DNA from: Mycobacterium parmense
GTDB lineage: Bacteria > Actinomycetota > Actinomycetes > Mycobacteriales > Mycobacteriaceae
Direction: 5' to 3'
Length of the DNA stretch: 64,000 nucleotides
NCBI RefSeq assembly: GCF_010730575.1
Contig: NZ_AP022614.1
Coordinates: forward strand, 3,286,001-3,350,000
Both the position numbers and the translations under genes were made by a program. Below, in pieces: positions 1-64,000 of the stretch. Within the stretch, counting starts at the first letter, position 1. Each line of letters starts with the position of its first letter. The notes under the pieces were generated by a model that worked only from the letters and a program-made list of their open reading frames with translations, did not search any database and was not told where the DNA came from.

Positions 1-1
1 C

Positions 2-172
2 ACCGGCCTCGGGCTGGATCTCGCGTGGAACATCGTCGTCAAGAAGCATCGCGGGGACCTCAGGGTGGAATCCGCGCCGGGCGACACCCGCTTCATCGTG
101 TTGCTGCCACTCGAGAAACCACCCACCGAGGATTTGTCAGATCCCGACCTGGATGCGGAATCCGCGGAATAG
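2..172 (+). CDS. Sensor histidine kinase, C-terminal fragment
   Basis: Only the last 56 residues lie in the window; the 5' part is cut off by the window edge. The visible part begins with the G2-type ATP-lid motif TGLGLDLAWNIV. It continues with the H-G-x-L-x-V-x-S-x-P-G-x-T-R-F spacing and an L-P-L strand that normally closes a HATPase_c domain, followed by an acidic tail (DLSDPDLDAESAE). The reading frame ends at TAG 170-172. This supports an ATP-binding kinase core. The partner response regulator, sensing domain and signal are unknown because they are outside the window. The next gene starts 29 bases downstream on the same strand. Confidence 0.75.
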   Translation, partial: TGLGLDLAWNIVVKKHRGDLRVESAPGDTRFIVLLPLEKPPTEDLSDPDLDAESAE

Positions 173-201
173 CGGTTCCACCCCGGGAGGTTGGAGACAC
201 C

Positions 202-1053
202 ATGACCGACTCAGTTCCAGGCAAACCAAATCTCGGCCGGTTCGGATCGTTCGGACGTGGCGTCACTCCTGCGCAAGCCAAAGAAATCGAGTCTCTGGGC
301 TACGGGGCCGTCTGGGTGGGCGGGTCACCGCCTGCCGAATTGGCCTGGGTGGAGCCCATCCTGGAGGCGACCACCACCCTGCAGGTGGCCACCGGGATCG
401 TCAACATCTGGACGGCGCCCGCCAAACCGGTCGCGGACTCGTTCCACCGCATCGACAAGGCCTACCCCGGGCGTTTCCTGCTCGGCATCGGCGTGGGCCA
501 CCCCGAGGCGCACACCGAGTACCGCAAGCCGTACGAGGCGCTCACGGAGTACCTGGACCGGCTCGACGACTACGGCGTGCCGGCGAGCCGGCGCGTGGTG
601 GCGGCCCTGGGGCCGCGCGTGCTCAAGCTGTCCGCGCAGCGCGCCGCCGGCGCTCACCCCTACCTGACCACGCCGGAGCACACCGCGCGGGCCCGCGAGC
701 TGATCGGCCCGGAGGCCTTGCTCGCGCCCGAGCACAAGGTGGTGCTGACCACCGACCCCGAGAAAGCCCGCACAGTGGGCCGCCGCGCGCTCGACATCTA
801 CTTCCAGCTGGCCAATTACCGCAACAACTGGAAGCGGCTGGGCTTCTCCGACGAGGAGATCACCAAGCCGGGCAGTGACCGGCTGGTCGACTCGCTGGTG
901 GCCTACGGCACGCCGGACCAGATCGCGGCGCGGCTCACCGAGCACCTCGACGCCGGGGCCGACCACGTGCCCGTCCAGGTCCTGACCAAGGATGAAAACC
1001 TGGTGCCGGCGCTGGCCGAACTGGCGGGGCCGCTCGGACTGAACCCGTCTTAA
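202..1053 (+). CDS. LLM-class F420-dependent oxidoreductase, copy 1
   Basis: 283 residues from ATG 202, which follows a purine-rich GGAGGTTGGAG stretch. The frame stays open upstream to position 25, but that part overlaps the kinase gene and is not believed. The protein has the luciferase-like TIM-barrel signature: an early ESLGYGAVWVGG segment, the TGIVNIW strand, YPGRFLLGIGVGHPE and HPYLTTPEHT, and a C-terminal AGADHVPVQVL strand. Members of this group bind deazaflavin F420 and carry out hydride transfers on unknown substrates. It is followed 21 bases later by a close paralogue, so the pair looks like a tandem duplication in one transcript. The substrate is not predictable from sequence. 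Confidence 0.9.
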   Translation: MTDSVPGKPNLGRFGSFGRGVTPAQAKEIESLGYGAVWVGGSPPAELAWVEPILEATTTLQVATGIVNIWTAPAKPVADSFHRIDKAYPGRFLLGIGVGHPEAHTEYRKPYEALTEYLDRLDDYGVPASRRVVAALGPRVLKLSAQRAAGAHPYLTTPEHTARARELIGPEALLAPEHKVVLTTDPEKARTVGRRALDIYFQLANYRNNWKRLGFSDEEITKPGSDRLVDSLVAYGTPDQIAARLTEHLDAGADHVPVQVLTKDENLVPALAELAGPLGLNPS

Positions 1054-1074
1054 GCAAGCAGAGAGGGACCCAAG

Positions 1075-1941
1075 ATGACCGAGGCAATAGCACTTAAGCC
1101 CGACCTGGGCCGGTTCGGCGTCTGGCTGCCCAACCGCTCGATCACTCCCGAAGTGGCCACGGGCATCGAATCCCTCGGATATGGCGCCGCCTGGATCGGC
1201 TGGTCACCAGACGCCGAACTGGCCTGGGCCGAGCCGGCGCTGGCGCGGACCAGCTCGCTGCAACTGGCCACCGGGATTGTCAACATCTGGACCGCGCCGG
1301 CGCCGACGGTTGCCGAGTCCTTTGCGCGCATCGAGAGTGCGTACCCGGGAAGGTTTCTGCTGGGCGTCGGGGTGGGCCATCGCGAGCACACCCAGGAGTA
1401 CGTCAAGCCGTACGATGCGCTGGTCAGTTACCTCGACGAGCTCGACGCCGCGGATGTGCCGACCAGCCGCCGCGTGCTCGCGGCGCTCGGGCCCAGGGTG
1501 CTGCGGTTGGCGGCGCAGCGCAGTGCCGGCGCCCACCCGTATCTGACCACACCGGAACACACGGCCAAGGCACGTGAACTGGTCGGCAACTCGGTTTTCC
1601 TGGCCCCGGAACACAAGGTGGTGCTCACCACCGACGCCGCGGAGGCGCGCGCGGTCGGCCGCCAGACCGTCGAAACCTATCTGGGCCTGAGTAACTACGT
1701 GAACAACTGGCTGCGGCTGGGATTCACCGAAGCCGACGTGCGCAAGCCGGGTAGCGACCGGCTGATCGACGCCGTGGTGGCCTACGGCACCCCGGACGCC
1801 ATCGCCAGGCGCCTCGACGAGCACCTGCAGGCGGGCGCGGACCACGTGGCCGTCCAGGTGCTGGGCGCCGGCGACGACGAGGCACTGTTGCGTGCGCTCG
1901 GTGAATTGGCGGGACCGCTCGGGCTAACTCCTGCAAAGTGA
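1075..1941 (+). CDS. LLM-class F420-dependent oxidoreductase, copy 2
   Basis: 288 residues from ATG 1075, preceded by AGAGAGGGACC as ribosome-binding site. It aligns over its whole length with the preceding gene: ESLGYGAAWIGW, TGIVNIWTAPAP, YPGRFLLGVGVGHRE, HPYLTTPEHTAKAREL, and AGADHVAVQVL near the C-terminus. It is therefore a tandem paralogue with the same F420-binding barrel fold. It ends 28 bases before rmlB, so cotranscription with the rhamnose genes is possible. From memory, M. tuberculosis Rv3463 occupies the same place next to rmlB, as a single copy. No substrate can be assigned. Confidence 0.9.
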   Translation: MTEAIALKPDLGRFGVWLPNRSITPEVATGIESLGYGAAWIGWSPDAELAWAEPALARTSSLQLATGIVNIWTAPAPTVAESFARIESAYPGRFLLGVGVGHREHTQEYVKPYDALVSYLDELDAADVPTSRRVLAALGPRVLRLAAQRSAGAHPYLTTPEHTAKARELVGNSVFLAPEHKVVLTTDAAEARAVGRQTVETYLGLSNYVNNWLRLGFTEADVRKPGSDRLIDAVVAYGTPDAIARRLDEHLQAGADHVAVQVLGAGDDEALLRALGELAGPLGLTPAK

Positions 1942-1966
1942 CCGATCCGCTCGGTTAGGGTGTTGA

Positions 1967-2965
<999 letters not shown>

Positions 2966-2966
2966 C

Positions 2967-3575
2967 GTGCAGGTCCGCGAACTCGGTGTCCCCGGCGCGT
3001 GGGAGATCACCCCGACACTGCGCGGCGATTCGCGCGGGGTGTTCTTCGAGTGGCTGACCGACCACGGGTTCACCTCGTTCGCCGGCCATCGCCTCGATGT
3101 CCGGCAGGCCAACTGCTCGGTGTCCTCGGCCGGGGTGTTGCGCGGCGTGCACTTCGCTCAGCTGCCCCCGAGCCAGGCCAAGTACGTGACATGCGTGTCC
3201 GGCTCGGTTTTCGACGTGGTGGTCGACATCAGGGTGGGTTCGCCGACGTTCGGGCAGTGGGACTCGGTTCTGCTCGACGACAAGGACCGCAGGACGATCT
3301 ACATCTCCGAGGGCCTCGGCCATGGATTCCTTGCGCTACAAGACAATTCGACGGTGATGTACTTGTGCTCCGCTGAGTACAACCCGCAGCGCGAGCACAC
3401 GATCTGCGCGACGGATCCAGCGCTGGGGATCGACTGGCCGCTTGTTGACGGCGCCGCGCCCAGCCTGTCCGATCGCGACGCCGCGGCGCCGAGCCTCGAC
3501 GAGGTGCGCGCCTCCGGCATCCTGCCCACCTGGGAGGACACGCGGCGCTTCGTGGACGGGCTGCGCGGCGCATAA
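2967..3575 (+). CDS. rmlC: dTDP-4-dehydrorhamnose 3,5-epimerase RmlC
   Basis: 202 residues from GTG 2967, one base after the rmlB stop codon, so translational coupling is likely. It converts dTDP-4-keto-6-deoxyglucose to dTDP-4-keto-L-rhamnose. The cupin core is clear: LRGVHFAQLPPSQAKYV contains the catalytic histidine, followed by VFDVVVDIRVGSPTFGQW, GLGHGFLAL with the second histidine region, and the tyrosine-bearing CSAEYNPQREH. The length matches the mycobacterial enzyme. rmlA and rmlD are not in the window. From memory they are also separate from rmlBC in M. tuberculosis. Confidence 0.96.
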   Translation: MQVRELGVPGAWEITPTLRGDSRGVFFEWLTDHGFTSFAGHRLDVRQANCSVSSAGVLRGVHFAQLPPSQAKYVTCVSGSVFDVVVDIRVGSPTFGQWDSVLLDDKDRRTIYISEGLGHGFLALQDNSTVMYLCSAEYNPQREHTICATDPALGIDWPLVDGAAPSLSDRDAAAPSLDEVRASGILPTWEDTRRFVDGLRGA

Positions 3576-3738
3576 CCGCCCGGCATCCCCGCCCGCACGG
3601 TCGCGGGATTGAATTCAATTGACACACAGGCGCGCTCGCTTGGCTGAAAACACGGCGTTTCACCCCGGATAGTGTTTAGCATCACACTGTCGTCTTCGGG
3701 TGCGACAGCTCGATCGTGGGGGTCGTGGGAGGTGTGCA

Positions 3739-5175
3739 ATGTCGTTTGTGCTGGCAGCACCTGAGGCGATGGCGGATGCGGCGAATCGCCTGGCGGGGAT
3801 CGGCTCGGCGATCAGCGCGGCCAACGCGGCCGCGGCGGCGCGAACGACGGGAATGCTCTCGGCCGGTGCCGACGAGGTCTCGTCGGCCGTCGCGTCGGTT
3901 TTCTCGCAGTACGCCAAGGCTTTTCAGTCCCTCACCGCGAGCGCCACCGCGTTGCACTCCCAGATGGTGCAGACCCTCACCGGAGGCGCCGGACTGTATT
4001 CCGCCGCCGAGGCCGCCAACGCCTCACCGTTGCAGACCCTGCAGCAGGATGTGCTGGGGCTGATCAACGCACCCACGAACACCCTCTTCGGCCGGCCGCT
4101 GATTGGCAACGGCGCCAACGGAACAACGAACGCGCAAGGGGTCGGCACCGCCGGCGGCCCGGGCGGCTTCCTCCTCGGCAACGGCGGCAACGGTGGGAAC
4201 AGCACCGCGACGGGGGCGGCCGGCGGGGCGGGCGGCGCGGGCGGCTTCCTGTCCGGCGTCGGCGGCAACGGGGGCACCGGCGGCGCGGGTGCACTCGGCG
4301 GGGCCGGCGGGACCGGCGGCCTGCTGGGCGGGGCCGGCGGCACCGGCGCGGCCGGTCCGGGCACCGTCCCGCTCACGCTGCAGAACGGGCGGCTCGTGGC
4401 GACCATCTCGATCGGCAGCGGGCCCAACGCTCAGGTGATCGTCGACACCGGGTCGAAGGGCCTCATCGTGCCGCCCCAGGACGTCAACCTGTCGAGCCTC
4501 GGCGCGGCCACCGGGTCGGGACAGGTCACGTACGGCGAGCCCGGGAACTACCTGACCGAGTACTACAACACCTATTCGGCGACGGTGAATTTCGGCAACG
4601 GCATGGTCACCACGCCGACTTCGGTCGCCGTCGTCACCTCGGCGACCTCAAACGGCGTGCCCTATGCGGCCTCCCAGGCGCCGGCGATCCTGGGCATCGG
4701 GGTGAACTCCGGCGGCCCGGTCTCCACCAGTCCGGTGACGTCGCTGACGGGATCGTACGGCCAGGGCGTGCTGCTCAACGAACCCAACGGGACAATGACG
4801 TTCGGGTCCAACCTGTTTCCGAGTTCGGGGTCGGTCAGCGGCGCGCCCGTCACCACCGTCGACGTGCGGATCGACGGCGGCACCCTCACGTCGACATCCG
4901 GCGCGTTCATCGACTCCGGCGGCTTGTACGGTGACGTCCCGACCGCCCTCAACCCACCCGACATCGGCGGTTACGTGGCGCCCGGCACCACCATCTCGGT
5001 CTACAACACCGGCGGCACGCTGCTGTACACGACGACCACCGGCGTCGACCAGACGGTGGTCGTGTCGAGCTTTGCGGGCGGAACCTTCAACACCGGTCTC
5101 GCGCCGTTCCTCGAGGACCCGATCTACCTCTCGTACAGCCCCACCGGTACCGGATCGATCTTCTTCGACACCTGA
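3739..5175 (+). CDS. PE_PGRS-type protein with aspartic protease domain
   Basis: 478 residues from ATG 3739 (MSFVLAAPE, the canonical PE start; the frame is open upstream to 3700). Residues 1-100 are a PE domain ending in the type VII secretion signal Y87-S-A-A-E91 and EAANASPL. A linker to about 130 is followed by a short glycine-rich PGRS stretch (about 135-206) with GGAGG/GNGG units. From about 210 there is a pepsin-like aspartic protease: first catalytic motif V-D236-T-G-S in [13 protein letters not shown], second I-D392-S-G-G in [12 protein letters not shown]. This architecture is known from M. tuberculosis PE_PGRS35 and M. marinum PecA, which cleave ESX-5 substrates at the cell surface. 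The last 52 bases overlap a convergent gene. There is no adjacent PPE partner. Confidence 0.92.
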
Positions 5176-5531
5176 GCTCGGCTCCCCGCCCAGACCGCCC
5201 ACAGCAGCACGGTCGAGATTTCGGCGCCCACGCTGATCGCGGCATAGGGCGAAGGATCCCAGCCGCGTTCGGAGAATCCTAGCACGCCAACGGTTCTCGA
5301 CATGGCAAACGCAGCCAGCGACCCGCCGGCCACCGCGGCCGCGGCCCAGCGCAGCCACCCCGGGCCGCCTAGGAGGATCAACAGCGCCAGGGAAAACGAT
5401 ATGGCGGCCTGGGCCAGGAACGCCGCGCCGATGCCCGGGATATGTTGGTAGCCGTGAACATACAGGTACGCGTGACTGGTGGCGCTTGCCGCCAGCGTCG
5501 TGGCCAGGCCGATTCGTGATAAGAAAGTCAT
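5124..5531 (-). CDS. Small four-helix membrane protein (DoxX-like)
   Basis: 135 residues. ATG overlaps the stop of the upstream metallophosphoesterase gene (ATGA at 5528-5531). Hydrophobic segments lie at about residues 5-25, 35-56, 62-82 and 97-115, giving four predicted helices with a short charged tail ([13 protein letters not shown]). The general layout resembles small DoxX/DoxD-type membrane proteins, but no diagnostic motif is conserved, so the family assignment is tentative. It is the last gene of a six-gene minus-strand operon with sigma factor, Rieske and cupredoxin genes, which suggests a membrane redox role. Its 3' end runs 52 bases into the 3' end of the convergent PE_PGRS gene. 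Confidence 0.75.
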
Positions 5532-6454
5532 TGCAGCGTAGTCTCTTTGAGCGCCAGCGTGTTCTGCCCCTTGATGTAGCCGACCTCGCGGATACCCAGC
5601 GCGTCGCGCAGCTTGCCGGCGGGCAGTGTGACCGGCTTGGGCGCCGGGCCGTCCCCGGGATGCGGGAGCGGGTACGCGGTGGTCGTCCCGCTGTAGAAAG
5701 TGACGTTGCCTTCGGTCTTGGAGAACAGTTGGTGCACATGGCCGTTGAGGCAGGTGACCGACGCGAACCGGGACAGGTAGCCGAGCGCGCGGGCGGCGTC
5801 ATCGGTGCCCCAGCCCCAGCCCGGGTACATGGCGAACAGCGGGATGTGACTGAACACGATGATCGGGGTGTCGCTGGACAGCCCCGCGACGTCCTTGCGG
5901 ACGAAGTCGAGCTGGTCGGTCCCGAGGTGCCCGAGCTTGCGCAGGTTCAGCGTGTTCACCAGCGCGATCACGTGCACGCCGGCGATGTCGAAGCTGTACC
6001 AACCGTCGCCGCGCGATCCGGCGCCGAAGGCCCGGCGGTACTTCTGGCCCGCGTCGTCGACCGAGTCGTGTTCGCCGGGCACGGTGAATACGTGCGGGGT
6101 TGATATTCGGCTCATCATCTGCTTGACCTGGTCGAATTGGTCCGGAGCGGACAGATGCGTCAGGTCGCCGGTGTGGATGACGAAATCCGGTGTGTAGCCG
6201 AGCTTGTTCACCCGGTCGATCGCGCTGCCGAACGTCGCGGTGACGTCCGGGTTTGCCGCCCCGGTGAAGCCCAGGTGACTGTCGCTGATCTGCGCGAAGC
6301 GCAGGGCGGGGCGAGCCTTCGCATGCTCGGCGGCGGCGGCCCCGGCGACGTGCGAAATGACCTCGCCGCCCACGACGGCCAACCCGACCGCGGCGCCGAA
6401 CCACGCGCCGTGCCGGATCAGCTGCCGACGGCTCATCGGGAGTGGGTCGCTCAC
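5528..6454 (-). CDS. Tat-exported metallophosphoesterase
   Basis: 308 residues from GTG 6454, which overlaps the cupredoxin stop (GTGA). ATG 6436 is the alternative start. The N-terminus has a twin-arginine type signal, MSRRQLIRHG, followed by a hydrophobic stretch to about residue 40, so export in folded form is likely. Calcineurin-like motifs follow: D58-x-H60 (ISDSHLGF), G-D97 (HTGDLTH), G-E-H-D at 127-130, a late FSHIPL, and GHVH (LNGHVHQLF). The usual metal-binding asparagine of GNH[DE] is a glutamate here, a departure from the consensus. The substrate is unknown. It is cotranscribed with cupredoxin, Rieske and ECF sigma genes. Confidence 0.87.
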   Translation of the reverse strand: MSDPLPMSRRQLIRHGAWFGAAVGLAVVGGEVISHVAGAAAAEHAKARPALRFAQISDSHLGFTGAANPDVTATFGSAIDRVNKLGYTPDFVIHTGDLTHLSAPDQFDQVKQMMSRISTPHVFTVPGEHDSVDDAGQKYRRAFGAGSRGDGWYSFDIAGVHVIALVNTLNLRKLGHLGTDQLDFVRKDVAGLSSDTPIIVFSHIPLFAMYPGWGWGTDDAARALGYLSRFASVTCLNGHVHQLFSKTEGNVTFYSGTTTAYPLPHPGDGPAPKPVTLPAGKLRDALGIREVGYIKGQNTLALKETTLQ

Positions 6455-6849
6455 GACGTCACCACCACGGTGCCGTGCATCATCGGGTGGATCGAACAGA
6501 CGTAGTCGAAAGTTCCTGTCGCGGGGAACAGGTGCGAGAAGGTCGCCCCGGTTCCCATCCCGGGCGAGTGGAAGGACCCGTCGCTGGCCGCGACGGTGTG
6601 GGGCTCTTCGTCGTGGTTGGTCCAGGTGACAGTCGTTCCCGCGCGAACGGTCAACGTCGCCGGGGCGAAGGCGAAGTCGTCGATGCTGACCTGGTTGGCG
6701 CCGGCCGGCGCCGCGGTGAGGGGCGCAGTGGCCGTCGTGGGCGAAACCGGTGCGGCCGGCCCGGCATGGTGTGGAGCGGCCGAGCACCCGGCCATCAGGA
6801 GCGCACCGACGGCCATCGAGGCCATGCGGGTACGCGGCATCACGATCAT
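6451..6849 (-). CDS. Cupredoxin (plastocyanin-like) lipoprotein
   Basis: 132 residues; ATG 6840 (MPRTRM) is an alternative start. An N-terminal signal peptide ends in a lipobox-like LLMAGC with Cys22, so the mature protein is probably lipid-anchored outside the membrane. An Ala/Pro/Thr linker follows, then a single cupredoxin domain from about residue 50: VSIDDFAFAPATLTV, a first copper histidine in EEPHTV, and the closing YVCSIHPMMHGTV with Cys, His and Met ligands of a type 1 blue-copper site. It should carry electrons or bind copper. It lies 21 bases after the Rieske gene and overlaps the metallophosphoesterase gene by four bases. Confidence 0.9.
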   Translation of the reverse strand: MIVMPRTRMASMAVGALLMAGCSAAPHHAGPAAPVSPTTATAPLTAAPAGANQVSIDDFAFAPATLTVRAGTTVTWTNHDEEPHTVAASDGSFHSPGMGTGATFSHLFPATGTFDYVCSIHPMMHGTVVVTS

Positions 6850-6870
6850 GCCTGAAGATAAGGCAGCGGG

Positions 6871-7572
6871 TTACACGGATGCGTCGGGGCGCCGCGGCGC
6901 GAACACCTCGATCACGCCGTCGATCTCGCGAACCATCAAGGTGGGCAACGGCTTCGGCGCGATCGGCAACTGATGGGTGAGCACCTCGCCCACCGGCGAA
7001 AAGGACGTGGTGTGGCATGGGCAGCGCAGCCGGTTCCCGGGTGCGTCGAACCAGAGCCGACACCCCTGATGGGTGCACACGCCCGAGACCGCCTGCGGTT
7101 TGCCGTCGACGCGGCGGACGAACCCACTGACCGAACCGAGGTCAAACGGATGCATGAACCCGTCCGGCACGTCCGAACTGGCCGCCACCCGTTGCCAGAC
7201 CCCGTCGTTCGGCGCCAGTTCCCCGCCCGCGACGTCGGGCGCCGGCGAGCCGACGTCGAACACCGCCCGGTCGATGGCGACGGCGGCGGCCGCGGCGGCC
7301 GCGGCGGCCGACGTGCCGACGATCACCTGGCGCCGCGTGGTGCCTCGCGGTGGCGCCGATTCGGCCGGCGTGCCCGTCATCTGCTCGGCCAGGCGACGGT
7401 GCAGGCCGGCGAGGAACTGCTGGCTGGGGGCGTCCTCGTCGCCGATTCGGGCGGCGCGTAACTCGATCGCCGTGCGGATCTGCGCCGCCTCGAAGTCGTC
7501 GGCGGCGAAGGCCTTCGGCCGCCGGCCGTTCAGCAGATCGTCGACGTAGCGGCGCAGCCCTTGGGCGTTCAC
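6871..7572 (-). CDS. Membrane Rieske [2Fe-2S] protein, candidate redox anti-sigma
   Basis: 233 residues. Residues 1-78 form a charged, non-Rieske domain (NGRRPKAFAADDFEAA, TAIELRAARIGDEDA). Then T-T-R-R-Q at 78-82 and an Ala-rich hydrophobic stretch (about 83-101) form a membrane anchor or Tat-like signal. The C-terminal Rieske domain carries C166-T-H168-Q-G-C171 and C184-P-C186-H187: two Cys/two His cluster ligands and the disulfide pair. The start codon overlaps the stop of the ECF sigma gene (ATGA 7569-7572). An N-terminal cytoplasmic domain plus an external redox domain, directly after a sigma factor, is the layout of an anti-sigma factor. That role is an inference; no H-x3-C-x2-C zinc motif is present. 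Confidence 0.88.
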   Translation of the reverse strand: MNAQGLRRYVDDLLNGRRPKAFAADDFEAAQIRTAIELRAARIGDEDAPSQQFLAGLHRRLAEQMTGTPAESAPPRGTTRRQVIVGTSAAAAAAAAAVAIDRAVFDVGSPAPDVAGGELAPNDGVWQRVAASSDVPDGFMHPFDLGSVSGFVRRVDGKPQAVSGVCTHQGCRLWFDAPGNRLRCPCHTTSFSPVGEVLTHQLPIAPKPLPTLMVREIDGVIEVFAPRRPDASV

Positions 7573-8108
7573 GGCCCGCCTCCCTCGTTGACCTGAGCCG
7601 CCAGGCGCAGCGCCCGGTGCTGGAGCACCTTGGCATTCGCCACGCTGATCCCGAGTTCAGCGGCGGCCTGCTTGATTGAATTTGCTTGCAGGAAGCGCAA
7701 TTCCAATATCCTCCGGTACCGGGCGGGCAGGCTGTCGAGCACCTGCTCGACGCGCTGCGGCGCGTTGCTCATGGCTTCCTCGCCATCGGCGGGCTGTTCG
7801 ATGTCGTCGATCGAGGTTATCTCCCGGCCCATGGTCTGGCGCCAGTGCGCGGCCAGCACCGTCCTGGCGGTGGCCCGCAGATAGGCGCGGACCTCTGCGA
7901 CGCTCGCGGTCAGGCGCAGGGGACGGAGCGCGGCGAGGAACACCTCGGTGGTGAGGTCTTCCGCGTCGGCGCGGTTGCCTACCCGCGCGAACAACGTGCG
8001 GTACACCCAGGACGCATTGTCCTGGTAGACCGCTTCCCAGTCGGGATAACCATCGTCGGGCACCGCACGCAGCGGTCGCGGCCCGACGGCATCGTGGTGA
8101 GCCGGCAC
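7569..8108 (-). CDS. ECF-family RNA polymerase sigma factor
   Basis: 179 residues from GTG 8108, with AGGAGG just upstream. Region 2 is visible in LFARVGNRADAEDLTTEVFLAAL (-10 recognition and core binding). Region 4 is in VEQVLDSLPARYRRILELRF followed by the helix-turn-helix SIKQAAAELGISVANAKVLQHRAL. It has no C-terminal extension. The upstream flavin oxidoreductase gene ends 16 bases before it on the same strand, and the membrane Rieske protein overlaps it by four bases. It probably controls its own operon, although no clear ECF-type promoter could be read upstream. It is distinct from sigL in this window. Confidence 0.93.
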   Translation of the reverse strand: MPAHHDAVGPRPLRAVPDDGYPDWEAVYQDNASWVYRTLFARVGNRADAEDLTTEVFLAALRPLRLTASVAEVRAYLRATARTVLAAHWRQTMGREITSIDDIEQPADGEEAMSNAPQRVEQVLDSLPARYRRILELRFLQANSIKQAAAELGISVANAKVLQHRALRLAAQVNEGGGP

Positions 8109-8124
8109 GTGCCTCCTTCACCGA

Positions 8125-9561
8125 TCAATATCGGCCGGGGTTACACGAGGCCTCGTCGATCGGGTCGGCCATCAATTGGTCCAGCTTCGTCGCGGTCGCC
8201 GACAGCGCCGACTTGGCCATCCGCAGCACCCGGTCGCGCACCTGCGGCTTGGCCGAGGCGGGCGCCAGGACGTGACTCATCAGGTGGCCGAAGATGTCGA
8301 GTCGCGCCGCGGAAAGCCACGCGGTCAACCGCGGGTCGTCCAGCCAGCGGAGCTGATTGGCGTAGTCGGCCCGCGCCAGCCGCAGCCAGTCGACGTCGGT
8401 GTCGGGATGCGGCAACGGCACACACAGCTCGTTTTTGACGGCGTCGTCGCAGTAGGCGGCCTCGACGTGGGCCACCAGCGCCGCGCTGAAGATCTGCTGG
8501 CAGCCGCGCACGCTCTGCAGCGTGATGCGGCCGGGCTCGAAGATGGTTGTGGCCGGCCGCTTCTCGGCGCCGTCGGCCGTGCAGTCGACGTACAGCGCCG
8601 GGCCGAGGCCGACGGTGCCACCGTCGAGGACCATGGCGCGCGGCTCGGCGCGCAACAGGTGACCCATGCGCACGACGTCGGTGATCCGCCGCAGCTGCTC
8701 GAGTTCGGCGCGCGTGACCGTCGCGCAGCGGTACATGGTGGGCCGCACGGCCGGATCGAGGCGCAACAGCGCACCGGCCTGCTCGAGACGCACGAACAGC
8801 TCGTCGACCGACTCCGCGTCGCGGACCGCCCCCAGTTGTGCGCCGAACGCGTCCCTGACGCGCTCGGCGAACAGGGCGCCCGGCTGGATCGCCGCACGAT
8901 CCAGTAGCCACGAGTCGCGGGGCATCACCCACGTCAGCCGGTCCGGCGCGACGCCGTGGGCGAGCAGCCACAGGCAGGCGTCGATGCCCGTCTTACCGGC
9001 CCCGACGACGACGTAGTGCTCCTGCGCGGGCAATCGCGGCAGCTCGTTGGGGGCCACGCAGGCGACCCCGGGCGCCACCGCGTACGGCGGGGGGCGCATG
9101 GCGGGAACCTCGACGCGCATGTAGGTGCCGTCGACGATGCGGCGCGTGACGTCGACCGTGTACTCCGCGCCCCCCAGCGTGGTGAACCGGCCGTCGCCGT
9201 GGTACTCGCTCATCGGGAAGTAGCTGACCCGGCCCGTCGGCAGGAAACTCCGGCGCAGAACATGGGAGTAGTACGCGCAGACCTCGGCGGCGGTCGCGAG
9301 CTCGTAGAGGCCCTCGTTCCAGCCGAAGTCATCGATGGCGCCGCTGCCCAGCGGAAGCGAGTTGACGCCGTAGAACGCCGACGGCTGGTGCAGCCGCACG
9401 AAGGGGTAGGCCACGGTCCAGTGCCCACCCGGCTGGTGATTGCGGTCGACGAGCACCACGCGCGCCTGCGACTCGGAAGTCTCGGACAAGAGCGTGTCGG
9501 TGAACGCCATGCCCATGGCGCCCGCGCCGACCACCAGGTAATCGGCCTCGATGGTGTGCAT
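8125..9561 (-). CDS. FAD/NAD(P)-dependent oxidoreductase
   Basis: 478 residues from ATG 9561 (MHTIEADYLVVGAG); the frame continues a few codons upstream to 9582. There are two Rossmann motifs: VVGAGAMG near the N-terminus for FAD and HYVVVGAGKTGIDACLWLL near residue 190 for NAD(P)H. The layout resembles flavin monooxygenase-type enzymes. Motifs DRNHQPGGHWTVAYPF and LHQPSAFYGV surround the flavin site. The C-terminal 130 residues show no recognised domain. It is divergent from mmsA, sharing an 89-base intergenic region, and is the first gene of the minus-strand operon with the ECF sigma and Rieske genes. The substrate is unknown. Confidence 0.85.
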   Translation of the reverse strand: MHTIEADYLVVGAGAMGMAFTDTLLSETSESQARVVLVDRNHQPGGHWTVAYPFVRLHQPSAFYGVNSLPLGSGAIDDFGWNEGLYELATAAEVCAYYSHVLRRSFLPTGRVSYFPMSEYHGDGRFTTLGGAEYTVDVTRRIVDGTYMRVEVPAMRPPPYAVAPGVACVAPNELPRLPAQEHYVVVGAGKTGIDACLWLLAHGVAPDRLTWVMPRDSWLLDRAAIQPGALFAERVRDAFGAQLGAVRDAESVDELFVRLEQAGALLRLDPAVRPTMYRCATVTRAELEQLRRITDVVRMGHLLRAEPRAMVLDGGTVGLGPALYVDCTADGAEKRPATTIFEPGRITLQSVRGCQQIFSAALVAHVEAAYCDDAVKNELCVPLPHPDTDVDWLRLARADYANQLRWLDDPRLTAWLSAARLDIFGHLMSHVLAPASAKPQVRDRVLRMAKSALSATATKLDQLMADPIDEASCNPGRY

Positions 9562-9582
9562 ACGGCTTCCCACGCTACCCAC

Positions 9583-9624
9583 TTGTCAGCCCCGCCGACC
9601 GGTTACTAGGATATCCAAGTATCC
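9583..9624 (+). promoter_or_regulatory. Candidate mmsA promoter with overlapping palindrome
   Basis: In the 89-base region divergent between the flavin oxidoreductase and mmsA, TTGTCA (9583-9588) and TAGGAT (9607-9612) are separated by 18 bases, a plausible -35/-10 pair for mmsA. The -10 box overlaps an inverted repeat GGATA-N6-TATCC (9609-9624), placed where a repressor would block transcription. The regulator is unknown; a TetR-family protein acting on acyl-CoA genes is one possibility. These are seen by eye only. Confidence 0.45.
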
Positions 9625-9650
9625 GCTGTACCCGACAGTCGAGGGCACCC

Positions 9651-11171
9651 ATGACCAGACAGATCCCGCACTTCATCGACGGGAAGCGCACCACCGGCCA
9701 ATCCTCCCGCACCGCCGACGTCTACAACCCCAGCACCGGTGAGGTCCAGGCCACGGTGCCCATGGCCGGCAAGGCCGACGTCGACGCCGCGGTGGCCTCG
9801 GCCGCCGAGGCCCAAAAGGGCTGGGCTGCCTGGAATCCCCAGCGCCGCGCCCGCGTGATGATGCGCTTCATCGAGCTGGTCAACCAGCACAACGACGAGC
9901 TCGCCGAACTGCTGTCCCTCGAGCACGGCAAGACGCTGGCCGACGCGCGCGGCGACATCCAGCGCGGTATCGAGGTCATCGAGTTCTGCGTCGGGATCCC
10001 GCACCTGCTCAAGGGCGAGTACAGCGAGGGCGCCGGCCCGGGCATCGACGTCTACTCGCTGCGCCAACCGCTGGGCGTCGTCGCGGGCATCACCCCGTTC
10101 AACTTCCCGGCGATGATCCCGCTGTGGAAGGCCGGCCCCGCCCTCGCCTGCGGAAACGCGTTCGTGCTCAAGCCCTCTGAGCGCGACCCGTCGGTTCCGC
10201 TGAGGCTGGCCGAGCTCTTCGTGGAGGCCGGCCTACCGGCCGGTGTGTTCCAGGTCGTGCACGGCGACAAGGAGGCCGTCGACGCCATCCTGCACCACCG
10301 CGACATCGCGGCGGTCGGCTTCGTCGGCAGCTCCGACATCGCGCAGTACATCTACTCGACGGCGGCGGCCACGGGCAAGCGGTCGCAGTGTTTCGGCGGG
10401 GCGAAGAACCACATGATCGTGATGCCCGACGCCGATCTCGACCAGGCCGTCGACGCGCTGATCGGTGCCGGGTACGGCAGCGCGGGCGAACGCTGCATGG
10501 CGATCAGCGTTGCCGTGCCGGTCGGAGAGCAGACCGCGGATCGGTTGCGCGCCAGGCTCGTCGAGCGGATCAACAACCTGCGCGTGGGCCACAGCCTTGA
10601 CCCGAAGGCGGACTACGGGCCCTTGGTCACCGAGGCCGCGCTGACCCGGGTGCGCAACTACATCGACCAGGGCGTGGCCGCCGGCGCCGAGATCGTCGTC
10701 GACGGACGCGACCGGTCCAGCGACGAGCTGGCTTTCGGCGACGCGAGCCTCGAGGGTGGATACTTCATCGGCCCGACCCTGTTCGACCGCGTCACCCCGG
10801 ACATGTCGATCTACACCGACGAGATCTTCGGGCCCGTGCTGTGCATCGTGCGGGCGCACGACTACGAAGAGGCGTTGCGGCTGCCCTCCGAACATGAGTA
10901 CGGCAACGGCGTGGCGATCTTCACCCGCGACGGCGACGCCGCCCGCGATTTCGTCTCCCGGGTGCAGGTCGGCATGGTCGGCGTCAACGTGCCGATCCCC
11001 GTGCCCGTGGCCTACCACACCTTCGGCGGCTGGAAGCGCTCCGGCTTCGGCGACCTCAACCAGCACGGTCCGGCTTCGATCCAGTTCTACACCAAGGTCA
11101 AGACCGTGACGTCGCGCTGGCCGTCGGGCATCAAGGACGGCGCCGAATTCGCCATTCCCACGATGAACTAG
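9651..11171 (+). CDS. mmsA: Methylmalonate-semialdehyde dehydrogenase MmsA
   Basis: 506 residues. CoA-acylating aldehyde dehydrogenase of valine catabolism, converting methylmalonate semialdehyde to propionyl-CoA (and malonate semialdehyde to acetyl-CoA) with NAD. The aldehyde-dehydrogenase fold is evident: GVVAGITPFNFPAMIPLWK, the NAD-binding VGFVGSSDIAQYIY, and GAGYGSAGERCMAISV with the catalytic cysteine. The C-terminal GGWKRSGFGDLNQHG is typical of this subfamily. Length agrees with the family. fadE9 starts 13 bases downstream and mmsB 12 bases after that, giving a three-gene valine-degradation operon. Confidence 0.96.
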   Translation: MTRQIPHFIDGKRTTGQSSRTADVYNPSTGEVQATVPMAGKADVDAAVASAAEAQKGWAAWNPQRRARVMMRFIELVNQHNDELAELLSLEHGKTLADARGDIQRGIEVIEFCVGIPHLLKGEYSEGAGPGIDVYSLRQPLGVVAGITPFNFPAMIPLWKAGPALACGNAFVLKPSERDPSVPLRLAELFVEAGLPAGVFQVVHGDKEAVDAILHHRDIAAVGFVGSSDIAQYIYSTAAATGKRSQCFGGAKNHMIVMPDADLDQAVDALIGAGYGSAGERCMAISVAVPVGEQTADRLRARLVERINNLRVGHSLDPKADYGPLVTEAALTRVRNYIDQGVAAGAEIVVDGRDRSSDELAFGDASLEGGYFIGPTLFDRVTPDMSIYTDEIFGPVLCIVRAHDYEEALRLPSEHEYGNGVAIFTRDGDAARDFVSRVQVGMVGVNVPIPVPVAYHTFGGWKRSGFGDLNQHGPASIQFYTKVKTVTSRWPSGIKDGAEFAIPTMN

Positions 11172-11184
11172 GGCCGAGGGCTCC

Positions 11185-12360
11185 ATGGCTTTCACTCTCG
11201 ACGACGACGAACGGGTGATCACCGAGACGGCCGCCGCGTTCGCCGCCAAGCGGCTCGCCCCATACGCCCTGGAATGGGATGCGACACAACACTTCCCGAC
11301 GGACGTGTTGCGCGAGTCCGCCGAACTCGGCATGGCCGCGATCTACTGCCGCGAGGACGTCGGCGGCAGCGGGCTGCGTCGGCTCGACGGTGTCCGCATC
11401 TTCGAGCAGCTGGCCATGGCCGACCCGGTCACCGCCGCGTTCCTGTCCATCCACAACATGTGCGCGTGGATGGTCGACTCCTTCGGCACCGCCGAGCAGC
11501 GCAAGCTGTGGGTCCCGCGGCTGGCCTCGATGGACGTGATCGCCAGCTACTGCCTGACCGAGCCCGGCGCCGGGTCCGACGCCGGCGCTCTGAGCACCCG
11601 CGCGGTCAAGCAGGGTCCCGAAAAGAACGCGGACTACGTGCTCGACGGCGTCAAGCAGTTCATCTCCGGCGCGGGAGCCTCGGACGTCTACGTGGTGATG
11701 GCGCGCACCGGGAGCGAGGGCCCGCGCGGCATCTCGGCCTTCGTGGTCGAAAAGGGCGCGGCGGGACTGAGCTTCGGCGCGCTCGAGGAGAAGATGGGCT
11801 GGCACGCGCAGCCCACCGCCCAGGTGATCTTCGAGGGCGTCCGGGTTCCCGCCGACGCCATGCTCGGCGGCGCCGACGGCGAGGGTGCCGGCTTCGGTAT
11901 CGCGATGAACGGCCTCAACGGCGGCCGGCTCAACATCGCGGCGTGCTCGCTGGGCGGCGCCCAGGCCGCCTTCGACAAGGCGGGGACCTACGTGCGTGAC
12001 CGTCAGGCGTTCGGCTCCGCCCTCCTCGAGGAGCCGACCATCCGCTTCACCCTGGCCGACATGGCCACGGGGCTCGAGACGTCCCGAATGATGTTGTGGC
12101 GGGCCGCGAGTGCGCTCGACGCCGACGACCCGGACAAGGTCGAGCTGTGCGCGATGGCCAAGCGCTACGTCACCGACACCTGTTTCGACGTCGCCGACAA
12201 GGCCTTGCAGCTGCACGGCGGCTACGGCTACCTGCGTGAGTACGGTCTGGAAAAGATCGTCCGCGACCTGCGGGTGCATCGGATCCTGGAAGGCACCAAC
12301 GAGATCATGCGGGTGGTCATCGGCCGGGCCGAGGCCGCGCGCTTCCGGGCGACCGCCTAG
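11185..12360 (+). CDS. fadE9: Acyl-CoA dehydrogenase FadE9 (isobutyryl-CoA type)
   Basis: 391 residues. FAD-dependent acyl-CoA dehydrogenase, probably acting on isobutyryl-CoA given its place between mmsA and mmsB. Motifs: CLTEPGAGSDAGAL (acyl-CoA dehydrogenase signature 1), VKQFISGAG, QLHGGYGYLREYGLEK, and RVHRILEGTNEIMRVVIGR, where the EGTNE glutamate is the usual catalytic base. All three acyl-CoA dehydrogenase domains are present at normal length. The substrate call rests on operon context, not on binding-pocket analysis. Confidence 0.94.
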   Translation: MAFTLDDDERVITETAAAFAAKRLAPYALEWDATQHFPTDVLRESAELGMAAIYCREDVGGSGLRRLDGVRIFEQLAMADPVTAAFLSIHNMCAWMVDSFGTAEQRKLWVPRLASMDVIASYCLTEPGAGSDAGALSTRAVKQGPEKNADYVLDGVKQFISGAGASDVYVVMARTGSEGPRGISAFVVEKGAAGLSFGALEEKMGWHAQPTAQVIFEGVRVPADAMLGGADGEGAGFGIAMNGLNGGRLNIAACSLGGAQAAFDKAGTYVRDRQAFGSALLEEPTIRFTLADMATGLETSRMMLWRAASALDADDPDKVELCAMAKRYVTDTCFDVADKALQLHGGYGYLREYGLEKIVRDLRVHRILEGTNEIMRVVIGRAEAARFRATA

Positions 12361-12372
12361 AAAGGTCGGCAG

Positions 12373-13257
12373 ATGACGACCACCGCGTTTTTGGGACTGG
12401 GGAACATGGGCGGGCCCATGGCCGCCAACCTGGTCGCCGCCGGCCACACCGTGCGCGGGTTCGATCCGGTGCCCGCGGTGACGGCCGCGGCGGCCGCCAA
12501 GGGCGTCACCGTGTTCGACAGTGCCGCCGAGGCGGTCGCCGAGGCCGACGTGGTCATCACCATGCTGCCCAACGGCGACATCGTGAAACGTTGCTACGCC
12601 GACGTTTTGCCCGCCGCGCGGACCGGTGCGCTGTTCATCGACAGCTCCACGATCTCGGTGGACGACGCGCGGGAGGTGAACTCGATGGCGGGTTCGCACG
12701 GTGTGTCGCAGCTGGACGCGCCCGTCTCCGGCGGTGTGAAGGGCGCCGTCGCCGGCACCCTGGCGTTCATGGTCGGCGGCGACGAATCCGCGCTGCGGCG
12801 GGCGCGGCCGGTGCTGGAGCCCATGGCGGGCAAGGTCATTCACTGCGGAGCCGCCGGAGCGGGGCAGGCCGCGAAGGTGTGCAACAACATGGTGCTGGCG
12901 GTGCAGCAGATCGCGGTCGGCGAGGCGTTCCTGTTGGCCGAAAAGCTCGGGCTGTCCGCGCAGTCCCTGTTCGACGTCATCACCGGCGCGACCGGTAACT
13001 GCTGGGCGGTGCACACCAACTGCCCCGTGCCGGGCCCGGTGCCGACCTCACCGGCCAACAACGATTTCAAGCCCGGGTTCGCGACCGCCCTGATGAACAA
13101 GGACCTGGGCCTGGCCATGGACGCGGTGGCCTCGACCGGTGCGGCGGCGCCGCTGGGCGCCCACGCCGCACAGATCTACGCTGAGTTCCTGGCGTCCGAT
13201 GCCTCCCATGGCGGCCTGGACTTCAGTGCCGTCATCGAGATGCTGCGCGGCAGCTGA
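12373..13257 (+). CDS. mmsB: 3-hydroxyisobutyrate dehydrogenase MmsB
   Basis: 294 residues. NAD-dependent oxidation of 3-hydroxyisobutyrate to methylmalonate semialdehyde, feeding MmsA. The N-terminal Rossmann motif FLGLGNMGGPMAANL is followed by the substrate loop DAPVSGGVKGA and the family catalytic lysine in AAKVCNNM. The length is standard for beta-hydroxyacid dehydrogenases. It is preceded by AGAAAGG about 7 bases before the ATG and follows fadE9 by 12 bases. It is the last gene of the operon and ends 23 bases before the convergent marR gene. Confidence 0.95.
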   Translation: MTTTAFLGLGNMGGPMAANLVAAGHTVRGFDPVPAVTAAAAAKGVTVFDSAAEAVAEADVVITMLPNGDIVKRCYADVLPAARTGALFIDSSTISVDDAREVNSMAGSHGVSQLDAPVSGGVKGAVAGTLAFMVGGDESALRRARPVLEPMAGKVIHCGAAGAGQAAKVCNNMVLAVQQIAVGEAFLLAEKLGLSAQSLFDVITGATGNCWAVHTNCPVPGPVPTSPANNDFKPGFATALMNKDLGLAMDAVASTGAAAPLGAHAAQIYAEFLASDASHGGLDFSAVIEMLRGS

Positions 13258-13280
13258 TCCGCGCCACATCTGCCGGCGCC

Positions 13281-13787
13281 TCAGAAATCCCCGGCGTTGC
13301 GGCGCAACGTTTCGATCGAGGAGACCAGCGCCCGCGATTGGTCCGCGTCCATCCCGATATCGGCGAACACCTGCTCGTTGAGCGTGACGGTGGCGTCCTC
13401 CACGGTGGAGCGCCCCAGGTCGGTGATCTGAACCAGCGTCGTGCGTCCGTCGGTGGGATGCGGCACCCGCTGCACCAGCCCGTCGGCCTCCAGGCGCCGG
13501 ATCGCGTGGGTCACGCTGGTGACGTGGACCTGCAACCGGTCGGACGCCTTGGTGATCGGCAGCGCCCCGGTCCGGCTGAACGCCAGCAACCGCAGCAACT
13601 CGTAGCGGGAGAAGCTCAAATCGTAGGGGCGCAGCGCAGTCTCGACGCGCGCCAGCAGAATCTGATGCGCCCGCATGACCGACGTGACGGCGACCATGCC
13701 CTCGGCCACGTCGCCCCAACCGGCGTGTTCCCAGTTGGCACGGGCCGCGTCGATCGGGTCACGCTTGAACGGTCGTGCGTCAGCCAC
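13281..13787 (-). CDS. MarR-family transcriptional regulator
   Basis: 168 residues. A winged helix-turn-helix of the MarR type is visible: ARVETALRPYDLSFSRYELL, then recognition region LPITKASDRLQVHVTSVTHA, and a wing in VPHPTDGRTTLVQITDLG. These proteins bind palindromic operators as dimers and often respond to phenolic or lipophilic ligands. The gene lies 17 bases downstream of rslA on the same strand, so it may be transcribed with sigL-rslA. It is convergent with mmsB. Target genes and ligand are unknown. Confidence 0.92.
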   Translation of the reverse strand: MADARPFKRDPIDAARANWEHAGWGDVAEGMVAVTSVMRAHQILLARVETALRPYDLSFSRYELLRLLAFSRTGALPITKASDRLQVHVTSVTHAIRRLEADGLVQRVPHPTDGRTTLVQITDLGRSTVEDATVTLNEQVFADIGMDADQSRALVSSIETLRRNAGDF

Positions 13788-13804
13788 GCCCCTTCATACC
13801 GCAC

Positions 13805-14521
13805 TCAGAGCGAACGCTGTAGCAGAACCTGGCCGGTGTCGGCGGCGACCACCTGTACCGCGGCGATCTGGCTGACCGGCGTCGAAATGCTGCTCGCGGG
13901 TGTCGCGGTGTGGCCGGGCTCGGCCGTCCACGTCGCCAGCCGCGTCCGGCTGCCGTCGCGGGCCACGATCACCATCGCCAGCGTGTCGTGGTGCGCGTTC
14001 AGCGGAGCCAGGCAGACGCACCGCAGGTTGATCGACGTCCCCCAATGCTCGCTGCTCAGTGAGACATCCGACGTCAGCAGGGTGGTGCCGACTTGAGCCA
14101 TCGGCTGCGATGCGACGGTCGTCTGCGGTCCGCCCGCCGAAAGGTATTGCTGCACACCGATGAACACACCGAGCGCCAGCACGGCCGCGGCCGCGGAGGA
14201 GGCCACGCGGGTCAGGACCCGTGTGCGGCGCCGCCGCCAGCGCACGGCCGCCAGCAACGACGGCAACAACTCCGGCGACATCTCCGGCGCCGCGGCGGGG
14301 CCGGTCTCGGCCATCGCGGCCACCTCGTCGCGGTCGAGCCGCGACAGCAGTCCCGGCACGCCGCTCAGGTCGGCGACCGCAGCCCGGCAGGCCCGGCACC
14401 CGGCCAGGTGCGTCTCGAACTCGCGCCGGTCGGCGGCCGACAACGATCCCAGCACGTACGCGGCGTCCCACATCGCGTAGCGGTCGCCGGGTGGGCCCAT
14501 GTCCTTGTGTTCTGCGTTCAT
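13805..14521 (-). CDS. rslA: Anti-sigma-L factor RslA (zinc-associated)
   Basis: 238 residues from ATG 14521, which is 9 bases after an AGGAG; ATG 14530 abuts the AGGAG and is less likely. The N-terminal cytoplasmic domain holds the zinc anti-sigma motif H-x3-C-x2-C in THLAGCRACRAA. One transmembrane helix (VASSAAAAVLALGVFIGV) follows, then an external domain. It sequesters SigL and releases it on oxidation or zinc loss, as described for the M. tuberculosis homologue. It lies 21 bases after sigL in the same operon. Confidence 0.93.
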   Translation of the reverse strand: MNAEHKDMGPPGDRYAMWDAAYVLGSLSAADRREFETHLAGCRACRAAVADLSGVPGLLSRLDRDEVAAMAETGPAAAPEMSPELLPSLLAAVRWRRRRTRVLTRVASSAAAAVLALGVFIGVQQYLSAGGPQTTVASQPMAQVGTTLLTSDVSLSSEHWGTSINLRCVCLAPLNAHHDTLAMVIVARDGSRTRLATWTAEPGHTATPASSISTPVSQIAAVQVVAADTGQVLLQRSL

Positions 14522-14542
14522 CTCATTCATCTCCTGGTCAAA

Positions 14543-15088
14543 TCAGCGGGTTACCCCGAGCTCCTGCAGCGTGAGCCGCAGCGCCCGAACGGCGTAGTGG
14601 AGGCGCGATTTCACCGTTCCCTCGGCGATGCCGAGGTCGGCGGCGATCTGCGCGGTGGTCCAGCCGCGGTAGTAGGACCTTTCGATCACCGCGCGGTGCT
14701 CGCCGGACAGCTGGGCCATCGCGTCGGCTATCAGCAGCCGGTCCAGTGCCGCGTTCACCTCGTCCGGAGTCGACCGCTCGGGCGTGATCCCGTCGTCCGT
14801 CGAGCCGACGACGTTGCGGTACCGAGCGCTGCGCCGGTCGTCGATGATCATGTTCCGGGCGACCGTGAACAACCACGCCCGCGCCGAACGCTCGGTGTCG
14901 CCGATCACCTCCGGATGCTGCCAGGCTCGCAACAGCGTTTCCTGGACGACGTCCTCGGACTGGCTCGGATCCCCCGTCAGCCGAAGCGCGTAGCGCCACA
15001 ACACGGCCGCGTGCTCGTCGAAGAGCGCCTTCATCAGGGCGGCTTCGGCGGCCCCGGACGCACCGCGAGTACCAGCCACACGAGCCAC
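14543..15088 (-). CDS. sigL: ECF sigma factor SigL
   Basis: 181 residues from GTG 15088 (VARVAGTRG), preceded by GGAG 6 bases upstream. The frame is open to 15112, but a start there would fall inside the promoter described separately. Region 2 is in ALRLTGDPSQSEDVVQETLL and RAWLFTVARNMIIDDRRS; region 4 in LSGEHRAVIERSYYRGW and the helix-turn-helix TTAQIAADLGIAEGTVKSRL. The known M. tuberculosis homologue directs genes for polyketide synthesis and secreted or membrane proteins. It forms an operon with rslA. Confidence 0.94.
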   Translation of the reverse strand: MARVAGTRGASGAAEAALMKALFDEHAAVLWRYALRLTGDPSQSEDVVQETLLRAWQHPEVIGDTERSARAWLFTVARNMIIDDRRSARYRNVVGSTDDGITPERSTPDEVNAALDRLLIADAMAQLSGEHRAVIERSYYRGWTTAQIAADLGIAEGTVKSRLHYAVRALRLTLQELGVTR

Positions 15089-15107
15089 TCCATCACCTCC
15101 GCCTATT

Positions 15108-15135
15108 GACACGAGCGGATCGGGTGTTCAGTTCA
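15108..15135 (-). promoter_or_regulatory. ECF-type (SigL) promoter of sigL-rslA
   Basis: On the minus strand, TGAACT (15130-15135) and CGTGTC (15108-15113) are separated by exactly 16 bases. This matches the TGAAC...CGT pattern reported for SigL-dependent promoters in M. tuberculosis, where sigL is autoregulated. Transcription would begin near 15100, leaving a leader of about a dozen bases before GTG 15088. The element fills the space between sigL and the end of map. Confidence 0.72.
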
Positions 15136-15140
15136 AGGCT

Positions 15141-15938
15141 CTACAGGGTCAGGATGCGTGGTCCGTCGTCGGTAACCGCGACGGTGTGCTCCCAGTGTGC
15201 CGCGCGCGACCCGTCGGCGGTGGTGACCGTCCATTCGTCGTCGAGCACCAAAGTCTGGCCGGTACCGGCAGTCAGCATCGGTTCGATCGCCAGCACCGAG
15301 CCCGGGGCCAGCAGCGGTCCGCGCCCGGGCGAGCCCTGGTTGGGCAGGAACGGGTCCATGTGCATGTGCCGGCCGATGCCGTGGCCGCCGTAGCCTTCCA
15401 CGATCCCGAACTCCCGCCCGTACCGGGCCTCGGCCGCCCGCGTCCCCTGCTCGATGGCGTGCGACACGTCCGTCAACCTGTTGCCGGGGACCATCGCCGC
15501 GATCCCCGCCTGCAGCGAGTCCCTGGTCGCCGTCGACAGCGCCTCGTCGGCGGGGTCCAGGGCGCCGACCCCGAAGGTGATGGCGGCGTCGCCGTGCCAA
15601 CCGTCGAGCACAGCGCCGCAGTCGATCGACACCAGGTCACCCTGAGCCAGGATCTCCGCCGCGGACGGAATCCCGTGCACCACGCGGTCGTTGACGGACG
15701 CGCAGATGGACGCCGGATATCCGTGATAGCCCAGGAACGACGGTATCGCGCCGGCCTCCCGGATCAGGGACTCGGCGATCTCGTCGAGGCTCAGTGTCGA
15801 CGTCCCGGCCACCGCGGCGGCGCGGACAGCCTTCAACGCGGCGGACACGACGGCCCCGGCCGCCGCCATCGCGTCCAGCTCACCGGCGCTGCGTTGCGGC
15901 ACGACCTTACGACTGCGCAGCCGTGCCAACGGCTTCAT
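15141..15938 (-). CDS. mapA: Methionine aminopeptidase, type I
   Basis: 265 residues. Removes the initiator methionine from nascent proteins in the cytoplasm. The five dinuclear metal ligands are recognisable: the two aspartates in [19 protein letters not shown], His in [12 protein letters not shown], Glu in [11 protein letters not shown] and Glu in HWEHTVAV. It lacks the N-terminal SH3-binding extension of the second mycobacterial MetAP and so corresponds to the short form encoded beside adk and secY. adk ends two bases upstream of its start. Confidence 0.96.
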
Positions 15939-15940
15939 CC

Positions 15941-16486
15941 TTACTTGCCCAGCGCTTTGAGCGCGCGGGCAAAGACCTCGTCCACGGTGCCGACGGCGTC
16001 GACGGTCTTGAGCTGGTCGCTGTAGTACTCCAGCAGCGGCGCGGTCTCGTCGCGGTAGACCTTCATGCGGTTGCGGATCACGTCCTCGGTGTCGTCGGCG
16101 CGGCCGCGCGCCTTGAGCCGCTCGAACAGCTCGTCCTCCGACACCCGGAACTCCACCACCGCATCGATGTCGGTGGCGCGGCGTTCGAGCATCCTGTGCA
16201 GCGCCTTGGCTTGCTCCACGGAGCGCGGATACCCGTCGAGGATGAAGCCGTCGGCCACGTCGGGGTCGTTGAGGCGGTCGTCGACGAGCTGGTTGGTCAG
16301 TTCGGAGGGCACCAGATCGCCCGCGTCCAGGTAGCGCTTGGCCTCGAGTCCGAGTTTGGTTCCTTCGCCGATGTTGCGCCGGAACAGTTCACCAGTGGAG
16401 ATCTGCGGGATGCCGAGCTTTTCCTCGAGTTTCTCCGCCTGCGTGCCTTTGCCCGCCCCCGGCGGCCCCAGCAAAACGACTCTCAC
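15941..16486 (-). CDS. adk: Adenylate kinase
   Basis: 181 residues from GTG 16486 ([16 protein letters not shown]), overlapping the secY stop by four bases (GTGA 16483-16486). Catalyses AMP + ATP to 2 ADP. The P-loop GPPGAGKGT starts at residue 7; the NMP-binding STGELFRRN and the DGYPRSVEQ motif follow. The protein is the short form with a reduced LID, as is typical of mycobacteria, and has no zinc-finger cysteines. It is part of secY-adk-map, the usual order at the end of the spc region. Confidence 0.97.
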
Positions 16487-17808
16487 TTGAGGAACCCTTC
16501 GTAGTTGCGCTGCATGAGCTGGCTCTCGATTTGCTTGACCGTATCCAAACCGACACCAATCATGATCAAAACCGCAGTGCCGCCGAACGGCAAATTCTGC
16601 ACCGCTCCGCCGTTGCCGATCTGCAAGAACAGATTGGGCAGCACCGAGATCGCGCCGAGGTAGATCGAGCCCGGCAGGGTTATCCGGCTCAGCACAAAGC
16701 GCAGGTAGTCGGCGGTGGGCTTGCCCGGCCGGATGCCGGGAATGAAGCCGCCGAACTTCTTCATCTCGTCGGCACGTTCGTCGGGGTTGAACGTGATCGA
16801 GACGTAGAAATAGGTGAAGAAGATGATCAGCCCGAAGTAGATGCTGATGTAGACGGGGTCGCTCGGGTCGGAAAGGTAACTGCCGACGAACTTGTCCCAC
16901 CAGCTGTTGCCCGTGCCGCCGCTGCCGCTGCGGATCAGCTGGGTGATCAGGTGCGGGATGTAGATCAGCGACGACGCGAAGATGACGGGGATGACACCGG
17001 CCTGGTTGACCTTGAGCGGCAGGTATGTCGACGTCCCGCCGTACATGCGGCGCCCCACCATGCGCTTGGCGTACTGCACCGGGATGCGGCGCTGGCCCTG
17101 CTCGACGAAGACCACGCCGACGATGATGACCAGCGCGGCCACCAGCACGGCGGCGAAGATGACCCCGCCGCGGCTGTCCAGGATGGTCTTGCCCTCGGCG
17201 GGGATGCGCGCCGCGATGCCGACGAAGATCAGCAGGGACATGCCGTTGCCGATGCCGCGCTCGGTGATCAGCTCACCCATCCACATCACCAGCGCCGCCC
17301 CGCCCGTCATCACCAGCACGATGACGACCAGCGTGAAGATGCTCTGGTCGGCGATGATGTCCAGCGAGCAGCCCTGCAGCAGCCCGCCGTTGGCCGCCAG
17401 CGCGACGATGCTGGTGGCCTGCAGGACGGCCAGCGCGATCGCCAGGTAGCGGGTGTACTGCGTCATCTTGGCCTGGCCGGACTGGCCTTCCTTGCGCAGC
17501 TCCTCGAAACGCGGGATGACCACGGTGAGCAGCTGCACGATGATGCTGGCGGTGATGTAGGGCATTACGCCCACCGCGAACACTGTGAGTTTGAGCAGCG
17601 CGCCGCCGGAGAACAGGTTGATGAGCGAGTAGATCTGCCCGGCCGCGCCGCCGCTGGCCTCCTTGATGCACTGCTGGACGTTGGGGTAGTTCACGCCGGG
17701 GGACGGCAGTGCGGCGCCGAGCCTGTAGAGAAGCACGATGCTGAGCGTGAAGAGGATCTTCCGTCTCAGGTCGACTGTCCGCAGCGACGAGATGAAAGCC
17801 GAAAGCAC
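16483..17808 (-). CDS. secY: Protein translocase subunit SecY
   Basis: 441 residues from GTG 17808 ([17 protein letters not shown]), preceded by AGGAGG with five-base spacing. An in-frame start at 17835 also exists but has no such site. It is the central channel of the Sec translocon, with ten transmembrane helices. Motifs: the plug and TM2 region [20 protein letters not shown], and the cytoplasmic loops GERGIGNG-like ([14 protein letters not shown]) and [20 protein letters not shown]. The length equals that of the M. tuberculosis protein as I remember it. adk overlaps its stop codon. Confidence 0.97.
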
Positions 17809-18052
17809 TCTATCCTCCTGCGCAGCGGGGGTCATCCTGCGTCACGCGCCCAACACTCGCAGGCCAGGACGTTCGGCCGACCTTATCTACAGCGCGTCAA
17901 ATCGTGTACGAGACTAACAGCTGATCCGGACATGCCCGGTCAAGGGCCGTCGGGGCCGCCCAAAAAGTACAGGAAGCCGTCAGCGATCAGGCGTAGAGTT
18001 TAGTTGGCTCGTTGCATTTGCTAAGTAACAAACCGGGGCGAGGGACTCATAC

Positions 18053-18958
18053 ATGACACGTACTGATCAAGACACCTGGGATCTGGCCTCCAGCGTCGGG
18101 GCCACCGCCACCATGGTCGCCGCGGCCCGCGCGCGGGCCAGCGTGCAGCCCCAGGCAATCATCGACGACCCGTTCGCGGCGCCGCTGGTGCGCGCGGTGG
18201 GCGTCGACTTCTTCGTCCGCCTGGTCGACGGCACGGTGGTCCCGTCGGACGCTGAGGAGGGCGAGCGGGACCTGCAGCTGGAGACGGATTCGATGGCGGT
18301 CCGGACCCGGTTCTTCGACGACTTCTTCCTCAACGCCGCCCGCGACGGCATCCGCCAGTCGGTGATCCTCGCCGCCGGTCTCGACGCCCGCGCCTACCGG
18401 TTGGCCTGGCCGCCGGGGAGCGTGGTCTACGAAGTCGACCAACCCAAGGTCATCGAGTTCAAGACCACGGCGATGGCCGACATCGGCGCCTCCCCGACCT
18501 GCGACCGCAGAACCGTCAGCATCGATCTGCGCGACAACTGGCCGGAAGCCTTGCGCCGCAGCGGATTCGACACCTCCCAGCCGACGGCCTGGAGCGCCGA
18601 GGGCTTGCTGATGTACCTGCCACCCGAGGCCCAGGACCAGCTGTTCGACCACATCACCGCGCTCAGCGCGCCCGGAAGCAAGCTGGCCACCGAGTTCCAC
18701 GGCGACACGGACCGCACGATGAAAGATCGCGCGCGCCAGTTCCACGATCGGTGGGCCAACCTCGGCTGTGACATCGACCTGTCGGGCCTGTTCTTCGAAG
18801 GCGAGCGCAGCAACGTCGTCGAGTACCTCGGCGCAAAGGGGTGGGAGGTGACCGCCCGGCCGAGGCGCGAGTTCTTCGCCGACTACGGCCGGAAGTTCCC
18901 CGACGACGAGGAGTCGCAGCTGCGCAACATCGTCGCCGTCACCGCGGCGCTGCGCTAG
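18053..18958 (+). CDS. Class I SAM-dependent methyltransferase (TIGR00027 type), copy 1
   Basis: 301 residues. Carries the hallmark N-terminus [20 protein letters not shown] of a mycobacterial leucine-carboxylmethyltransferase-like family. The SAM-binding segment is [16 protein letters not shown], followed by VYEVDQPKVIEFK, and [20 protein letters not shown] is the family core motif. The cellular substrate is unknown for the whole family. The ATG follows GGGGCGAGGGACTC. The 244 bases between secY and this gene hold no other coding region. Three further paralogues lie in tandem at 25-28 kb. Confidence 0.93.
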   Translation: MTRTDQDTWDLASSVGATATMVAAARARASVQPQAIIDDPFAAPLVRAVGVDFFVRLVDGTVVPSDAEEGERDLQLETDSMAVRTRFFDDFFLNAARDGIRQSVILAAGLDARAYRLAWPPGSVVYEVDQPKVIEFKTTAMADIGASPTCDRRTVSIDLRDNWPEALRRSGFDTSQPTAWSAEGLLMYLPPEAQDQLFDHITALSAPGSKLATEFHGDTDRTMKDRARQFHDRWANLGCDIDLSGLFFEGERSNVVEYLGAKGWEVTARPRREFFADYGRKFPDDEESQLRNIVAVTAALR

Positions 18959-19101
18959 GGCCCTGAGGTGCCCGGTATGGCGCCCCGGTAGGTCGGCACC
19001 GGGCTTGGGCTCCGACGTTGCCCGTGCGGCCCGCCTGCGCGCCGTCGCCGTTCCGTTTTCCCTGGTTGACGACCGACTGCGCGCACGGGCAGATTAATGC
19101 C

Positions 19102-20097
19102 ATGTATCAGCTGCGCTCGCTTGCCGGCGCAGATCGCCACGTGCTCGGCAAGCAGCGAGTGCGGTTGCTGCGCATCTATTTGAGCGCGACCACATTTCTG
19201 TATTCGTACGGGGTCGTGTTCACGCTCTTCCCGGTGCGCAGGGACATCGCCTATGGCGATCCGACCGGGGGAATCATCGCGGTCGCCCTGGGGGCGTGGG
19301 CGTTGGCGTACCTGGCCGTAAGGCCGGGCCGCTTCGCCGGAGCCACCGCGGCGGCGATTGCGGCCACCCCGGTCGTCATGGCATTCCATGTCTCCATCGT
19401 CGCGGAATACGTCTGCCTGATCGCCCCGATGTTCCTCGCGATGTACCTGCGGGCTTTCCACTCGACCCGCCAGGCGTGGCAGATGATCGGACCTCTCATC
19501 GGCGCCTGCGTCATTGCCGTCGGCGTAGCCCCGGCGCCGCACACGGGTGTCATCACCTATCTCATCATCGCCGTTGCGATCACGGGGGCCGCCGAATCCT
19601 TCGGCATGCTCATGCGCGCGATGTTCACGGCGGCGTGTACGGACACCCTGACGGGGCTTCTCAATCGGGCGGGTTGGGAGATCGGCACGGCTGACCTGTT
19701 GTCGGCGCCTCGCGCGGCACCCGTATCCGTCACTGTCGTCGCCCTCGACATCGACGGCCTCAAAAGCCTCAACGACACCTACGGACACCAGGCGGGAGAT
19801 CGCCGGATCACCGAATACGTTTCCCACTGGAAGCGGGTCGCGCCCAGCCGCGCCGTGTTGGCCCGCCTGGGCGGCGACGAGTTCGCGGTTTGCGTCGCGG
19901 GCGAAAGTCCGGCGGTCGTCGAGGATTTCCTCCGCGAGGTTCGGCTGGGCACGCCCGGGGTCAGCCTGGGCACCGCCACGCGGACCTCGCTCGAGGTCAG
20001 CATCCCCGAACTCTACGCACAAGCCGATGCCGCGCTCTATCGCAGTCGCGGGCGGCCGCTCTTGGACGATCGATCCGGGCACGGGCTCGGCGAGTAG
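19102..20097 (+). CDS. Membrane-anchored GGDEF diguanylate cyclase
   Basis: 331 residues from ATG 19102; an in-frame GTG or ATG-like start at 19018 would add 28 residues. The first 170 residues contain about five or six hydrophobic helices and form a membrane sensor of unknown ligand. The GGDEF domain starts near TDTLTGLLNRAGW (about 180). It shows the nucleotide/metal motif DIDGLKSLNDTYGHQAGD and an intact active-site loop RLGGDEFAV with GGDEF at 257-261. The residues at the inhibitory I-site (R250-A-V-L) do not fit R-x-x-D, so product inhibition through that site is unlikely. It is predicted to make cyclic di-GMP. Confidence 0.92.
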   Translation: MYQLRSLAGADRHVLGKQRVRLLRIYLSATTFLYSYGVVFTLFPVRRDIAYGDPTGGIIAVALGAWALAYLAVRPGRFAGATAAAIAATPVVMAFHVSIVAEYVCLIAPMFLAMYLRAFHSTRQAWQMIGPLIGACVIAVGVAPAPHTGVITYLIIAVAITGAAESFGMLMRAMFTAACTDTLTGLLNRAGWEIGTADLLSAPRAAPVSVTVVALDIDGLKSLNDTYGHQAGDRRITEYVSHWKRVAPSRAVLARLGGDEFAVCVAGESPAVVEDFLREVRLGTPGVSLGTATRTSLEVSIPELYAQADAALYRSRGRPLLDDRSGHGLGE

Positions 20098-20144
20098 GCG
20101 GCCGAACCGGCCCGCGCAACAACCGAAGTTCCCGTTGCTTCGAC

Positions 20145-20813
20145 TCAGCGGGGATCGGCGGCCGGTGCGCGCACCACCATCGGCACCGCGGGAAAGCACC
20201 ACGCCATCTCCGAACGCGACTTGCGCAGCGCCGCCGTCCCGTAGCCCTGCTTGCGGTAATCGGGGTGGATCCAGATCCGCACGTCGACCTCGCCGCGCAC
20301 CAGCTCGCCGAAGACCATGCCGACCTTGCGGCCGGAGTCGACGGCCACGAACCACGCGGCCTCTTCGTCGTCAACCCGTCGCAGCGCGGCGGTGATCTCG
20401 TCCTCGAGCTTGCCGGCCGGCACCCCGGACCCGTCGCCGGCGGTCTTGATCTCCTCGGTACGGGTGGCGAAGATGTCGCTGTCCTCGGTGGCGGAGAACG
20501 GCCGCAGTTCGAGCGTGTCGCCGGAGCTGGCCGGCCGCTCCTTGACCGTGAAACTCAGCTGCTTGTTGAGATCCTCGAGCTCGTCGAGGATCTTCTTGCG
20601 CGAGTCTTTGGTGAGCTGATCGAACGACATGCCCATCACCGCCTCGGCGGCCGCATGCGACGTGCCGAGCAACCCGGCGACCGACTCCACGGCGGCCGCC
20701 TTATTGTCGGAGTCCACAACGACATCGGCGATTTCGTGCCGGCGTTCGAGGGCGTTCAACAGGGCATCCGCTATCTCGCGGCGGGCGGCTTTGCGGTCGT
20801 GGTCGGTCATCAC
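20145..20813 (-). CDS. GNAT acetyltransferase with gyrase-A-like N-terminal segment
   Basis: 222 residues. The N-terminal ~90 residues are helical and charged (LLNALERRHEIADVVVDS, LLGTSHAAAEAVMGMSFDQL, LTKDSRKKILDELEDLNKQL) and resemble the C-terminal-gate region of DNA gyrase/topoisomerase IV subunit A. The remainder is a GNAT domain with VRIWIHPDYRKQGYGTAALR, where RKQGYG is the acetyl-CoA pyrophosphate loop. The acceptor is unknown. The gene is encoded just upstream of the xylulokinase-like gene on the same strand, but only seven bases separate its start from the convergent-looking end of that gene (xylB stop at 20820). From memory the homologue is Rv0730. Confidence 0.85.
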   Translation of the reverse strand: MMTDHDRKAARREIADALLNALERRHEIADVVVDSDNKAAAVESVAGLLGTSHAAAEAVMGMSFDQLTKDSRKKILDELEDLNKQLSFTVKERPASSGDTLELRPFSATEDSDIFATRTEEIKTAGDGSGVPAGKLEDEITAALRRVDDEEAAWFVAVDSGRKVGMVFGELVRGEVDVRIWIHPDYRKQGYGTAALRKSRSEMAWCFPAVPMVVRAPAADPR

Positions 20814-20819
20814 ATCAGC

Positions 20820-22199
20820 CTAGATCGCCGGTGGCGAAATCGCGCCGGATCTCCGGGCGCCCAGTTCGCAGAACCGTTGGTAGCGATCCTCGACCGCCGC
20901 CGCCCAGGCGGGCTGCGGATCGACGACGCCGCCCGTGCGGACCCAGCGGCCGGCATCGCCGATCGAGGTCTCCAGGCCGGCCGCCAAGCGGGCCAGGAAC
21001 GCCGCGCCCAGCGCCGCCCCCTCCGCCACCGCGGACACCTGCACCGGCCGACCGGCGGCATCGGCGATGGCCTGCATCCACGGCCGGACCCGGGTCCCGC
21101 CGCCCGCGGCCACGATGCGCTCCACCGGCGCTCCCGTCAGCTCGATGAGCTGCCGCACGACGAATCCCGACGCCTCGTAGGCGGCCCTGCGCAGCGCGGC
21201 GGCGTCCTGAGTGAGGTCCAGGGCGTCGAGCACCGCGCGGCGATCCGGGTCGTGAAACGGCGTGCGCTCGCCCCGGATGTACGGCGACCACACCGGCACC
21301 CGGCCGGGACTCGCGCCCGCCGGGTCGGCCCGGGCGAGCACGCGGTCGACCCAGCCCAGAAACAGGCCGCCGGCGTTGCTGGCGCCCCCGATCTGGCTCT
21401 TGCCCGCGGCGGTGTGCGGGATGGTCCACAGGCCGGGCACCTGCCGCGCCGCCGGGACGGTCACCCACACGATCAGCGTGGTGCCGCACAGCACCAGCAC
21501 ATCCCCGTCCCGGTCGGCACCCGCCACGATCTGCTCGCACAGGGCGTCGATGCCGCCGGTCCCCAGCACGGCGCCCGTCGGGCGGAGCTCCCCGGCGGCC
21601 ACCCCGATCGCCTGGACCCGCGGCATCTGCGCGACGGCCGCGCCGCACCCGGCGCACGCCGCCGGGTCCCAGCCGGTCCCGTCGAACAGCGGGTACGCGG
21701 TCGCCGCGGTGGCGAGGTCGATCACCGCCTCCCCGGCCAGGGCGTGGTTGGCCACGGCCTGCGCCGGCCAGTGACCCTCCGCATCCGGGGCCTCGGCGGC
21801 CGTCCAGCGCAGGAACTCGGCCGTCTCCCCCACCGACGGCAGCGGCTGAGCCGTGAGTGGGCGCCCGGCGCCGGGAACGCGCCCCCTGGCGTCGCCGTAC
21901 AGCAGGCCGGGGGTCACCGGCCTGCCCGCTGCGTCGACGGCGGCCAGTGTCGGGACCATCGCCGCGACGGCCACCGATTCGGCTTCGGGACAACCCAATT
22001 GCTGCAGGGCTACCAGCGGGCCGCGGCGCCAGGCCTCGTCGGCGTCGTGCTCGAGCCGGTCGGGCGCCGGCACCCGCAACGCGTGCGGGATCCGCGCCCG
22101 CGCCCGCACCCGGCCGTCGGCGTCGGCGGCGACCGCTTTGACCGCGGTGCTGCCGACGTCGATGCCGATTGTGACGCCGACACGTGACACGGGCGTCAC
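20820..22199 (-). CDS. xylB: FGGY-family carbohydrate kinase (XylB-like)
   Basis: 459 residues. ATP-dependent sugar or polyol kinase. The N-terminal phosphate-1 motif VTIGIDVGSTAVKAV starts near residue 9. The second actin-fold ATPase half has VLVLCGTTLIVWV, and AAGGGTRVRPWMQAIAD is the adenosine/FGGY signature region. The mycobacterial orthologue is named xylB, but D-xylulose as substrate is an annotation tradition, not something the sequence proves. It is divergent from the serA2-fucA pair with 21 bases between starts, so kinase, dehydrogenase and aldolase probably act in one catabolic route. Confidence 0.88.
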   Translation of the reverse strand: MTPVSRVGVTIGIDVGSTAVKAVAADADGRVRARARIPHALRVPAPDRLEHDADEAWRRGPLVALQQLGCPEAESVAVAAMVPTLAAVDAAGRPVTPGLLYGDARGRVPGAGRPLTAQPLPSVGETAEFLRWTAAEAPDAEGHWPAQAVANHALAGEAVIDLATAATAYPLFDGTGWDPAACAGCGAAVAQMPRVQAIGVAAGELRPTGAVLGTGGIDALCEQIVAGADRDGDVLVLCGTTLIVWVTVPAARQVPGLWTIPHTAAGKSQIGGASNAGGLFLGWVDRVLARADPAGASPGRVPVWSPYIRGERTPFHDPDRRAVLDALDLTQDAAALRRAAYEASGFVVRQLIELTGAPVERIVAAGGGTRVRPWMQAIADAAGRPVQVSAVAEGAALGAAFLARLAAGLETSIGDAGRWVRTGGVVDPQPAWAAAVEDRYQRFCELGARRSGAISPPAI

Positions 22200-22220
22200 C
22201 GTACGCCAGCATTGGCATTC

Positions 22221-23210
22221 GTGACGTCACGACCACGCGCCCTGGTCACCGCCCCGCTGAGGGGACCGGGTTTCGCCAAGCTGCGACAGCTGGCCGACGT
22301 GGTCTACGACCCGTGGATAGACCAGACGCCGCTGCGGATCTACAGTGCCGAGCAGCTGGCCGAGCGGATCGACGCCGAGGCCGCCGATGTGGTTGTGGTG
22401 GAAAGCGACTCGGTGGGCGGCCCGGTGTTCGAGCAGGGTTCGCGCGCCCTGATCGCCGTGGCCGCCACCCGTGGGGACCCCAACAACGTGGACATCGAGG
22501 GGGCCAGCGCGGCCGGCGTTCCGGTGCTGAGCACGCCGGGCCGCAACGCGGACGCGGTCGCCGAGCTGACGGTCGCGCTGCTGCTGGCCGTCACCCGCCA
22601 CGTGTTGCCCGCCGACGCCGATGTCCGCGGCGGCAACATCTTTCGTGACGGTGGCATCCCGTATCAGCGGTTCCGCGGCCGGGAGATCGCGGGCCTGGTC
22701 GCCGGACTGGTCGGCCTGGGCGCCGTCGGCCGCGCGACCCGGTGGCGGCTGTCGGGTCTGGGACTGCGGGTCATCGCGCACGATCCCTATAACGACGAGG
22801 CCCGCCACGCCCTCGGCGAACTGCTGGACCAGGCCGACGTCGTCTCCCTGCACGCGCCGGTCACCGAGCGCACGGTCGGGATGATCGGCGCACGGGAGTT
22901 CGCCGCCATGCGCGACGGGGTGGTGTTCCTCAACACCGCCCGCGCCCAGCTGCACGACACCGACGCGCTCGTCGACGCGCTGCGCGGCGGCAAGGTGGCC
23001 GCCGCCGGGCTGGACCACTTCGCCGGGGAGTGGCTGCCGCCCGACCACCCGCTGACCACCATGCCCAACGTCGTCCTGACCCCGCACATCGGTGGCGCCA
23101 CCTGGGACACTGAAGCACGGCAGGCGCAGATGGTGGCCGACGACCTGGAGGCGCTGCTGTCCGGCGGAACGCCGGCCCACATCGTCAACCCGGAGGTGCT
23201 GGCGCGATGA
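22221..23210 (+). CDS. serA2: D-2-hydroxyacid dehydrogenase (SerA2-like)
   Basis: 329 residues from GTG 22221; a TTG at 22212 is the alternative start. NAD-dependent D-isomer-specific dehydrogenase. Motifs: Rossmann GLVGLGAVGRATRWRL near residue 165, arginine active-site strand FLNTARAQL, and the acid-base histidine in LTPHIGGATWDTEA. It is shorter than biosynthetic SerA and lacks the ACT domain, so a phosphoglycerate dehydrogenase role in serine synthesis is doubtful; a catabolic sugar-acid substrate fits better. It overlaps fucA by four bases (ATGA). Confidence 0.88.
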   Translation: MTSRPRALVTAPLRGPGFAKLRQLADVVYDPWIDQTPLRIYSAEQLAERIDAEAADVVVVESDSVGGPVFEQGSRALIAVAATRGDPNNVDIEGASAAGVPVLSTPGRNADAVAELTVALLLAVTRHVLPADADVRGGNIFRDGGIPYQRFRGREIAGLVAGLVGLGAVGRATRWRLSGLGLRVIAHDPYNDEARHALGELLDQADVVSLHAPVTERTVGMIGAREFAAMRDGVVFLNTARAQLHDTDALVDALRGGKVAAAGLDHFAGEWLPPDHPLTTMPNVVLTPHIGGATWDTEARQAQMVADDLEALLSGGTPAHIVNPEVLAR

Positions 23211-23863
23211 GGTTCGTCGAGAACGCGGAGACCGCCGTGCTGGGCTCCGCCAAGGACATGCTGCGCCGGGGCCTGGTCGAGGGGACCGCCGGCAACATCT
23301 CGGCGCGGCGCGCCGACGGCAACATCGTGATCACACCGTCGTCGGTCGACTACCGCGACATGCAACTCGACGACCTGGTGGTGATCGACCCCGAGGGCGT
23401 CGTGCTGCAAGCCGCCGACGGCCGCGCGCCCTCGACGGAGATGGGGCTGCACCTCGCCTGCTATTGCGCATATGACGACATCGGCAGCGTGATCCACAGC
23501 CACCCGGTGTGGGCGACGATGTTCGCCGTCGCACACCAGCCGATTCCGGCCTGCATCGACGAGTTCGCGGTCTATTGCGGCGGGGACGTCCGGTGCGCCG
23601 AGTACGCGGCCTCCGGCACGCCCGACGTTGGCGCCAACGCGGTCAAGGCACTCGACGGCCGGGCCGCGGCGCTGATCGCCAACCACGGCCTGGTGGCCGT
23701 GGGGCCGCGGCCCGACAAGGTGCTGCACGTCACCGCACTCGTTGAGAGGACCGCTCAGATCGTTTGGGGTGCAATTGCTCTCGGCGGTCCGGTGTCGATT
23801 CCCGAGGACGTCAACCGCAACTTCGCCGGGGTGTACGGCTACCTGCGCGCGAATCCCATGTGA
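23207..23863 (+). CDS. fucA: Class II aldolase (L-fuculose-phosphate type)
   Basis: 218 residues. Zinc-dependent aldolase/epimerase family. The N-terminal segment RRGLVEGTAGNISARR binds phosphate; the catalytic acid lies in ALDGDGA-like PSTEMGLHLACY. Two zinc histidines are in VIHSHPVWATMFA and a third in ALIANHGLVAVG. It would cleave a ketose-1-phosphate to dihydroxyacetone phosphate and an aldehyde. The start codon overlaps the dehydrogenase stop by four bases, so the two are translationally coupled. The true substrate is not established. Confidence 0.9.
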   Translation: MRFVENAETAVLGSAKDMLRRGLVEGTAGNISARRADGNIVITPSSVDYRDMQLDDLVVIDPEGVVLQAADGRAPSTEMGLHLACYCAYDDIGSVIHSHPVWATMFAVAHQPIPACIDEFAVYCGGDVRCAEYAASGTPDVGANAVKALDGRAAALIANHGLVAVGPRPDKVLHVTALVERTAQIVWGAIALGGPVSIPEDVNRNFAGVYGYLRANPM

Positions 23864-23871
23864 CGCCTGCG

Positions 23872-25104
23872 CTAGCGCTGATCTATCGCCACCTTCACCG
23901 CCCCGCTGTCAGCCTGGTTGGCGATCGCCAGGAAGGCGTCGCGCCACCGCTGCAGCCCAAACGTGTGGGTCAGCATGGGGCGCAAGTCAATTCGGCCGGC
24001 CGCGACCATGCCGAGGTAGTGGGCGATGGCGTGTTCGCGGCGGCCCTCCACCTCTTCGACACCGAAGGCGTTGCTGCCCACCAACGCGATCTCCTTGAAA
24101 TACAGCGGACTTGACTCCCACCGCCCCGGCGCATGGACGCCGGCCTGCACCAGCGTGCCTCGGGCGGTCAGTACGCGCACTCCCACCTCGAAGGTCTCCG
24201 GCTTGCCGATCGTGTCGTAGACGACGTCGACCGCGCCCGGGTGCGCCATCGGCAGCCCGTGCAGCGGCTCCCACAGGCGGCCGCCACCCCAGGCGACGAG
24301 TTCCTCGACGATCGTCAGCCGCGGCTCGTGCGCCAGCACGGTGGCGGCGCCGAAGCGGCGGGCCAGGTCGGCCTGGGCGGCGAAGCGTGCGACCACCGCG
24401 ACCGCGACGTCAGGGCGCAGCGCCCGCAGGATCGCGACGGCGCACAGGCCCAGCGAGCCGGCCCCGTAGACCAGGACCCGACCGGAACGGGGCGGCGGAT
24501 GACGGGTGATCGCGTGCAACGACACCGAGAAGGGATCGGCGAACACGGCCGCCTCGTCGGGGATCGAGTCGGGGACGGGGTACAGCATGCTGTCGTGGGC
24601 GGGCATCAATTCGGCGTAACCGCCGGTCACGTCGGCCGACACCCCGGTGTGGATGCCCGGCCTGATGTCGCCGTCGGCGAAGCTCCAGCACAGGCTGTAG
24701 TCGCCCGCCACACAGGCGGGACAGGGCGGATCAATGCCCCGCGGCCCGCACGACAGCCACGGGTTGAGCACGACGCGCTGCCCCACCTCCAACCCGCGGG
24801 CCCGGCGGCCCAGCGCCACGACGTCGGCGACGACCTCATGTCCCATGACCTGAGGGAAGGAACAGAAGGCGGCCATCGCGTTGTCGCCGTCGCCCTCGCC
24901 GAAGTCCATCAGGATCTGCTTGGAGTCCGAGCCGCAGATTCCGGTGAGGCGCGGCCTGGTCAGCACCCAGTCGTCGTGCGGCAGTGCAGGATCCGGCAGT
25001 TCCCGAAGGCCCGTCGGCGTCCGGCCGAGGTTGCGGGTCAGCGCATTCGCGTCCGCGGGAACGTCGGCCGGTTCGGGCCGCACGCCGTAGACCAGCGCCT
25101 TCAT
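23872..25104 (-). CDS. Zinc-dependent alcohol/polyol dehydrogenase (MDR family)
   Basis: 410 residues. Medium-chain dehydrogenase/reductase. Catalytic zinc ligands are in [11 protein letters not shown] and [12 protein letters not shown] cysteine-rich structural-zinc lobe, [21 protein letters not shown], has more spacing than usual between the first two cysteines, so the lobe is longer than in classic alcohol dehydrogenases. The Rossmann motif is [17 protein letters not shown]. It has threonine/sorbitol/glucose dehydrogenase flavour. It is convergent with fucA (eight bases apart) and may act in the same sugar pathway. Substrate unknown. Confidence 0.87.
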
Positions 25105-25150
25105 GAGTCAAGGTTGCCGCGAATCGGCGGCGGCGTACAGTGGAGGAAGC

Positions 25151-25180
25151 TTGTTATATCGGCTAAATATTAGCTTAACT
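25151..25180 (+). promoter_or_regulatory. Candidate promoter with internal palindrome before methyltransferase cluster
   Basis: TTGTTA (25151-25156) and TTAACT (25175-25180) are 18 bases apart. The perfect inverted repeat GCTAA-ATA-TTAGC (25162-25174) sits between them, in an AT-rich patch unusual for this genome. Transcription would start some 15 bases before ATG 25202, with AAGGGG as ribosome-binding site. A repressor binding the repeat would occlude polymerase. Seen by eye only. Confidence 0.42.
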
Positions 25181-25201
25181 ACTTCCGAAAAGGGGCGAAA
25201 C

Positions 25202-26149
25202 ATGACGTCAACCAGGTATGAGGGGGACACCTGGGACCTCGCATCCAGCGTCGGGGTGACCGCGACCATGGTCGCGGCAGCCCGGGCTATGGCCACGCGG
25301 GCGCAGCGACCGCTGATCAGCGACCCGTTCGCCGAGCCGCTGGTCCGGGCGGTCGGGGTCGACCTGCTGACCCGGCTGGCCACCGGCGAGCAGGACCCGG
25401 CCGAACTCAACGACGCCCACGACGGCGCCGCCGGATCAGTGGGCGCGATGTCGCGCATGGCCGACAACATGGCGGTGCGCACCAAGTTCTTCGACGAGTT
25501 CTTCACCGACGCGGCGAAGGCCGGCGTCAAGCAGGCCGTGATCCTGGCCTCCGGGCTGGATGCCCGCGCGTACCGGCTGGCGTGGCCGGCCGGAACGGTG
25601 GTCTACGAGGTCGACCAGCCGGAGGTCATCGAGTTCAAGTCCCGCACCCTGGCCGAACAGGGCGCGGCTCCCACCGCCGACCGGCGGGTGGTGGCCGTCG
25701 ACCTGCGCGACGACTGGCCCACCGCGTTGCGCGCCGCCGGGTTCGACCCCGCCAGCCCTACCGCGTGGAGCGCCGAGGGCTTGCTCGGCTACCTCCCGCC
25801 GGAGGCCCAGGACCGCCTCCTGGACACCATCACCGAGCTGAGCGCGCCGGGCAGCCGGATCGCCACCGAGAGCGCACCCAACCCCGAGCCGGGGGACGAG
25901 GAGAAGCTCAGGGAGCGGATGCAAAGCATCTCCGAACGCTGGCGCGCCCACGGCTTCGAGCTGGACATGGCGGGCCTCGTCTATTTCGGTGACCGCAACG
26001 AGGCGGCCCCCTATCTCGCCGAGCGCGGCTGGCGGTTGAACAGCGTCAGCATCAAGGAGCTGTTCGAAGCCAATGGCCTCGAGCCGCTCACCGACGACGA
26101 TATGCGCATGGGCGACATGCTGTACACCAGTGGCACTCTCGAGAAATAG
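25202..26149 (+). CDS. Class I SAM-dependent methyltransferase (TIGR00027 type), copy 2
   Basis: 315 residues from ATG 25202 ([16 protein letters not shown]), placed after AAAAGGGGCGAAAC. An upstream in-frame start at 25103 would remove the AT-rich promoter region and is rejected. It shares the family pattern: [70 protein letters not shown] and [20 protein letters not shown]. It is the first of three tandem paralogues. The substrate is unknown; members are assumed to act as O-methyltransferases because of distant similarity to leucine carboxyl methyltransferase. Confidence 0.93.
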
Positions 26150-26161
26150 GAGCTTCTTTCG

Positions 26162-27073
26162 ATGACCACGAACACCGGACGGACCGAGGGCGACAGCTGG
26201 GATCTGGCTTCCAGCGTGGGCGCGACCGCCACTATGGTGGCGGCCGCCCGGGCCGTCGCGTCCCAGGGACCCGACGCGCTCCTCGACGACCCCTTCGCCG
26301 AGCCCCTGGTTCGCGCCGTGGGCTTGGACCCCTTCATCCGCATCGTCGACGGGCAGTTGGACTTCGACGACGACCCGCTGCTCAACCGGCGCACCCGCGC
26401 CGAGCAGATGACGGTCCGGACAAGGTTTTTCGACGACTTCTTCACCGGCGCCTCCGCGGCAGGCGTCCGGCAGGCGGTGATCCTGGCCTCCGGGCTGGAC
26501 ACCCGTGCCTACCGGCTGCCATGGGCGGCGGGCACGGTGGTTTACGAAATCGACCAGCCGCGGGTCATCGAGTTCAAGAGCACCACGCTGGCCGATCTCG
26601 GCGCCACACCCACCGCCGAGCGCCGCACCGTGGCCATCGACCTGCGCGAGGACTGGCCTGCGGCCTTGCGGGAGAAGGGTTTTGACGTGGAACAGCCGAC
26701 CGCGTGGAGCGCCGAAGGCCTGCTGCCCTACCTGCCACCGGAGGCTCAGGACCGACTGTTCGATCACATCACCGCGCTGAGCGCCCCGGGCAGCAGGCTG
26801 GCCACCGAGCACATGCCCGACCCTAATAACTTCACCGAAGCGCGCATGCAACAGATCACCGATCGATGGCGCCGCGCGGGTCTGGACATCAACGCGGCCG
26901 ACCTGTTCTACCTGGGCGAGCGCAGCGTCGTCGTCGACTATCTGACCAACCACGGTTGGCAGGTGACGGCGCACCCTGCCAGGGAGCTCTATGCGCACAA
27001 CGGGTTCGAGTTCCCTGAGAGCGAACTCGCGGCTTTCGGTGACCTCAGTTACGTGGCGGCAACCCTGCAGTAG
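26162..27073 (+). CDS. Class I SAM-dependent methyltransferase (TIGR00027 type), copy 3
   Basis: 303 residues, 12 bases after copy 2, with AGGAGCTTCTTTCG before the ATG. Motifs match its neighbours: [20 protein letters not shown] (Ser replaces Thr), [69 protein letters not shown] and [17 protein letters not shown]. Close resemblance to copies 2 and 4 points to tandem duplication. Catalytic function inferred only from family; substrate not known. Confidence 0.93.
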
Positions 27074-27082
27074 GGTCTTCCC

Positions 27083-27997
27083 ATGTCACGTGCTCACGAC
27101 GACACCTGGGACCTGGCCTCCAGCGTGGGCGCCACCGCGACGATGGTCGCGGCGGGGCGCGCCATGGCGACCAGGGATCCGCGCGGCCTGATCGACGACC
27201 CCTACGCCGAGCCGCTGGTGCGTGCGGTGGGCGTCGAGTTCTTCACCAAGATGATGGACGGCGAGCTCGAGCTCTCAGCGCTCGAGACGATGTCGCCAGC
27301 CCGCATGCAGGCGATGGTCGACGGGATGGCGTTGCGCACCAAGTACTTCGACGATTACCTGGTCGAAGCGACCGGCGCCGGGGTGCGGCAGGTGGTGATC
27401 CTGGCGTCCGGACTGGATTCACGCGCCTACCGGTTGCCGTGGCCGGCCGGCACCGTGGTCTACGAGATCGACCAGCCTCAGGTCATCGACTTCAAGACGA
27501 CCACCCTGGCGGGCATCGGGGCGCAACCCACCGCGACGCGGCGCACCATCCCCATCGACCTGCGGGCCGACTGGCCGACCGCGCTCAAGGCCGCCGGGCT
27601 GGACACCACGGCCCCGGTGGCGTGGCTGGCCGAAGGCCTGCTGATCTATCTGCCGCCCGAGGCTCAGGACCGGTTGTTCGACAACATCACCGCGCTGAGC
27701 GTGCCCGGGAGCGCCGTGGCCACCGAATTCGTCCCGGGCATCATTGATTTCGACGCCGATCGGGTGCGCGAGATGGTCCGCCCCTTCCGCGAGCACGGTG
27801 TGGACATCGACATGGCCGCACTGGTCTATGCCGGAGAGCGCAACCACGTCGTCGACTATCTGACGGCGAAGGGCTGGGACGTCGAGGGAGTGCCGCGCAC
27901 GGAACTGTTCAAACGACAGGGCCTCGACGTCCCCCAGGCCGAGGACGACGATCCGCTCGGCGAGATCATCTTCATCAGCGGCACCCTGGCCGGCTAG
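27083..27997 (+). CDS. Class I SAM-dependent methyltransferase (TIGR00027 type), copy 4
   Basis: 304 residues, nine bases after copy 3. Motifs: [73 protein letters not shown] and [20 protein letters not shown]. In this copy the usual TAWSAEG triad reads VAWLAEG, a small departure from its paralogues. It is the last member of the three-gene array. The stop codon is followed within four bases by a 55-56 bp tandem repeat. Confidence 0.93.
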
Positions 27998-28000
27998 TCC

Positions 28001-28305
28001 CGAAGCGTGTCGCCACGATTGTGACCCGTGGCGATCGCGAGCGCGGCGTAGCCGGGCGAAGCGGGTCGCCACGATTTGACCCGGGTCGATCGCGAGCGCG
28101 GCGTAGCCGGGCGAAGCGGGTCGCCACGATTTGACCCGGGTCGATCGCGAGCGCGGCGTAGCCGGGCGAAGCGGGTCGCCACGATTGTGACCGGTGGCGA
28201 TCGCGAGCGCGGCGTAGCCGGGCGAAGCGGGTCGCCACGATTGTGACCCGTGGCGATCGCGAGCGCGGCGTAGCCGGGCGAAGCGGGTCGCCACGATTGT
28301 GACCG
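28001..28305. repeat. Tandem repeat, 55-56 bp unit, about 5.4 copies
   Basis: Units begin with CGAAGCG at 28001, 28057, 28112, 28167, 28223 and 28279 (the last one partial), with no spacers. Each contains TCGCCACGATT and GCGAGCGCGGCGTAGCCGGG. They differ mainly at CGATTTGACCCGGGTCGATC versus CGATTGTGACC(C/G)GTGGCG, which explains lengths of 55 or 56. The array fills the whole gap between the convergent methyltransferase and sppA genes. The near-identity of copies suggests recent expansion, so copy number may vary between strains. Apparent open frames through it are artefacts. Confidence 0.95.
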
Positions 28306-28307
28306 GT

Positions 28308-30110
28308 CTACAAACGGGAATTCCCCAGCCACAGCACGCTGGCGCCGGTGAACGTCTGCTCGACGTTGTGCAGGATCCCCGCGAGGGTGCGGCCGGCCAG
28401 CGCGCCCAGCGCGTCGGGCAGCGACGCCGCGGCCGGTTGCGACGAGGGCCTCGGCCGCACCATGTCCAGCAGCGACGACGCCGGATAGTTGATGACGCGG
28501 ACGTCGGTGTCCTCGTCGAGGCCGGCCAGGACCTTGGCCCTGCGTACGGCGGCCCGGAAGCCGCCCAGCTCGTCCACCAAACCCCGCTCGAGGGCGTCCG
28601 CGCCGGTCCAAACCCGTCCCTGGGCAACATGATCGACAGCTTCGACGCTCAGGTTGCGGCCTTCGGCGGCCCGCTCGATGAAGTCGGTGTAAACCAGGTC
28701 CGCCTCCGCCTCGCGGTGTGCCCGCTGCTCGGGTGTGAACGGTGAGTCGATGGACCACGCGTCGGCATTGGCGTTGGTGCGCACCGTGTCCGACCCCACC
28801 CCCAGCCGGTGCAACAGGTCACGCACCACCAGCTTTCCGGTGAGCACCCCGATCGAGCCGGTGATGGTGCCGGGGTTGGCCACGATCGCATCGGCTCCCA
28901 TCGACACGTAGTAGCCACCCGAGGCGGCGACCGCCCCCATCGACGCGACCACCGGCGTGCCGCCGTGCCGCACCCGGCACACCTCCCGCCAGATGGTTTC
29001 CGACGCGGTGACCGCGCCCCCGGGGCTGTCGACCCGCAGCACGATGGCGAATACCGAGTGGTCGGCGGCGGCTTCGCGCAGCGCCGCCGTGATGGTGTCG
29101 CTGCCGGCGGTGGACGTGCCGACGGGCATGAACTGCGGTCCACCACGACCGTCGACGATCGAGCCGTCGATGGTGACGACGGCAAGCGTCGGCTTGGTCC
29201 GGCGACCGGGAACCGACGGCACCGGCGGGGTCAGGCGGGCGCGCGCCGCGCCCGCGTACCGCGCCAGGTAAAGACGCGGCGGCCTTTGGTCTGCGTCGTC
29301 TCCTTCGAAGGCTTCCCCTTCTTTGCCAACCAGTTCCGCCATCCGGGCGTAGGCCTCGTCGCGGAAGCCGATCCGGTCGACCAACCCCGCGGCCACCGCA
29401 TCGTCGCGCAGTAGCGGCGCCCGATCGGCCAGCGCGTCCAGGGCGGCCGGCTCGGTGTTGCGGGATGCGGCGATCGCCTGCCACACCTGGTCCTGCAGGC
29501 TTTCCAGCATGCGGGTGACGGCCTCGCGGTGGGCCTCGGTGAAACCGTGCTCGGTGAAAAGGTTTGCCGCGGATTTGTATTCGCCGCGGGCGACGAATTG
29601 CGCCTCGATGCCGGCCTTGTCCAGGGCGTCGCGCAGGAACGTAGCATTGCTCGCGAAGCCGATCAGGCCGACCGTTCCCGACGGCTGCATCCACACCTCA
29701 CCGAACGCCGACGCCAGGTAGTAGGACAGCGTGCCCGGGTAGGTCTCGGCCCATGCCAGCGACGGCTTGACGGCGCTGAATGCCGCGACTGCCTCCCGCA
29801 ACTCCTGCACCGCCGCCGGGGGCGCCGACGAGAGCTGCACGCGGGCGATCAGCCCGGCGACGCGCGGGTCCTCGGCGGCTCGGTGGATGGCGGCCACCAT
29901 GTCGCGCAACGACATCGGCCGGCCACCGCCGGTGATGAACACCAGCGGGTCGAAGCCCGTCGTCTCCGGCGGCACGACGCGCAAATCGAACTCGAGCACG
30001 CAGCCGTTGGGTATGCCGTGATGACGGGCGGTGTCGACCCGCCCGGCCAGCGCGCGGATATCGGCGGCCCCTTTGGCGAGGCCGGGGATCGAGGGCAGGA
30101 AAGCGAACAT
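28308..30110 (-). CDS. sppA: Signal peptide peptidase SppA (protease IV)
   Basis: 600 residues from ATG 30110 (MFAFLPSIPGLAKG); the longer open frame to 30314 runs into the divergent neighbour and is rejected. Two S49 peptidase-type halves are present. The lysine general base is expected in the N-terminal half at ARGEYKSAANLF. The nucleophilic serine lies in the C-terminal half at GAVAASGGYYVSMGADAIVA, followed by NPGTITGSIGVLTGK. It degrades remnant signal peptides or membrane proteins. No strong N-terminal transmembrane helix is visible, unlike E. coli SppA, so membrane attachment is uncertain. The C-terminus abuts the tandem repeat. Confidence 0.94.
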   Translation of the reverse strand: MFAFLPSIPGLAKGAADIRALAGRVDTARHHGIPNGCVLEFDLRVVPPETTGFDPLVFITGGGRPMSLRDMVAAIHRAAEDPRVAGLIARVQLSSAPPAAVQELREAVAAFSAVKPSLAWAETYPGTLSYYLASAFGEVWMQPSGTVGLIGFASNATFLRDALDKAGIEAQFVARGEYKSAANLFTEHGFTEAHREAVTRMLESLQDQVWQAIAASRNTEPAALDALADRAPLLRDDAVAAGLVDRIGFRDEAYARMAELVGKEGEAFEGDDADQRPPRLYLARYAGAARARLTPPVPSVPGRRTKPTLAVVTIDGSIVDGRGGPQFMPVGTSTAGSDTITAALREAAADHSVFAIVLRVDSPGGAVTASETIWREVCRVRHGGTPVVASMGAVAASGGYYVSMGADAIVANPGTITGSIGVLTGKLVVRDLLHRLGVGSDTVRTNANADAWSIDSPFTPEQRAHREAEADLVYTDFIERAAEGRNLSVEAVDHVAQGRVWTGADALERGLVDELGGFRAAVRRAKVLAGLDEDTDVRVINYPASSLLDMVRPRPSSQPAAASLPDALGALAGRTLAGILHNVEQTFTGASVLWLGNSRL

Positions 30111-30148
30111 GCCTGCAGAGTACCCACGAGCGGCCCTAGGCTGACCTG

Positions 30149-31078
30149 GTGAGGTTTTCGATCGCCATCCCACAGTTCGACTACCGCGGTTTCGACGCCG
30201 CCGGGCTTCGCTCCTACCTCGCGAGGGCCGAGGAACTCGGGTTCGAGGGGGGCTGGGTCCTCGAGCAGACCGTCGGGCCGGCTCCGCTGCTCGCACCGCT
30301 GGAGCTGCTGGCATACTGCGCTGCCTGCACCGAGCGGCTGCGCTTGGGTGTCGGCGTGCTGGTGACGTCGCTGCACGAGCCGCTGCAGCTGGCCCAATCC
30401 GTCACGGCGGTCGACCGGCTCAGCCACGGGCGGCTCGATGTCGGCGTCGCCCCAGGCGGGGGCGGCCGCCAATTCGCTGCCTTCGGGGTGGACAGGGAGC
30501 ACTTCATCTCCTACTTCACCGAGGGCCTCGAGCTGATGAAGGCCGCCTGGTCCGACGAGCCCACGGTGACGTTCCACGGCCGGTACCGCGACGTCGACGG
30601 CCTACCCTTTAGCCCGAAGCCGGTGCAGCGCCCGCACCCGCCGATCTGGTTCGGCGGCCTGGCCCCCAAGGCGTTGGCCAGGGCTGTGCGCCTTGGTGAC
30701 TCGTTTCTGGGCGCCGGCTCGTCGACGACGGGGCACTTCGCCGGCGCGGTCGCCGTCGTCCGCGAGGAGCTCGACAAACAGCAGAAGGACCCGGCGCGTT
30801 TCACGATCGCCAAGCGCGTCTATCTGATGGTCGACGACGACGCCGCGCGCGCCCGGGAACGCGTCCTCGACGGCCTGCATCGCATCTACGCCAACGTGAT
30901 TCCCGGCATCGAAGCGGTCCCGGTGTGGGGCACGCCCGACGACGTCACCCGCGGGCTGCGCGAGGTGATCGACGCGGGCGCGCAGATGCTGCTGCTCAAT
31001 CCCGTCGGCCCCGACGTGCCCGAGAACCGTGAACAGATGGAACGGCTTGCCGCGGAGGTGATCCCGCAGCTGAGCTGA
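30149..31078 (+). CDS. LLM-class F420-dependent oxidoreductase
   Basis: 309 residues from GTG 30149 (VRFSIAIPQFDYRGF). Luciferase-like barrel: RAEELGFEGGWVLEQTVG, RLRLGVGVLVTSLHEPLQLA, LSHGRLDVGVAPGGGGRQF, and RPHPPIWFGGLAPKALARAV. C-terminal region includes GTPDDVTRGLREVIDAGAQM. It is a different subfamily from the tandem pair at the left end of the window. It is divergent from sppA (38 bases apart) and its stop codon touches the convergent rplO stop codon. Substrate unknown. Confidence 0.91.
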   Translation: MRFSIAIPQFDYRGFDAAGLRSYLARAEELGFEGGWVLEQTVGPAPLLAPLELLAYCAACTERLRLGVGVLVTSLHEPLQLAQSVTAVDRLSHGRLDVGVAPGGGGRQFAAFGVDREHFISYFTEGLELMKAAWSDEPTVTFHGRYRDVDGLPFSPKPVQRPHPPIWFGGLAPKALARAVRLGDSFLGAGSSTTGHFAGAVAVVREELDKQQKDPARFTIAKRVYLMVDDDAARARERVLDGLHRIYANVIPGIEAVPVWGTPDDVTRGLREVIDAGAQMLLLNPVGPDVPENREQMERLAAEVIPQLS

Positions 31079-31519
31079 CTAGAGCTCGGTTGCCGACCCG
31101 CCCGCGGCGGTGATCTTCTCGCGTGCGCTGCCGCTGAACTTGTGGGCGGACAGGTCCACCTTGACGGTCAGCGGTCCGTCGCCGAGAACCTTGACCAAGG
31201 TGTTCTTGCGAACGGCTCCCTTGGCCACCAGCTCGTCGACGCCCACCGAACCGCCCTCGGGGAACAGCCGGTTGATGTCGCCGACGTTCACCACCGCGTA
31301 TTCGGTGCGGAACCGGTTCCGGAATCCCTTGAGCTTGGGCAGCCGCATGTGGATCGGCATCTGCCCGCCCTCGAAGGTCGTCGGGACCTGCTTGCGGGCC
31401 TTGGTGCCCTTGGTGCCGCGGCCGGCGGTCTTGCCCTTGGAGCCTTCACCGCGACCGACGCGGGTGCGAGCGGTCTTGGACCCGGGCGCGGGGCGCAGGT
31501 CGTGCAACTTGATGGTCAT
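31079..31519 (-). CDS. rplO: 50S ribosomal protein L15
   Basis: 146 residues. N-terminus [20 protein letters not shown] followed by the glycine/lysine-rich [16 protein letters not shown] that threads into 23S rRNA. The globular part includes [20 protein letters not shown]. Length is standard. It is the last gene of the spc block here and overlaps rpmD by four bases (ATGA). It binds late in 50S assembly. The stop codon touches that of the convergent oxidoreductase gene, leaving no room for a separate terminator. Confidence 0.97.
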
Positions 31520-31701
31520 TTGGCCTCCTCCACCTCGACGAGGTGGCCCACCACCGCGATCAGCCCACGGGTCTGCGGGTTGTCCTCACGGACCACCGAA
31601 TGGCGGATCCGCCGCAGACCCAGGGTGCGCAGCGATTCGCGTTGTTTCCAGCGTGCGCCGATCGTGCTGCGCACCTGGGTGATCTTCAGTTGATTGCTCA
31701 T
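31516..31701 (-). CDS. rpmD: 50S ribosomal protein L30
   Basis: 61 residues, [20 protein letters not shown], with the L30 motif [20 protein letters not shown] and a short acidic end ([10 protein letters not shown]). Overlaps both neighbours by four bases, rpsE upstream and rplO downstream, which indicates translational coupling within the spc operon. It binds the 23S rRNA surface near the 5S rRNA. Confidence 0.97.
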
Positions 31702-32384
31702 GGTTGCGCCCCTGAAGTCTGGCTCGCCTCACGCGCGGCCGCCGCGGCCAGCGCGTCGCTCTCCCGGCGGGCCTTGAGCATGCCGGCGGGAGCCACGTCC
31801 TCGATGGGCAGTCCGCGGCGGGCGGCCACCTCCTCGGGACGCTGCAGCAGCTTGAGCGCGGCGACGGTGGCGTGCACCACGTTGATCGCGTTGTCACTGC
31901 CCAGCGACTTGGCGAGGATGTCGTGCACGCCGGCGCATTCCAGGACGGCGCGCGCCGCGCCGCCGGCGATCACACCGGTACCCGGGCTGGCGGGACGCAA
32001 CAGCACCACACCCGCGGCCGCCTCGCCCTGCACCGGGTGCGTGATGGTGCCGCGGATCAGCGGGACGCGGAAGAAGCCCTTGCGCGCCTCCTCCACACCC
32101 TTGGCGATCGCGGCCGGCACCTCTTTGGCCTTGCCGTAACCGACGCCGACCATGCCGTTGCCGTCGCCCACGATGACCAGCGCGGTGAAGCTGAATCGCC
32201 TACCGCCCTTGACCACCTTGGAGACACGGTTGATCGCGACCACACGTTCCAGGTAGTTGCTCTTGTCGCCGTCGCGGTCGCGGCCGCCACGGCCGCCGCC
32301 GTCGCGCCGTCCGCGGCTGTCACGGTCACCGCGCGCGTCGCGGCTGTCCGGGGCGCCCTGCCCGCCGGCCGGCTGCTCCGCCAT
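31698..32384 (-). CDS. rpsE: 30S ribosomal protein S5 with RG-rich N-terminus
   Basis: 228 residues from ATG 32384 ([16 protein letters not shown]), preceded by GGAAGGA. The first ~45 residues are an Arg/Gly/Asp-rich extension ([20 protein letters not shown]) found in actinobacterial S5 and absent from E. coli. The conserved S5 core follows: [38 protein letters not shown] and the C-terminal [20 protein letters not shown]5 supports decoding accuracy and helicase activity at the mRNA entry site. It lies 40 bases after rplR. Confidence 0.97.
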
Positions 32385-32424
32385 TATGCGGTCCTTCCAG
32401 TTGTCATCAGGACGATGTCGTTCA

Positions 32425-32832
32425 TCAGAATCGCAATCCGTTCTCGCGGGCGGCATCGGCCAGCGCCGCGATCCGTCCACCGTAGGTGTATCCGCCGCGG
32501 TCGAAGACCACGGTGTCGATGCCGGCGGCCTTGGCGCGCTCGGCGATCAGCTGGCCCACCCGGATGCTGCGGGCCTTCTTGTCCCCGTCCAGCCCCCGCA
32601 CGTCGGCCTCGATCGACGACGCGGCGGCCACCGTGGTGCCGTTCTCGTCGTTGACGAGTTGCACGTGGATGTGACGGGAAGACCGGTTGACCACGAGGCG
32701 TGGCCGCTCCGGCGTGCCGGCGAGTTTCTTGCGCAGCCGCGCGTGCCGGCGCAGGCGCGACACCCGCCTGGTTGCGGATACGCTCTGGCCCACCGGCTTC
32801 CGCGCGGCGGCGTCAACTTGTGATTGCGCCAT
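32425..32832 (-). CDS. rplR: 50S ribosomal protein L18
   Basis: 135 residues. Basic N-terminus ([20 protein letters not shown]) followed by the L18 core [18 protein letters not shown] and C-terminal [20 protein letters not shown]. It binds 5S rRNA together with L5. It is about 15 residues longer at the N-terminus than the E. coli protein. rplF lies two bases upstream, consistent with coupling in the spc operon. Confidence 0.97.
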
Positions 32833-32834
32833 GA

Positions 32835-33374
32835 CTACTTACCTGTCTTTCCGACCTTGCGGCGGATCTGCTCACCCTCGTAGCGCACGCCCTTGCCCTT
32901 GTACGGGTCGGGACGGCGCAGGCGGCGGATGTTCGCCGAGATCTGGCCGACCTTCTGCTTGTCGATACCGGAGACCGTGAACTTCGTGGGCGACTGGACC
33001 GCGAAGGTGATGCCCTCCGGGGCCTCGATCACCACCGGGTGGCTGTAGCCCAGGGCGAACTCCAGGTTGGAACCCTTGAGCTGCACGCGGTAACCGACCC
33101 CGTAGATCTCCATCTTGGTCTCGTAACCCTTGGTCACGCCGGTGACCAGGTTGGACACCAGGGTGCGCGACAGTCCGTGCAGCGAGCGGTTGTGCCGCTC
33201 GTCGTTGGGACGGGTCACCACGATCGCACCGTCGTCGTTGCGCGACACGGCGATCGGCTCGGCGACCGTCAGCTCCAGGGTGCCCTTGGGGCCCTTCACG
33301 GAGACGTTCTGGCCGTCGATCGTTACGTCGACTCCGGAGGGGACCGGAACCGGTTGCTTACCAATACGTGACAT
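32835..33374 (-). CDS. rplF: 50S ribosomal protein L6
   Basis: 179 residues, [20 protein letters not shown]. Two L6 repeats are visible, the second with the family signature [20 protein letters not shown] near the C-terminus. L6 binds near the sarcin-ricin loop. Start codon ATG at 33374 follows GGACTAGCG, 21 bases after the rpsH stop. Normal length with nothing unusual. Confidence 0.98.
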
Positions 33375-33395
33375 CGCTAGTCCTTCTGGCCTTCG

Positions 33396-33794
33396 TCACC
33401 ACACGTACGCGAGGACTTCGCCGCCCACGCCCTGTCTGGCAGCCTGACGGTCGGTCAGCAGGCCCGAGGAGGTGGAGATGATCGCCACGCCCAGGCCGCC
33501 GAGCACGCGCGGCAGGTTGGTCGATTTCGCATACACCCGCAGACCGGGCTTGGACACCCGGCGCAGCCCGGCGATGCTGCGCTCGCGGCTCGGGCCGTAC
33601 TTGAGCTGCACGACCAGCGACTTGCCCACGCGTGCGTCCTCGGTGTGGAAGTCGGTGATGTAGCCCTCGCTCTTGAGGATCGCGGCGATGTTGGCCTTCA
33701 GCTTGGAGTGAGGCAGCGTCACCTCGTCGTGGTACGCCGAATTGGCGTTGCGCAGACGTGTCAAGAAGTCTGCGATCGGGTCAGTCATAGTCAT
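33396..33794 (-). CDS. rpsH: 30S ribosomal protein S8
   Basis: 132 residues from ATG 33794 ([20 protein letters not shown]), with GAGGAG about 10 bases upstream. The frame is open to 34382 but that stretch covers rpsN and is not believed. The C-terminal S8 signature [20 protein letters not shown] and the final GGEVLAYVW are present. S8 binds helix 21 of 16S rRNA; in E. coli it also represses the spc operon. 142 bases separate it from rpsN, the largest gap inside this operon; I see no gene there. Confidence 0.97.
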
Positions 33795-33936
33795 CGAGCG
33801 CCACTCCTCTTCATTGCTGCGCTCTGCATCATCGCTGTCGCGGTCATGACAGGTCTGTAACCTTCCTCGCGGTGGTTCCCCGCTCCGGGGGCCTGCCGCG
33901 CACCTTTTCTGGTAGGGGCGATGTCGTGGGGGTCTG

Positions 33937-34122
33937 TTACCAGCTGCTCTTCTGCACGCCGGGCAGCTCACCCGCGTGCGCCATCTCGCGCAGGCAGATC
34001 CTGCACAGCCCGAACTTGCGGAACACCGCGCGCGGGCGGCCGCACCTGTTGCAGCGGGTGTAGCCGCGCACCGCAAACTTCGGCTTGCGCGCGGCCTTGT
34101 TGACCAGTGCCTTCTTAGCCAT
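33937..34122 (-). CDS. rpsN: 30S ribosomal protein S14, zinc type
   Basis: 61 residues, [20 protein letters not shown]. It carries the two CxxC pairs of the zinc-ribbon C+ form: CNRCGRPR and LCRICLREM. This marks the housekeeping S14 (rpsZ/rpsN1 type). Mycobacteria also have a cysteine-free S14 elsewhere, used in zinc starvation. It sits four bases after rplE. Too small to be found reliably by length-based gene calls. Confidence 0.97.
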
Positions 34123-34126
34123 CTGC

Positions 34127-34699
34127 TCAGTTCTCCTTGAAGGGAAAGCCGAGGGCCCGCAACAGCGCTCGTCCTTCGTCGTCGGTGGTCGCCGAGGTGA
34201 CGACGTTGATGTCCATGCCACGGACCCGGTCGATCTTGTCCACGTCGATCTCGTGGAACACCGACTGCTCGGCCAGCCCGAAGGTGTAGTTGCCGACACC
34301 GTCGAACTGCTTGGGCGACAGGCCGCGGAAGTCGCGGATACGGGGCAGTGCGATCGAGGTGAGACGGTCGAGGAACTCCCACATGCGGTCGCCGCGCAGC
34401 GTGACCCGCGCGCCGATCGGCATGCCTTCGCGCAACTTGAACTGTGCGATCGACTTCCGTGCCCGACGGATCTCGGGCTTCTGCCCGGTGATCAGGGCCA
34501 GGTCGGCGACCGCGCCGTTGATCAGCTTGGCGTCGCGCGCCGCATCACCGACGCCCATGTTGACGACGACCTTGGTGACGGTCGGGATCTGCATCACGTT
34601 GGCGTAGCCGAACTGCTGCTGCAGCGAAGCCCGGATCTCGTCGCGGTAGCGCGCCTTCAGGCGCGGCTGGACCTTTTCTGTACTTTCCACGGTGGTCAT
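34127..34699 (-). CDS. rplE: 50S ribosomal protein L5
   Basis: 190 residues from ATG 34699 ([20 protein letters not shown]), four bases after the rplX stop codon. Upstream in-frame starts overlap rplX and are less likely. L5 motifs: [60 protein letters not shown] and [20 protein letters not shown]. It binds 5S rRNA and contacts the P-site tRNA. Normal length for mycobacteria. Confidence 0.97.
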
Positions 34700-34703
34700 A
34701 GCC

Positions 34704-35021
34704 TCAGATGTCCTTGCCATTGCGCTTGGAGACGCGCACACGCTTGCCGGTCTCCTCGTCCACGCGGTAACCGACCCGGGCCGGCTTGCCGTCCGAGTCG
34801 ACCACCATCACGTTGGAGACGTGGATGGGGGCCTCCTGGGTGACGATGCCACCCGACCGGGCTCCGCGCTGGTTCGTCGACACCGCGGTGTGCTTCTTGA
34901 TCCGGTTGACGCCCTCGACCAGGACCCGGCTGCGCTCGGGGTACGCCTGCAGGACTTTGCCTTTGGCGCCTTTGTCCTTGCCCGCGATCACCAGGACGGT
35001 GTCGCCTTTGCGGACCTTCAT
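34704..35021 (-). CDS. rplX: 50S ribosomal protein L24
   Basis: 105 residues, [20 protein letters not shown] with the KOW motif [19 protein letters not shown] at the N-terminus. L24 is one of the two initiators of 50S assembly. It directly follows rplN with no gap and precedes rplE by four bases. Standard length and composition. Confidence 0.98.
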
Positions 35022-35390
35022 CTACAACACCTCCGGGGCCAGCGAGATGATCTTCATGAATCGCTTCTCGCGCAGTTCGCGACCGACCGGCCCGAAGATG
35101 CGCGTGCCGCGCGGGTCGTTGTCGGGCTTGATGATCACGGCCGCGTTCTCGTCGAACTTGATGTAGCTGCCGTCGGGACGCCTGCGCTCCTTGACCGTGC
35201 GCACCACCACGGCCTTGACCACGTCTCCGCGCTTGACGTTGCCGCCGGGGATGGCGTCCTTGACGGTGGCCACGATGACATCACCGATGCCGGCGTAGCG
35301 TCGCGACGAACCGCCGAGCACCCGGATGCACAAGATCTCCTTGGCGCCGGTGTTGTCGGCGACTTTCAGCCGCGATTCCTGCTGAATCAC
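35022..35390 (-). CDS. rplN: 50S ribosomal protein L14
   Basis: 122 residues from GTG 35390 ([20 protein letters not shown]). The in-frame region upstream to 35471 is not L14-like and is not included. The signature [20 protein letters not shown] and the C-terminal [20 protein letters not shown] are intact. First gene of the spc block. The 282 bases upstream contain the candidate promoter described separately and no other gene. Confidence 0.97.
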
Positions 35391-35570
35391 TGACAGCTCC
35401 TGATCTGGTTGCGTTTGCACGACAGGAGAACTCACGTGAATGAGCGGTGGTGGGCACATGCCCGCCGACAACCTGACGTGCGCGGTCTGGTAAAGCAGTA
35501 GCTACCCGAGGGCACGCGGGGCCGATGATCTTGCGTTTACCGGCCGAGGTCTGCCCGAGGCAACCCCTAG

Positions 35571-35599
35571 AGTCTAGGCGACGACCTGCTCCCAGCCAA
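35571..35599 (-). promoter_or_regulatory. Candidate spc-operon promoter upstream of rplN
   Basis: On the minus strand, TTGGCT (35594-35599) and TAGACT (35571-35576) are separated by 17 bases, close to the SigA pattern of mycobacteria. Transcription would start around 35564, giving a leader of about 170 bases before the rplN GTG. The presence of an accessory gene island upstream makes a separate spc promoter necessary. Read by eye. Confidence 0.5.
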
Positions 35600-35672
35600 A
35601 TTCCTGCCCACCGCGGGCGCGACCGCCCCGGGCGGTGACGATGCGCTGACGGTGCGCTCGCGCAACGGCGCC

Positions 35673-36629
35673 TCAGTCACCTTGGCGGATCCAGGCGAAG
35701 ATGTACAAGCTCATCGCCGTCACTAGGGCGATCAGCACCCATTGGACTATGGCCTGGTCGATCCACGCGCCCGGCGGCGGTGCGCCGGGCAGGATGTTGC
35801 GCAGCGGGACGATGGCGAACAGGTTCGCGGCGTACCAGGTCGCGAACGGCGGCAGGAACTTGCGCCGGCCCAGCGCCATCGGAATGGCCACCAACAGCGC
35901 CAGGGTCGGCAGGCTGATGAGGACCAGGCAGATGCCGAGGTCGAAGATCAGCGGACCCTTTGCCCTGCGCAGCGTGATGATCACGTTGCCGTTGTCGCTG
36001 CCGCGCTGGGTCGGCAGAGCCGCGGGATCGTGAACGCGGTTGATGCTGATGTCCCAGCCGTCCAGCGATCCGGTGACCTCGACGCGGGCGGGCACCTTCT
36101 TGACGGTGTCGCCGCTGCCGACGAACGCGTCGGCGGAGATGGGCTCGGTCCGGTAGGTGTCGAATGGCCAGTCGCCGGGATCGCCGTGCGCTTCGATCGT
36201 GGTGCTGAGTTGCGCGGGCGCCTTGCCCTTGGGGTAACGCAGGTCCCCGAGATCACTCGTGGGATACAGACGCACGCCGACGTCGGTGCCCAACACGTCG
36301 AAGCGATTGTCGTAGAACGAAATTCCGGGATAGACGAGGACGTTCACCGTGAGGCGGTTCGCGACGGGCTTCAGCTCCTCGAGGCGCAGCTGGACGATGG
36401 TGGCATCGCCCCCGCCCTGGCTCAGATCCAGCGGGGGCAGCGGCCCTTCCGATTTCTCCAGTAGGTGCACGCCGAACAGCGACAGCGCATAGGCGGCGAT
36501 GACGACCGCAAGGACGCCCACCCCGATGATGATGCGCGGTCGCGACCTCTTCGGCTTCGGCGGAGGCGGCGGGGGTGGCGGCTCGTCGGTTGGTGGAGGC
36601 GGAAGTGTCGGCTGCGCCTCGGTGGTCAT
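35673..36629 (-). CDS. DUF4436-type membrane protein, paralogue A
   Basis: 318 residues from ATG 36629 (MTTEAQPTLPPPP); the frame is open to 36683. A proline-rich cytoplasmic N-terminus (PPPPTDEPPPPPPPPKPKRS) is followed by one helix (IIIGVGVLAVVIAAYALSLF). A ~180-residue external domain has LRLEELKPVANRLTVNVLVY and TTIEAHGDPGDWPFDTYRTE. Three C-terminal helices follow (FDLGICLVLISLPTLALLVA, ATWYAANLFAIVPLRNILPG, QWVLIALVTAMSLYIFAW). Function unknown. It is one of three paralogues around the sulfatase/FGE pair. The 239 bases between it and the FGE gene hold no gene that I can see. Confidence 0.88.
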   Translation of the reverse strand: MTTEAQPTLPPPPTDEPPPPPPPPKPKRSRPRIIIGVGVLAVVIAAYALSLFGVHLLEKSEGPLPPLDLSQGGGDATIVQLRLEELKPVANRLTVNVLVYPGISFYDNRFDVLGTDVGVRLYPTSDLGDLRYPKGKAPAQLSTTIEAHGDPGDWPFDTYRTEPISADAFVGSGDTVKKVPARVEVTGSLDGWDISINRVHDPAALPTQRGSDNGNVIITLRRAKGPLIFDLGICLVLISLPTLALLVAIPMALGRRKFLPPFATWYAANLFAIVPLRNILPGAPPPGAWIDQAIVQWVLIALVTAMSLYIFAWIRQGD

Positions 36630-36868
36630 CGATTGCCACCGCAAGCAACAATGTGCAGGGGACGCGGAATTGCTTGCTGACACCGATCGAAGGCCGCCTG
36701 CTGAAGTCCGGCTTGTCGGGGCGTCACGTGGTCCGATGCTAGCGAACGGGCGTGCCTGCCGCTTGCCTAAACCCCACGTCTACCGGCTTTTTTTGATTAC
36801 GTCACCGCTCGTCAACCGGTCGTTCACCGACAGCCTCGGGCCGCGACGGGCCGAACGGGAAAGGTTTG

Positions 36869-37759
36869 CTAAGGCGACGCGGAATCCGCAACACAGCGAA
36901 ACCCGATGTGGGTGGTCGCGGAGTCCTGTGACTGCGGCGAACGCGCCGCCGGACGGTAGCGGTGGCAGTACTCCGGTGCGCACAGGTGCGAACCGCCCTT
37001 GAGCGCCTGGCTGACCGCCGGGTCCGCCGGCCCCGACGGCGTGCAGCAGCCCTTCGGCGACCCGTCCGGCCGGTGATGGGCGAAGAATCGCGTGACGGTC
37101 CACTCCCACACGTTGCCGATCATGTCGAGCAGGCCGAAGCCGTTGGGGGGGAACGTTCCCACCGGCGAGGTGCCCACCCAGCCGAGGGCGCCGTCGTTGC
37201 GGTACGGGAAGGCGCCCTGCCAGGTGTTCGCCATGAGCCGGCCGCCGGGTTTCACCTCGTCGCCCCACGCGTAGCTCGACGTGCTGCCGGCGCGGGCCGC
37301 GTACTCCCACTCGGCCTCGGTCGGCAGCCGCCGGCCTGCCCAGCGCGCGTACGCCGCGGCGTCGGGGTAGGCCACCTGCACCACGGGATGCTCGGCCCGG
37401 CCGGTGATGTCGCTGCCCGGACCGAAGGGGTGGCGCCAGCTCGCCCCCGGCACCCATTCCCACCACTGGCGCCAATCACGTAGATCGACCGGCCCGGCGG
37501 CCGGCCGGAACACCAGCGCGCCCGGCACCAGGTCTGCGGGATTCGCGCCGGGGTACAGCGCGGGATCGATCGCCTGCTCGGCCACCGTGACATACCCGGT
37601 GGCACAGACGAATTCGTCGAACTGAGCGTTGGTCACCGGATGCCGCTCCACCGCGAATGAGCCCACGGTCACGGTGTGGACGGGCGCCTCTTCCGGGTAG
37701 AAGCTCGTCGAGCCCATGCGGAACGATCCGCCGGGCACGTCGACCAACTCGGTGAGCAC
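36869..37759 (-). CDS. Formylglycine-generating enzyme (sulfatase activator)
   Basis: 296 residues, SUMF1/FGE fold. Copper-dependent oxidation of the active-site cysteine of sulfatases to formylglycine. N-terminal VDVPGGSFRMGSTSFYPEE and PVTNAQFDEFV are followed by RRLPTEAEWEYAARAG and NVWEWTVTRFF. The catalytic pair C260 and C265 is present in GGSHLCAPEYCHRYRPAAR, the motif of true FGEs rather than of the cysteine-less relatives (EgtB-like or lipoprotein types). The client is almost certainly the AtsA sulfatase 3.5 kb upstream. From memory the homologue is Rv0712. Confidence 0.95.
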   Translation of the reverse strand: MLTELVDVPGGSFRMGSTSFYPEEAPVHTVTVGSFAVERHPVTNAQFDEFVCATGYVTVAEQAIDPALYPGANPADLVPGALVFRPAAGPVDLRDWRQWWEWVPGASWRHPFGPGSDITGRAEHPVVQVAYPDAAAYARWAGRRLPTEAEWEYAARAGSTSSYAWGDEVKPGGRLMANTWQGAFPYRNDGALGWVGTSPVGTFPPNGFGLLDMIGNVWEWTVTRFFAHHRPDGSPKGCCTPSGPADPAVSQALKGGSHLCAPEYCHRYRPAARSPQSQDSATTHIGFRCVADSASP

Positions 37760-37788
37760 CAGTCCAGGGTAGGGCCGCCGGGCGAGCT

Positions 37789-38736
37789 CTAGTCAGACTG
37801 CCGGTACCACGTCACCATGTACAGGACCATCGCGGCGACCAGCGCGATCAGCACCCAGAGCACCAGTGCCTGGTCGACCCAGGCGCCCGGCGGCGGCGCG
37901 CCGGGCAGGAAGTTGCGTATCGGGATGACGGCGAACAGCATCGCGGCGAACCAGGTGACAAAGGGCGGGACGAATTTCCGTCTGCCCAGCGCGATCTGGG
38001 TGGCCACGGCAAACGCCAGGGCGGGCAGGCTGAACAGCACGAGGCAGATGCCCAGGTCGAAGATCAGCGGGCCCTTGGCGCGGTGCAGCGTGATGACCAC
38101 GCTGTCCAGACGATCGGAATCCTGGCTGGCCTCCCCCACCCGCCTGACACTGACGTCCCAGCCGTCCAACGCCCCGCTCACCTCCACCCGTGCAGGGATG
38201 TACTGGCGGGCATCGCCGGTCCCGACCAGGACGTCGGCCGACAAGGTGTCGGTGGTGTAGGAGTCGAAGGGCCAGCTGTTCGGGTCGCCGTGCGCCTCGA
38301 TCGTCGTGGCGACCTGCGCCGGTGACTTCCCGGCCGGGTACTGCAGATCGCCGAGGTCGTTGGGAGGATCCATTCGTACCGCGGTATCGCTCTTGAGCAC
38401 GTCGAGGCGCTTGTCGAACATTGAATCCTGAGGAATGACAAGCACTTTGACCGTCAGCCGGTTCGCGACGGTCTTCAGCTCCTCGAGGCGCACCAGCACC
38501 ACGGTGTCGTCGGTCGCGTTGAGGTCCGGCGGCTTGAGCGGCCCCGACGACTTGGCCAGCGTGTGAAATCCGAATAGCGACAGGGCGTAGACGACCACGA
38601 AAGCCGCCAGGAGCCCGAGACCGATGATTAGGCGGCGCGACTTCGCCGGCGTTTCCGCCGATCGCGCGGCCGGTGCAGCCGGCGGCGGTGTAGCTGGAGT
38701 CGGCGGGGGCGCAGCGGGCGGGACGTGGTGGGTCAT
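37789..38736 (-). CDS. DUF4436-type membrane protein, paralogue B
   Basis: 315 residues. Same architecture as paralogue A: Pro/Ala-rich N-terminus (AAPPPTPATPPPAAPAARS), first helix IIGLGLLAAFVVVYALSLF, external domain with LVRLEELKTVANRLTVKVLV and ATTIEAHGDPNSWPFDSYTT, then helices in FDLGICLVLFSLPALAFAVA, TWFAAMLFAVIPIRNFLPG and LWVLIALVAAMVLYMVTWY. It starts 29 bases upstream of the FGE gene on the same strand only in the sense that its stop lies after the FGE start; the two are probably cotranscribed (B then FGE). Function unknown. Confidence 0.88.
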   Translation of the reverse strand: MTHHVPPAAPPPTPATPPPAAPAARSAETPAKSRRLIIGLGLLAAFVVVYALSLFGFHTLAKSSGPLKPPDLNATDDTVVLVRLEELKTVANRLTVKVLVIPQDSMFDKRLDVLKSDTAVRMDPPNDLGDLQYPAGKSPAQVATTIEAHGDPNSWPFDSYTTDTLSADVLVGTGDARQYIPARVEVSGALDGWDVSVRRVGEASQDSDRLDSVVITLHRAKGPLIFDLGICLVLFSLPALAFAVATQIALGRRKFVPPFVTWFAAMLFAVIPIRNFLPGAPPPGAWVDQALVLWVLIALVAAMVLYMVTWYRQSD

Positions 38737-39118
38737 CGGTCACTGCCTTCGTCGGGAGTCATGAAAGAGCGGGGTGCGGCGACACGAGGCAGATCGTAGC
38801 GAATCGGTATTGTCCATGCGGCAAATCGTCAGTCGCGTCTCGACATCGATTTTCTCCGCTGTGACAAACCGACATCCGCCCGACAGCAAATCGCCGGACG
38901 TGTCGGCGGCGCCCCGGGGCGCCGCACGCCGGGCAATTTTGCGGCGCCCGTGCTTCATCCGTCGGGCCAGACCAGTTCATCTGATGTTTGTTTGCTTGCC
39001 GGATTGCACAGCTGTCACTCTCAAGAAGAGTCGTAATCGGGGCGCGCGCGCCGTGCCCCCGAGCGCCCGCCGCCGGCGCCGGGCGTCATCGCCGGCTTCT
39101 TTCAGAGAGGCAACTACC
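38737..39118. other. Non-coding gap between paralogue B and pstS-like gene
   Basis: 382 bases between two divergent genes. Open frames through it lack coding character. A 20-base perfect palindrome, GCGGCGCCCCGGGGCGCCGC, lies at 38906-38925. An AT-richer segment at 38978-39012 could hold the pstS-like promoter, but no convincing -35/-10 pair could be fixed. AGAGAGG near 39103-39109 is the ribosome-binding site for GTG 39119. Confidence 0.6.
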
Positions 39119-40240
39119 GTGAAGCACCATCGGTCGGCCATGAACCTGGTGGCCGCGAGTGCACTACTGCTCGCGGGGTGCGACAGCGCCCACGCGACCC
39201 TGCCCTACACCGCCGGCGCCAAGGTGGACTGCGGCGGCAAGCCGGACCTGATCGCCAGCGGCTCAACCGCGCAGGCGAACGCGATGACGAGGTTCGTCGA
39301 CGCCTACCGCAAGGCGTGCTCGGGTCAGAGCCTGGACTACACCGCCAACGGCTCGGGTGCCGGAATCAGCGACTTCCTGGCCGGCAAAACCGATTTCGGC
39401 GGATCGGACACGCCGTTATCCGGTGACCAGTACGCGGCCGCGAAGCGGCGATGCGGCGGTGCCGACGCGTGGGATCTTCCCGTGGTGTTCGGCCCGATGG
39501 CGATCACCTACAACCTCAGGGACGTGGACTCGCTGGTGCTGGACGCGCCCACGCTCGCCAAGATCTTCAACGGCACCATCACGCGCTGGGACGACCCGGC
39601 CCTCACCGCGCTCAACGCGTCCATGCCCGCGGAGGACATCCGGGTCATCTACCGCAGCGACGCGTCGGGCACGACCTACAACTTCCAGGCCTACCTGCAG
39701 GCCGCCTCCGGAGGCGTCTGGAATCAGGGCGCGGCGAAGACGTTCACCGGCGGTGTCGGCACCGCCGCCGCGGGCAACAACGGCACGGCGGCGTTGGTGA
39801 AGACCACCGAGGGTGCGATCAGTTACAACGAATTGTCGTTCGCGCTGCAGCAGGGCCTCTTTGCCGCCGAGATCAAGACCCCGGCCAGCCGGCGGGCGTT
39901 ACGACCGGTGCGGATCGGCACCGACACGGTCGGCAAGACCATCACCGGCGCCAAGATCGTGGGCGCCGGCAACGACCTGGTGCTCGACCTCTCGTCGTTC
40001 TACAACCCCGCCTATCCCGACGTCTATCCGATCGTTATGGCGACCTACGAGATCGTGTGCTCGAAATATCCCGGCGCCGACCAGGGCAAGGCGGTCAAGG
40101 CCTTCCTCCAGGCGGCGATCGGTCCCGGCCAGGTCGACCTGAACAGGATCGGGTACATCCCGCTGTCGCCGGGCTTCCAGTCCAGGGTCTCGAACGCGGT
40201 CGACGCGATCACCTACCCCGGGGCGCCCGACCCCGGCTGA
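39119..40240 (+). CDS. PstS-like phosphate-binding lipoprotein (orphan)
   Basis: 373 residues from GTG 39119 ([14 protein letters not shown]), with AGAGAGG nine bases upstream. The long frame open to 38774 has no coding character. A short signal peptide ends in the lipobox ALLLAGC near residue 21. The PstS family pattern follows: [15 protein letters not shown] (phosphate loop), [45 protein letters not shown] and GTVGNNGTA-like [11 protein letters not shown]. It is a periplasmic substrate-binding protein of a phosphate ABC importer, but no pstC/A/B genes are nearby, so it must work with a transporter encoded elsewhere or serve another role. It is the only plus-strand gene inside this ribosomal region. 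Confidence 0.92.
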
Positions 40241-40257
40241 TCGGCGTCTGACCGAAA

Positions 40258-41184
40258 CTACTTCGCCTTCTTCCGGTCTCGTTGCCGCCACCAGGCGACC
40301 AGGAACAACGACATCGCGACGACCAGCCCGATCAACACCCAGATCACCACGGCCTGGTCGATCCACGAGCCGAACGGTGGGCTGCCCGGAAGGATATTGC
40401 GCAGCGGGACGATCGCGAACAGCATGGCGGCGTACCACGTGATGAACGGTGGCAGGAAGGTGGTCCGGCCAAGCGCCATGGGAATGGCGACCCACAACGC
40501 CAGCGCGGGCAGGGCGAGGAGAACCAGGCAGATGCCGAAGTCGAAGACAAGCGGCCCCTTGGACCTGTGCAACGTGACCCGCACGTTGTCCTGCACGTCG
40601 GGAGGGTCGGCGGAATCGTGGATGCGGGTCACGACCGCGTCCCATCCGTCCAGCTTCCCGGTCACTTCGACTCGGGCGGAGGTCTTTTCGCGACTCTGGC
40701 CGGATCCCGTGAACACGTCGGACGCGATCTCGTCGGTGCTGTAGGAGTCGAAGGGCCAGTTCCCGGGGTCACCATGCGCCTCGATCGTGGTGCTGACCTG
40801 CGCGGGGGCCTTGCCCACCGGGTACTGCAGATCCCCCAGGTCGTTTTCGGGATACAACCGCACGGCCGCGTCGGTGGTCAGCACGCCGAAGTTCTTGTCG
40901 TACAACGAATCCTTAGGGTAGACAAGGACATTCACCGTGAGGCGGTTGGCGACGGTGTCCAGCTTCTCCAGGTGCACCTGCACGACGCTGTCCTCGGCCT
41001 CGATCTTGCTGAAGTCCACGGCGGGCAGCGCGGGCGCGGACCTGGCCAGCAGGTGCACCGCGATCAGGGAGAGCACGTAGATGACGATGACCGCCACCAC
41101 GATTCCGAAAGCGATTGCTATGCGGGGTCCTCGCGACGCGGGCGGCGCGGGTGGCGCGGGCGGCGGCGGAGGCACAGCGGTCAT
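40258..41184 (-). CDS. DUF4436-type membrane protein, paralogue C
   Basis: 308 residues from ATG 41184 ([15 protein letters not shown]); the frame is open to 41280. Third copy of the family: Pro-rich N-terminus, helix IAFGIVVAVIVIYVLSLIAV, external domain with VHLEKLDTVANRLTVNVLVY and TTIEAHGDPGNWPFDSYST, then FDFGICLVLLALPALALWVA, WYAAMLFAIVPLRNILPG and IWVLIGLVVAMSLFLVAWW. Ends in a basic KKAK tail. It lies downstream of atsA on the same strand (128 bases) and is convergent with the pstS-like gene. Function unknown. Confidence 0.88.
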   Translation of the reverse strand: MTAVPPPPPAPPAPPASRGPRIAIAFGIVVAVIVIYVLSLIAVHLLARSAPALPAVDFSKIEAEDSVVQVHLEKLDTVANRLTVNVLVYPKDSLYDKNFGVLTTDAAVRLYPENDLGDLQYPVGKAPAQVSTTIEAHGDPGNWPFDSYSTDEIASDVFTGSGQSREKTSARVEVTGKLDGWDAVVTRIHDSADPPDVQDNVRVTLHRSKGPLVFDFGICLVLLALPALALWVAIPMALGRTTFLPPFITWYAAMLFAIVPLRNILPGSPPFGSWIDQAVVIWVLIGLVVAMSLFLVAWWRQRDRKKAK

Positions 41185-41312
41185 CGAGGCATCACGGGGC
41201 CAGATGCTAGCAGCCGGGTGACCGTCTCCGGACGCAATTTGCTGCCGCGCCCAGCGTGTCCGCTGCGGCCCGTGCGACACGGTCGCGCGCCGGAACCCCG
41301 GAGGCAGCAGAC

Positions 41313-43682
41313 TCAGTCGCGCGAGAACGCCAGTGCGAGTTCCTTTTCCACGTCTATGTAGGGCCGACCGGACACGTCGACGGTCACCCGCGCGATGGTG
41401 CCGCCGGTGAATCTGAACGGCGCCTTGTACCGGCTCGACACCGCCGAGCCGCCGTTGCGTCCGACGGTGATCCCGGCGCCGGCGAGCCCGAACGTCCCGG
41501 GGTGCGAGGTCACGTCGGCAAGCGCGCCGACCTCCCTGTCGTCGATGAACAGCGTGACGTCACCGAGCGGCGTGTGGCTGTTGGGAACGGTTCCCTTCAG
41601 CGCGTAACGAGCCCCGAACACGTGCCGGCCCAGCGGCACCGCGTCCGACGACGACACCAGCTGCTGGCGCTCCCCGAGGAAGTTGTACACGTAGTAGAGA
41701 CGCCCGTCCTGAATGAAAAGGACGTGGCCCCCGTGCGCGCCGCCTTGTTTGAACAGCACACCTTCGGCTCCGGTGGTGTCGACGGTGACGTCGGCCAGCA
41801 CCGCGAACGAGCGGCCGCGGATCTCCACCGCGGCACCGATGCCGACATCCGCACAGTCGGGGTAGTAGACGTAACTGTCCCGCTCGGTCACCAGATACGG
41901 GCGTTGCCTGGTCATGGTCTCGAAGATGTTGAGATCCGAAAGCGGTAGGCCGTTGAACTTGGCGGCCTCGGAGAACCACAGCGCCTTGAGTTCGTCGAGC
42001 TTGTCGGGATGCTCGGCGGCCAGGTCGTGGCACTGGCTGCGGTCGGCTTCGATGTGGAACAGTTCCCAGCGGTCGGCGTCGAAATGCCCCCAGCCGGCGG
42101 GCGTCGCCGCGTGCACGGTGTTGGCGAACCAGCCCTCATGCCAGATCCCGCGGGTACCCAACATGGTGTAGAACTGCGTCCGCTTGCCCGTGTCGGCGGC
42201 CGAATCCGTAAGCGCCACTTTGAAGCTCACGCCGTCCAGCGGCTGCTGGGCGATCCCCTTGACAGTGTCGGGCGGCGTCATGCCCAGCAGGTCGTAGACG
42301 GTCGGAGTGATGTCGCAGACGTTGACGTAGTTGTCGCGGACCTCGCCGTGCGCGGCAATCCCGTTGGGCCACGAGATGATTGCCGTGTCGGCGATTCCGC
42401 CCTCGTGTGAGGCGTAGCGCTTGTAGAGCTTGTACGGGGTGTTGAAGGCCATCGCCCACCCGATCGGGTAGTGGTTGTAGGTCTGCGGCCCGCCGAGCTG
42501 ATCGAACAGCTTCATGCTCTCTTCGACGGTGTCGATGTAGCCGTTGAAGAACTTGCCCTCGTTCACCGATCCGTTCGGGCCGCCCTCGCCGCTGGCCCCG
42601 TTGTCGGAGATCACCACGATGATGGTGTCGTCCAGCTGCCCCGATTCCTCCAGGTAGTCCAGGATCCGGCCGATCTGGGCGTCTGTGTAGCTCTGGAAAC
42701 CGGCGAACACCTCCGCCATCCTGCTGAACAGCTTCTTCTCTTCGCCGGTCAGTGAGTCCCAGGGCCGCACCGTGTCCTGCAGCGGCCACGGCTCGCCGTT
42801 GGGGCCCTTGACGTCCAGATAGGGATTGACCGGCGACAATTCGGTGTCCTGCGGCACGATGCCCATCGACTTCTGCTGCTCGAGCACGATCTCGCGGTAC
42901 CGTTCGTAGCCCATGTCGAAGCGGCCCGCGTAGCGGTCCGCCCACTCTTTGAAGACGTGGTGCGGCGCGTGCCCCGCACCCGGGCATACATAGCTGAACC
43001 ACGGCTTGTCGGGCGCGATCACCTTGGCGTCGCGGATGAATTCGATTGTCTTGTCGGCGAGATCCTTCGACAGGTGGTAGCCGTCTTCCGGCGTCGCGGG
43101 CGGGCTCACCGGGTGGTTGTCGTACACCAGGTCCGGGTACCACTGGTCGGTCTCCCCGCCCAGGAACCCGTAGAACCGTTCGAAGCCGCGCGACGTGGGC
43201 CAGTGCCTCTTGGTCGCGGCGAGGTTCGATTCTTCCAGCGGGGTCAGGTGCCACTTACCCAGGCAGTAGGTGTTGTAGCCGCGCTCGGCGAGCACCTCGG
43301 AGAGCAGCGCGGTCTCGGCGGGGATGCGCCCGTTCGAGTTCGGGAACCCCTCCGTGAACTCCTCGATCATCGCCATGCCGACGGTGGTGGCGTTGCGGCC
43401 GGTCAGCAGCGACGCCCTGGTCGGCGAGCACAGCGCGGTGGTGTGGAATTGCGACAGGCGCACACCGCGCTCGGCGATGCGTGTCATGGCCGGCATCTCG
43501 ACCAGACCGCCGAAGCAGTCCCAGGTCGCGATGCCGGTGTCGTCCCAGACCAGATAGAGGATGTTCGGTGAGTTCGCGGGGGCGGTGGGCGCGGCGTACG
43601 GTCCCCAGTCGGGCTCCGAATCGCGGATATCGAGTTCGATCTTTCCGCCGAAACCGCCCGATGGGCCCGCATCACTCGCCAT
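41313..43682 (-). CDS. atsA: Arylsulfatase AtsA (formylglycine type I sulfatase)
   Basis: 789 residues. The sulfatase domain starts at PNILYLVWDDTGIATWDCFG with the metal-binding aspartates. The active-site motif C85-S-P-T-R89 (TTALCSPTRASLLTGRN) contains the cysteine that FGE converts to formylglycine. Further conserved segments are CLGKWHLTPLEES and VVISDNGASGEGG. The last ~200 residues form a beta-rich extension with SSRYKAPFRFTGGTIARVTV. No signal peptide is visible, so it is probably cytoplasmic. It hydrolyses sulfate esters; the natural substrate is unknown. Genes for its activator and membrane proteins lie downstream. It follows rpsQ by 102 bases on the same strand. Confidence 0.95.
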   Translation of the reverse strand: MASDAGPSGGFGGKIELDIRDSEPDWGPYAAPTAPANSPNILYLVWDDTGIATWDCFGGLVEMPAMTRIAERGVRLSQFHTTALCSPTRASLLTGRNATTVGMAMIEEFTEGFPNSNGRIPAETALLSEVLAERGYNTYCLGKWHLTPLEESNLAATKRHWPTSRGFERFYGFLGGETDQWYPDLVYDNHPVSPPATPEDGYHLSKDLADKTIEFIRDAKVIAPDKPWFSYVCPGAGHAPHHVFKEWADRYAGRFDMGYERYREIVLEQQKSMGIVPQDTELSPVNPYLDVKGPNGEPWPLQDTVRPWDSLTGEEKKLFSRMAEVFAGFQSYTDAQIGRILDYLEESGQLDDTIIVVISDNGASGEGGPNGSVNEGKFFNGYIDTVEESMKLFDQLGGPQTYNHYPIGWAMAFNTPYKLYKRYASHEGGIADTAIISWPNGIAAHGEVRDNYVNVCDITPTVYDLLGMTPPDTVKGIAQQPLDGVSFKVALTDSAADTGKRTQFYTMLGTRGIWHEGWFANTVHAATPAGWGHFDADRWELFHIEADRSQCHDLAAEHPDKLDELKALWFSEAAKFNGLPLSDLNIFETMTRQRPYLVTERDSYVYYPDCADVGIGAAVEIRGRSFAVLADVTVDTTGAEGVLFKQGGAHGGHVLFIQDGRLYYVYNFLGERQQLVSSSDAVPLGRHVFGARYALKGTVPNSHTPLGDVTLFIDDREVGALADVTSHPGTFGLAGAGITVGRNGGSAVSSRYKAPFRFTGGTIARVTVDVSGRPYIDVEKELALAFSRD

Positions 43683-43784
43683 GGCAGCCTCACTCTCGTC
43701 GTGGCTTCATCTGCCGAACGTCGAGAGACTACACCCCCGAAGAGACGTCCGAGCGCTACCGGCGCCCGGGGCCCTGATTCGCCG

Positions 43785-44129
43785 CTACTTCGCCTTTTCG
43801 AGGATCTCGACGAGGCGCCAGCGCTTGGTCGCCGACGTGGGTCGTGTCTCCATCAGGGAGACGCGGTCACCGATGCCGGCGGTGCTGTTTTCGTCGTGCG
43901 CCTTGACCTTCTTGGTGGTGCGGATGATCTTGCCGTAGAGCGGGTGACGCACGCGGTCCTCGAGCTCGACCACGATGGTCTTCTGCATCTTGTCGCTCAC
44001 CACGTAACCGATGCGCACCTTGCGGCGGCCGCGCGTCTTAGGCGTGCCCGGGGTGTTCTTGGGGCCCTTCTCCTTCGACGCGCCGTCGGTCGGGGCGGTC
44101 TTGCTGGCTGCCTTGGCTTCTGCCATCAC
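43785..44129 (-). CDS. rpsQ: 30S ribosomal protein S17
   Basis: 114 residues with a mycobacterial N-terminal extension ([20 protein letters not shown]), then the S17 core: [39 protein letters not shown] and [23 protein letters not shown] overlaps the rpmC stop by four bases (44126-44129). It is the last ribosomal gene of the S10 block here. An in-frame ATG three codons in is an equally possible start. Confidence 0.96.
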
Positions 44130-44359
44130 GAATCCTTACCGTCAGGCCCGGATGCCAGGCCCAGTTCACGTTCACGCAGCACGGTGTACACCCGCGCGAT
44201 TTCCTGACGCACCGTACGGAGCCGCCGGTTGTTGCTGAGCTGTCCCGTCGCCATCTGGAAGCGAAGGTTGAACAACTCCTCCTTGGATTCGCGCAGGCGC
44301 TCGGCCAGCTCCTCGTCGGTGAGCTCGCGCAGTTCGCCAGGCGAAATGCCCACTGCCAT
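44126..44359 (-). CDS. rpmC: 50S ribosomal protein L29
   Basis: 77 residues from ATG 44359 ([20 protein letters not shown]). The open frame extends to 44503 but that part lies inside rplP. Typical L29 helical hairpin: [20 protein letters not shown] followed by [20 protein letters not shown]. It overlaps rplP by three to four bases (ATGA) and rpsQ by four. L29 sits at the peptide exit tunnel and helps dock SRP and trigger factor. Confidence 0.97.
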
Positions 44360-44775
44360 CAGAACTGTTCCTCTCGGGTCACGATGCGTGCCTTGATCGG
44401 CAGCTTGTGGATTGCGCGGGTCAGCGCGGCGCGGGCGATCTGCTCGTTGGGGTAGCTGAGCTCGAACAGCACGCGGCCGGGCTTGACGTTGACGACCCAC
44501 CATTCGGGCGAACCTTTACCCGAACCCATCCGGGTCTCCGCCGGCTTCTTGGTCAACGGGCGGTCCGGGAAGACGTTGATCCAGACCTTGCCGCCACGCT
44601 TGATGTGCCGGTTGATCGCGATACGCGCCGACTCGATCTGCCGGTTGGTGACGTAGGCGTGCTCGAGGGCCTGGATGCCGTAGTCACCGAAGTTCACCGA
44701 CGTGCCGCCGCTGGCGATGCCGCGCTGGCGGGGATGGTGCTGCTTTCGGTGCTTGACTCTGCGGGGAATCAACAT
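44359..44775 (-). CDS. rplP: 50S ribosomal protein L16
   Basis: 138 residues, [20 protein letters not shown]. The L16 pattern is complete: [60 protein letters not shown] and the final [15 protein letters not shown]. It binds near the A-site tRNA elbow. rpsC ends three bases upstream of its start. Confidence 0.98.
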
Positions 44776-44778
44776 GAT

Positions 44779-46141
<1,363 letters not shown>

Positions 46142-46145
<4 letters not shown>

Positions 46146-46423
46146 CGCCGTTTGGCCTTCCGGTCGTCCTTGATGTGCCCCTTGAAGGTGCGCGTCGGCG
46201 CGAACTCTCCGAGCTTGTGACCGACCATCGACTCGGTGACGAACACCGGGACGTGCTTGCGTCCGTCGTGCACGGCAAAGGTGTGGCCGATGAAGTCCGG
46301 GATGATCGTCGACCGGCGCGACCAGGTCTTGATGACCTGCTTGCTGTTCTTCTCGTTCTGGACGTCGACCTTCTTCAACAGGTGGTCGTCGACGAACGGG
46401 CCCTTCTTCAGGCTGCGTGGCAT
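46142..46423 (-). CDS. rpsS: 30S ribosomal protein S19
   Basis: 93 residues from ATG 46423 ([20 protein letters not shown]). The longer frame to 46549 overlaps rplB and lacks S19 similarity. The signature [20 protein letters not shown] and [20 protein letters not shown] are complete. It contacts A-site tRNA and S13 in the 30S head. 29 bases separate it from rplB. Confidence 0.98.
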
Positions 46424-46452
46424 GAGCTCTTTACTCCTGGTCCTGGACTGCC

Positions 46453-47295
46453 TCAGCGACCGTGCTTCTTGCCGGTGCGCCGGCGCCGGACGATGAGTTT
46501 GTTGCTTGCCTTGTTCGGCTTGCGGGTGCGGCCCTCGGGCTTGCCCCACGGGCTGACCGGGTGGCGGCCACCCGAGGTCTTGCCCTCACCACCGCCGTGC
46601 GGGTGGTCCACCGGGTTCATGACCACACCGCGGACGGTCGGGCGCTTGCCCTTCCACCGCATACGGCCGGCCTTGCCCCAGTTGATGTTCGCCTGCTCGG
46701 CGTTGCCGACCTCGCCGACCGTTGCGCGGCAGCGCACGTCGACGCGGCGAATCTCGCCACTGGGCATGCGCAGCGACGCGTAGCTGGCTTCCTTGCCGAG
46801 CAGCTGGATGCTCGACCCGGCCGAGCGCGCCAGCTTTGCGCCACCGCCCGGCCGCAGCTCCACGGCGTGCACGAGCGTACCGGCCGGGATGTTGCGCAAC
46901 GGCAGGTTGTTGCCGGGCTTGATGTCCGCGTTGGGGCCCGACTCGACCACATCACCCTGCGAAAGTCCCTGCGGCGCAAGGATGTAGCGCTTCTCGCCGT
47001 CCAGAAAATGGAGCAGGGCGATGTTGGCCGTGCGGTTCGGGTCGTACTCGATGTGCGCGACCTTGGCGTTGACGCCGTCTTTGTCGTTGCGGCGGAAGTC
47101 GACCAACCGGTAGGCGCGCTTGTGGCCGCCGCCCTTGTGGCGGGTGGTGATCCGGCCGTGCGCGTTACGCCCGCCATGGCCGTGAAGCGGGCGCACCAAC
47201 GACTTCTCCGGCTCCGACCGGGTGATCTCGGCGAAGTCGGACACGCTGGAGCCGCGGCGGCCCGGGGTCGTCGGCTTGTACTTGCGGATTGCCAT
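46453..47295 (-). CDS. rplB: 50S ribosomal protein L2
   Basis: 280 residues, [20 protein letters not shown]. Contains the L2 signature [20 protein letters not shown], with the histidine near the peptidyl-transferase centre, and the basic C-terminus [10 protein letters not shown]. Central segments [20 protein letters not shown] and [20 protein letters not shown] are standard. It is needed for subunit association. Normal length. Confidence 0.98.
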
Positions 47296-47322
47296 GTCTA
47301 ATCAGGTCTCTCTCTCGCGCGG

Positions 47323-47625
47323 CTAGGCCGGCGCTCCGAACAGATCGATCGGCTTGCTGCCCGGCGCCAGGGTGACGATGGCGCGCTTGGTGCTCTTGCG
47401 CTTCCCGAACCCGGTCCGGGTCCGCTTGCGCTTGCCCTGCCGGTTCGCGGTGTTCACCGACGCGACCTTGACGGAGAAGATCTTCTCGATCGCGATCTTG
47501 ATCTGCGTCTTGTTCGAATCGGGGTGAACCACGAACGTGTACACGTTGTCGTCGAGCAATCCGTAGGACTTCTCGGAGATGACCGGCGCCAGGATGATGT
47601 CGCGGGGGTCAGCGATGGTCGCCAT
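47323..47625 (-). CDS. rplW: 50S ribosomal protein L23
   Basis: 100 residues, [20 protein letters not shown] with L23 core [20 protein letters not shown] and the basic loop [20 protein letters not shown]. It forms the docking site for trigger factor and SRP at the exit tunnel. The start codon overlaps the rplD stop (TGATG). 27 bases separate it from rplB. Confidence 0.98.
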
Positions 47626-48284
47626 CAGGCCGAAACCTCCTCGGCAGTAGTCGGCGTTGCCGCCGCGATGTAGGCGTTGAGGGCCTCGACGCTGAACACC
47701 ACGTCGTCAGAGCGCAGCACGTCGTAGGTGTTGAGCTGGTCGGGCGCCAGGATGTGCACGCCGGGCAGGTTCCGCACGCTCTTGGTGCCCGCCTCGTCGC
47801 TGCGGCCGATGACCACCAGGACCTGCTTGCGGTCGGTCAGGCTGGCCAGGAACGTCTTGGCGCTCTTGGTGGACGGGGTCTGGCCCGACACCAGCTCGGT
47901 GACCGCGTGGATGCGTCCGTTGCGAGCCCGGTCGGACAGCGCACCGCGCAACGCCGCGGCGATCATCTTCTTCGGCGTGCGCTGGCTGTAGTCGCGCGGC
48001 TGCGGGCCGTGCACGACGCCACCACCGGTGAACTGCGGGGCTCGCGTCGAGCCCTGCCGCGCGCGGCCGGTTCCCTTCTGCCGGTACGGCTTGCGGCCAC
48101 CGCCGCTCACCGCGCCGCGAGTCTTCGTCGCGTGCGTGCCCTGGCGGGCCGCCGCGCGCTGCGCGGTGACGACCTGGTGCATCAGCGCCACGTTGGCCGG
48201 CGCGTCGAACAGCGCGGCCGGCAGCTCGATGGAGCCGCCGCCCTTGCCATCCGGCGTCTTGACGTCAATCTTTAGAGCTGCCAT
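47625..48284 (-). CDS. rplD: 50S ribosomal protein L4
   Basis: 219 residues. L4 features: [20 protein letters not shown] followed by [20 protein letters not shown], the extended tunnel loop involved in macrolide response, and [20 protein letters not shown]. In E. coli L4 represses the S10 operon; the same has not been shown in mycobacteria. Overlaps rplC by one base (TAATG) and rplW by one base. Confidence 0.97.
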
Positions 48285-48937
48285 TACTTCTCACCTCGTT
48301 TGACCGCGCTGCGGACCACCACGAGTCCACCGGTGCGGCCGGGGACCGCGCCTTTGATGAGCAGCACGCCGTTCTCGGTATCGACCTTGTGCACCAACAG
48401 GTTCTGGACGGTCACCCGGTCGTTGCCCATCCGGCCCGCCATCCGCGTGCCCTTGAACACCCGGGCGGGAGTCGCGCAGCCACCGATGGAGCCCGGGCGC
48501 CGGTGCACCGCCTGGGCGCCGTGGCTGGCGCCCTGGCCGCGAAAACCGTGGCGCTTCATGGTGCCGGCGAAGCCCTTCCCCTTGGAGGTGCCGGTCACGT
48601 CGACGTAGGTGCCGTCGGCGAAGATCTCCGCCGTCAGCTCCTGACCGACCTCGTATTCGGCCGCGGCGTCGGGGTTCTCCAGCCGAAGCTCGGCCAGAAA
48701 CCGGCGCGGGTTGACGCCCGCCGCGGTGTACTGACCGGTCACCGGCTTGTTGACCTTGCGCGGGCTGATCTCTCCGTACGCGAGCTGCACGGCGCTGTAG
48801 CCGTCGCGCTCCGGGGTGCGGATGCGGGTCACCACGTTGGGGCCGGCCTTGACGACCGTCACCGGGACCACCCGGTTGTTCTCGTCGAACACCTGCGTCA
48901 TGCCCAGCTTGGTACCCAGAATGCCTTTTCTTGCCAT
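48284..48937 (-). CDS. rplC: 50S ribosomal protein L3
   Basis: 217 residues, [21 protein letters not shown]3 landmarks: [40 protein letters not shown] and [20 protein letters not shown]. The GGCATPARV loop, reaching toward the peptidyl-transferase centre, includes the cysteine position linked to linezolid resistance (C154 in M. tuberculosis numbering, from memory). It is 15 bases after rpsJ. Confidence 0.98.
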
Positions 48938-48952
48938 GAGTCCACCAAGCTC

Positions 48953-49258
48953 CTACTGGATGTTGACGTCGACGCTGGCCGGAAGGTCGATACGCATCAG
49001 CGCGTCGACGGTCTTGGGCGTCGGGTCGAGGATGTCGATCAGCCGCTTGTGGGTGCGCATCTCGAAGTGCTCCCGCGAGTCCTTGTACTTGTGCGGAGAG
49101 CGGATGACGCAATACACGTTCTTCTCGGTCGGCAGCGGCACCGGCCCCACGACGCTGGCACCCGTGCGGACGACGGTCTCGACGATCTTGCGCGCCGACG
49201 CGTCGATTGCCTCATGGTCGTAGGCCTTGAGCCTGATGCGGATCTTCTGTCCCGCCAC
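48953..49258 (-). CDS. rpsJ: 30S ribosomal protein S10 (NusE)
   Basis: 101 residues, [20 protein letters not shown]. The S10 signature [17 protein letters not shown] [20 protein letters not shown] and [20 protein letters not shown] are complete. S10 is also NusE, linking ribosome and RNA polymerase through NusG. It is the first gene of the S10 operon; an unusually long upstream region with a candidate promoter precedes it. Confidence 0.98.
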
Positions 49259-49700
49259 GCTTCTCCTACCCTCACTCCACTTGAAGTCCGATGTGTCGGA
49301 CTGGTGCCTCCCGGCGCGCCGATTGACCCGGCCCGCCGTGGGGCCGATCGAGCGTCGCGCCGAATACTGCGCCGCTGTTTACCTGTCGTGGTCCACCGGC
49401 CCCCGCGCTCGGGTGTGTCACCCTCACGCAGCCTCGATCGCGGCTGAAATCAGTCGCGCTCCGAGGATGGGACCGGACGCGCCCGTTTGGGCGCTGGTCG
49501 TATGCCCGGCCAGGCGCAAACCCGGCTCGAGGCAACCTGAACAGTATGCCCTAGAACGTGGGTTTGACCAAATCTCCGGCGGAGCCGGCGCACCCGGTGC
49601 CACGCGACGATGTAGCGCCTGATCACGGGGGCGCCGCGGCGCCCGCCGGGCCCGTCGTACGCGGCCCCTTTTGCCCGTCGCCACGCGGCTCTGGGGAAGC
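49259..49700. other. S10-operon leader and upstream intergenic region
   Basis: 442 bases between rpsJ and the TetR gene, both on the minus strand. I see no believable coding region. A candidate promoter lies at 49543-49571, which would give the S10 mRNA a leader of about 280 bases, long enough for structured regulation. A GC palindrome GGGCGCCGCGGCGCCC at 49629-49644 lies between the TetR stop and that promoter and could end TetR transcription, though no U-tract follows. Confidence 0.55.
49543..49571 (-). promoter_or_regulatory. Candidate S10-operon promoter
   Basis: On the minus strand, TTGGTC (49566-49571) and CATACT (49543-49548) are separated by 17 bases, resembling a SigA promoter. Transcription would start near 49536 and run through the S10 leader into rpsJ. 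The -10 box lacks the first T of TANNNT, so the call is moderate. Confidence 0.45.
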
Positions 49701-50363
49701 TCAGGCACCCGCCGATTCGACGTTGGCCGCGCCGGCCCTGCCGCGCGCGCGCTGCACGTGCAGGAAGCCGTCGACGGCGGCGATCGCACACTCGCGGTAG
49801 TCGAAATCGGGAAGCGTCGACAGGCGCCCCAGCGCCAGCGGGCCGATGAGCAGGGCGATGGCGCGGGATCGGTCGACCTCACCGAGCTCGGCCGCTTCCG
49901 GGCTGTCGAAAAGGGCGTCGAACGGCGCCGCGTACTGCTGGGCGATGCGTTCCCGCAGCGTCGTGATGGCCGGGCTGCCGCCGGACCTTCCGTCGCGCGG
50001 CTCGGGCAAACCGTTGAGGTCGGGCCCGAGGGCCAGCCAGGACATCGCGGTCAGCGCCATCGGCGCCTCGGCGACGAATTCGGCCTGCGCCAGCACCATG
50101 GCGATCAGCCGGTCCCGCAGCGAGCCCTCGTCCGGCGGCATCGGCGACGGCGGGATCAGGCTGCCGAAAGCGGCCGCCAGCAGGTCGTTCCCGCTGGAGA
50201 AGTGGCGATACAACGTAGCCCTCGCCACATTGGCGGTCCGGGTGACGGCGTCGACCGTCACCGCACTCGGGCCCCCTGAGCGCAGCAGCGCGGCGGCGGC
50301 GTCGAGCAACCGGGCGCGAGACCGTGCGGGGCGGGGATCGGTGCCGTTGCCCGTGGCCTCCAC
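49701..50363 (-). CDS. TetR-family repressor of the adjacent exporter
   Basis: 220 residues from GTG 50363. N-terminal helix-turn-helix: RLLDAAAALLRSGGPSAVTV then RTANVARATLYRHFSSGNDL, a standard TetR DNA-binding domain. The C-terminal ligand domain (about 70-215) contains QAEFVAEAPMALTAMSWLAL and is not assignable to a ligand. It is divergent from an MFS exporter gene, with two palindromes between them matching tandem TetR operators. It most likely represses both itself and the exporter. Confidence 0.92.
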   Translation of the reverse strand: MEATGNGTDPRPARSRARLLDAAAALLRSGGPSAVTVDAVTRTANVARATLYRHFSSGNDLLAAAFGSLIPPSPMPPDEGSLRDRLIAMVLAQAEFVAEAPMALTAMSWLALGPDLNGLPEPRDGRSGGSPAITTLRERIAQQYAAPFDALFDSPEAAELGEVDRSRAIALLIGPLALGRLSTLPDFDYRECAIAAVDGFLHVQRARGRAGAANVESAGA

Positions 50364-50396
50364 GTTAATTGTGATCCACCTCCCTGTTTGGGGATG

Positions 50397-50430
50397 AGAC
50401 TATCTGTCTATCTCCGAGACGAACAGTCTC
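50397..50430. promoter_or_regulatory. Two tandem TetR-type operators
   Basis: In the 102-base divergent region, AGAC-TATCT-GTCT (50397-50409) and GAGAC-GAACA-GTCTC (50416-50430) are two inverted repeats with the same half-site and the same five-base spacer. Their centres are 20 bases apart, about two helical turns. This is the arrangement expected for cooperative binding of two TetR dimers on one face of the DNA. Confidence 0.7.
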
Positions 50431-50465
50431 GAAAGTCAACCGCCAGCTCGAGGAGGCGAAAGCTC

Positions 50466-52082
50466 GTGGTCGATACCCTTATCGGGCCTGACCAGCGTAC
50501 CGACGCGGTGGTCAACGGTGGAAGCCGCCGAGCCCGCGCGTGGACCCTGACGATCGCCTGCATGGGTGTCGGCCTGGTCGTGGCCTCCATGACGGCCCTG
50601 AACACCGCGCTGGGCGACCTCGCGGTGGCGACCTCGGCGACGCAGTCGCAGCTGAACTGGATCGTCGACGGCTACACCGTGGCGCTGGCGTGTCTGCTGT
50701 TGCCCGCCGGCGCGATCGGCGACCGGTACGGCAGGCGGGGCGCGTTGCTCATCGGGCTGGTGGTGTTCTCCCTCGGCTCGGCGGCACCGGCGATGCTGCA
50801 CGGCCCGGCCGAGATCATCGCCGGGCGGGCGGTGGCCGGGGTCGGTGCCGCCTTCGTGATGCCCGCGACGCTGTCGCTGCTGACCGTGGCCTACCCGAAA
50901 GAAGACCGGGTGAAGGCGGTCGGGATCTGGGCGGGCACGGCCGGCTCCGGCGCGGTCCTCGGCATGCTCGGATCCGGTCTGCTGCTTCGGTTCTCGGACT
51001 GGCACTCCATCTTCTGGTCCCTGGGCGCCGCGGGGCTGGCGATCTTCGCCCTGGCGTGCACGGTCGCCCCGTCCCGTGACGCCGACGCGCCGAGGATCGA
51101 TTCGCTGGGGGCGGTCCTGATCGGGGTGGCCGTCGCGATCGCCGTGGCCGCCATCCTCGAGGCGCCCGACCGCGGCTGGGACGACCCCCTGGTGTGGGGC
51201 GGCCTCGTGGTGGGCGCCGTCTTCGCCGTCGTCTTCGGCGTCGTCCAGTACCGGCTCGCGGTGCGCGGGCGCCACCCGCTGCTGGACGTCCGGCTCTTCG
51301 GCGACCCGAATTTCGCCACCGGCGTGGCGACGATCGTCGTCCTGTTCGGCGCCACGTTCGGCTTCTTCTATCTGGGCATGCAGTACGTCCAGCAAATCAT
51401 GGGCTACTCACCGCTGATGACGGCGGTGGCCTTCGGGCCGTTCATGGTGCCGCTGGGCATCTTCTCGGCGCTGTCGTTCTGGTACGTGCCCCGGCTCGGC
51501 CTGCGGCTGGTGCTGTTCGCGGGCATGCTGCTGATGGCCGTCGGCTTCGCCTGGATGCGGGTGCTCGACCTGCAGTCGACGTACGCCGACCTGGCCTGGC
51601 CCACCCTTGTTCTCAGCACCGGAATCGGATTCTGCACGGCGCCAACGACTTCGGCGATCATGGGGGCCGTTTCCGACGAGAAGCAGGGGGTGGCCTCCGC
51701 GGTCAACGACACGTCGCGCGAGATGGGCGGGGCGCTGGGGATCGCGGTGGCCGGGTCCATCCTGGCCGGGCGTTATTCGCACGAGCTCACTCCCCGGCTG
51801 GCGGCGTTCCCCGAGCCGGTCCGCGGCCCGGCGGCCGACTCGCTGGCCAAGGCGGTGCAGGTGGCCGGCAAACTCGGCCCGCGGGGCGGCCAACTGGCGG
51901 AGATCAGTAAAGCCGCCTTCCTGACGGCGCTGCACGCCTCGACGATGGTGATGGCGGTGCTCGTCGCCGTCGCCGCGGTCGCGATCGGGCTCTGGGCTCC
52001 CGGCCGGGGCGGTCGTCAGCTGCGGCCCGTGCGCCGCATGCTGGCCGGCGGCCGTCGTGACCGACTCGACAAACCACACTGA
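50466..52082 (+). CDS. MFS multidrug exporter, 14-helix DHA2 family
   Basis: 538 residues from GTG 50466, nine bases after GAGGAGG. An in-frame start at 50388 would lie across the operators and is rejected. EmrB/QacA-type proton antiporter: TM1 WTLTIACMGVGLVVASMTAL, then SQLNWIVDGYTVALACLLLP, motif A GAIGDRYGRRGALLIGLVVF, and motif C-like AGVGAAFVMPATLSLLTVAY. Late motif FCTAPTTSAIMGAVSDEKQGVASAVND. About 14 hydrophobic helices. It exports unknown hydrophobic compounds and is likely repressed by the divergent TetR. Confidence 0.93.
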   Translation: MVDTLIGPDQRTDAVVNGGSRRARAWTLTIACMGVGLVVASMTALNTALGDLAVATSATQSQLNWIVDGYTVALACLLLPAGAIGDRYGRRGALLIGLVVFSLGSAAPAMLHGPAEIIAGRAVAGVGAAFVMPATLSLLTVAYPKEDRVKAVGIWAGTAGSGAVLGMLGSGLLLRFSDWHSIFWSLGAAGLAIFALACTVAPSRDADAPRIDSLGAVLIGVAVAIAVAAILEAPDRGWDDPLVWGGLVVGAVFAVVFGVVQYRLAVRGRHPLLDVRLFGDPNFATGVATIVVLFGATFGFFYLGMQYVQQIMGYSPLMTAVAFGPFMVPLGIFSALSFWYVPRLGLRLVLFAGMLLMAVGFAWMRVLDLQSTYADLAWPTLVLSTGIGFCTAPTTSAIMGAVSDEKQGVASAVNDTSREMGGALGIAVAGSILAGRYSHELTPRLAAFPEPVRGPAADSLAKAVQVAGKLGPRGGQLAEISKAAFLTALHASTMVMAVLVAVAAVAIGLWAPGRGGRQLRPVRRMLAGGRRDRLDKPH

Positions 52083-52239
52083 CCAGCACCGCGGCGGCGA
52101 GGCGCGGCCGTCCCGGACGAAAGTTCACGGGTATGCCACTCAAAACGCTCCGGGGTACCGCGGCGGCACGTTACGATCGGCGACAGAGTCCGTCAGTGGG
52201 GAGTCGGGCTAACATCCGGCCTGCATAGGGGAATGCGGA

Positions 52240-53076
52240 ATGTCATTTGTGATAGCGGCACCGGAGTACGTGGCGGCTGCCGCGTCCGACCTTGCCAATA
52301 TCGCATCGACGCTGAGTTCCGCCAACTCCGCCGCCTCGGGCCCGGTGTCCAGCGTGTCCGCCCCGGGCGCCGACGAGGTGTCGGTGGTCATCGCGTCGCT
52401 GTTCGAGGCCCACTCGCAGATCTACCAGGCTTTGAGCGCGCAGGCGGCGGCCTTCCACACCCAATTCGTCCAGCTGATGAACAGCGGTGCGGCGGAGTAC
52501 GCCATGACCGAGGCGGCCAACGCCTCCCCCCTGCAGACGGCCCAGCAGGGCGTGCTCAGCGTGGCCAACAACGCGTCCAGCCAGATCCAGTCGGTGCAGC
52601 CGCTCATGAGCACCGCGGCGGCGCCGGCCTCGGCCGCGGCCGCGGTGCCGTCGTCCATGGCCGGGCTGGCGAACACACCGGCGCCGGCCGCCTCGGTGGC
52701 GCCGCTGGCGACCGTTCCCCCGGCGTCGGTGGCCCCGGCGGCCCTCGCCGCCACGAACACTCCGGCCGCCGCCGCGCCCGCAGCGCTGGCGGGCACGCCC
52801 GTGACGCCCCTGCAGGCCGCCACGCCGGCCTACTCCGCGGCCGCCGAGGCCACACCGGTGGCGGCGTCCGCCGGCGCGCCGATCACGGCGGTCCCCGCCG
52901 AGGCGGCGGAAATCTCGCCGGCCTCCGCGACGACACCGCTGGCCGGCACCCCGATACCGCCGACTCAGACGGCGCAGGCCTCGACGGCGTCCTACCGCCC
53001 CGCGACGCCGGCCTATTCCACGTCGACGTCATCCGCCGAAGAGGAATCGGCGGCATCCTGGGCGACCCGGGGCTGA
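52240..53076 (+). CDS. PE-family protein with Ala/Pro/Thr-rich C-terminus
   Basis: 278 residues. PE domain in residues 1-100: MSFVIAAPEYVAAAASDLAN, then GADEVSVVIASLFEAHSQIY and the secretion signal Y87-A-M-T-E91 before [20 protein letters not shown]. The rest (about 120-278) is a low-complexity Ala/Pro/Thr region (TPAPAASVAPLATVPPASVA) with no recognised domain. Type VII (ESX) secretion to the cell surface is expected. No PPE partner is adjacent. It is convergent with mftG, eight bases apart. 157 non-coding bases separate it from the exporter gene. Confidence 0.92.
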   Translation: MSFVIAAPEYVAAAASDLANIASTLSSANSAASGPVSSVSAPGADEVSVVIASLFEAHSQIYQALSAQAAAFHTQFVQLMNSGAAEYAMTEAANASPLQTAQQGVLSVANNASSQIQSVQPLMSTAAAPASAAAAVPSSMAGLANTPAPAASVAPLATVPPASVAPAALAATNTPAAAAPAALAGTPVTPLQAATPAYSAAAEATPVAASAGAPITAVPAEAAEISPASATTPLAGTPIPPTQTAQASTASYRPATPAYSTSTSSAEEESAASWATRG

Positions 53077-53083
53077 CCCACTC

Positions 53084-54520
53084 TCAACGCACGAACTCGG
53101 CCGCCCGGTGCCCGAGCATCACGATGGTGGCGTGCGGACCGCGGCTGGTGATCACCGGCAGGACGGAGCCGTCGATCACCCATAGATTCTCCACACCGTG
53201 CACCCGGCACCGGTGGTCGACCACGGCCCGCGGGTCGTCCGCAGGGCCCATCGGTGTTGTGCCACAGAGGTGTTGCGACGTCGACCACGCAGGCTCTCCG
53301 AGATGTGTTGCTCCCGCGACCAATTCACGGGCCAATTCGCTGCCCTGGCGCAACGCCCTGATGTCGTCGGGCTCGCTGTCGTACCGGTGCTCGATCAACG
53401 GCGCCACGTCGGGATCCGCGGATACCAGCGTCATACGGCCCCGGGCCCGCGGCCGCATCAGCGCCACACCGAGGTGCGGCCAGTCGGGGCGGCCTCCCGA
53501 GCCGTCACCGGTCATGGCGACGAATCCACCGGTGTAGGGCCTGATCTCGAGGTCACCGGTCAGGAGAACGACCTCGAGGACAGGGCGGCCGGGAGCCACG
53601 GCCCAATCGGTCGGAAGCACCCACTCGGGGTGGTCGCTGAACGACGCACCCACCGGCAGCGGGGCGATCGGTTCTATATCGACGGCGCGCAGCATCCCGT
53701 GGCCACCCACGCCGGAGAGCATCAGCAGGTGTGCGGACTGGATCGCGCCGCCGCACAACACGATCCGATCGGCGGTCATGCTCGCCGACCCGTTCGGTCC
53801 GATCGCGTCGACCCCCACCGCGGTGGTGCCCGCAAAGCGCAGCCGGGACGCCCGTGTCTGCGAGAGCACCGTGAGGTTCGGCCGGCCCAGTGCCGGAATC
53901 AGGTATGCCGCACCGGATCCGATGCGGATTCCATCGACGATGTTCAGCGGCACCGAGCCGACCCCCGAATCAATCTGCGGCGCAGAGTCATTGACGTCGG
54001 CGATCCACTCGAAACCGGCGCGCTGGGCAGCGGCGATGAAACGCTCTGTGGTCCCGGTCATTTCGCGGGTCCTGCGCACCGCGATTGGACCGCTGTCGCC
54101 GTGGGCCGGACCGGTGAAATCGAGATCTGTCTCGATGGCACGGAAGCTCTCGAGCACCTCCGGCCATCCCCACCCGGGGATGGCCGGCTCGTCGAAGTCG
54201 CGCGGCAGGCCGCGGCAGAAGTATCCGCCGTTGACGGCACCCGAGCCGCCGATGGTCGCGCCGCGCACTATCGGCGCCCGGCGCGGCGGCCGATCGGTCA
54301 GCGTGGTCTGGTAGCGCCGAACCAGCGGGCTGCCGGCACCTATCGGCAGCTGTAAGCCGTTGGCGGTCCGGGCGAGCAACGCCGGATCGGCGAGCGCGGG
54401 CCCCGCCTCCAGCACCGTCACGGCACACCCGGGATCGGCGGAAAGGCGTTCGGCGACAACCGACCCGGCGCTGCCGGCACCGACGATCAGCACGTCGCTG
54501 TGCGAGGTGGCCCTACCCAA
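53084..54520 (-). CDS. mftG: Mycofactocin-associated GMC oxidoreductase MftG
   Basis: 478 residues. Glucose-methanol-choline flavoprotein: FAD motif VLIVGAGSAGSVVAERLSAD at the N-terminus, then RGATIGGSGAVNGGYFCRGL. The C-terminal HLCGTTPMGPADDPRAVVDH and NLWVIDGSVLPVITSRGPHA carry the active-site histidines. In other mycobacteria MftG re-oxidises reduced mycofactocin and passes electrons to the respiratory chain. The gene is the last of the mft cluster and starts 18 bases after the mftF stop. Confidence 0.92.
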   Translation of the reverse strand: MGRATSHSDVLIVGAGSAGSVVAERLSADPGCAVTVLEAGPALADPALLARTANGLQLPIGAGSPLVRRYQTTLTDRPPRRAPIVRGATIGGSGAVNGGYFCRGLPRDFDEPAIPGWGWPEVLESFRAIETDLDFTGPAHGDSGPIAVRRTREMTGTTERFIAAAQRAGFEWIADVNDSAPQIDSGVGSVPLNIVDGIRIGSGAAYLIPALGRPNLTVLSQTRASRLRFAGTTAVGVDAIGPNGSASMTADRIVLCGGAIQSAHLLMLSGVGGHGMLRAVDIEPIAPLPVGASFSDHPEWVLPTDWAVAPGRPVLEVVLLTGDLEIRPYTGGFVAMTGDGSGGRPDWPHLGVALMRPRARGRMTLVSADPDVAPLIEHRYDSEPDDIRALRQGSELARELVAGATHLGEPAWSTSQHLCGTTPMGPADDPRAVVDHRCRVHGVENLWVIDGSVLPVITSRGPHATIVMLGHRAAEFVR

Positions 54521-54538
54521 GGCGGATCAAGGTGTCGG

Positions 54539-55951
54539 CTAACTCCGGATCTGCGGCTTGAGCGCCCGAAGATTGCGCTCCCTGAACACACCCCACCACA
54601 ACCCGAGCCCGTAGGCCAGGTCGTCGACACGCTTGAGCAGCAGATAGGTCAGCACACCGATCGGTTCGACGTCGTCGCAGGTGGCGTCGCGGCGGCGCAG
54701 CCAGTCCACCACGCCGTCCATCACGGCCGCGACGACAACGACCCGTCTGCAGTGGCGCGACATGGTCGCCGCGATCAGCGCCAGCGGCCAGTAATGCCGG
54801 CACAGGGCCGACGCCAGCTGCAGCGCCGCCGACCACAGCCCACGGGTGGCGATCGCGACCACGTCGTTCAGCGACGTGTCGGCGCCGCGCATCGCCCTGG
54901 CGATCCGGCCACCCGTGAGCACCGCGACCGCGATCGAGGCCACCTGGCCCAGGCTCGACCCCAGCGCAACCAGAATCCAGGTCATCAGCGCCCACCCGGA
55001 GATCACGACGGGTGCCGTCTTGTCCGGGTGACGCACCGACAACGGGGCGGCCGACCCACCGTAAAACGCTTTGCGCGCCAGCCAATCCCGCAGTTCGGTG
55101 CGGTGGTCGTGCGCGACCAGCGCGATCGGCTCGTAACGCAGCCGCGCGCCGGCCTCGATCAGTCGCCAGCACAGGTCGACGTCCTCGCCGGACTGCAACG
55201 TCTCGTCGAAGCCGCCAACGTTGCGGATGGCCGAGGAGCGGCAGACGATCGCCGCGCTGGGGACGTAGGACACCGTGCTGTGCGGCAGCACCGGCGCCTC
55301 GCGTTCCCCGAGGTCCAGCGACGAGTGCACCGCCTCGTAGCGCGCCACCACGTTCTCGCTGTGCGAGAGGCCGACGATGCGCGGCGCGACCAGGGCGACC
55401 GTGGGATCGCAGAAGTGACCGAGCAGCGCTTCCAGCCAGCCGCGGCGCGGTGCGACGTCGGAGTCCAGAAAGGCGACGAAGTCGGTCTTGCAGGCGGCGA
55501 GCCCGGTGTTGCGCGCGGCGGCCGGCCCCTTGCTGCGGTGGTGGTGCAGCACCTCGATGTCGCAGTGCGCCCCGACGAAGTCTTCCGGCTCGATGGGCGG
55601 TAACGACCCGTCGTCGACCACCACGACCCGCAACCCGCGCAGCGAACTCACCAGACGACGCACGCCGGAGATGTTGTTGCGCACGGGGATTACCACCGTC
55701 ACGTCGCGATGCGACGGGCCACCGGCGGGCCGCGGATGAGCGACGGTGGCGTCCAGCAGGGTGCGCGCCAGCTGCGCGCTGAGGTCGTCGCGGACCTTCA
55801 GCCGGCCGTCGCTCAGCATGCCCTGGGCGGCCGGGGCCAGCTTCAGCAGGCGGGTCGGCGATCCGCCGAGCAGGGCCGAGCCGTCGCCGAGCACCCGCAC
55901 GCGACGATCGACCTGGACGGCGAATCCGTCCGGCAGCCGAGGCTGGCTCAT
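54539..55951 (-). CDS. mftF: Mycofactocin glycosyltransferase MftF
   Basis: 470 residues from ATG 55951 ([20 protein letters not shown]), overlapping the mftE stop by four bases; the frame open to 56734 covers mftE and is rejected. Residues 1-95 form an N-terminal domain specific to MftF. A family-2 glycosyltransferase domain follows: [25 protein letters not shown], DxD-like [17 protein letters not shown], and [18 protein letters not shown]-terminal hydrophobic segments ([20 protein letters not shown]) suggest membrane association. It adds a glucose oligomer to premycofactocin. Confidence 0.94.
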
Positions 55952-56679
55952 GTCAGCATCCCGTCGGCCCCGGGCATCCACCGGGCGACTCGACGGACGC
56001 ATCCGTCCACCATCTCCCCCAGGATGCGTCTGCCCTCGGCGGCGGTCGCGGTGGTCGGGTCTCCCAACACACCCACGGGGCTGACCGCGGCCACTCCGCC
56101 GCGGCGCATGGACGGCAGCAACTCGGCCACGGGCACCCGGTTTCCGACGAGCCATCGGTCGGTCAGCACGTCGGTCGGCGAGATGTGCAGCAATAGCGAC
56201 GTTTCGGTATGGCCGGCGTGGGCGTCGGCGCCGGCGACCACACAGGGGCACCATCCGGCGTCGCGCCCCTCGGAACGAAGCGTGGCCACCGCGACGTTCA
56301 GCGCGGCGGCGTTGCCGCCGTGGCCGTTGACAAAGACCAGGCGACCGGCCCAATCGGAGGCCGACCTGCCGTACTCCACCAACACAGCGGTGAGCGCCGC
56401 GGTGCCGATGGAGATCGTCCCGGGGAAACTCTGGTGCTCGCCGCTGGCGCCGTAGGCGATGGCCGGCGCCACCAGCCAGTCGTGCTCGAGGCGCGCGGCA
56501 ACACCCCTGGCGACTGCGGTCGCGACCCGGGTGTCGGTGTCCAACGGCAGGTGGGGACCGTGTTGTTCGGTCGACCCCAGCGGGACCAAAATCGACGAGG
56601 AGCTGCGCGATAGCTGGCTCGACGTCGCAGCTCCCAATTCGCCGAGTACGGGCACTCGGTGATGGTAGGACGAATTCAC
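55948..56679 (-). CDS. mftE: Mycofactocin peptidase MftE (creatininase family)
   Basis: 243 residues from GTG 56679 ([16 protein letters not shown]). The frame is open to 56820 so a longer protein cannot be excluded. Creatininase-type metal site: [20 protein letters not shown], with Glu, His and Asp ligands, and later [14 protein letters not shown] and [16 protein letters not shown]. MftE cleaves modified MftA to release the cyclised Val-Tyr-derived dipeptide (AHDP). It overlaps mftF. Unlike the tight spacing elsewhere in the cluster, 157 bases separate it from mftD. Confidence 0.92.
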
Positions 56680-56836
56680 CTGGCGTGCACCAATTGTTGA
56701 ACCACGAAAACAAGTTTTTTTCCGGCGCGCCCAACGTGCGTCGAAATTAGTGACTCGTCCGTCACGGTTGCCACGCGTGTACCACGATTCAAGTGATGAA
56801 TTCTCAGCAGTTTCGTCCAATTAGTCGGAAATTGCG
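56680..56836 (-). other. Non-coding gap between mftD and mftE
   Basis: 157 bases within an otherwise gapless operon, AT-richer than its surroundings, with an uninterrupted run of seven A (minus strand, around 56714-56720). An internal promoter, processing site or an N-terminal extension of MftE are all possible; no -35/-10 pair is convincing. Confidence 0.5.
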
Positions 56837-58024
56837 TTACGCCCCCTCGACGCGAGGGACCCCGATCTCCTTGGCAAACCCGTCCGGCACCAGAATGTCG
56901 TCGGGGCTGAGGTCGTGGACGCTCGCATGCCCCAGTCCGATGAGCGCCGAGTCGATGCCCCCGCGCAGGATGTCGAGGACGTTCTCGACGCCGGCCTGCC
57001 CGCCCGCGGCGAGGCCCCACAGGTAGGCCCGGCCGATCATGACCGCCCGGGCCCCCAGCGCCACGGCCTTGACCACGTCACTGCCGCGCCGGATGCCGCC
57101 GTCCAGCAGCACCTCGACCTGATCCCCGACGGCTGCGGCCACCGCGGGCAGGGCGCGGATCGACGCGGGCGTGCCGTCCAGGTTGTTGCCGCCGTGGTTG
57201 GACACCGAGATCGCCGAAACGCCCGCGTCGACAGCCCTTTTGGCGTCGTCGACGCGCATGACGCCCTTCAGCATGAACGGGCCGCCCCACAGTTCGCGAA
57301 GCCAGGCGATGTCTTCCCAGGTCGGCGGGGGGGTGCCCATCCACTCGCCGTAGGCGGCGAAGAACGGCGGCCCCGGCTCGCCGCGGCGCCCCTGGTTGGG
57401 CACCCTCAGGTCCGGCGGCCGCAGCGTCTTGCCGAACTTCCACAGCCACCGCGGCCGGACGACCGCCTCCGGGGACAGCCGCAGGATGGTTCGCAGGTTC
57501 ATCTCCTCGGGGATCTTCGGGCTGCCCCAGTCGCGGCCGTGCGAGAACGTCCAGTCGGTGGTGACGATGAGGCCGACGGCGCCGGCCTGGCGCGCCCGCT
57601 CCACCCGCTCGGCGATCGCGTCGCGCCCGCCGAGCCAGTACACCTGGAAGAAGACCTTGGGGTTGGCGGCGACGACCTCCTCGATCGGCTTGCTCGCGAA
57701 CGAGGACAGCCCCATCGCCGTTCCCCGCGCGGCGGCGGCCCGCGCGACGGCCACCTCCCCGTCCGGATCGACGGCCTGAACCCCGGTCGGCGAGATGATC
57801 ACCGGCATCGAAATGTCTTGTCCCATCACCGTCGTCGAGAGGTCACGCTTTTCCTGCGCGCCGATCACGTGGGGCGCGAAACCGAGTTCGGTGAATGCCT
57901 CGACGTTGTCGGCGACCGTAATTCCTCTTTCGCTCGCCGAAATGAGAGACGAATAGACCGACTTCGGCAGCCGCCGCTTGGCGAGTTGCTGGGCGATGTG
58001 AACCGTTTCGAACCACTCGGCCAT
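56837..58024 (-). CDS. mftD: Mycofactocin FMN-dependent dehydrogenase MftD
   Basis: 395 residues from ATG 58024 (MAEWFETVHIAQQLAKRRLP). Lactate/glycolate-oxidase family: FMN site PVIISPTGVQAVDPDGEVAV, catalytic region AISVSNHGGNNLDGTPAS and phosphate-binding GGIRRGSDVVKAVALGARAV. MftD oxidatively deaminates AHDP to premycofactocin, the redox-active core. An older name is lldD1, but the cluster context argues against lactate as the substrate. It starts three bases after mftC. Confidence 0.95.
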   Translation of the reverse strand: MAEWFETVHIAQQLAKRRLPKSVYSSLISASERGITVADNVEAFTELGFAPHVIGAQEKRDLSTTVMGQDISMPVIISPTGVQAVDPDGEVAVARAAAARGTAMGLSSFASKPIEEVVAANPKVFFQVYWLGGRDAIAERVERARQAGAVGLIVTTDWTFSHGRDWGSPKIPEEMNLRTILRLSPEAVVRPRWLWKFGKTLRPPDLRVPNQGRRGEPGPPFFAAYGEWMGTPPPTWEDIAWLRELWGGPFMLKGVMRVDDAKRAVDAGVSAISVSNHGGNNLDGTPASIRALPAVAAAVGDQVEVLLDGGIRRGSDVVKAVALGARAVMIGRAYLWGLAAGGQAGVENVLDILRGGIDSALIGLGHASVHDLSPDDILVPDGFAKEIGVPRVEGA

Positions 58025-58026
58025 GG

Positions 58027-59232
58027 CTACAGCGGGCTCTCGTTGCAAGGACGCGCCGGTGGCACCTCCGGCGGCCGGACCGACAGGGTCAGCGGGACCG
58101 GGCCGCGAGCCCCGCGCGAGTGGTCCGCCCGCGGCCGGGGCGTCTGCCGCTGCAGAGTCAGGGCCGAGGCGCTGTGCCCTTGCACGCACTCGGGATCAGG
58201 GCCGTCGATCGGCAGGCCGGTGAAGAACTTCGCCGCCATGCACCCGCCCCGGCAGCTGTCGTAGTGCCCGCAGCTGCCGCACGCTCCCGCGGACTGCGGC
58301 TCGCGCAACTCCCGGAACAGCGGAGCGTGCTTCCAGACGTTGGCGAAGCCGGTACCGAAGCCGGTGTCCGTCAAGACGTTTCCGGCCAGAAAACGGTCGT
58401 GGATGGCGAACGGGCAGGCGTACACGTCGCCCACCGGGTCGATCAGGCACACCACCCGGCCGGCCCCGCACATGTTGAGCCCGGCCAGGGCGCCGGACTC
58501 GCCGAGCGGGGACAAGTGGAAAAACGAGTCACCGGTGAGCACCCGCTCGCCGTTGGCGACCAGCCAGTCGTACAGCGCGACCTGTTGGTCGGCGGTGGGG
58601 TGGAGCTCGTCCCAGACGTCCGCGCCCCGGCCCGAGGGGCGCAGCCGGGTGATCCGCAGGGTCGCGCCGTAGCGCTCGGCCAGCGCGGCGAACTGGTCGA
58701 GCTGGTCGACGTTGTGCCGCGTGACGACGACGGAGATCTTCGCCCCGCCATTGGCGGAGAAGCCCGCATTAGCGAGGTTCTCCAGCGCGCGCACGGCCAT
58801 CGCGAAGGAGCCGGGGCCACGGACCGCGTCATTGACCTCGGCGGTCGCCCCGTCCAGCGAGACCTGCACGTCGACGTAATCGCTCGCGGCCAGCCGGGCG
58901 GCGACCTCGGGCGTGATGCGGACCCCGTTGGTGGAGAACTTCACGCCGACGTGGTGGGCGGTGGCGTAGTCGACGAGCTCCCAGAAGTCCGGTCGCACAG
59001 TGGGTTCCCCGCCACCGATGTTGACGTAGAAGACCTGCATGCGTTCCAGCTCGTCGATGATGTCCATGCACTGGCGCGTGGACAACTCGCGGGGATCCCG
59101 CCTCCCCGAGGACGACAGGCAGTGCACGCAGGCCAGGTTGCACGCGTACGTCAATTCCCAGGTCAAGCAGATGGGCGCGTCCAGTCCGCGTTCGAACTGC
59201 TCGATGAGCCGGGGCACGGCTACGGCTGTCAT
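58027..59232 (-). CDS. mftC: Mycofactocin radical SAM maturase MftC
   Basis: 401 residues. Radical SAM cluster C31-x3-C35-x2-C38 in YACNLACVHCLS, SAM-binding YVNIGGGEPTVRPDFWEL, and a C-terminal SPASM region with many cysteines (MCGAGRVVC, VYACPFA, ACGSCGHYDSCRGGCMAA, PDPEC) for auxiliary Fe-S clusters. It oxidatively decarboxylates the C-terminal tyrosine of MftA and then forms a C-C bond to the preceding valine, with MftB presenting the peptide. The final ~40 residues are an Arg/Pro-rich tail of low complexity. It follows mftB without a gap. Confidence 0.96.
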   Translation of the reverse strand: MTAVAVPRLIEQFERGLDAPICLTWELTYACNLACVHCLSSSGRRDPRELSTRQCMDIIDELERMQVFYVNIGGGEPTVRPDFWELVDYATAHHVGVKFSTNGVRITPEVAARLAASDYVDVQVSLDGATAEVNDAVRGPGSFAMAVRALENLANAGFSANGGAKISVVVTRHNVDQLDQFAALAERYGATLRITRLRPSGRGADVWDELHPTADQQVALYDWLVANGERVLTGDSFFHLSPLGESGALAGLNMCGAGRVVCLIDPVGDVYACPFAIHDRFLAGNVLTDTGFGTGFANVWKHAPLFRELREPQSAGACGSCGHYDSCRGGCMAAKFFTGLPIDGPDPECVQGHSASALTLQRQTPRPRADHSRGARGPVPLTLSVRPPEVPPARPCNESPL

Positions 59233-59502
59233 CTATGCCTCCTGTGGCACCAGCATGTTGGATTCGGCGAGCACGCTCAGCGCGCGCAGGTAGGGGGCCT
59301 GGCCGGCGTCGTCGACTCCCGCTCCGCGGCACGCCGACCGGACGTCGGCGTGATCGCCCAGCGACTGCACCACTTCGAGGATCGTGCGGTTCTTCAAGAA
59401 GGACAGCTTGCGGGTGCCGAAATGGTAGAGCAGCGCGCCGAACGGCTCCGGCCGCACCGCCACCTGCGGATGCAGCCGCCAGCCGCGGTCGGGGTCGAAC
59501 AT
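59233..59502 (-). CDS. mftB: Mycofactocin peptide chaperone MftB
   Basis: 89 residues from ATG 59502 (MFDPDRGWRLHPQVAVRPEP), five bases after the mftA stop. PqqD-like RiPP recognition element: FGALLYHFGTRKLSFLKNRT is highly characteristic, followed by helix LRALSVLAESNMLVPQEA. It binds the MftA leader and delivers it to MftC. The stop codon touches the mftC start. The frame is open much further upstream but that would overlap mftA and mftR. Confidence 0.94.
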   Translation of the reverse strand: MFDPDRGWRLHPQVAVRPEPFGALLYHFGTRKLSFLKNRTILEVVQSLGDHADVRSACRGAGVDDAGQAPYLRALSVLAESNMLVPQEA

Positions 59503-59507
59503 GTCGG

Positions 59508-59597
59508 TCAGTAGACGCCGCACATTCCGTCGATGGAGACCTCTTCGACCAGGGTCTCGGTGACGAGTTCGGTGTCGGTCTCGTTCTCGCGGTCCAT
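59508..59597 (-). CDS. mftA: Mycofactocin precursor peptide MftA
   Basis: 29 residues: an acidic leader ([20 protein letters not shown]) followed by SIDGMCGVY. The C-terminal Val-Tyr pair is the part converted into mycofactocin; IDGMCGVY is the near-invariant family ending. ATG 59597 lies eight bases after GAAAGG; another in-frame ATG at 59603 would add Met-Leu. First gene of the mft operon, divergent from mftR. It is below the size of most gene-calling cut-offs. Confidence 0.96.
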
Positions 59598-59701
59598 GAG
59601 CATTGCCTTTCGTCCAGGTGTCTCGACAATGAGGGGTGGTACTGGTCACAATCGTCGCCAAGAATATGGCATCGAGTGCCGAAATGGAAGGGCGGGGTCC
59701 G
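59598..59701. promoter_or_regulatory. Divergent mftA/mftR control region
   Basis: 104 bases between divergent mftA and mftR should hold both promoters and the MftR operator. The only clean inverted repeat I find is GGCA-TCGAG-TGCC (59668-59680), close to the mftR start. No convincing -35/-10 pair could be fixed. Confidence 0.4.
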
Positions 59702-60298
59702 ATGATGCCGCAGACGCGGGTGGGCCGACGCCGCTCGACCACGCCACAGCAGATCGCCGATGTCGCCATCAGCCTGTTCGCCGCGCGCGGGTTCGCCGAT
59801 GTGAGCGTCGACGACGTCGCTCAGGCCGCCGGCATCTCCCGCCGCACCCTGTTCCGCTATTACGCGTCCAAGAACGCCATCCCGTGGGGCGATTTCGACA
59901 CCCACCTCGCACACCTGCGCGACCTGCTCGCCGGCGTCGGCCCGGGAGAACCGCTTAGCGGTGCGCTGCGGTCGGCTTTGTTGGCGTTCAACACCTTTGA
60001 CGAATCCGAGACCACCAGGCACCGTCGGCGCATGCGCGTCATCCTGCAGACCGCCGAACTGCAGGCCTATTCGATGACCATGTACGCCGGCTGGCGCGAG
60101 GTGATCGCGGGATTCGTCGCCGGCCGCACCGACCGCAAGACCACCGACCTGCTGCCCCAGACAGTGGCGTGGACGATGCTCGGGGTGGCGCTGAGCGCCT
60201 ACGAGCACTGGCTGGGTGATGAATCCGTCCCGTTGCCGGTGGCCCTCGGCCAGGCGTTCGACGTCATCGGCAACGGCCTGGACAGCCTCGCCCCATGA
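59702..60298 (+). CDS. mftR: TetR-family regulator MftR
   Basis: 198 residues from ATG 59702, after GGAAGGGCGGGG; in-frame starts at 59636-59705 are possible. The TetR helix-turn-helix is [20 protein letters not shown] followed by [19 protein letters not shown]. The C-terminal domain includes [20 protein letters not shown]. It is divergent from mftA and, in M. smegmatis, the orthologue represses the mft cluster and is relieved by long-chain acyl-CoA (from memory). Its stop overlaps the next gene by four bases (ATGA). Confidence 0.93.
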
Positions 60299-61335
60299 AC
60301 GAGCGGATGCTGTACAACCTGCGGTCGCAGGGCAGGTTCTGCGAGAAGTCCGGCTCGCCGATGTACGGCGAACTCCTCGAGCTGGTGGCGCGGGACGTCG
60401 AGGCCGGGGGCGTCTTCGCGGCGATACTGGCCGGCCACGAGGACGATTCCGCGCGCGACGCGGTGCCGCTGCGGTTGCTCGGCGGCCTGCACCGGTTGGC
60501 ACTCGACGGCCGGGCGCCGCGTCTGCGCCGCTGGTATCCGAGCACCGGTGGCAGCTGGGATGCCGCGGCCGCCTGGCCGGACATCTTGCGGACCGCCGAC
60601 GACCACGCCCAGACGCTGCGCGGGTCGCTCGACCAACCGCCGCAGACCAACGAGGTGGGCCGGTCGGCGGCGCTGGTCGGTGGTCTGCTGCGCATCAACG
60701 AATACGGTTTGCCGATAAGGCTATTCGAGATCGGATGTAGCGCGGGGCTCAACCTGCGGGCAGACCACTACCGGTACCTGTTCGCCGACCGCCAGTGGGG
60801 ACATGCCGACTCACCGGTGACCATCGAGGACGCGTGGTACGGCGCGGTGGTGCCCGAGGGCGAGTTGCGGATCGCCGAACGGCGCGGCTACGACATCGCG
60901 CCCATCGACGTCACGCAGGCCGCCGGGGAGGTGGCGGCACTGAGCTACGTGTGGCCCGACCAGCAGGCTCGGATCGACCGGATGCGCGGCGCCGTCGCGG
61001 TGGCACACACCGTGCCGGCCCCGCTGGAGCGCCGAACCGCGGCCGACGCGGTCACCGGCCTGGCCCTGGCCGAGGGCGCGCTGACGGTGTTGTGGCACTC
61101 GATCACCTGGCAGTATCTCTCCGCCGCAGAACGAGTTACGGTGCGCGCCAGCGTGGAAGCGCTGGGCCGCAAGGCCGACGCTTCCTCGCCGTTCGCGCAC
61201 CTGACGATGGAGCCCGCCCGCGACGGGCCCGGCACGCCGATCAGGTTTCTCGTGCGGGCCCGTCGCTGGCCCGGCGGGCGCCCCGAGGTTCTCGGGCAAT
61301 GCCATCCTCACGGCCCACCGGTGCGGTGGCTTTGA
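60295..61335 (+). CDS. DUF2332 family protein
   Basis: 346 residues, overlapping mftR by four bases. Begins [20 protein letters not shown] and continues [40 protein letters not shown] looks like a SAM- or nucleotide-binding glycine-rich motif ([10 protein letters not shown]). Later [20 protein letters not shown]. This layout is typical of DUF2332, for which no activity is established; a methyltransferase-like fold is a guess from the EIGCSAG motif. Coupling to mftR suggests coexpression with the regulator. Convergent with the following flavoprotein gene. Confidence 0.88.
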
Positions 61336-61342
61336 GGACGCC

Positions 61343-62587
61343 TCAGCCGAGCATCTCCGAAACCGGTGCGCCGGCAGCGATCTTGGCGCGGACCTTCATG
61401 ACCTTGCCCGGCATTCCGCCGCCGACCACCCCGACCAGCACCCCGTCGCGCTCGTAGTAGGCCAGGAACTTGCGGCCGTCGTCTTCGACAAGGTGGACGG
61501 TGTCGGTGGCCTCCGGCTCCCCGAGGCACTGGATCTTGACGTCGTACTGGTCGCTCCAGAAGTACGGGACCACCACGGCCGACGGCACGTCCTGGCCCAG
61601 CATGGCGGGCACAACGACCCGCGCCTGGTCGGCGACGTTGCTCCAATGTTCAACGCGCCCTTGATGTCCCGTCGCGTCGCGCCAGGACGCGACGTCGCCC
61701 AGCGCCCACACGCCCGGCGCACTGGTGCGTCCGACCTCGTCGCAGATCACCCCACCATCGACACTGTCGACTTCGATGCCGCTGCCGGCCAGCCACGCGG
61801 TCGCCGGGCGTGATCCGATGCCGACCACCACCAGGTCGGCCGGCAGCTCGGTCCCGTCGGTGAGCACCACGGTGTCGACGTGGTCGTGGCCGCGGACCTC
61901 GGTCACGCCGACGCCCAGGCGCACATCGACCCCCTCGGCGCGATGCAGACGCGCCACGAGTTCGCCGATCTGCTCGCCGAGGACCGAAGCCAGCGGCGTC
62001 GGTTGCGGCTCGACGAGCACGACGTCCACCCCCAGCTTGCGCAGGCTGGCGGCCACCTCGCAGCCGATGAAGCCCGCGCCGACCACGACAGCGTGCAGTG
62101 CGGCGGACGCGTGCTCGCGCAGCGCCATGCTCTCGTCGAACGACCGCAGCACCCGGATGCCCTCCAGATCCGGCAACGCGGGGATGCGGCGCGGCACCAG
62201 CCCGGTAGCGATGACGAGTTCGTCGTATCCGATCGCGGTTCCGTCGGCCAGCGTCACCGTCTGCGCCGCCGTGTCGAGCGCGGTGGCCGCCGAGCCCAGT
62301 CGCAGCGTGATGTCGTTCTGGTCGTACCACTCGCGCGGCTTGAGGAACACGTCGTCGACCTCTTTGCGCAGCACCTCCTTCGACAACGGCGGGCGGTCGT
62401 ACGGCAGGTGCACCTCGTCGCTGACGATCGTGACGCGACCGGAGTACCCGGACCGGCGCAGTTGCTCGGCGGTCCGGGCGGCGGCCAGGCCGCCGCCGAC
62501 GATCACAATTCCCCGTTCGAAGCCCCGCTCGAAGCCCCGTTCGAACCCCAGGTCAGAACCCTTACTGGTCACGTGGAGTTCATACAC
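61343..62587 (-). CDS. Ferredoxin reductase-like FAD/NAD(P)H oxidoreductase
   Basis: 414 residues; GTG at 62569 (VTSKGSDLG) is an alternative start. After a GFER-repeat leader, the FAD motif IVIVGGGLAAARTAEQLRR appears at about residue 27, then HLPYDRPPLSKEVLR, IATGLVPRR, the NAD motif AVVVGAGFIGCEVAASLRKL, and VWALGDVASWRDA. This is the phthalate/rubredoxin reductase type that passes electrons to a ferredoxin. It follows the SDR gene by ten bases on the same strand, giving an oxidoreductase pair beside the mycofactocin genes. Confidence 0.93.
   Translation of the reverse strand: MYELHVTSKGSDLGFERGFERGFERGIVIVGGGLAAARTAEQLRRSGYSGRVTIVSDEVHLPYDRPPLSKEVLRKEVDDVFLKPREWYDQNDITLRLGSAATALDTAAQTVTLADGTAIGYDELVIATGLVPRRIPALPDLEGIRVLRSFDESMALREHASAALHAVVVGAGFIGCEVAASLRKLGVDVVLVEPQPTPLASVLGEQIGELVARLHRAEGVDVRLGVGVTEVRGHDHVDTVVLTDGTELPADLVVVGIGSRPATAWLAGSGIEVDSVDGGVICDEVGRTSAPGVWALGDVASWRDATGHQGRVEHWSNVADQARVVVPAMLGQDVPSAVVVPYFWSDQYDVKIQCLGEPEATDTVHLVEDDGRKFLAYYERDGVLVGVVGGGMPGKVMKVRAKIAAGAPVSEMLG
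62511..62550. repeat. In-frame 12-bp tandem repeat (GFER) in reductase N-terminus
   Basis: Three copies of a 12-base unit, CCCCG(T/C)TCGAAG or its close variant, lie head to tail and encode Gly-Phe-Glu-Arg three times just before the FAD motif of the reductase. Copy number changes would keep the frame and alter only the length of the leader. Confidence 0.85.
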
Positions 62588-62597
62588 GATCGGCCGA

Positions 62598-63446
<849 letters not shown>

Positions 63447-63502
63447 TCAACGCAGCCAGGCTAGCAGTGAAACTGAAACGTGTTCTAACCAGCCCCGGCG
63501 GG

Positions 63503-64000
63503 TCAGATCTCGGCAATGATCTGCGCCCGCCGGCTGCTGTACTCCTGATCGGTCAGCGCCCCGCCGGCGCGCAGGGTCTCGAGCTCCTGAAGGCGCTGGG
63601 CGATCGACGGCTGCCCCGGGGCCGGGCCGGTGGGGGCGCCCGCGGCCGCCGGTTGCTGCTGCTGCACGGCGCGGCGCACCACCGCCTGGATCTGCTGACG
63701 CAGCGCGGGGTTGGACCGGATGTCGACCATCCGGTTGACCGGAACATTGTTGGCTTTGAGGATCTGCAGGATCTCCATCAGGGGGCCGGCCTGCCCGCTG
63801 AGATCGTAGGTCGTGTTGTCCTCGGCCACCGTGAACTGCGCGGGCACCAGGCCGTTGACCAATGCGCTTCGCTCCCAATCGATCCGGTACTCCTGCGTGG
63901 TCGGGTTGACCAGGACCACCAGCTTGCGCGCGGTGAGGTTGCCCAGCCGGGTGACGTTCGCGATCACCCGGTCCTGGCTGTCGAACGGCACGAAGCCGGG
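63503..64000 (-). CDS. Conserved protein with C-terminal SHOCT domain, partial
   Basis: At least 166 residues, continuing beyond the right window edge (the frame is open to 64000 with no clear start). The N-terminal visible part VIANVTRLGNLTARKLVVLV and NPTTQEYRIDWERSALVNGL is of unknown fold. A Gln/Ala/Pro linker (VQQQQPAAAGAPTGPAPGQP) leads to a SHOCT motif, QRLQELETLRAGGALTDQEY, at the C-terminus, a short oligomerisation module. From memory the M. tuberculosis neighbour Rv0686 is a membrane protein and tuf lies beyond it. Function unknown. Confidence 0.75.
   Translation of the reverse strand, partial: PGFVPFDSQDRVIANVTRLGNLTARKLVVLVNPTTQEYRIDWERSALVNGLVPAQFTVAEDNTTYDLSGQAGPLMEILQILKANNVPVNRMVDIRSNPALRQQIQAVVRRAVQQQQPAAAGAPTGPAPGQPSIAQRLQELETLRAGGALTDQEYSSRRAQIIAEI

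Follow-up and report, generated by a model that had tools for sequence, protein, structure and literature searches.

A conserved ECF sigma factor gene paired with that of a probable Rieske-type transmembrane anti-sigma factor: a candidate autoregulated switch beside a cupredoxin operon in actinobacteria

Introduction

An ECF sigma factor gene and the overlapping gene of a membrane-anchored Rieske protein, found together in Mycobacterium parmense and its relatives, are best explained as a sigma/anti-sigma switch that regulates itself and senses through an exported Rieske domain, and we consider this explanation likely. It rests on the pairing and co-inheritance of the two genes, on the likeness of N-terminal domains, on intact cluster and copper ligands and on a common upstream motif, all of them read from the sequences of the locus and its relatives. 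The Rieske protein is the probable transmembrane anti-sigma factor of the adjoining ECF factor, and the pair very probably controls two motif-marked sites, P1 in front of the sigma factor gene and P2 in front of an operon encoding a cupredoxin, a phosphoesterase and a membrane protein; the proposed switch with this operon occurs in several actinobacterial families. The locus was analysed in a window of 64,000 bases (positions 3286001-3350000 of a genome that forms a single contig of 5,952,912 bases), in which a sequence-only reading had proposed one six-gene redox operon.

Organisation of the locus

The six open reading frames of the block all lie on the minus strand at the positions first proposed, with gaps of 16, –4, 21, –4 and –4 bases, and the domains initially assigned to their products are borne out by Pfam and NCBIfam searches. 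The first, in the direction of transcription, encodes a flavin/NAD(P)-binding protein (FAD gene; 8125..9561, with a possible alternative GTG start at 9582), whose NAD_binding_8 and NAD_binding_9 scores are barely over the Pfam cutoffs. The product of the ECF sigma factor gene (7569..8108, 179 aa) carries Sigma70 regions 2 and 4 only, both over curated cutoffs (Sigma70_r2 34.0 bits, cutoff 24; r4_2 42.9 bits, cutoff 25.7), and scores 63.5 bits with TIGR02937 (cutoff 42.9), which identifies it as an ECF factor. Next come the gene of the probable transmembrane anti-sigma factor, called here the Rieske gene (6871..7572, 233 aa; Pfam Rieske 49.8 bits, cutoff 20.3), and those of a type-1 cupredoxin, probably a lipoprotein (6451..6849; Copper-bind 42.3 bits, cutoff 21.2), of an exported metallophosphoesterase with a Tat-type signal (5528..6454; Metallophos 47.3 bits, cutoff 21.5) and of a small membrane protein of 135 aa (5124..5531), without family, for which the Pfam and NCBIfam searches gave no match.

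The proposal that these genes form one redox operon, flavin oxidoreductase included, is suggested by their tight packing in the window, by the adjacency of the flavin gene to the ECF gene in the 35 loci that possess it and by the search of 5000-9700, in which no terminator-like site was found. We reject it, and hold it to be very improbable, because the flavin gene is patchy and the motifs are internal: the gene, which sits between mmsA and the sigma/Rieske pair, is missing from 45 of 80 loci, and the motif described below is found ahead of the ECF and cupredoxin genes and, searched with a pattern stricter than the one applied to those two, ahead of none of the flavin genes in 44 loci. In some relatives, moreover, the cupredoxin genes face the other way or, in G067, lie on a separate contig. 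We see the flavin gene as an accessory neighbour outside the core switch. Internal promoters, which would divide such an operon, are present at the level of motifs, one before the ECF gene and one before the cupredoxin gene, yet both parts so marked look co-regulated.

Occurrence and gene order in relatives

A genome scan gave 86 relatives of the Rieske protein, 80 of which were kept as an 80-locus set consisting throughout of Mycobacteriaceae-type records, save one Rhodococcus (R. spelaei, L149). The gene block is conserved outside this strain, so that the lack of conservation which the sequence-only reading had named as grounds for refutation does not apply: an ECF gene adjoins the Rieske gene in 79 of the 80 loci, and genes for the phosphoesterase (74), the cupredoxin (71), the membrane protein (70) and the flavin protein (35) are found nearby, in counts that include records ending close to the Rieske gene. 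This co-occurrence of neighbours exceeds chance. The cupredoxin and phosphoesterase genes are co-directional with the pair in 69 loci and divergent in 5, and none was seen nearby in 6. A set of 120 loci was obtained by adding 40 more; as some of these come from strains already included, its counts are not independent; cupredoxin genes are divergent in 13 of these loci.

Matches to the Rieske protein occur in 128 of 198 same-genus genomes at E<=0.001, a figure that includes unrelated Rieske proteins, and in 78 of the 198 at E<=1e-60, with partial matches in G057 and G091. Of 249 genomes of the order, 8 that do not belong to the genus have near-full-length relatives; among 396 genomes drawn from the phylum, one outside the genus (G606) has relatives, in two tandem copies; and in a class-drawn sample of 345 genomes, 25 reach E<=1e-25, including 9 of the genus itself. 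Some of the class-level matches begin past residue 60, but in the fetched proteins the N-domain is present, joined by a longer linker.

The components can also be found apart. The sigma/Rieske pair and the cupredoxin operon lie on different contigs in G067, where the operon keeps the motif, the pair occurs without the phosphoesterase in G006, G054 and G039, and in G057 a phosphoesterase gene stands beside a truncated Rieske gene, with no ECF gene. The phosphoesterase subfamily, searched with 5531-6451 as query (E<=1e-60), was detected in 13 of 201 family genomes, all 13 of which have the Rieske gene (six and seven, from two separate searches).

The sigma factor and the Rieske protein

With starts set by script, a 4-base overlap between the ECF and Rieske genes is seen in 115 of 119 loci, and three more (L054, L071, L122) have an overlap of 1 base; L125 is the exception, with a gap between the two genes and an ECF gene that looks degenerate. 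A fusion of the two genes, at which long open frames hinted, was discarded, no common stop being found in any of the 119 loci.

The Rieske protein is composed of an N-domain (about residues 1-71), a twin-arginine at 80-81, an Ala-rich hydrophobic stretch and a Rieske domain (about 120-226). Among 31 aligned relatives the N-domain is conserved and has no cysteine, and R80, R81, C166, H168, C171, C184, C186 and H187 are invariant, the last six being the residues of the cluster and the disulphide. The CxH and CxxH ligand pairs are present in 90 of 93 matched proteins, while the three proteins without these patterns (L212, L213, L215) share the N-domain only. AlphaFold2 predicts, with moderate confidence, helices at 3-14, 26-41 and 51-65; residues 74-114 fall below 50 pLDDT, and the Rieske fold is predicted with a pLDDT of about 92-98.

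The twin-arginine bears on what the exported domain would do. The TAT_signal model matches 23 of the 31 aligned Rieske-type rows (E up to 0.5), and together with the invariant arginines next to the anchor these matches would tie placement of the protein to a folded cluster domain. Such a tie also suits a reading of the same pair in which the Rieske domain is a checkpoint of assembly and export: if [2Fe-2S] assembly or Tat export failed, through iron shortage or oxidative damage, the anti-sigma factor would be misplaced and degraded and the sigma factor freed, with no need for electron exchange outside the membrane. The constancy of a type-1 cupredoxin among the linked targets suggests electron traffic and speaks against this reading, which we regard as rather unlikely.

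The N-domain and its sensor-swapped relatives

Two relatives from other genera carry the same sigma factor gene, followed after the 4-base overlap by a protein that shares the N-terminus alone; the exported domain of these sensor-swapped partners has a SOD fold and not a Rieske fold. The N-domains of the two types align with 99.4% probability over 71 residues in hhalign. The NCBIfam anti-sigma model NF052375 matches 17 of 17 members of the sensor-swapped family (best 3.9e-11) and 8 of 31 Rieske-type rows (best 5.9e-4), in both cases below its curated cutoff (L212, for instance, reaches 30.3 of 100 bits). Comparison of the N-domain with solved structures at E up to 10 gave no anti-sigma domain and no recognisable relative; in a fold search with the SOD-fold variant, matches cover nearly its C-domain alone, and those listed are SOD-type or unrelated beta folds, none of them named anti-sigma. 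On these alignments, the N-domain accompanies the sigma factor gene even where the Rieske domain has been replaced.

This persistence has to be weighed against a simpler possibility, namely that the Rieske protein does no more than transfer electrons together with the cupredoxin, that the ECF factor is merely its regulator and that the N-domain is structural. The predicted Rieske domain is in fact most like the soluble Rieske domains of bc-type, ferredoxin and arsenite-oxidase (small-subunit) proteins, and the cupredoxin ligands are intact, as such a partnership would have it; yet the N-domain stays with the sigma factor gene when the Rieske domain is exchanged, the sensor-swapped relatives match anti-sigma models (below cutoff) and 6 of the 80 loci have the pair with no cupredoxin nearby. 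Electron transfer as the sole function is on this evidence improbable.

A motif upstream of the sigma factor and cupredoxin genes

A promoter-type motif occurs before the ECF gene (P1, TGTAACC-N8-TAT, 8128..8145, minus strand), where it overlaps the end of the flavin gene, and before the cupredoxin gene (P2, 6858..6875, minus strand), where it overlaps the end of the Rieske gene. Counted in the larger set with a loose GTAAC pattern, 116 of 119 ECF genes have TGTAACC-N8-TA(T/C) upstream and 3 do not; among cupredoxin genes it precedes 83 of the 91 on the same strand (8 are without it) and 13 of 13 divergent ones, and the cupredoxin site of L130 lacks the TA. Strict matches number 233 in the 120 loci (1,759,360 bases), and the reversed pattern gives 5. 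Of 23 loci beyond the genus, 20 have the motif <=500 bases before the ECF gene, the misses being L204, L256 (which has a copy further upstream) and L259, and it precedes a same-strand cupredoxin gene in 14 of 15.

The whole own genome contains four exact matches, two of them at this locus, and the control none. The third lies 18 bases before a gene that is, by its sequence, presumably MarR-like (L220), and the fourth overlaps the start of a presumably R2-like oxidase gene (L221). A wider regulon in this genome was considered and discarded, there being only these two further exact matches and no excess among one-mismatch sites (20, and 35 in the control); because of the latter result the regulon here may be this locus only.

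ECF promoters usually have 16-17 bases between –35 and –10, and the spacing of the motif is odd for one of them. The distance from TGTAACC to TA is 8 bases in 101 of 104 non-redundant sites, under a pattern that allowed 8 to 10 only, and spacings of 7 are seen in loci such as L067-L071. An ATG starts 26 bases past the first base of the motif in the window's cupredoxin gene and in the DoxX genes of L073 and L204; if this is a leaderless start, TA would be the –10 element and TGTAACC would lie much nearer to it than a –35 element usually does. The cramped spacing that follows from TA as –10, along with the ATG that lies 11 bases from TA in 12 of the 104 sites, would accord with binding of the motif by some regulator other than the ECF factor. 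Against such a regulator, the ECF/anti-sigma pair is the regulator seen with the motif across families, and normal ECF spacing would be restored if the –10 element were a weaker block, GGTGA, that follows TGTAACC at 16 bases. We consider binding by another regulator quite improbable.

Target genes

Alignment columns show the His, Cys, His and Met ligands of the cupredoxin kept in 80 of 80 relatives, of which a pattern search, owing to spacing, found just 63, and a lipobox-like pattern (a loose one) is present in 71 of 80. The motifs of the phosphoesterase are conserved among 82 relatives (DxH in 82, GD in 80, GHxH in 81), as is a twin-arginine pattern (81 of 82).

The constancy of the cupredoxin has a qualification, some lineages having other targets. 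The motif elsewhere precedes DoxX-type genes (L073 and L127, tested with Pfam; L072 and L204, by likeness), Lipoprotein_15 genes (L212, L213), genes for small exported proteins (L125, L127, L244) and, in L206 and L213, PAP2-type genes that are presumably vanadium-haloperoxidase-like; Pfam PAP2 is over cutoff for the L213 gene and an L212 gene and below it for that of L206. The DoxX, haloperoxidase-like, Lipoprotein_15 and small exported targets would share an envelope redox theme.

Proposed mechanism

For sigma binding, Tat export, release, signal and the role of the cupredoxin, we infer the following course. The ECF factor would be co-translated with the single-pass membrane Rieske protein, whose cytoplasmic three-helix N-domain would hold it, while the [2Fe-2S] domain would fold, be exported by the Tat route and end outside the membrane. 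A shift in the redox state or the integrity of the cluster there could ease the inhibition, whether by proteolysis or by a conformational change, after which the sigma factor would be free to drive its own promoter, P1, and P2 of the cupredoxin-phosphoesterase-membrane protein operon. The cupredoxin could swap electrons with the Rieske centre, thereby closing a feedback loop. We give an even chance to the redox state of the cluster being the signal, and think it doubtful that the cupredoxin is the redox partner of the Rieske centre.

The idea of the sequence-only reading, with a sensing Rieske centre and a responding sigma factor, is the best-supported one once the Rieske protein is taken as a probable transmembrane anti-sigma factor; copper or redox stress, which that reading had named, may be the signal. 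More tentatively, the protein may represent an undescribed class of transmembrane anti-sigma factor, in which a Tat-targeted exported Rieske cluster reads the redox state outside and exchanges electrons with the cupredoxin that it controls, the N-domain accepts other redox-type sensors, such as the SOD-fold one, and the promoter is perhaps a compact one with an 8-base spacer.

Significance

Known redox-sensing anti-sigma factors of actinobacteria are mainly cytoplasmic zinc-thiol proteins. As far as our literature searches reach, a Rieske sensor on an anti-sigma factor is undescribed: they found no Rieske anti-sigma factor, and outside their reach lies the 2021 ECF classification, which might link an ECF group to Rieske genes. 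If the proposal is true, an iron-sulphur sensor facing outwards would connect transcription directly to envelope electron flow, copper or oxidants. The locus lends itself to tests, since it provides a switch of only two genes, a pair of promoters marked by the motif, a relative in Rhodococcus (L149) and sensor-swapped relatives as natural controls; its predicted regulon, comprising cupredoxin, DoxX, haloperoxidase-like and Lipoprotein_15 proteins, can be searched by motif.

Comparison with known systems

The phosphoesterase resembles the Rv0805/SpdA type in fold family and in most metal-binding motifs and differs from it by a Tat-type signal and by its PGEHD motif, present in 82 of 82 relatives, whose GEHD aligns with the GNHD of Rv0805 and 2dxl, so that Glu replaces the metal-ligand Asn of GNH(D/E) at the position of Asn97 in Rv0805. 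The cupredoxin shares the His-Cys-His-Met ligands of the amicyanin/plastocyanin type and, unlike amicyanin, has a lipoprotein-type signal and 52.6 of the 110.2 bits of the cutoff.

With the Rieske subunits of bc1/b6f complexes and arsenite oxidase, the Rieske protein has in common the cluster ligands, the disulphide cysteines, the fold and anchored export; it differs from them in its extra N-domain and the adjoining sigma factor gene, and it falls far below the curated cutoffs for Rieske subunits (29.8 of 250, 23.6 of 275 and 25.7 of 95.65 bits), reaching none of the bc1/b6f equivalog cutoffs (the first two of these and 20.6 of 97.4 bits). RsrA and RshA are soluble zinc-thiol anti-sigma redox sensors; like them, the Rieske protein would link an ECF factor of actinobacteria to redox state, and unlike them, it has an exported iron-sulphur cluster and a cysteine-free N-domain.

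The class I membrane anti-sigma factors RskA, RslA, RseA and RsiW, as generally known or as described in PMC7406223, resemble the Rieske protein in having an overlapping ECF neighbour and, as predicted for it, a short cytoplasmic three-helix N-domain, one anchor and an exported sensor. According to PMC7406223, class I anti-sigma domains have three N-terminal helices, and the zinc motif Hx3Cx2C occurs in about half of them and is not required; the Rieske protein lacks this motif, having no cysteine in its N-domain, and shows no sequence match to solved anti-sigma domains. Unlike RskA and its kind it bears a Rieske [2Fe-2S] domain outside and a twin-arginine before the anchor. In its proposed mode of action the Rieske protein resembles the class I membrane anti-sigma systems, to which it likely belongs.

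Genes and Sequence Flanking the Block

On its downstream side the block meets a PE-PGRS gene (window 3700-5175, plus strand) whose product resembles an aspartyl peptidase in its C-terminal domain (PF20729, 281.7 bits), and the 3' ends of this gene and of the minus-strand gene for the membrane protein overlap, on opposite strands, by 52 bases. At the other end, between mmsA and the flavin gene, lies the near-palindrome TACTAGGATATCCAAGTA (window 9604-9621). Because similar sequence, searched for with a loose pattern, occurs in 36 of the 47 named loci that carry mmsA, and is present also in loci without the flavin gene, this candidate operator probably belongs to mmsA. Within the block, the metal-ligand Asn of the phosphoesterase (window 5528-6454) is replaced by Glu, in the sequence PGEHD, in all of its relatives (82/82).

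Duplicated, Decayed and Putatively Sensor-Swapped Loci

One genome, G606, has a single ECF gene followed by two Rieske-type proteins in tandem (L214:6259-7842), and a further N-domain fragment is found on a different contig. Decay is seen at the locus L147/L245, where in Mycobacterium attenuatum (L147) the Rieske gene is truncated and the ECF gene is absent, and at L246 and L217, of which only parts are kept. In two relatives from other genera, the anti-sigma-like proteins (L212:5559-6215 and L213:263-931) carry an exported domain with a predicted SOD-fold, and their partner belongs to the same ECF family as that of the Rieske-type proteins.

The Motif, Its Other Downstream Genes and Its Spacing

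In other lineages the same motif is followed by DoxX, haloperoxidase-like or Lipoprotein_15 genes (loci L206, L212, L213, L072, L073, L204 and L127). The M. parmense genome holds two more exact matches, one preceding a gene that we take to be MarR-like (L220:1501-1518) and one at the start of what is presumably an R2-like oxidase gene (L221:1501-1518); both may be chance occurrences. In both copies of the motif in the block (window 6858-6875 and 8128-8145) the spacer between its two elements measures only 8 bases, which, provided that TA is the -10 element, is unusual for an ECF promoter.
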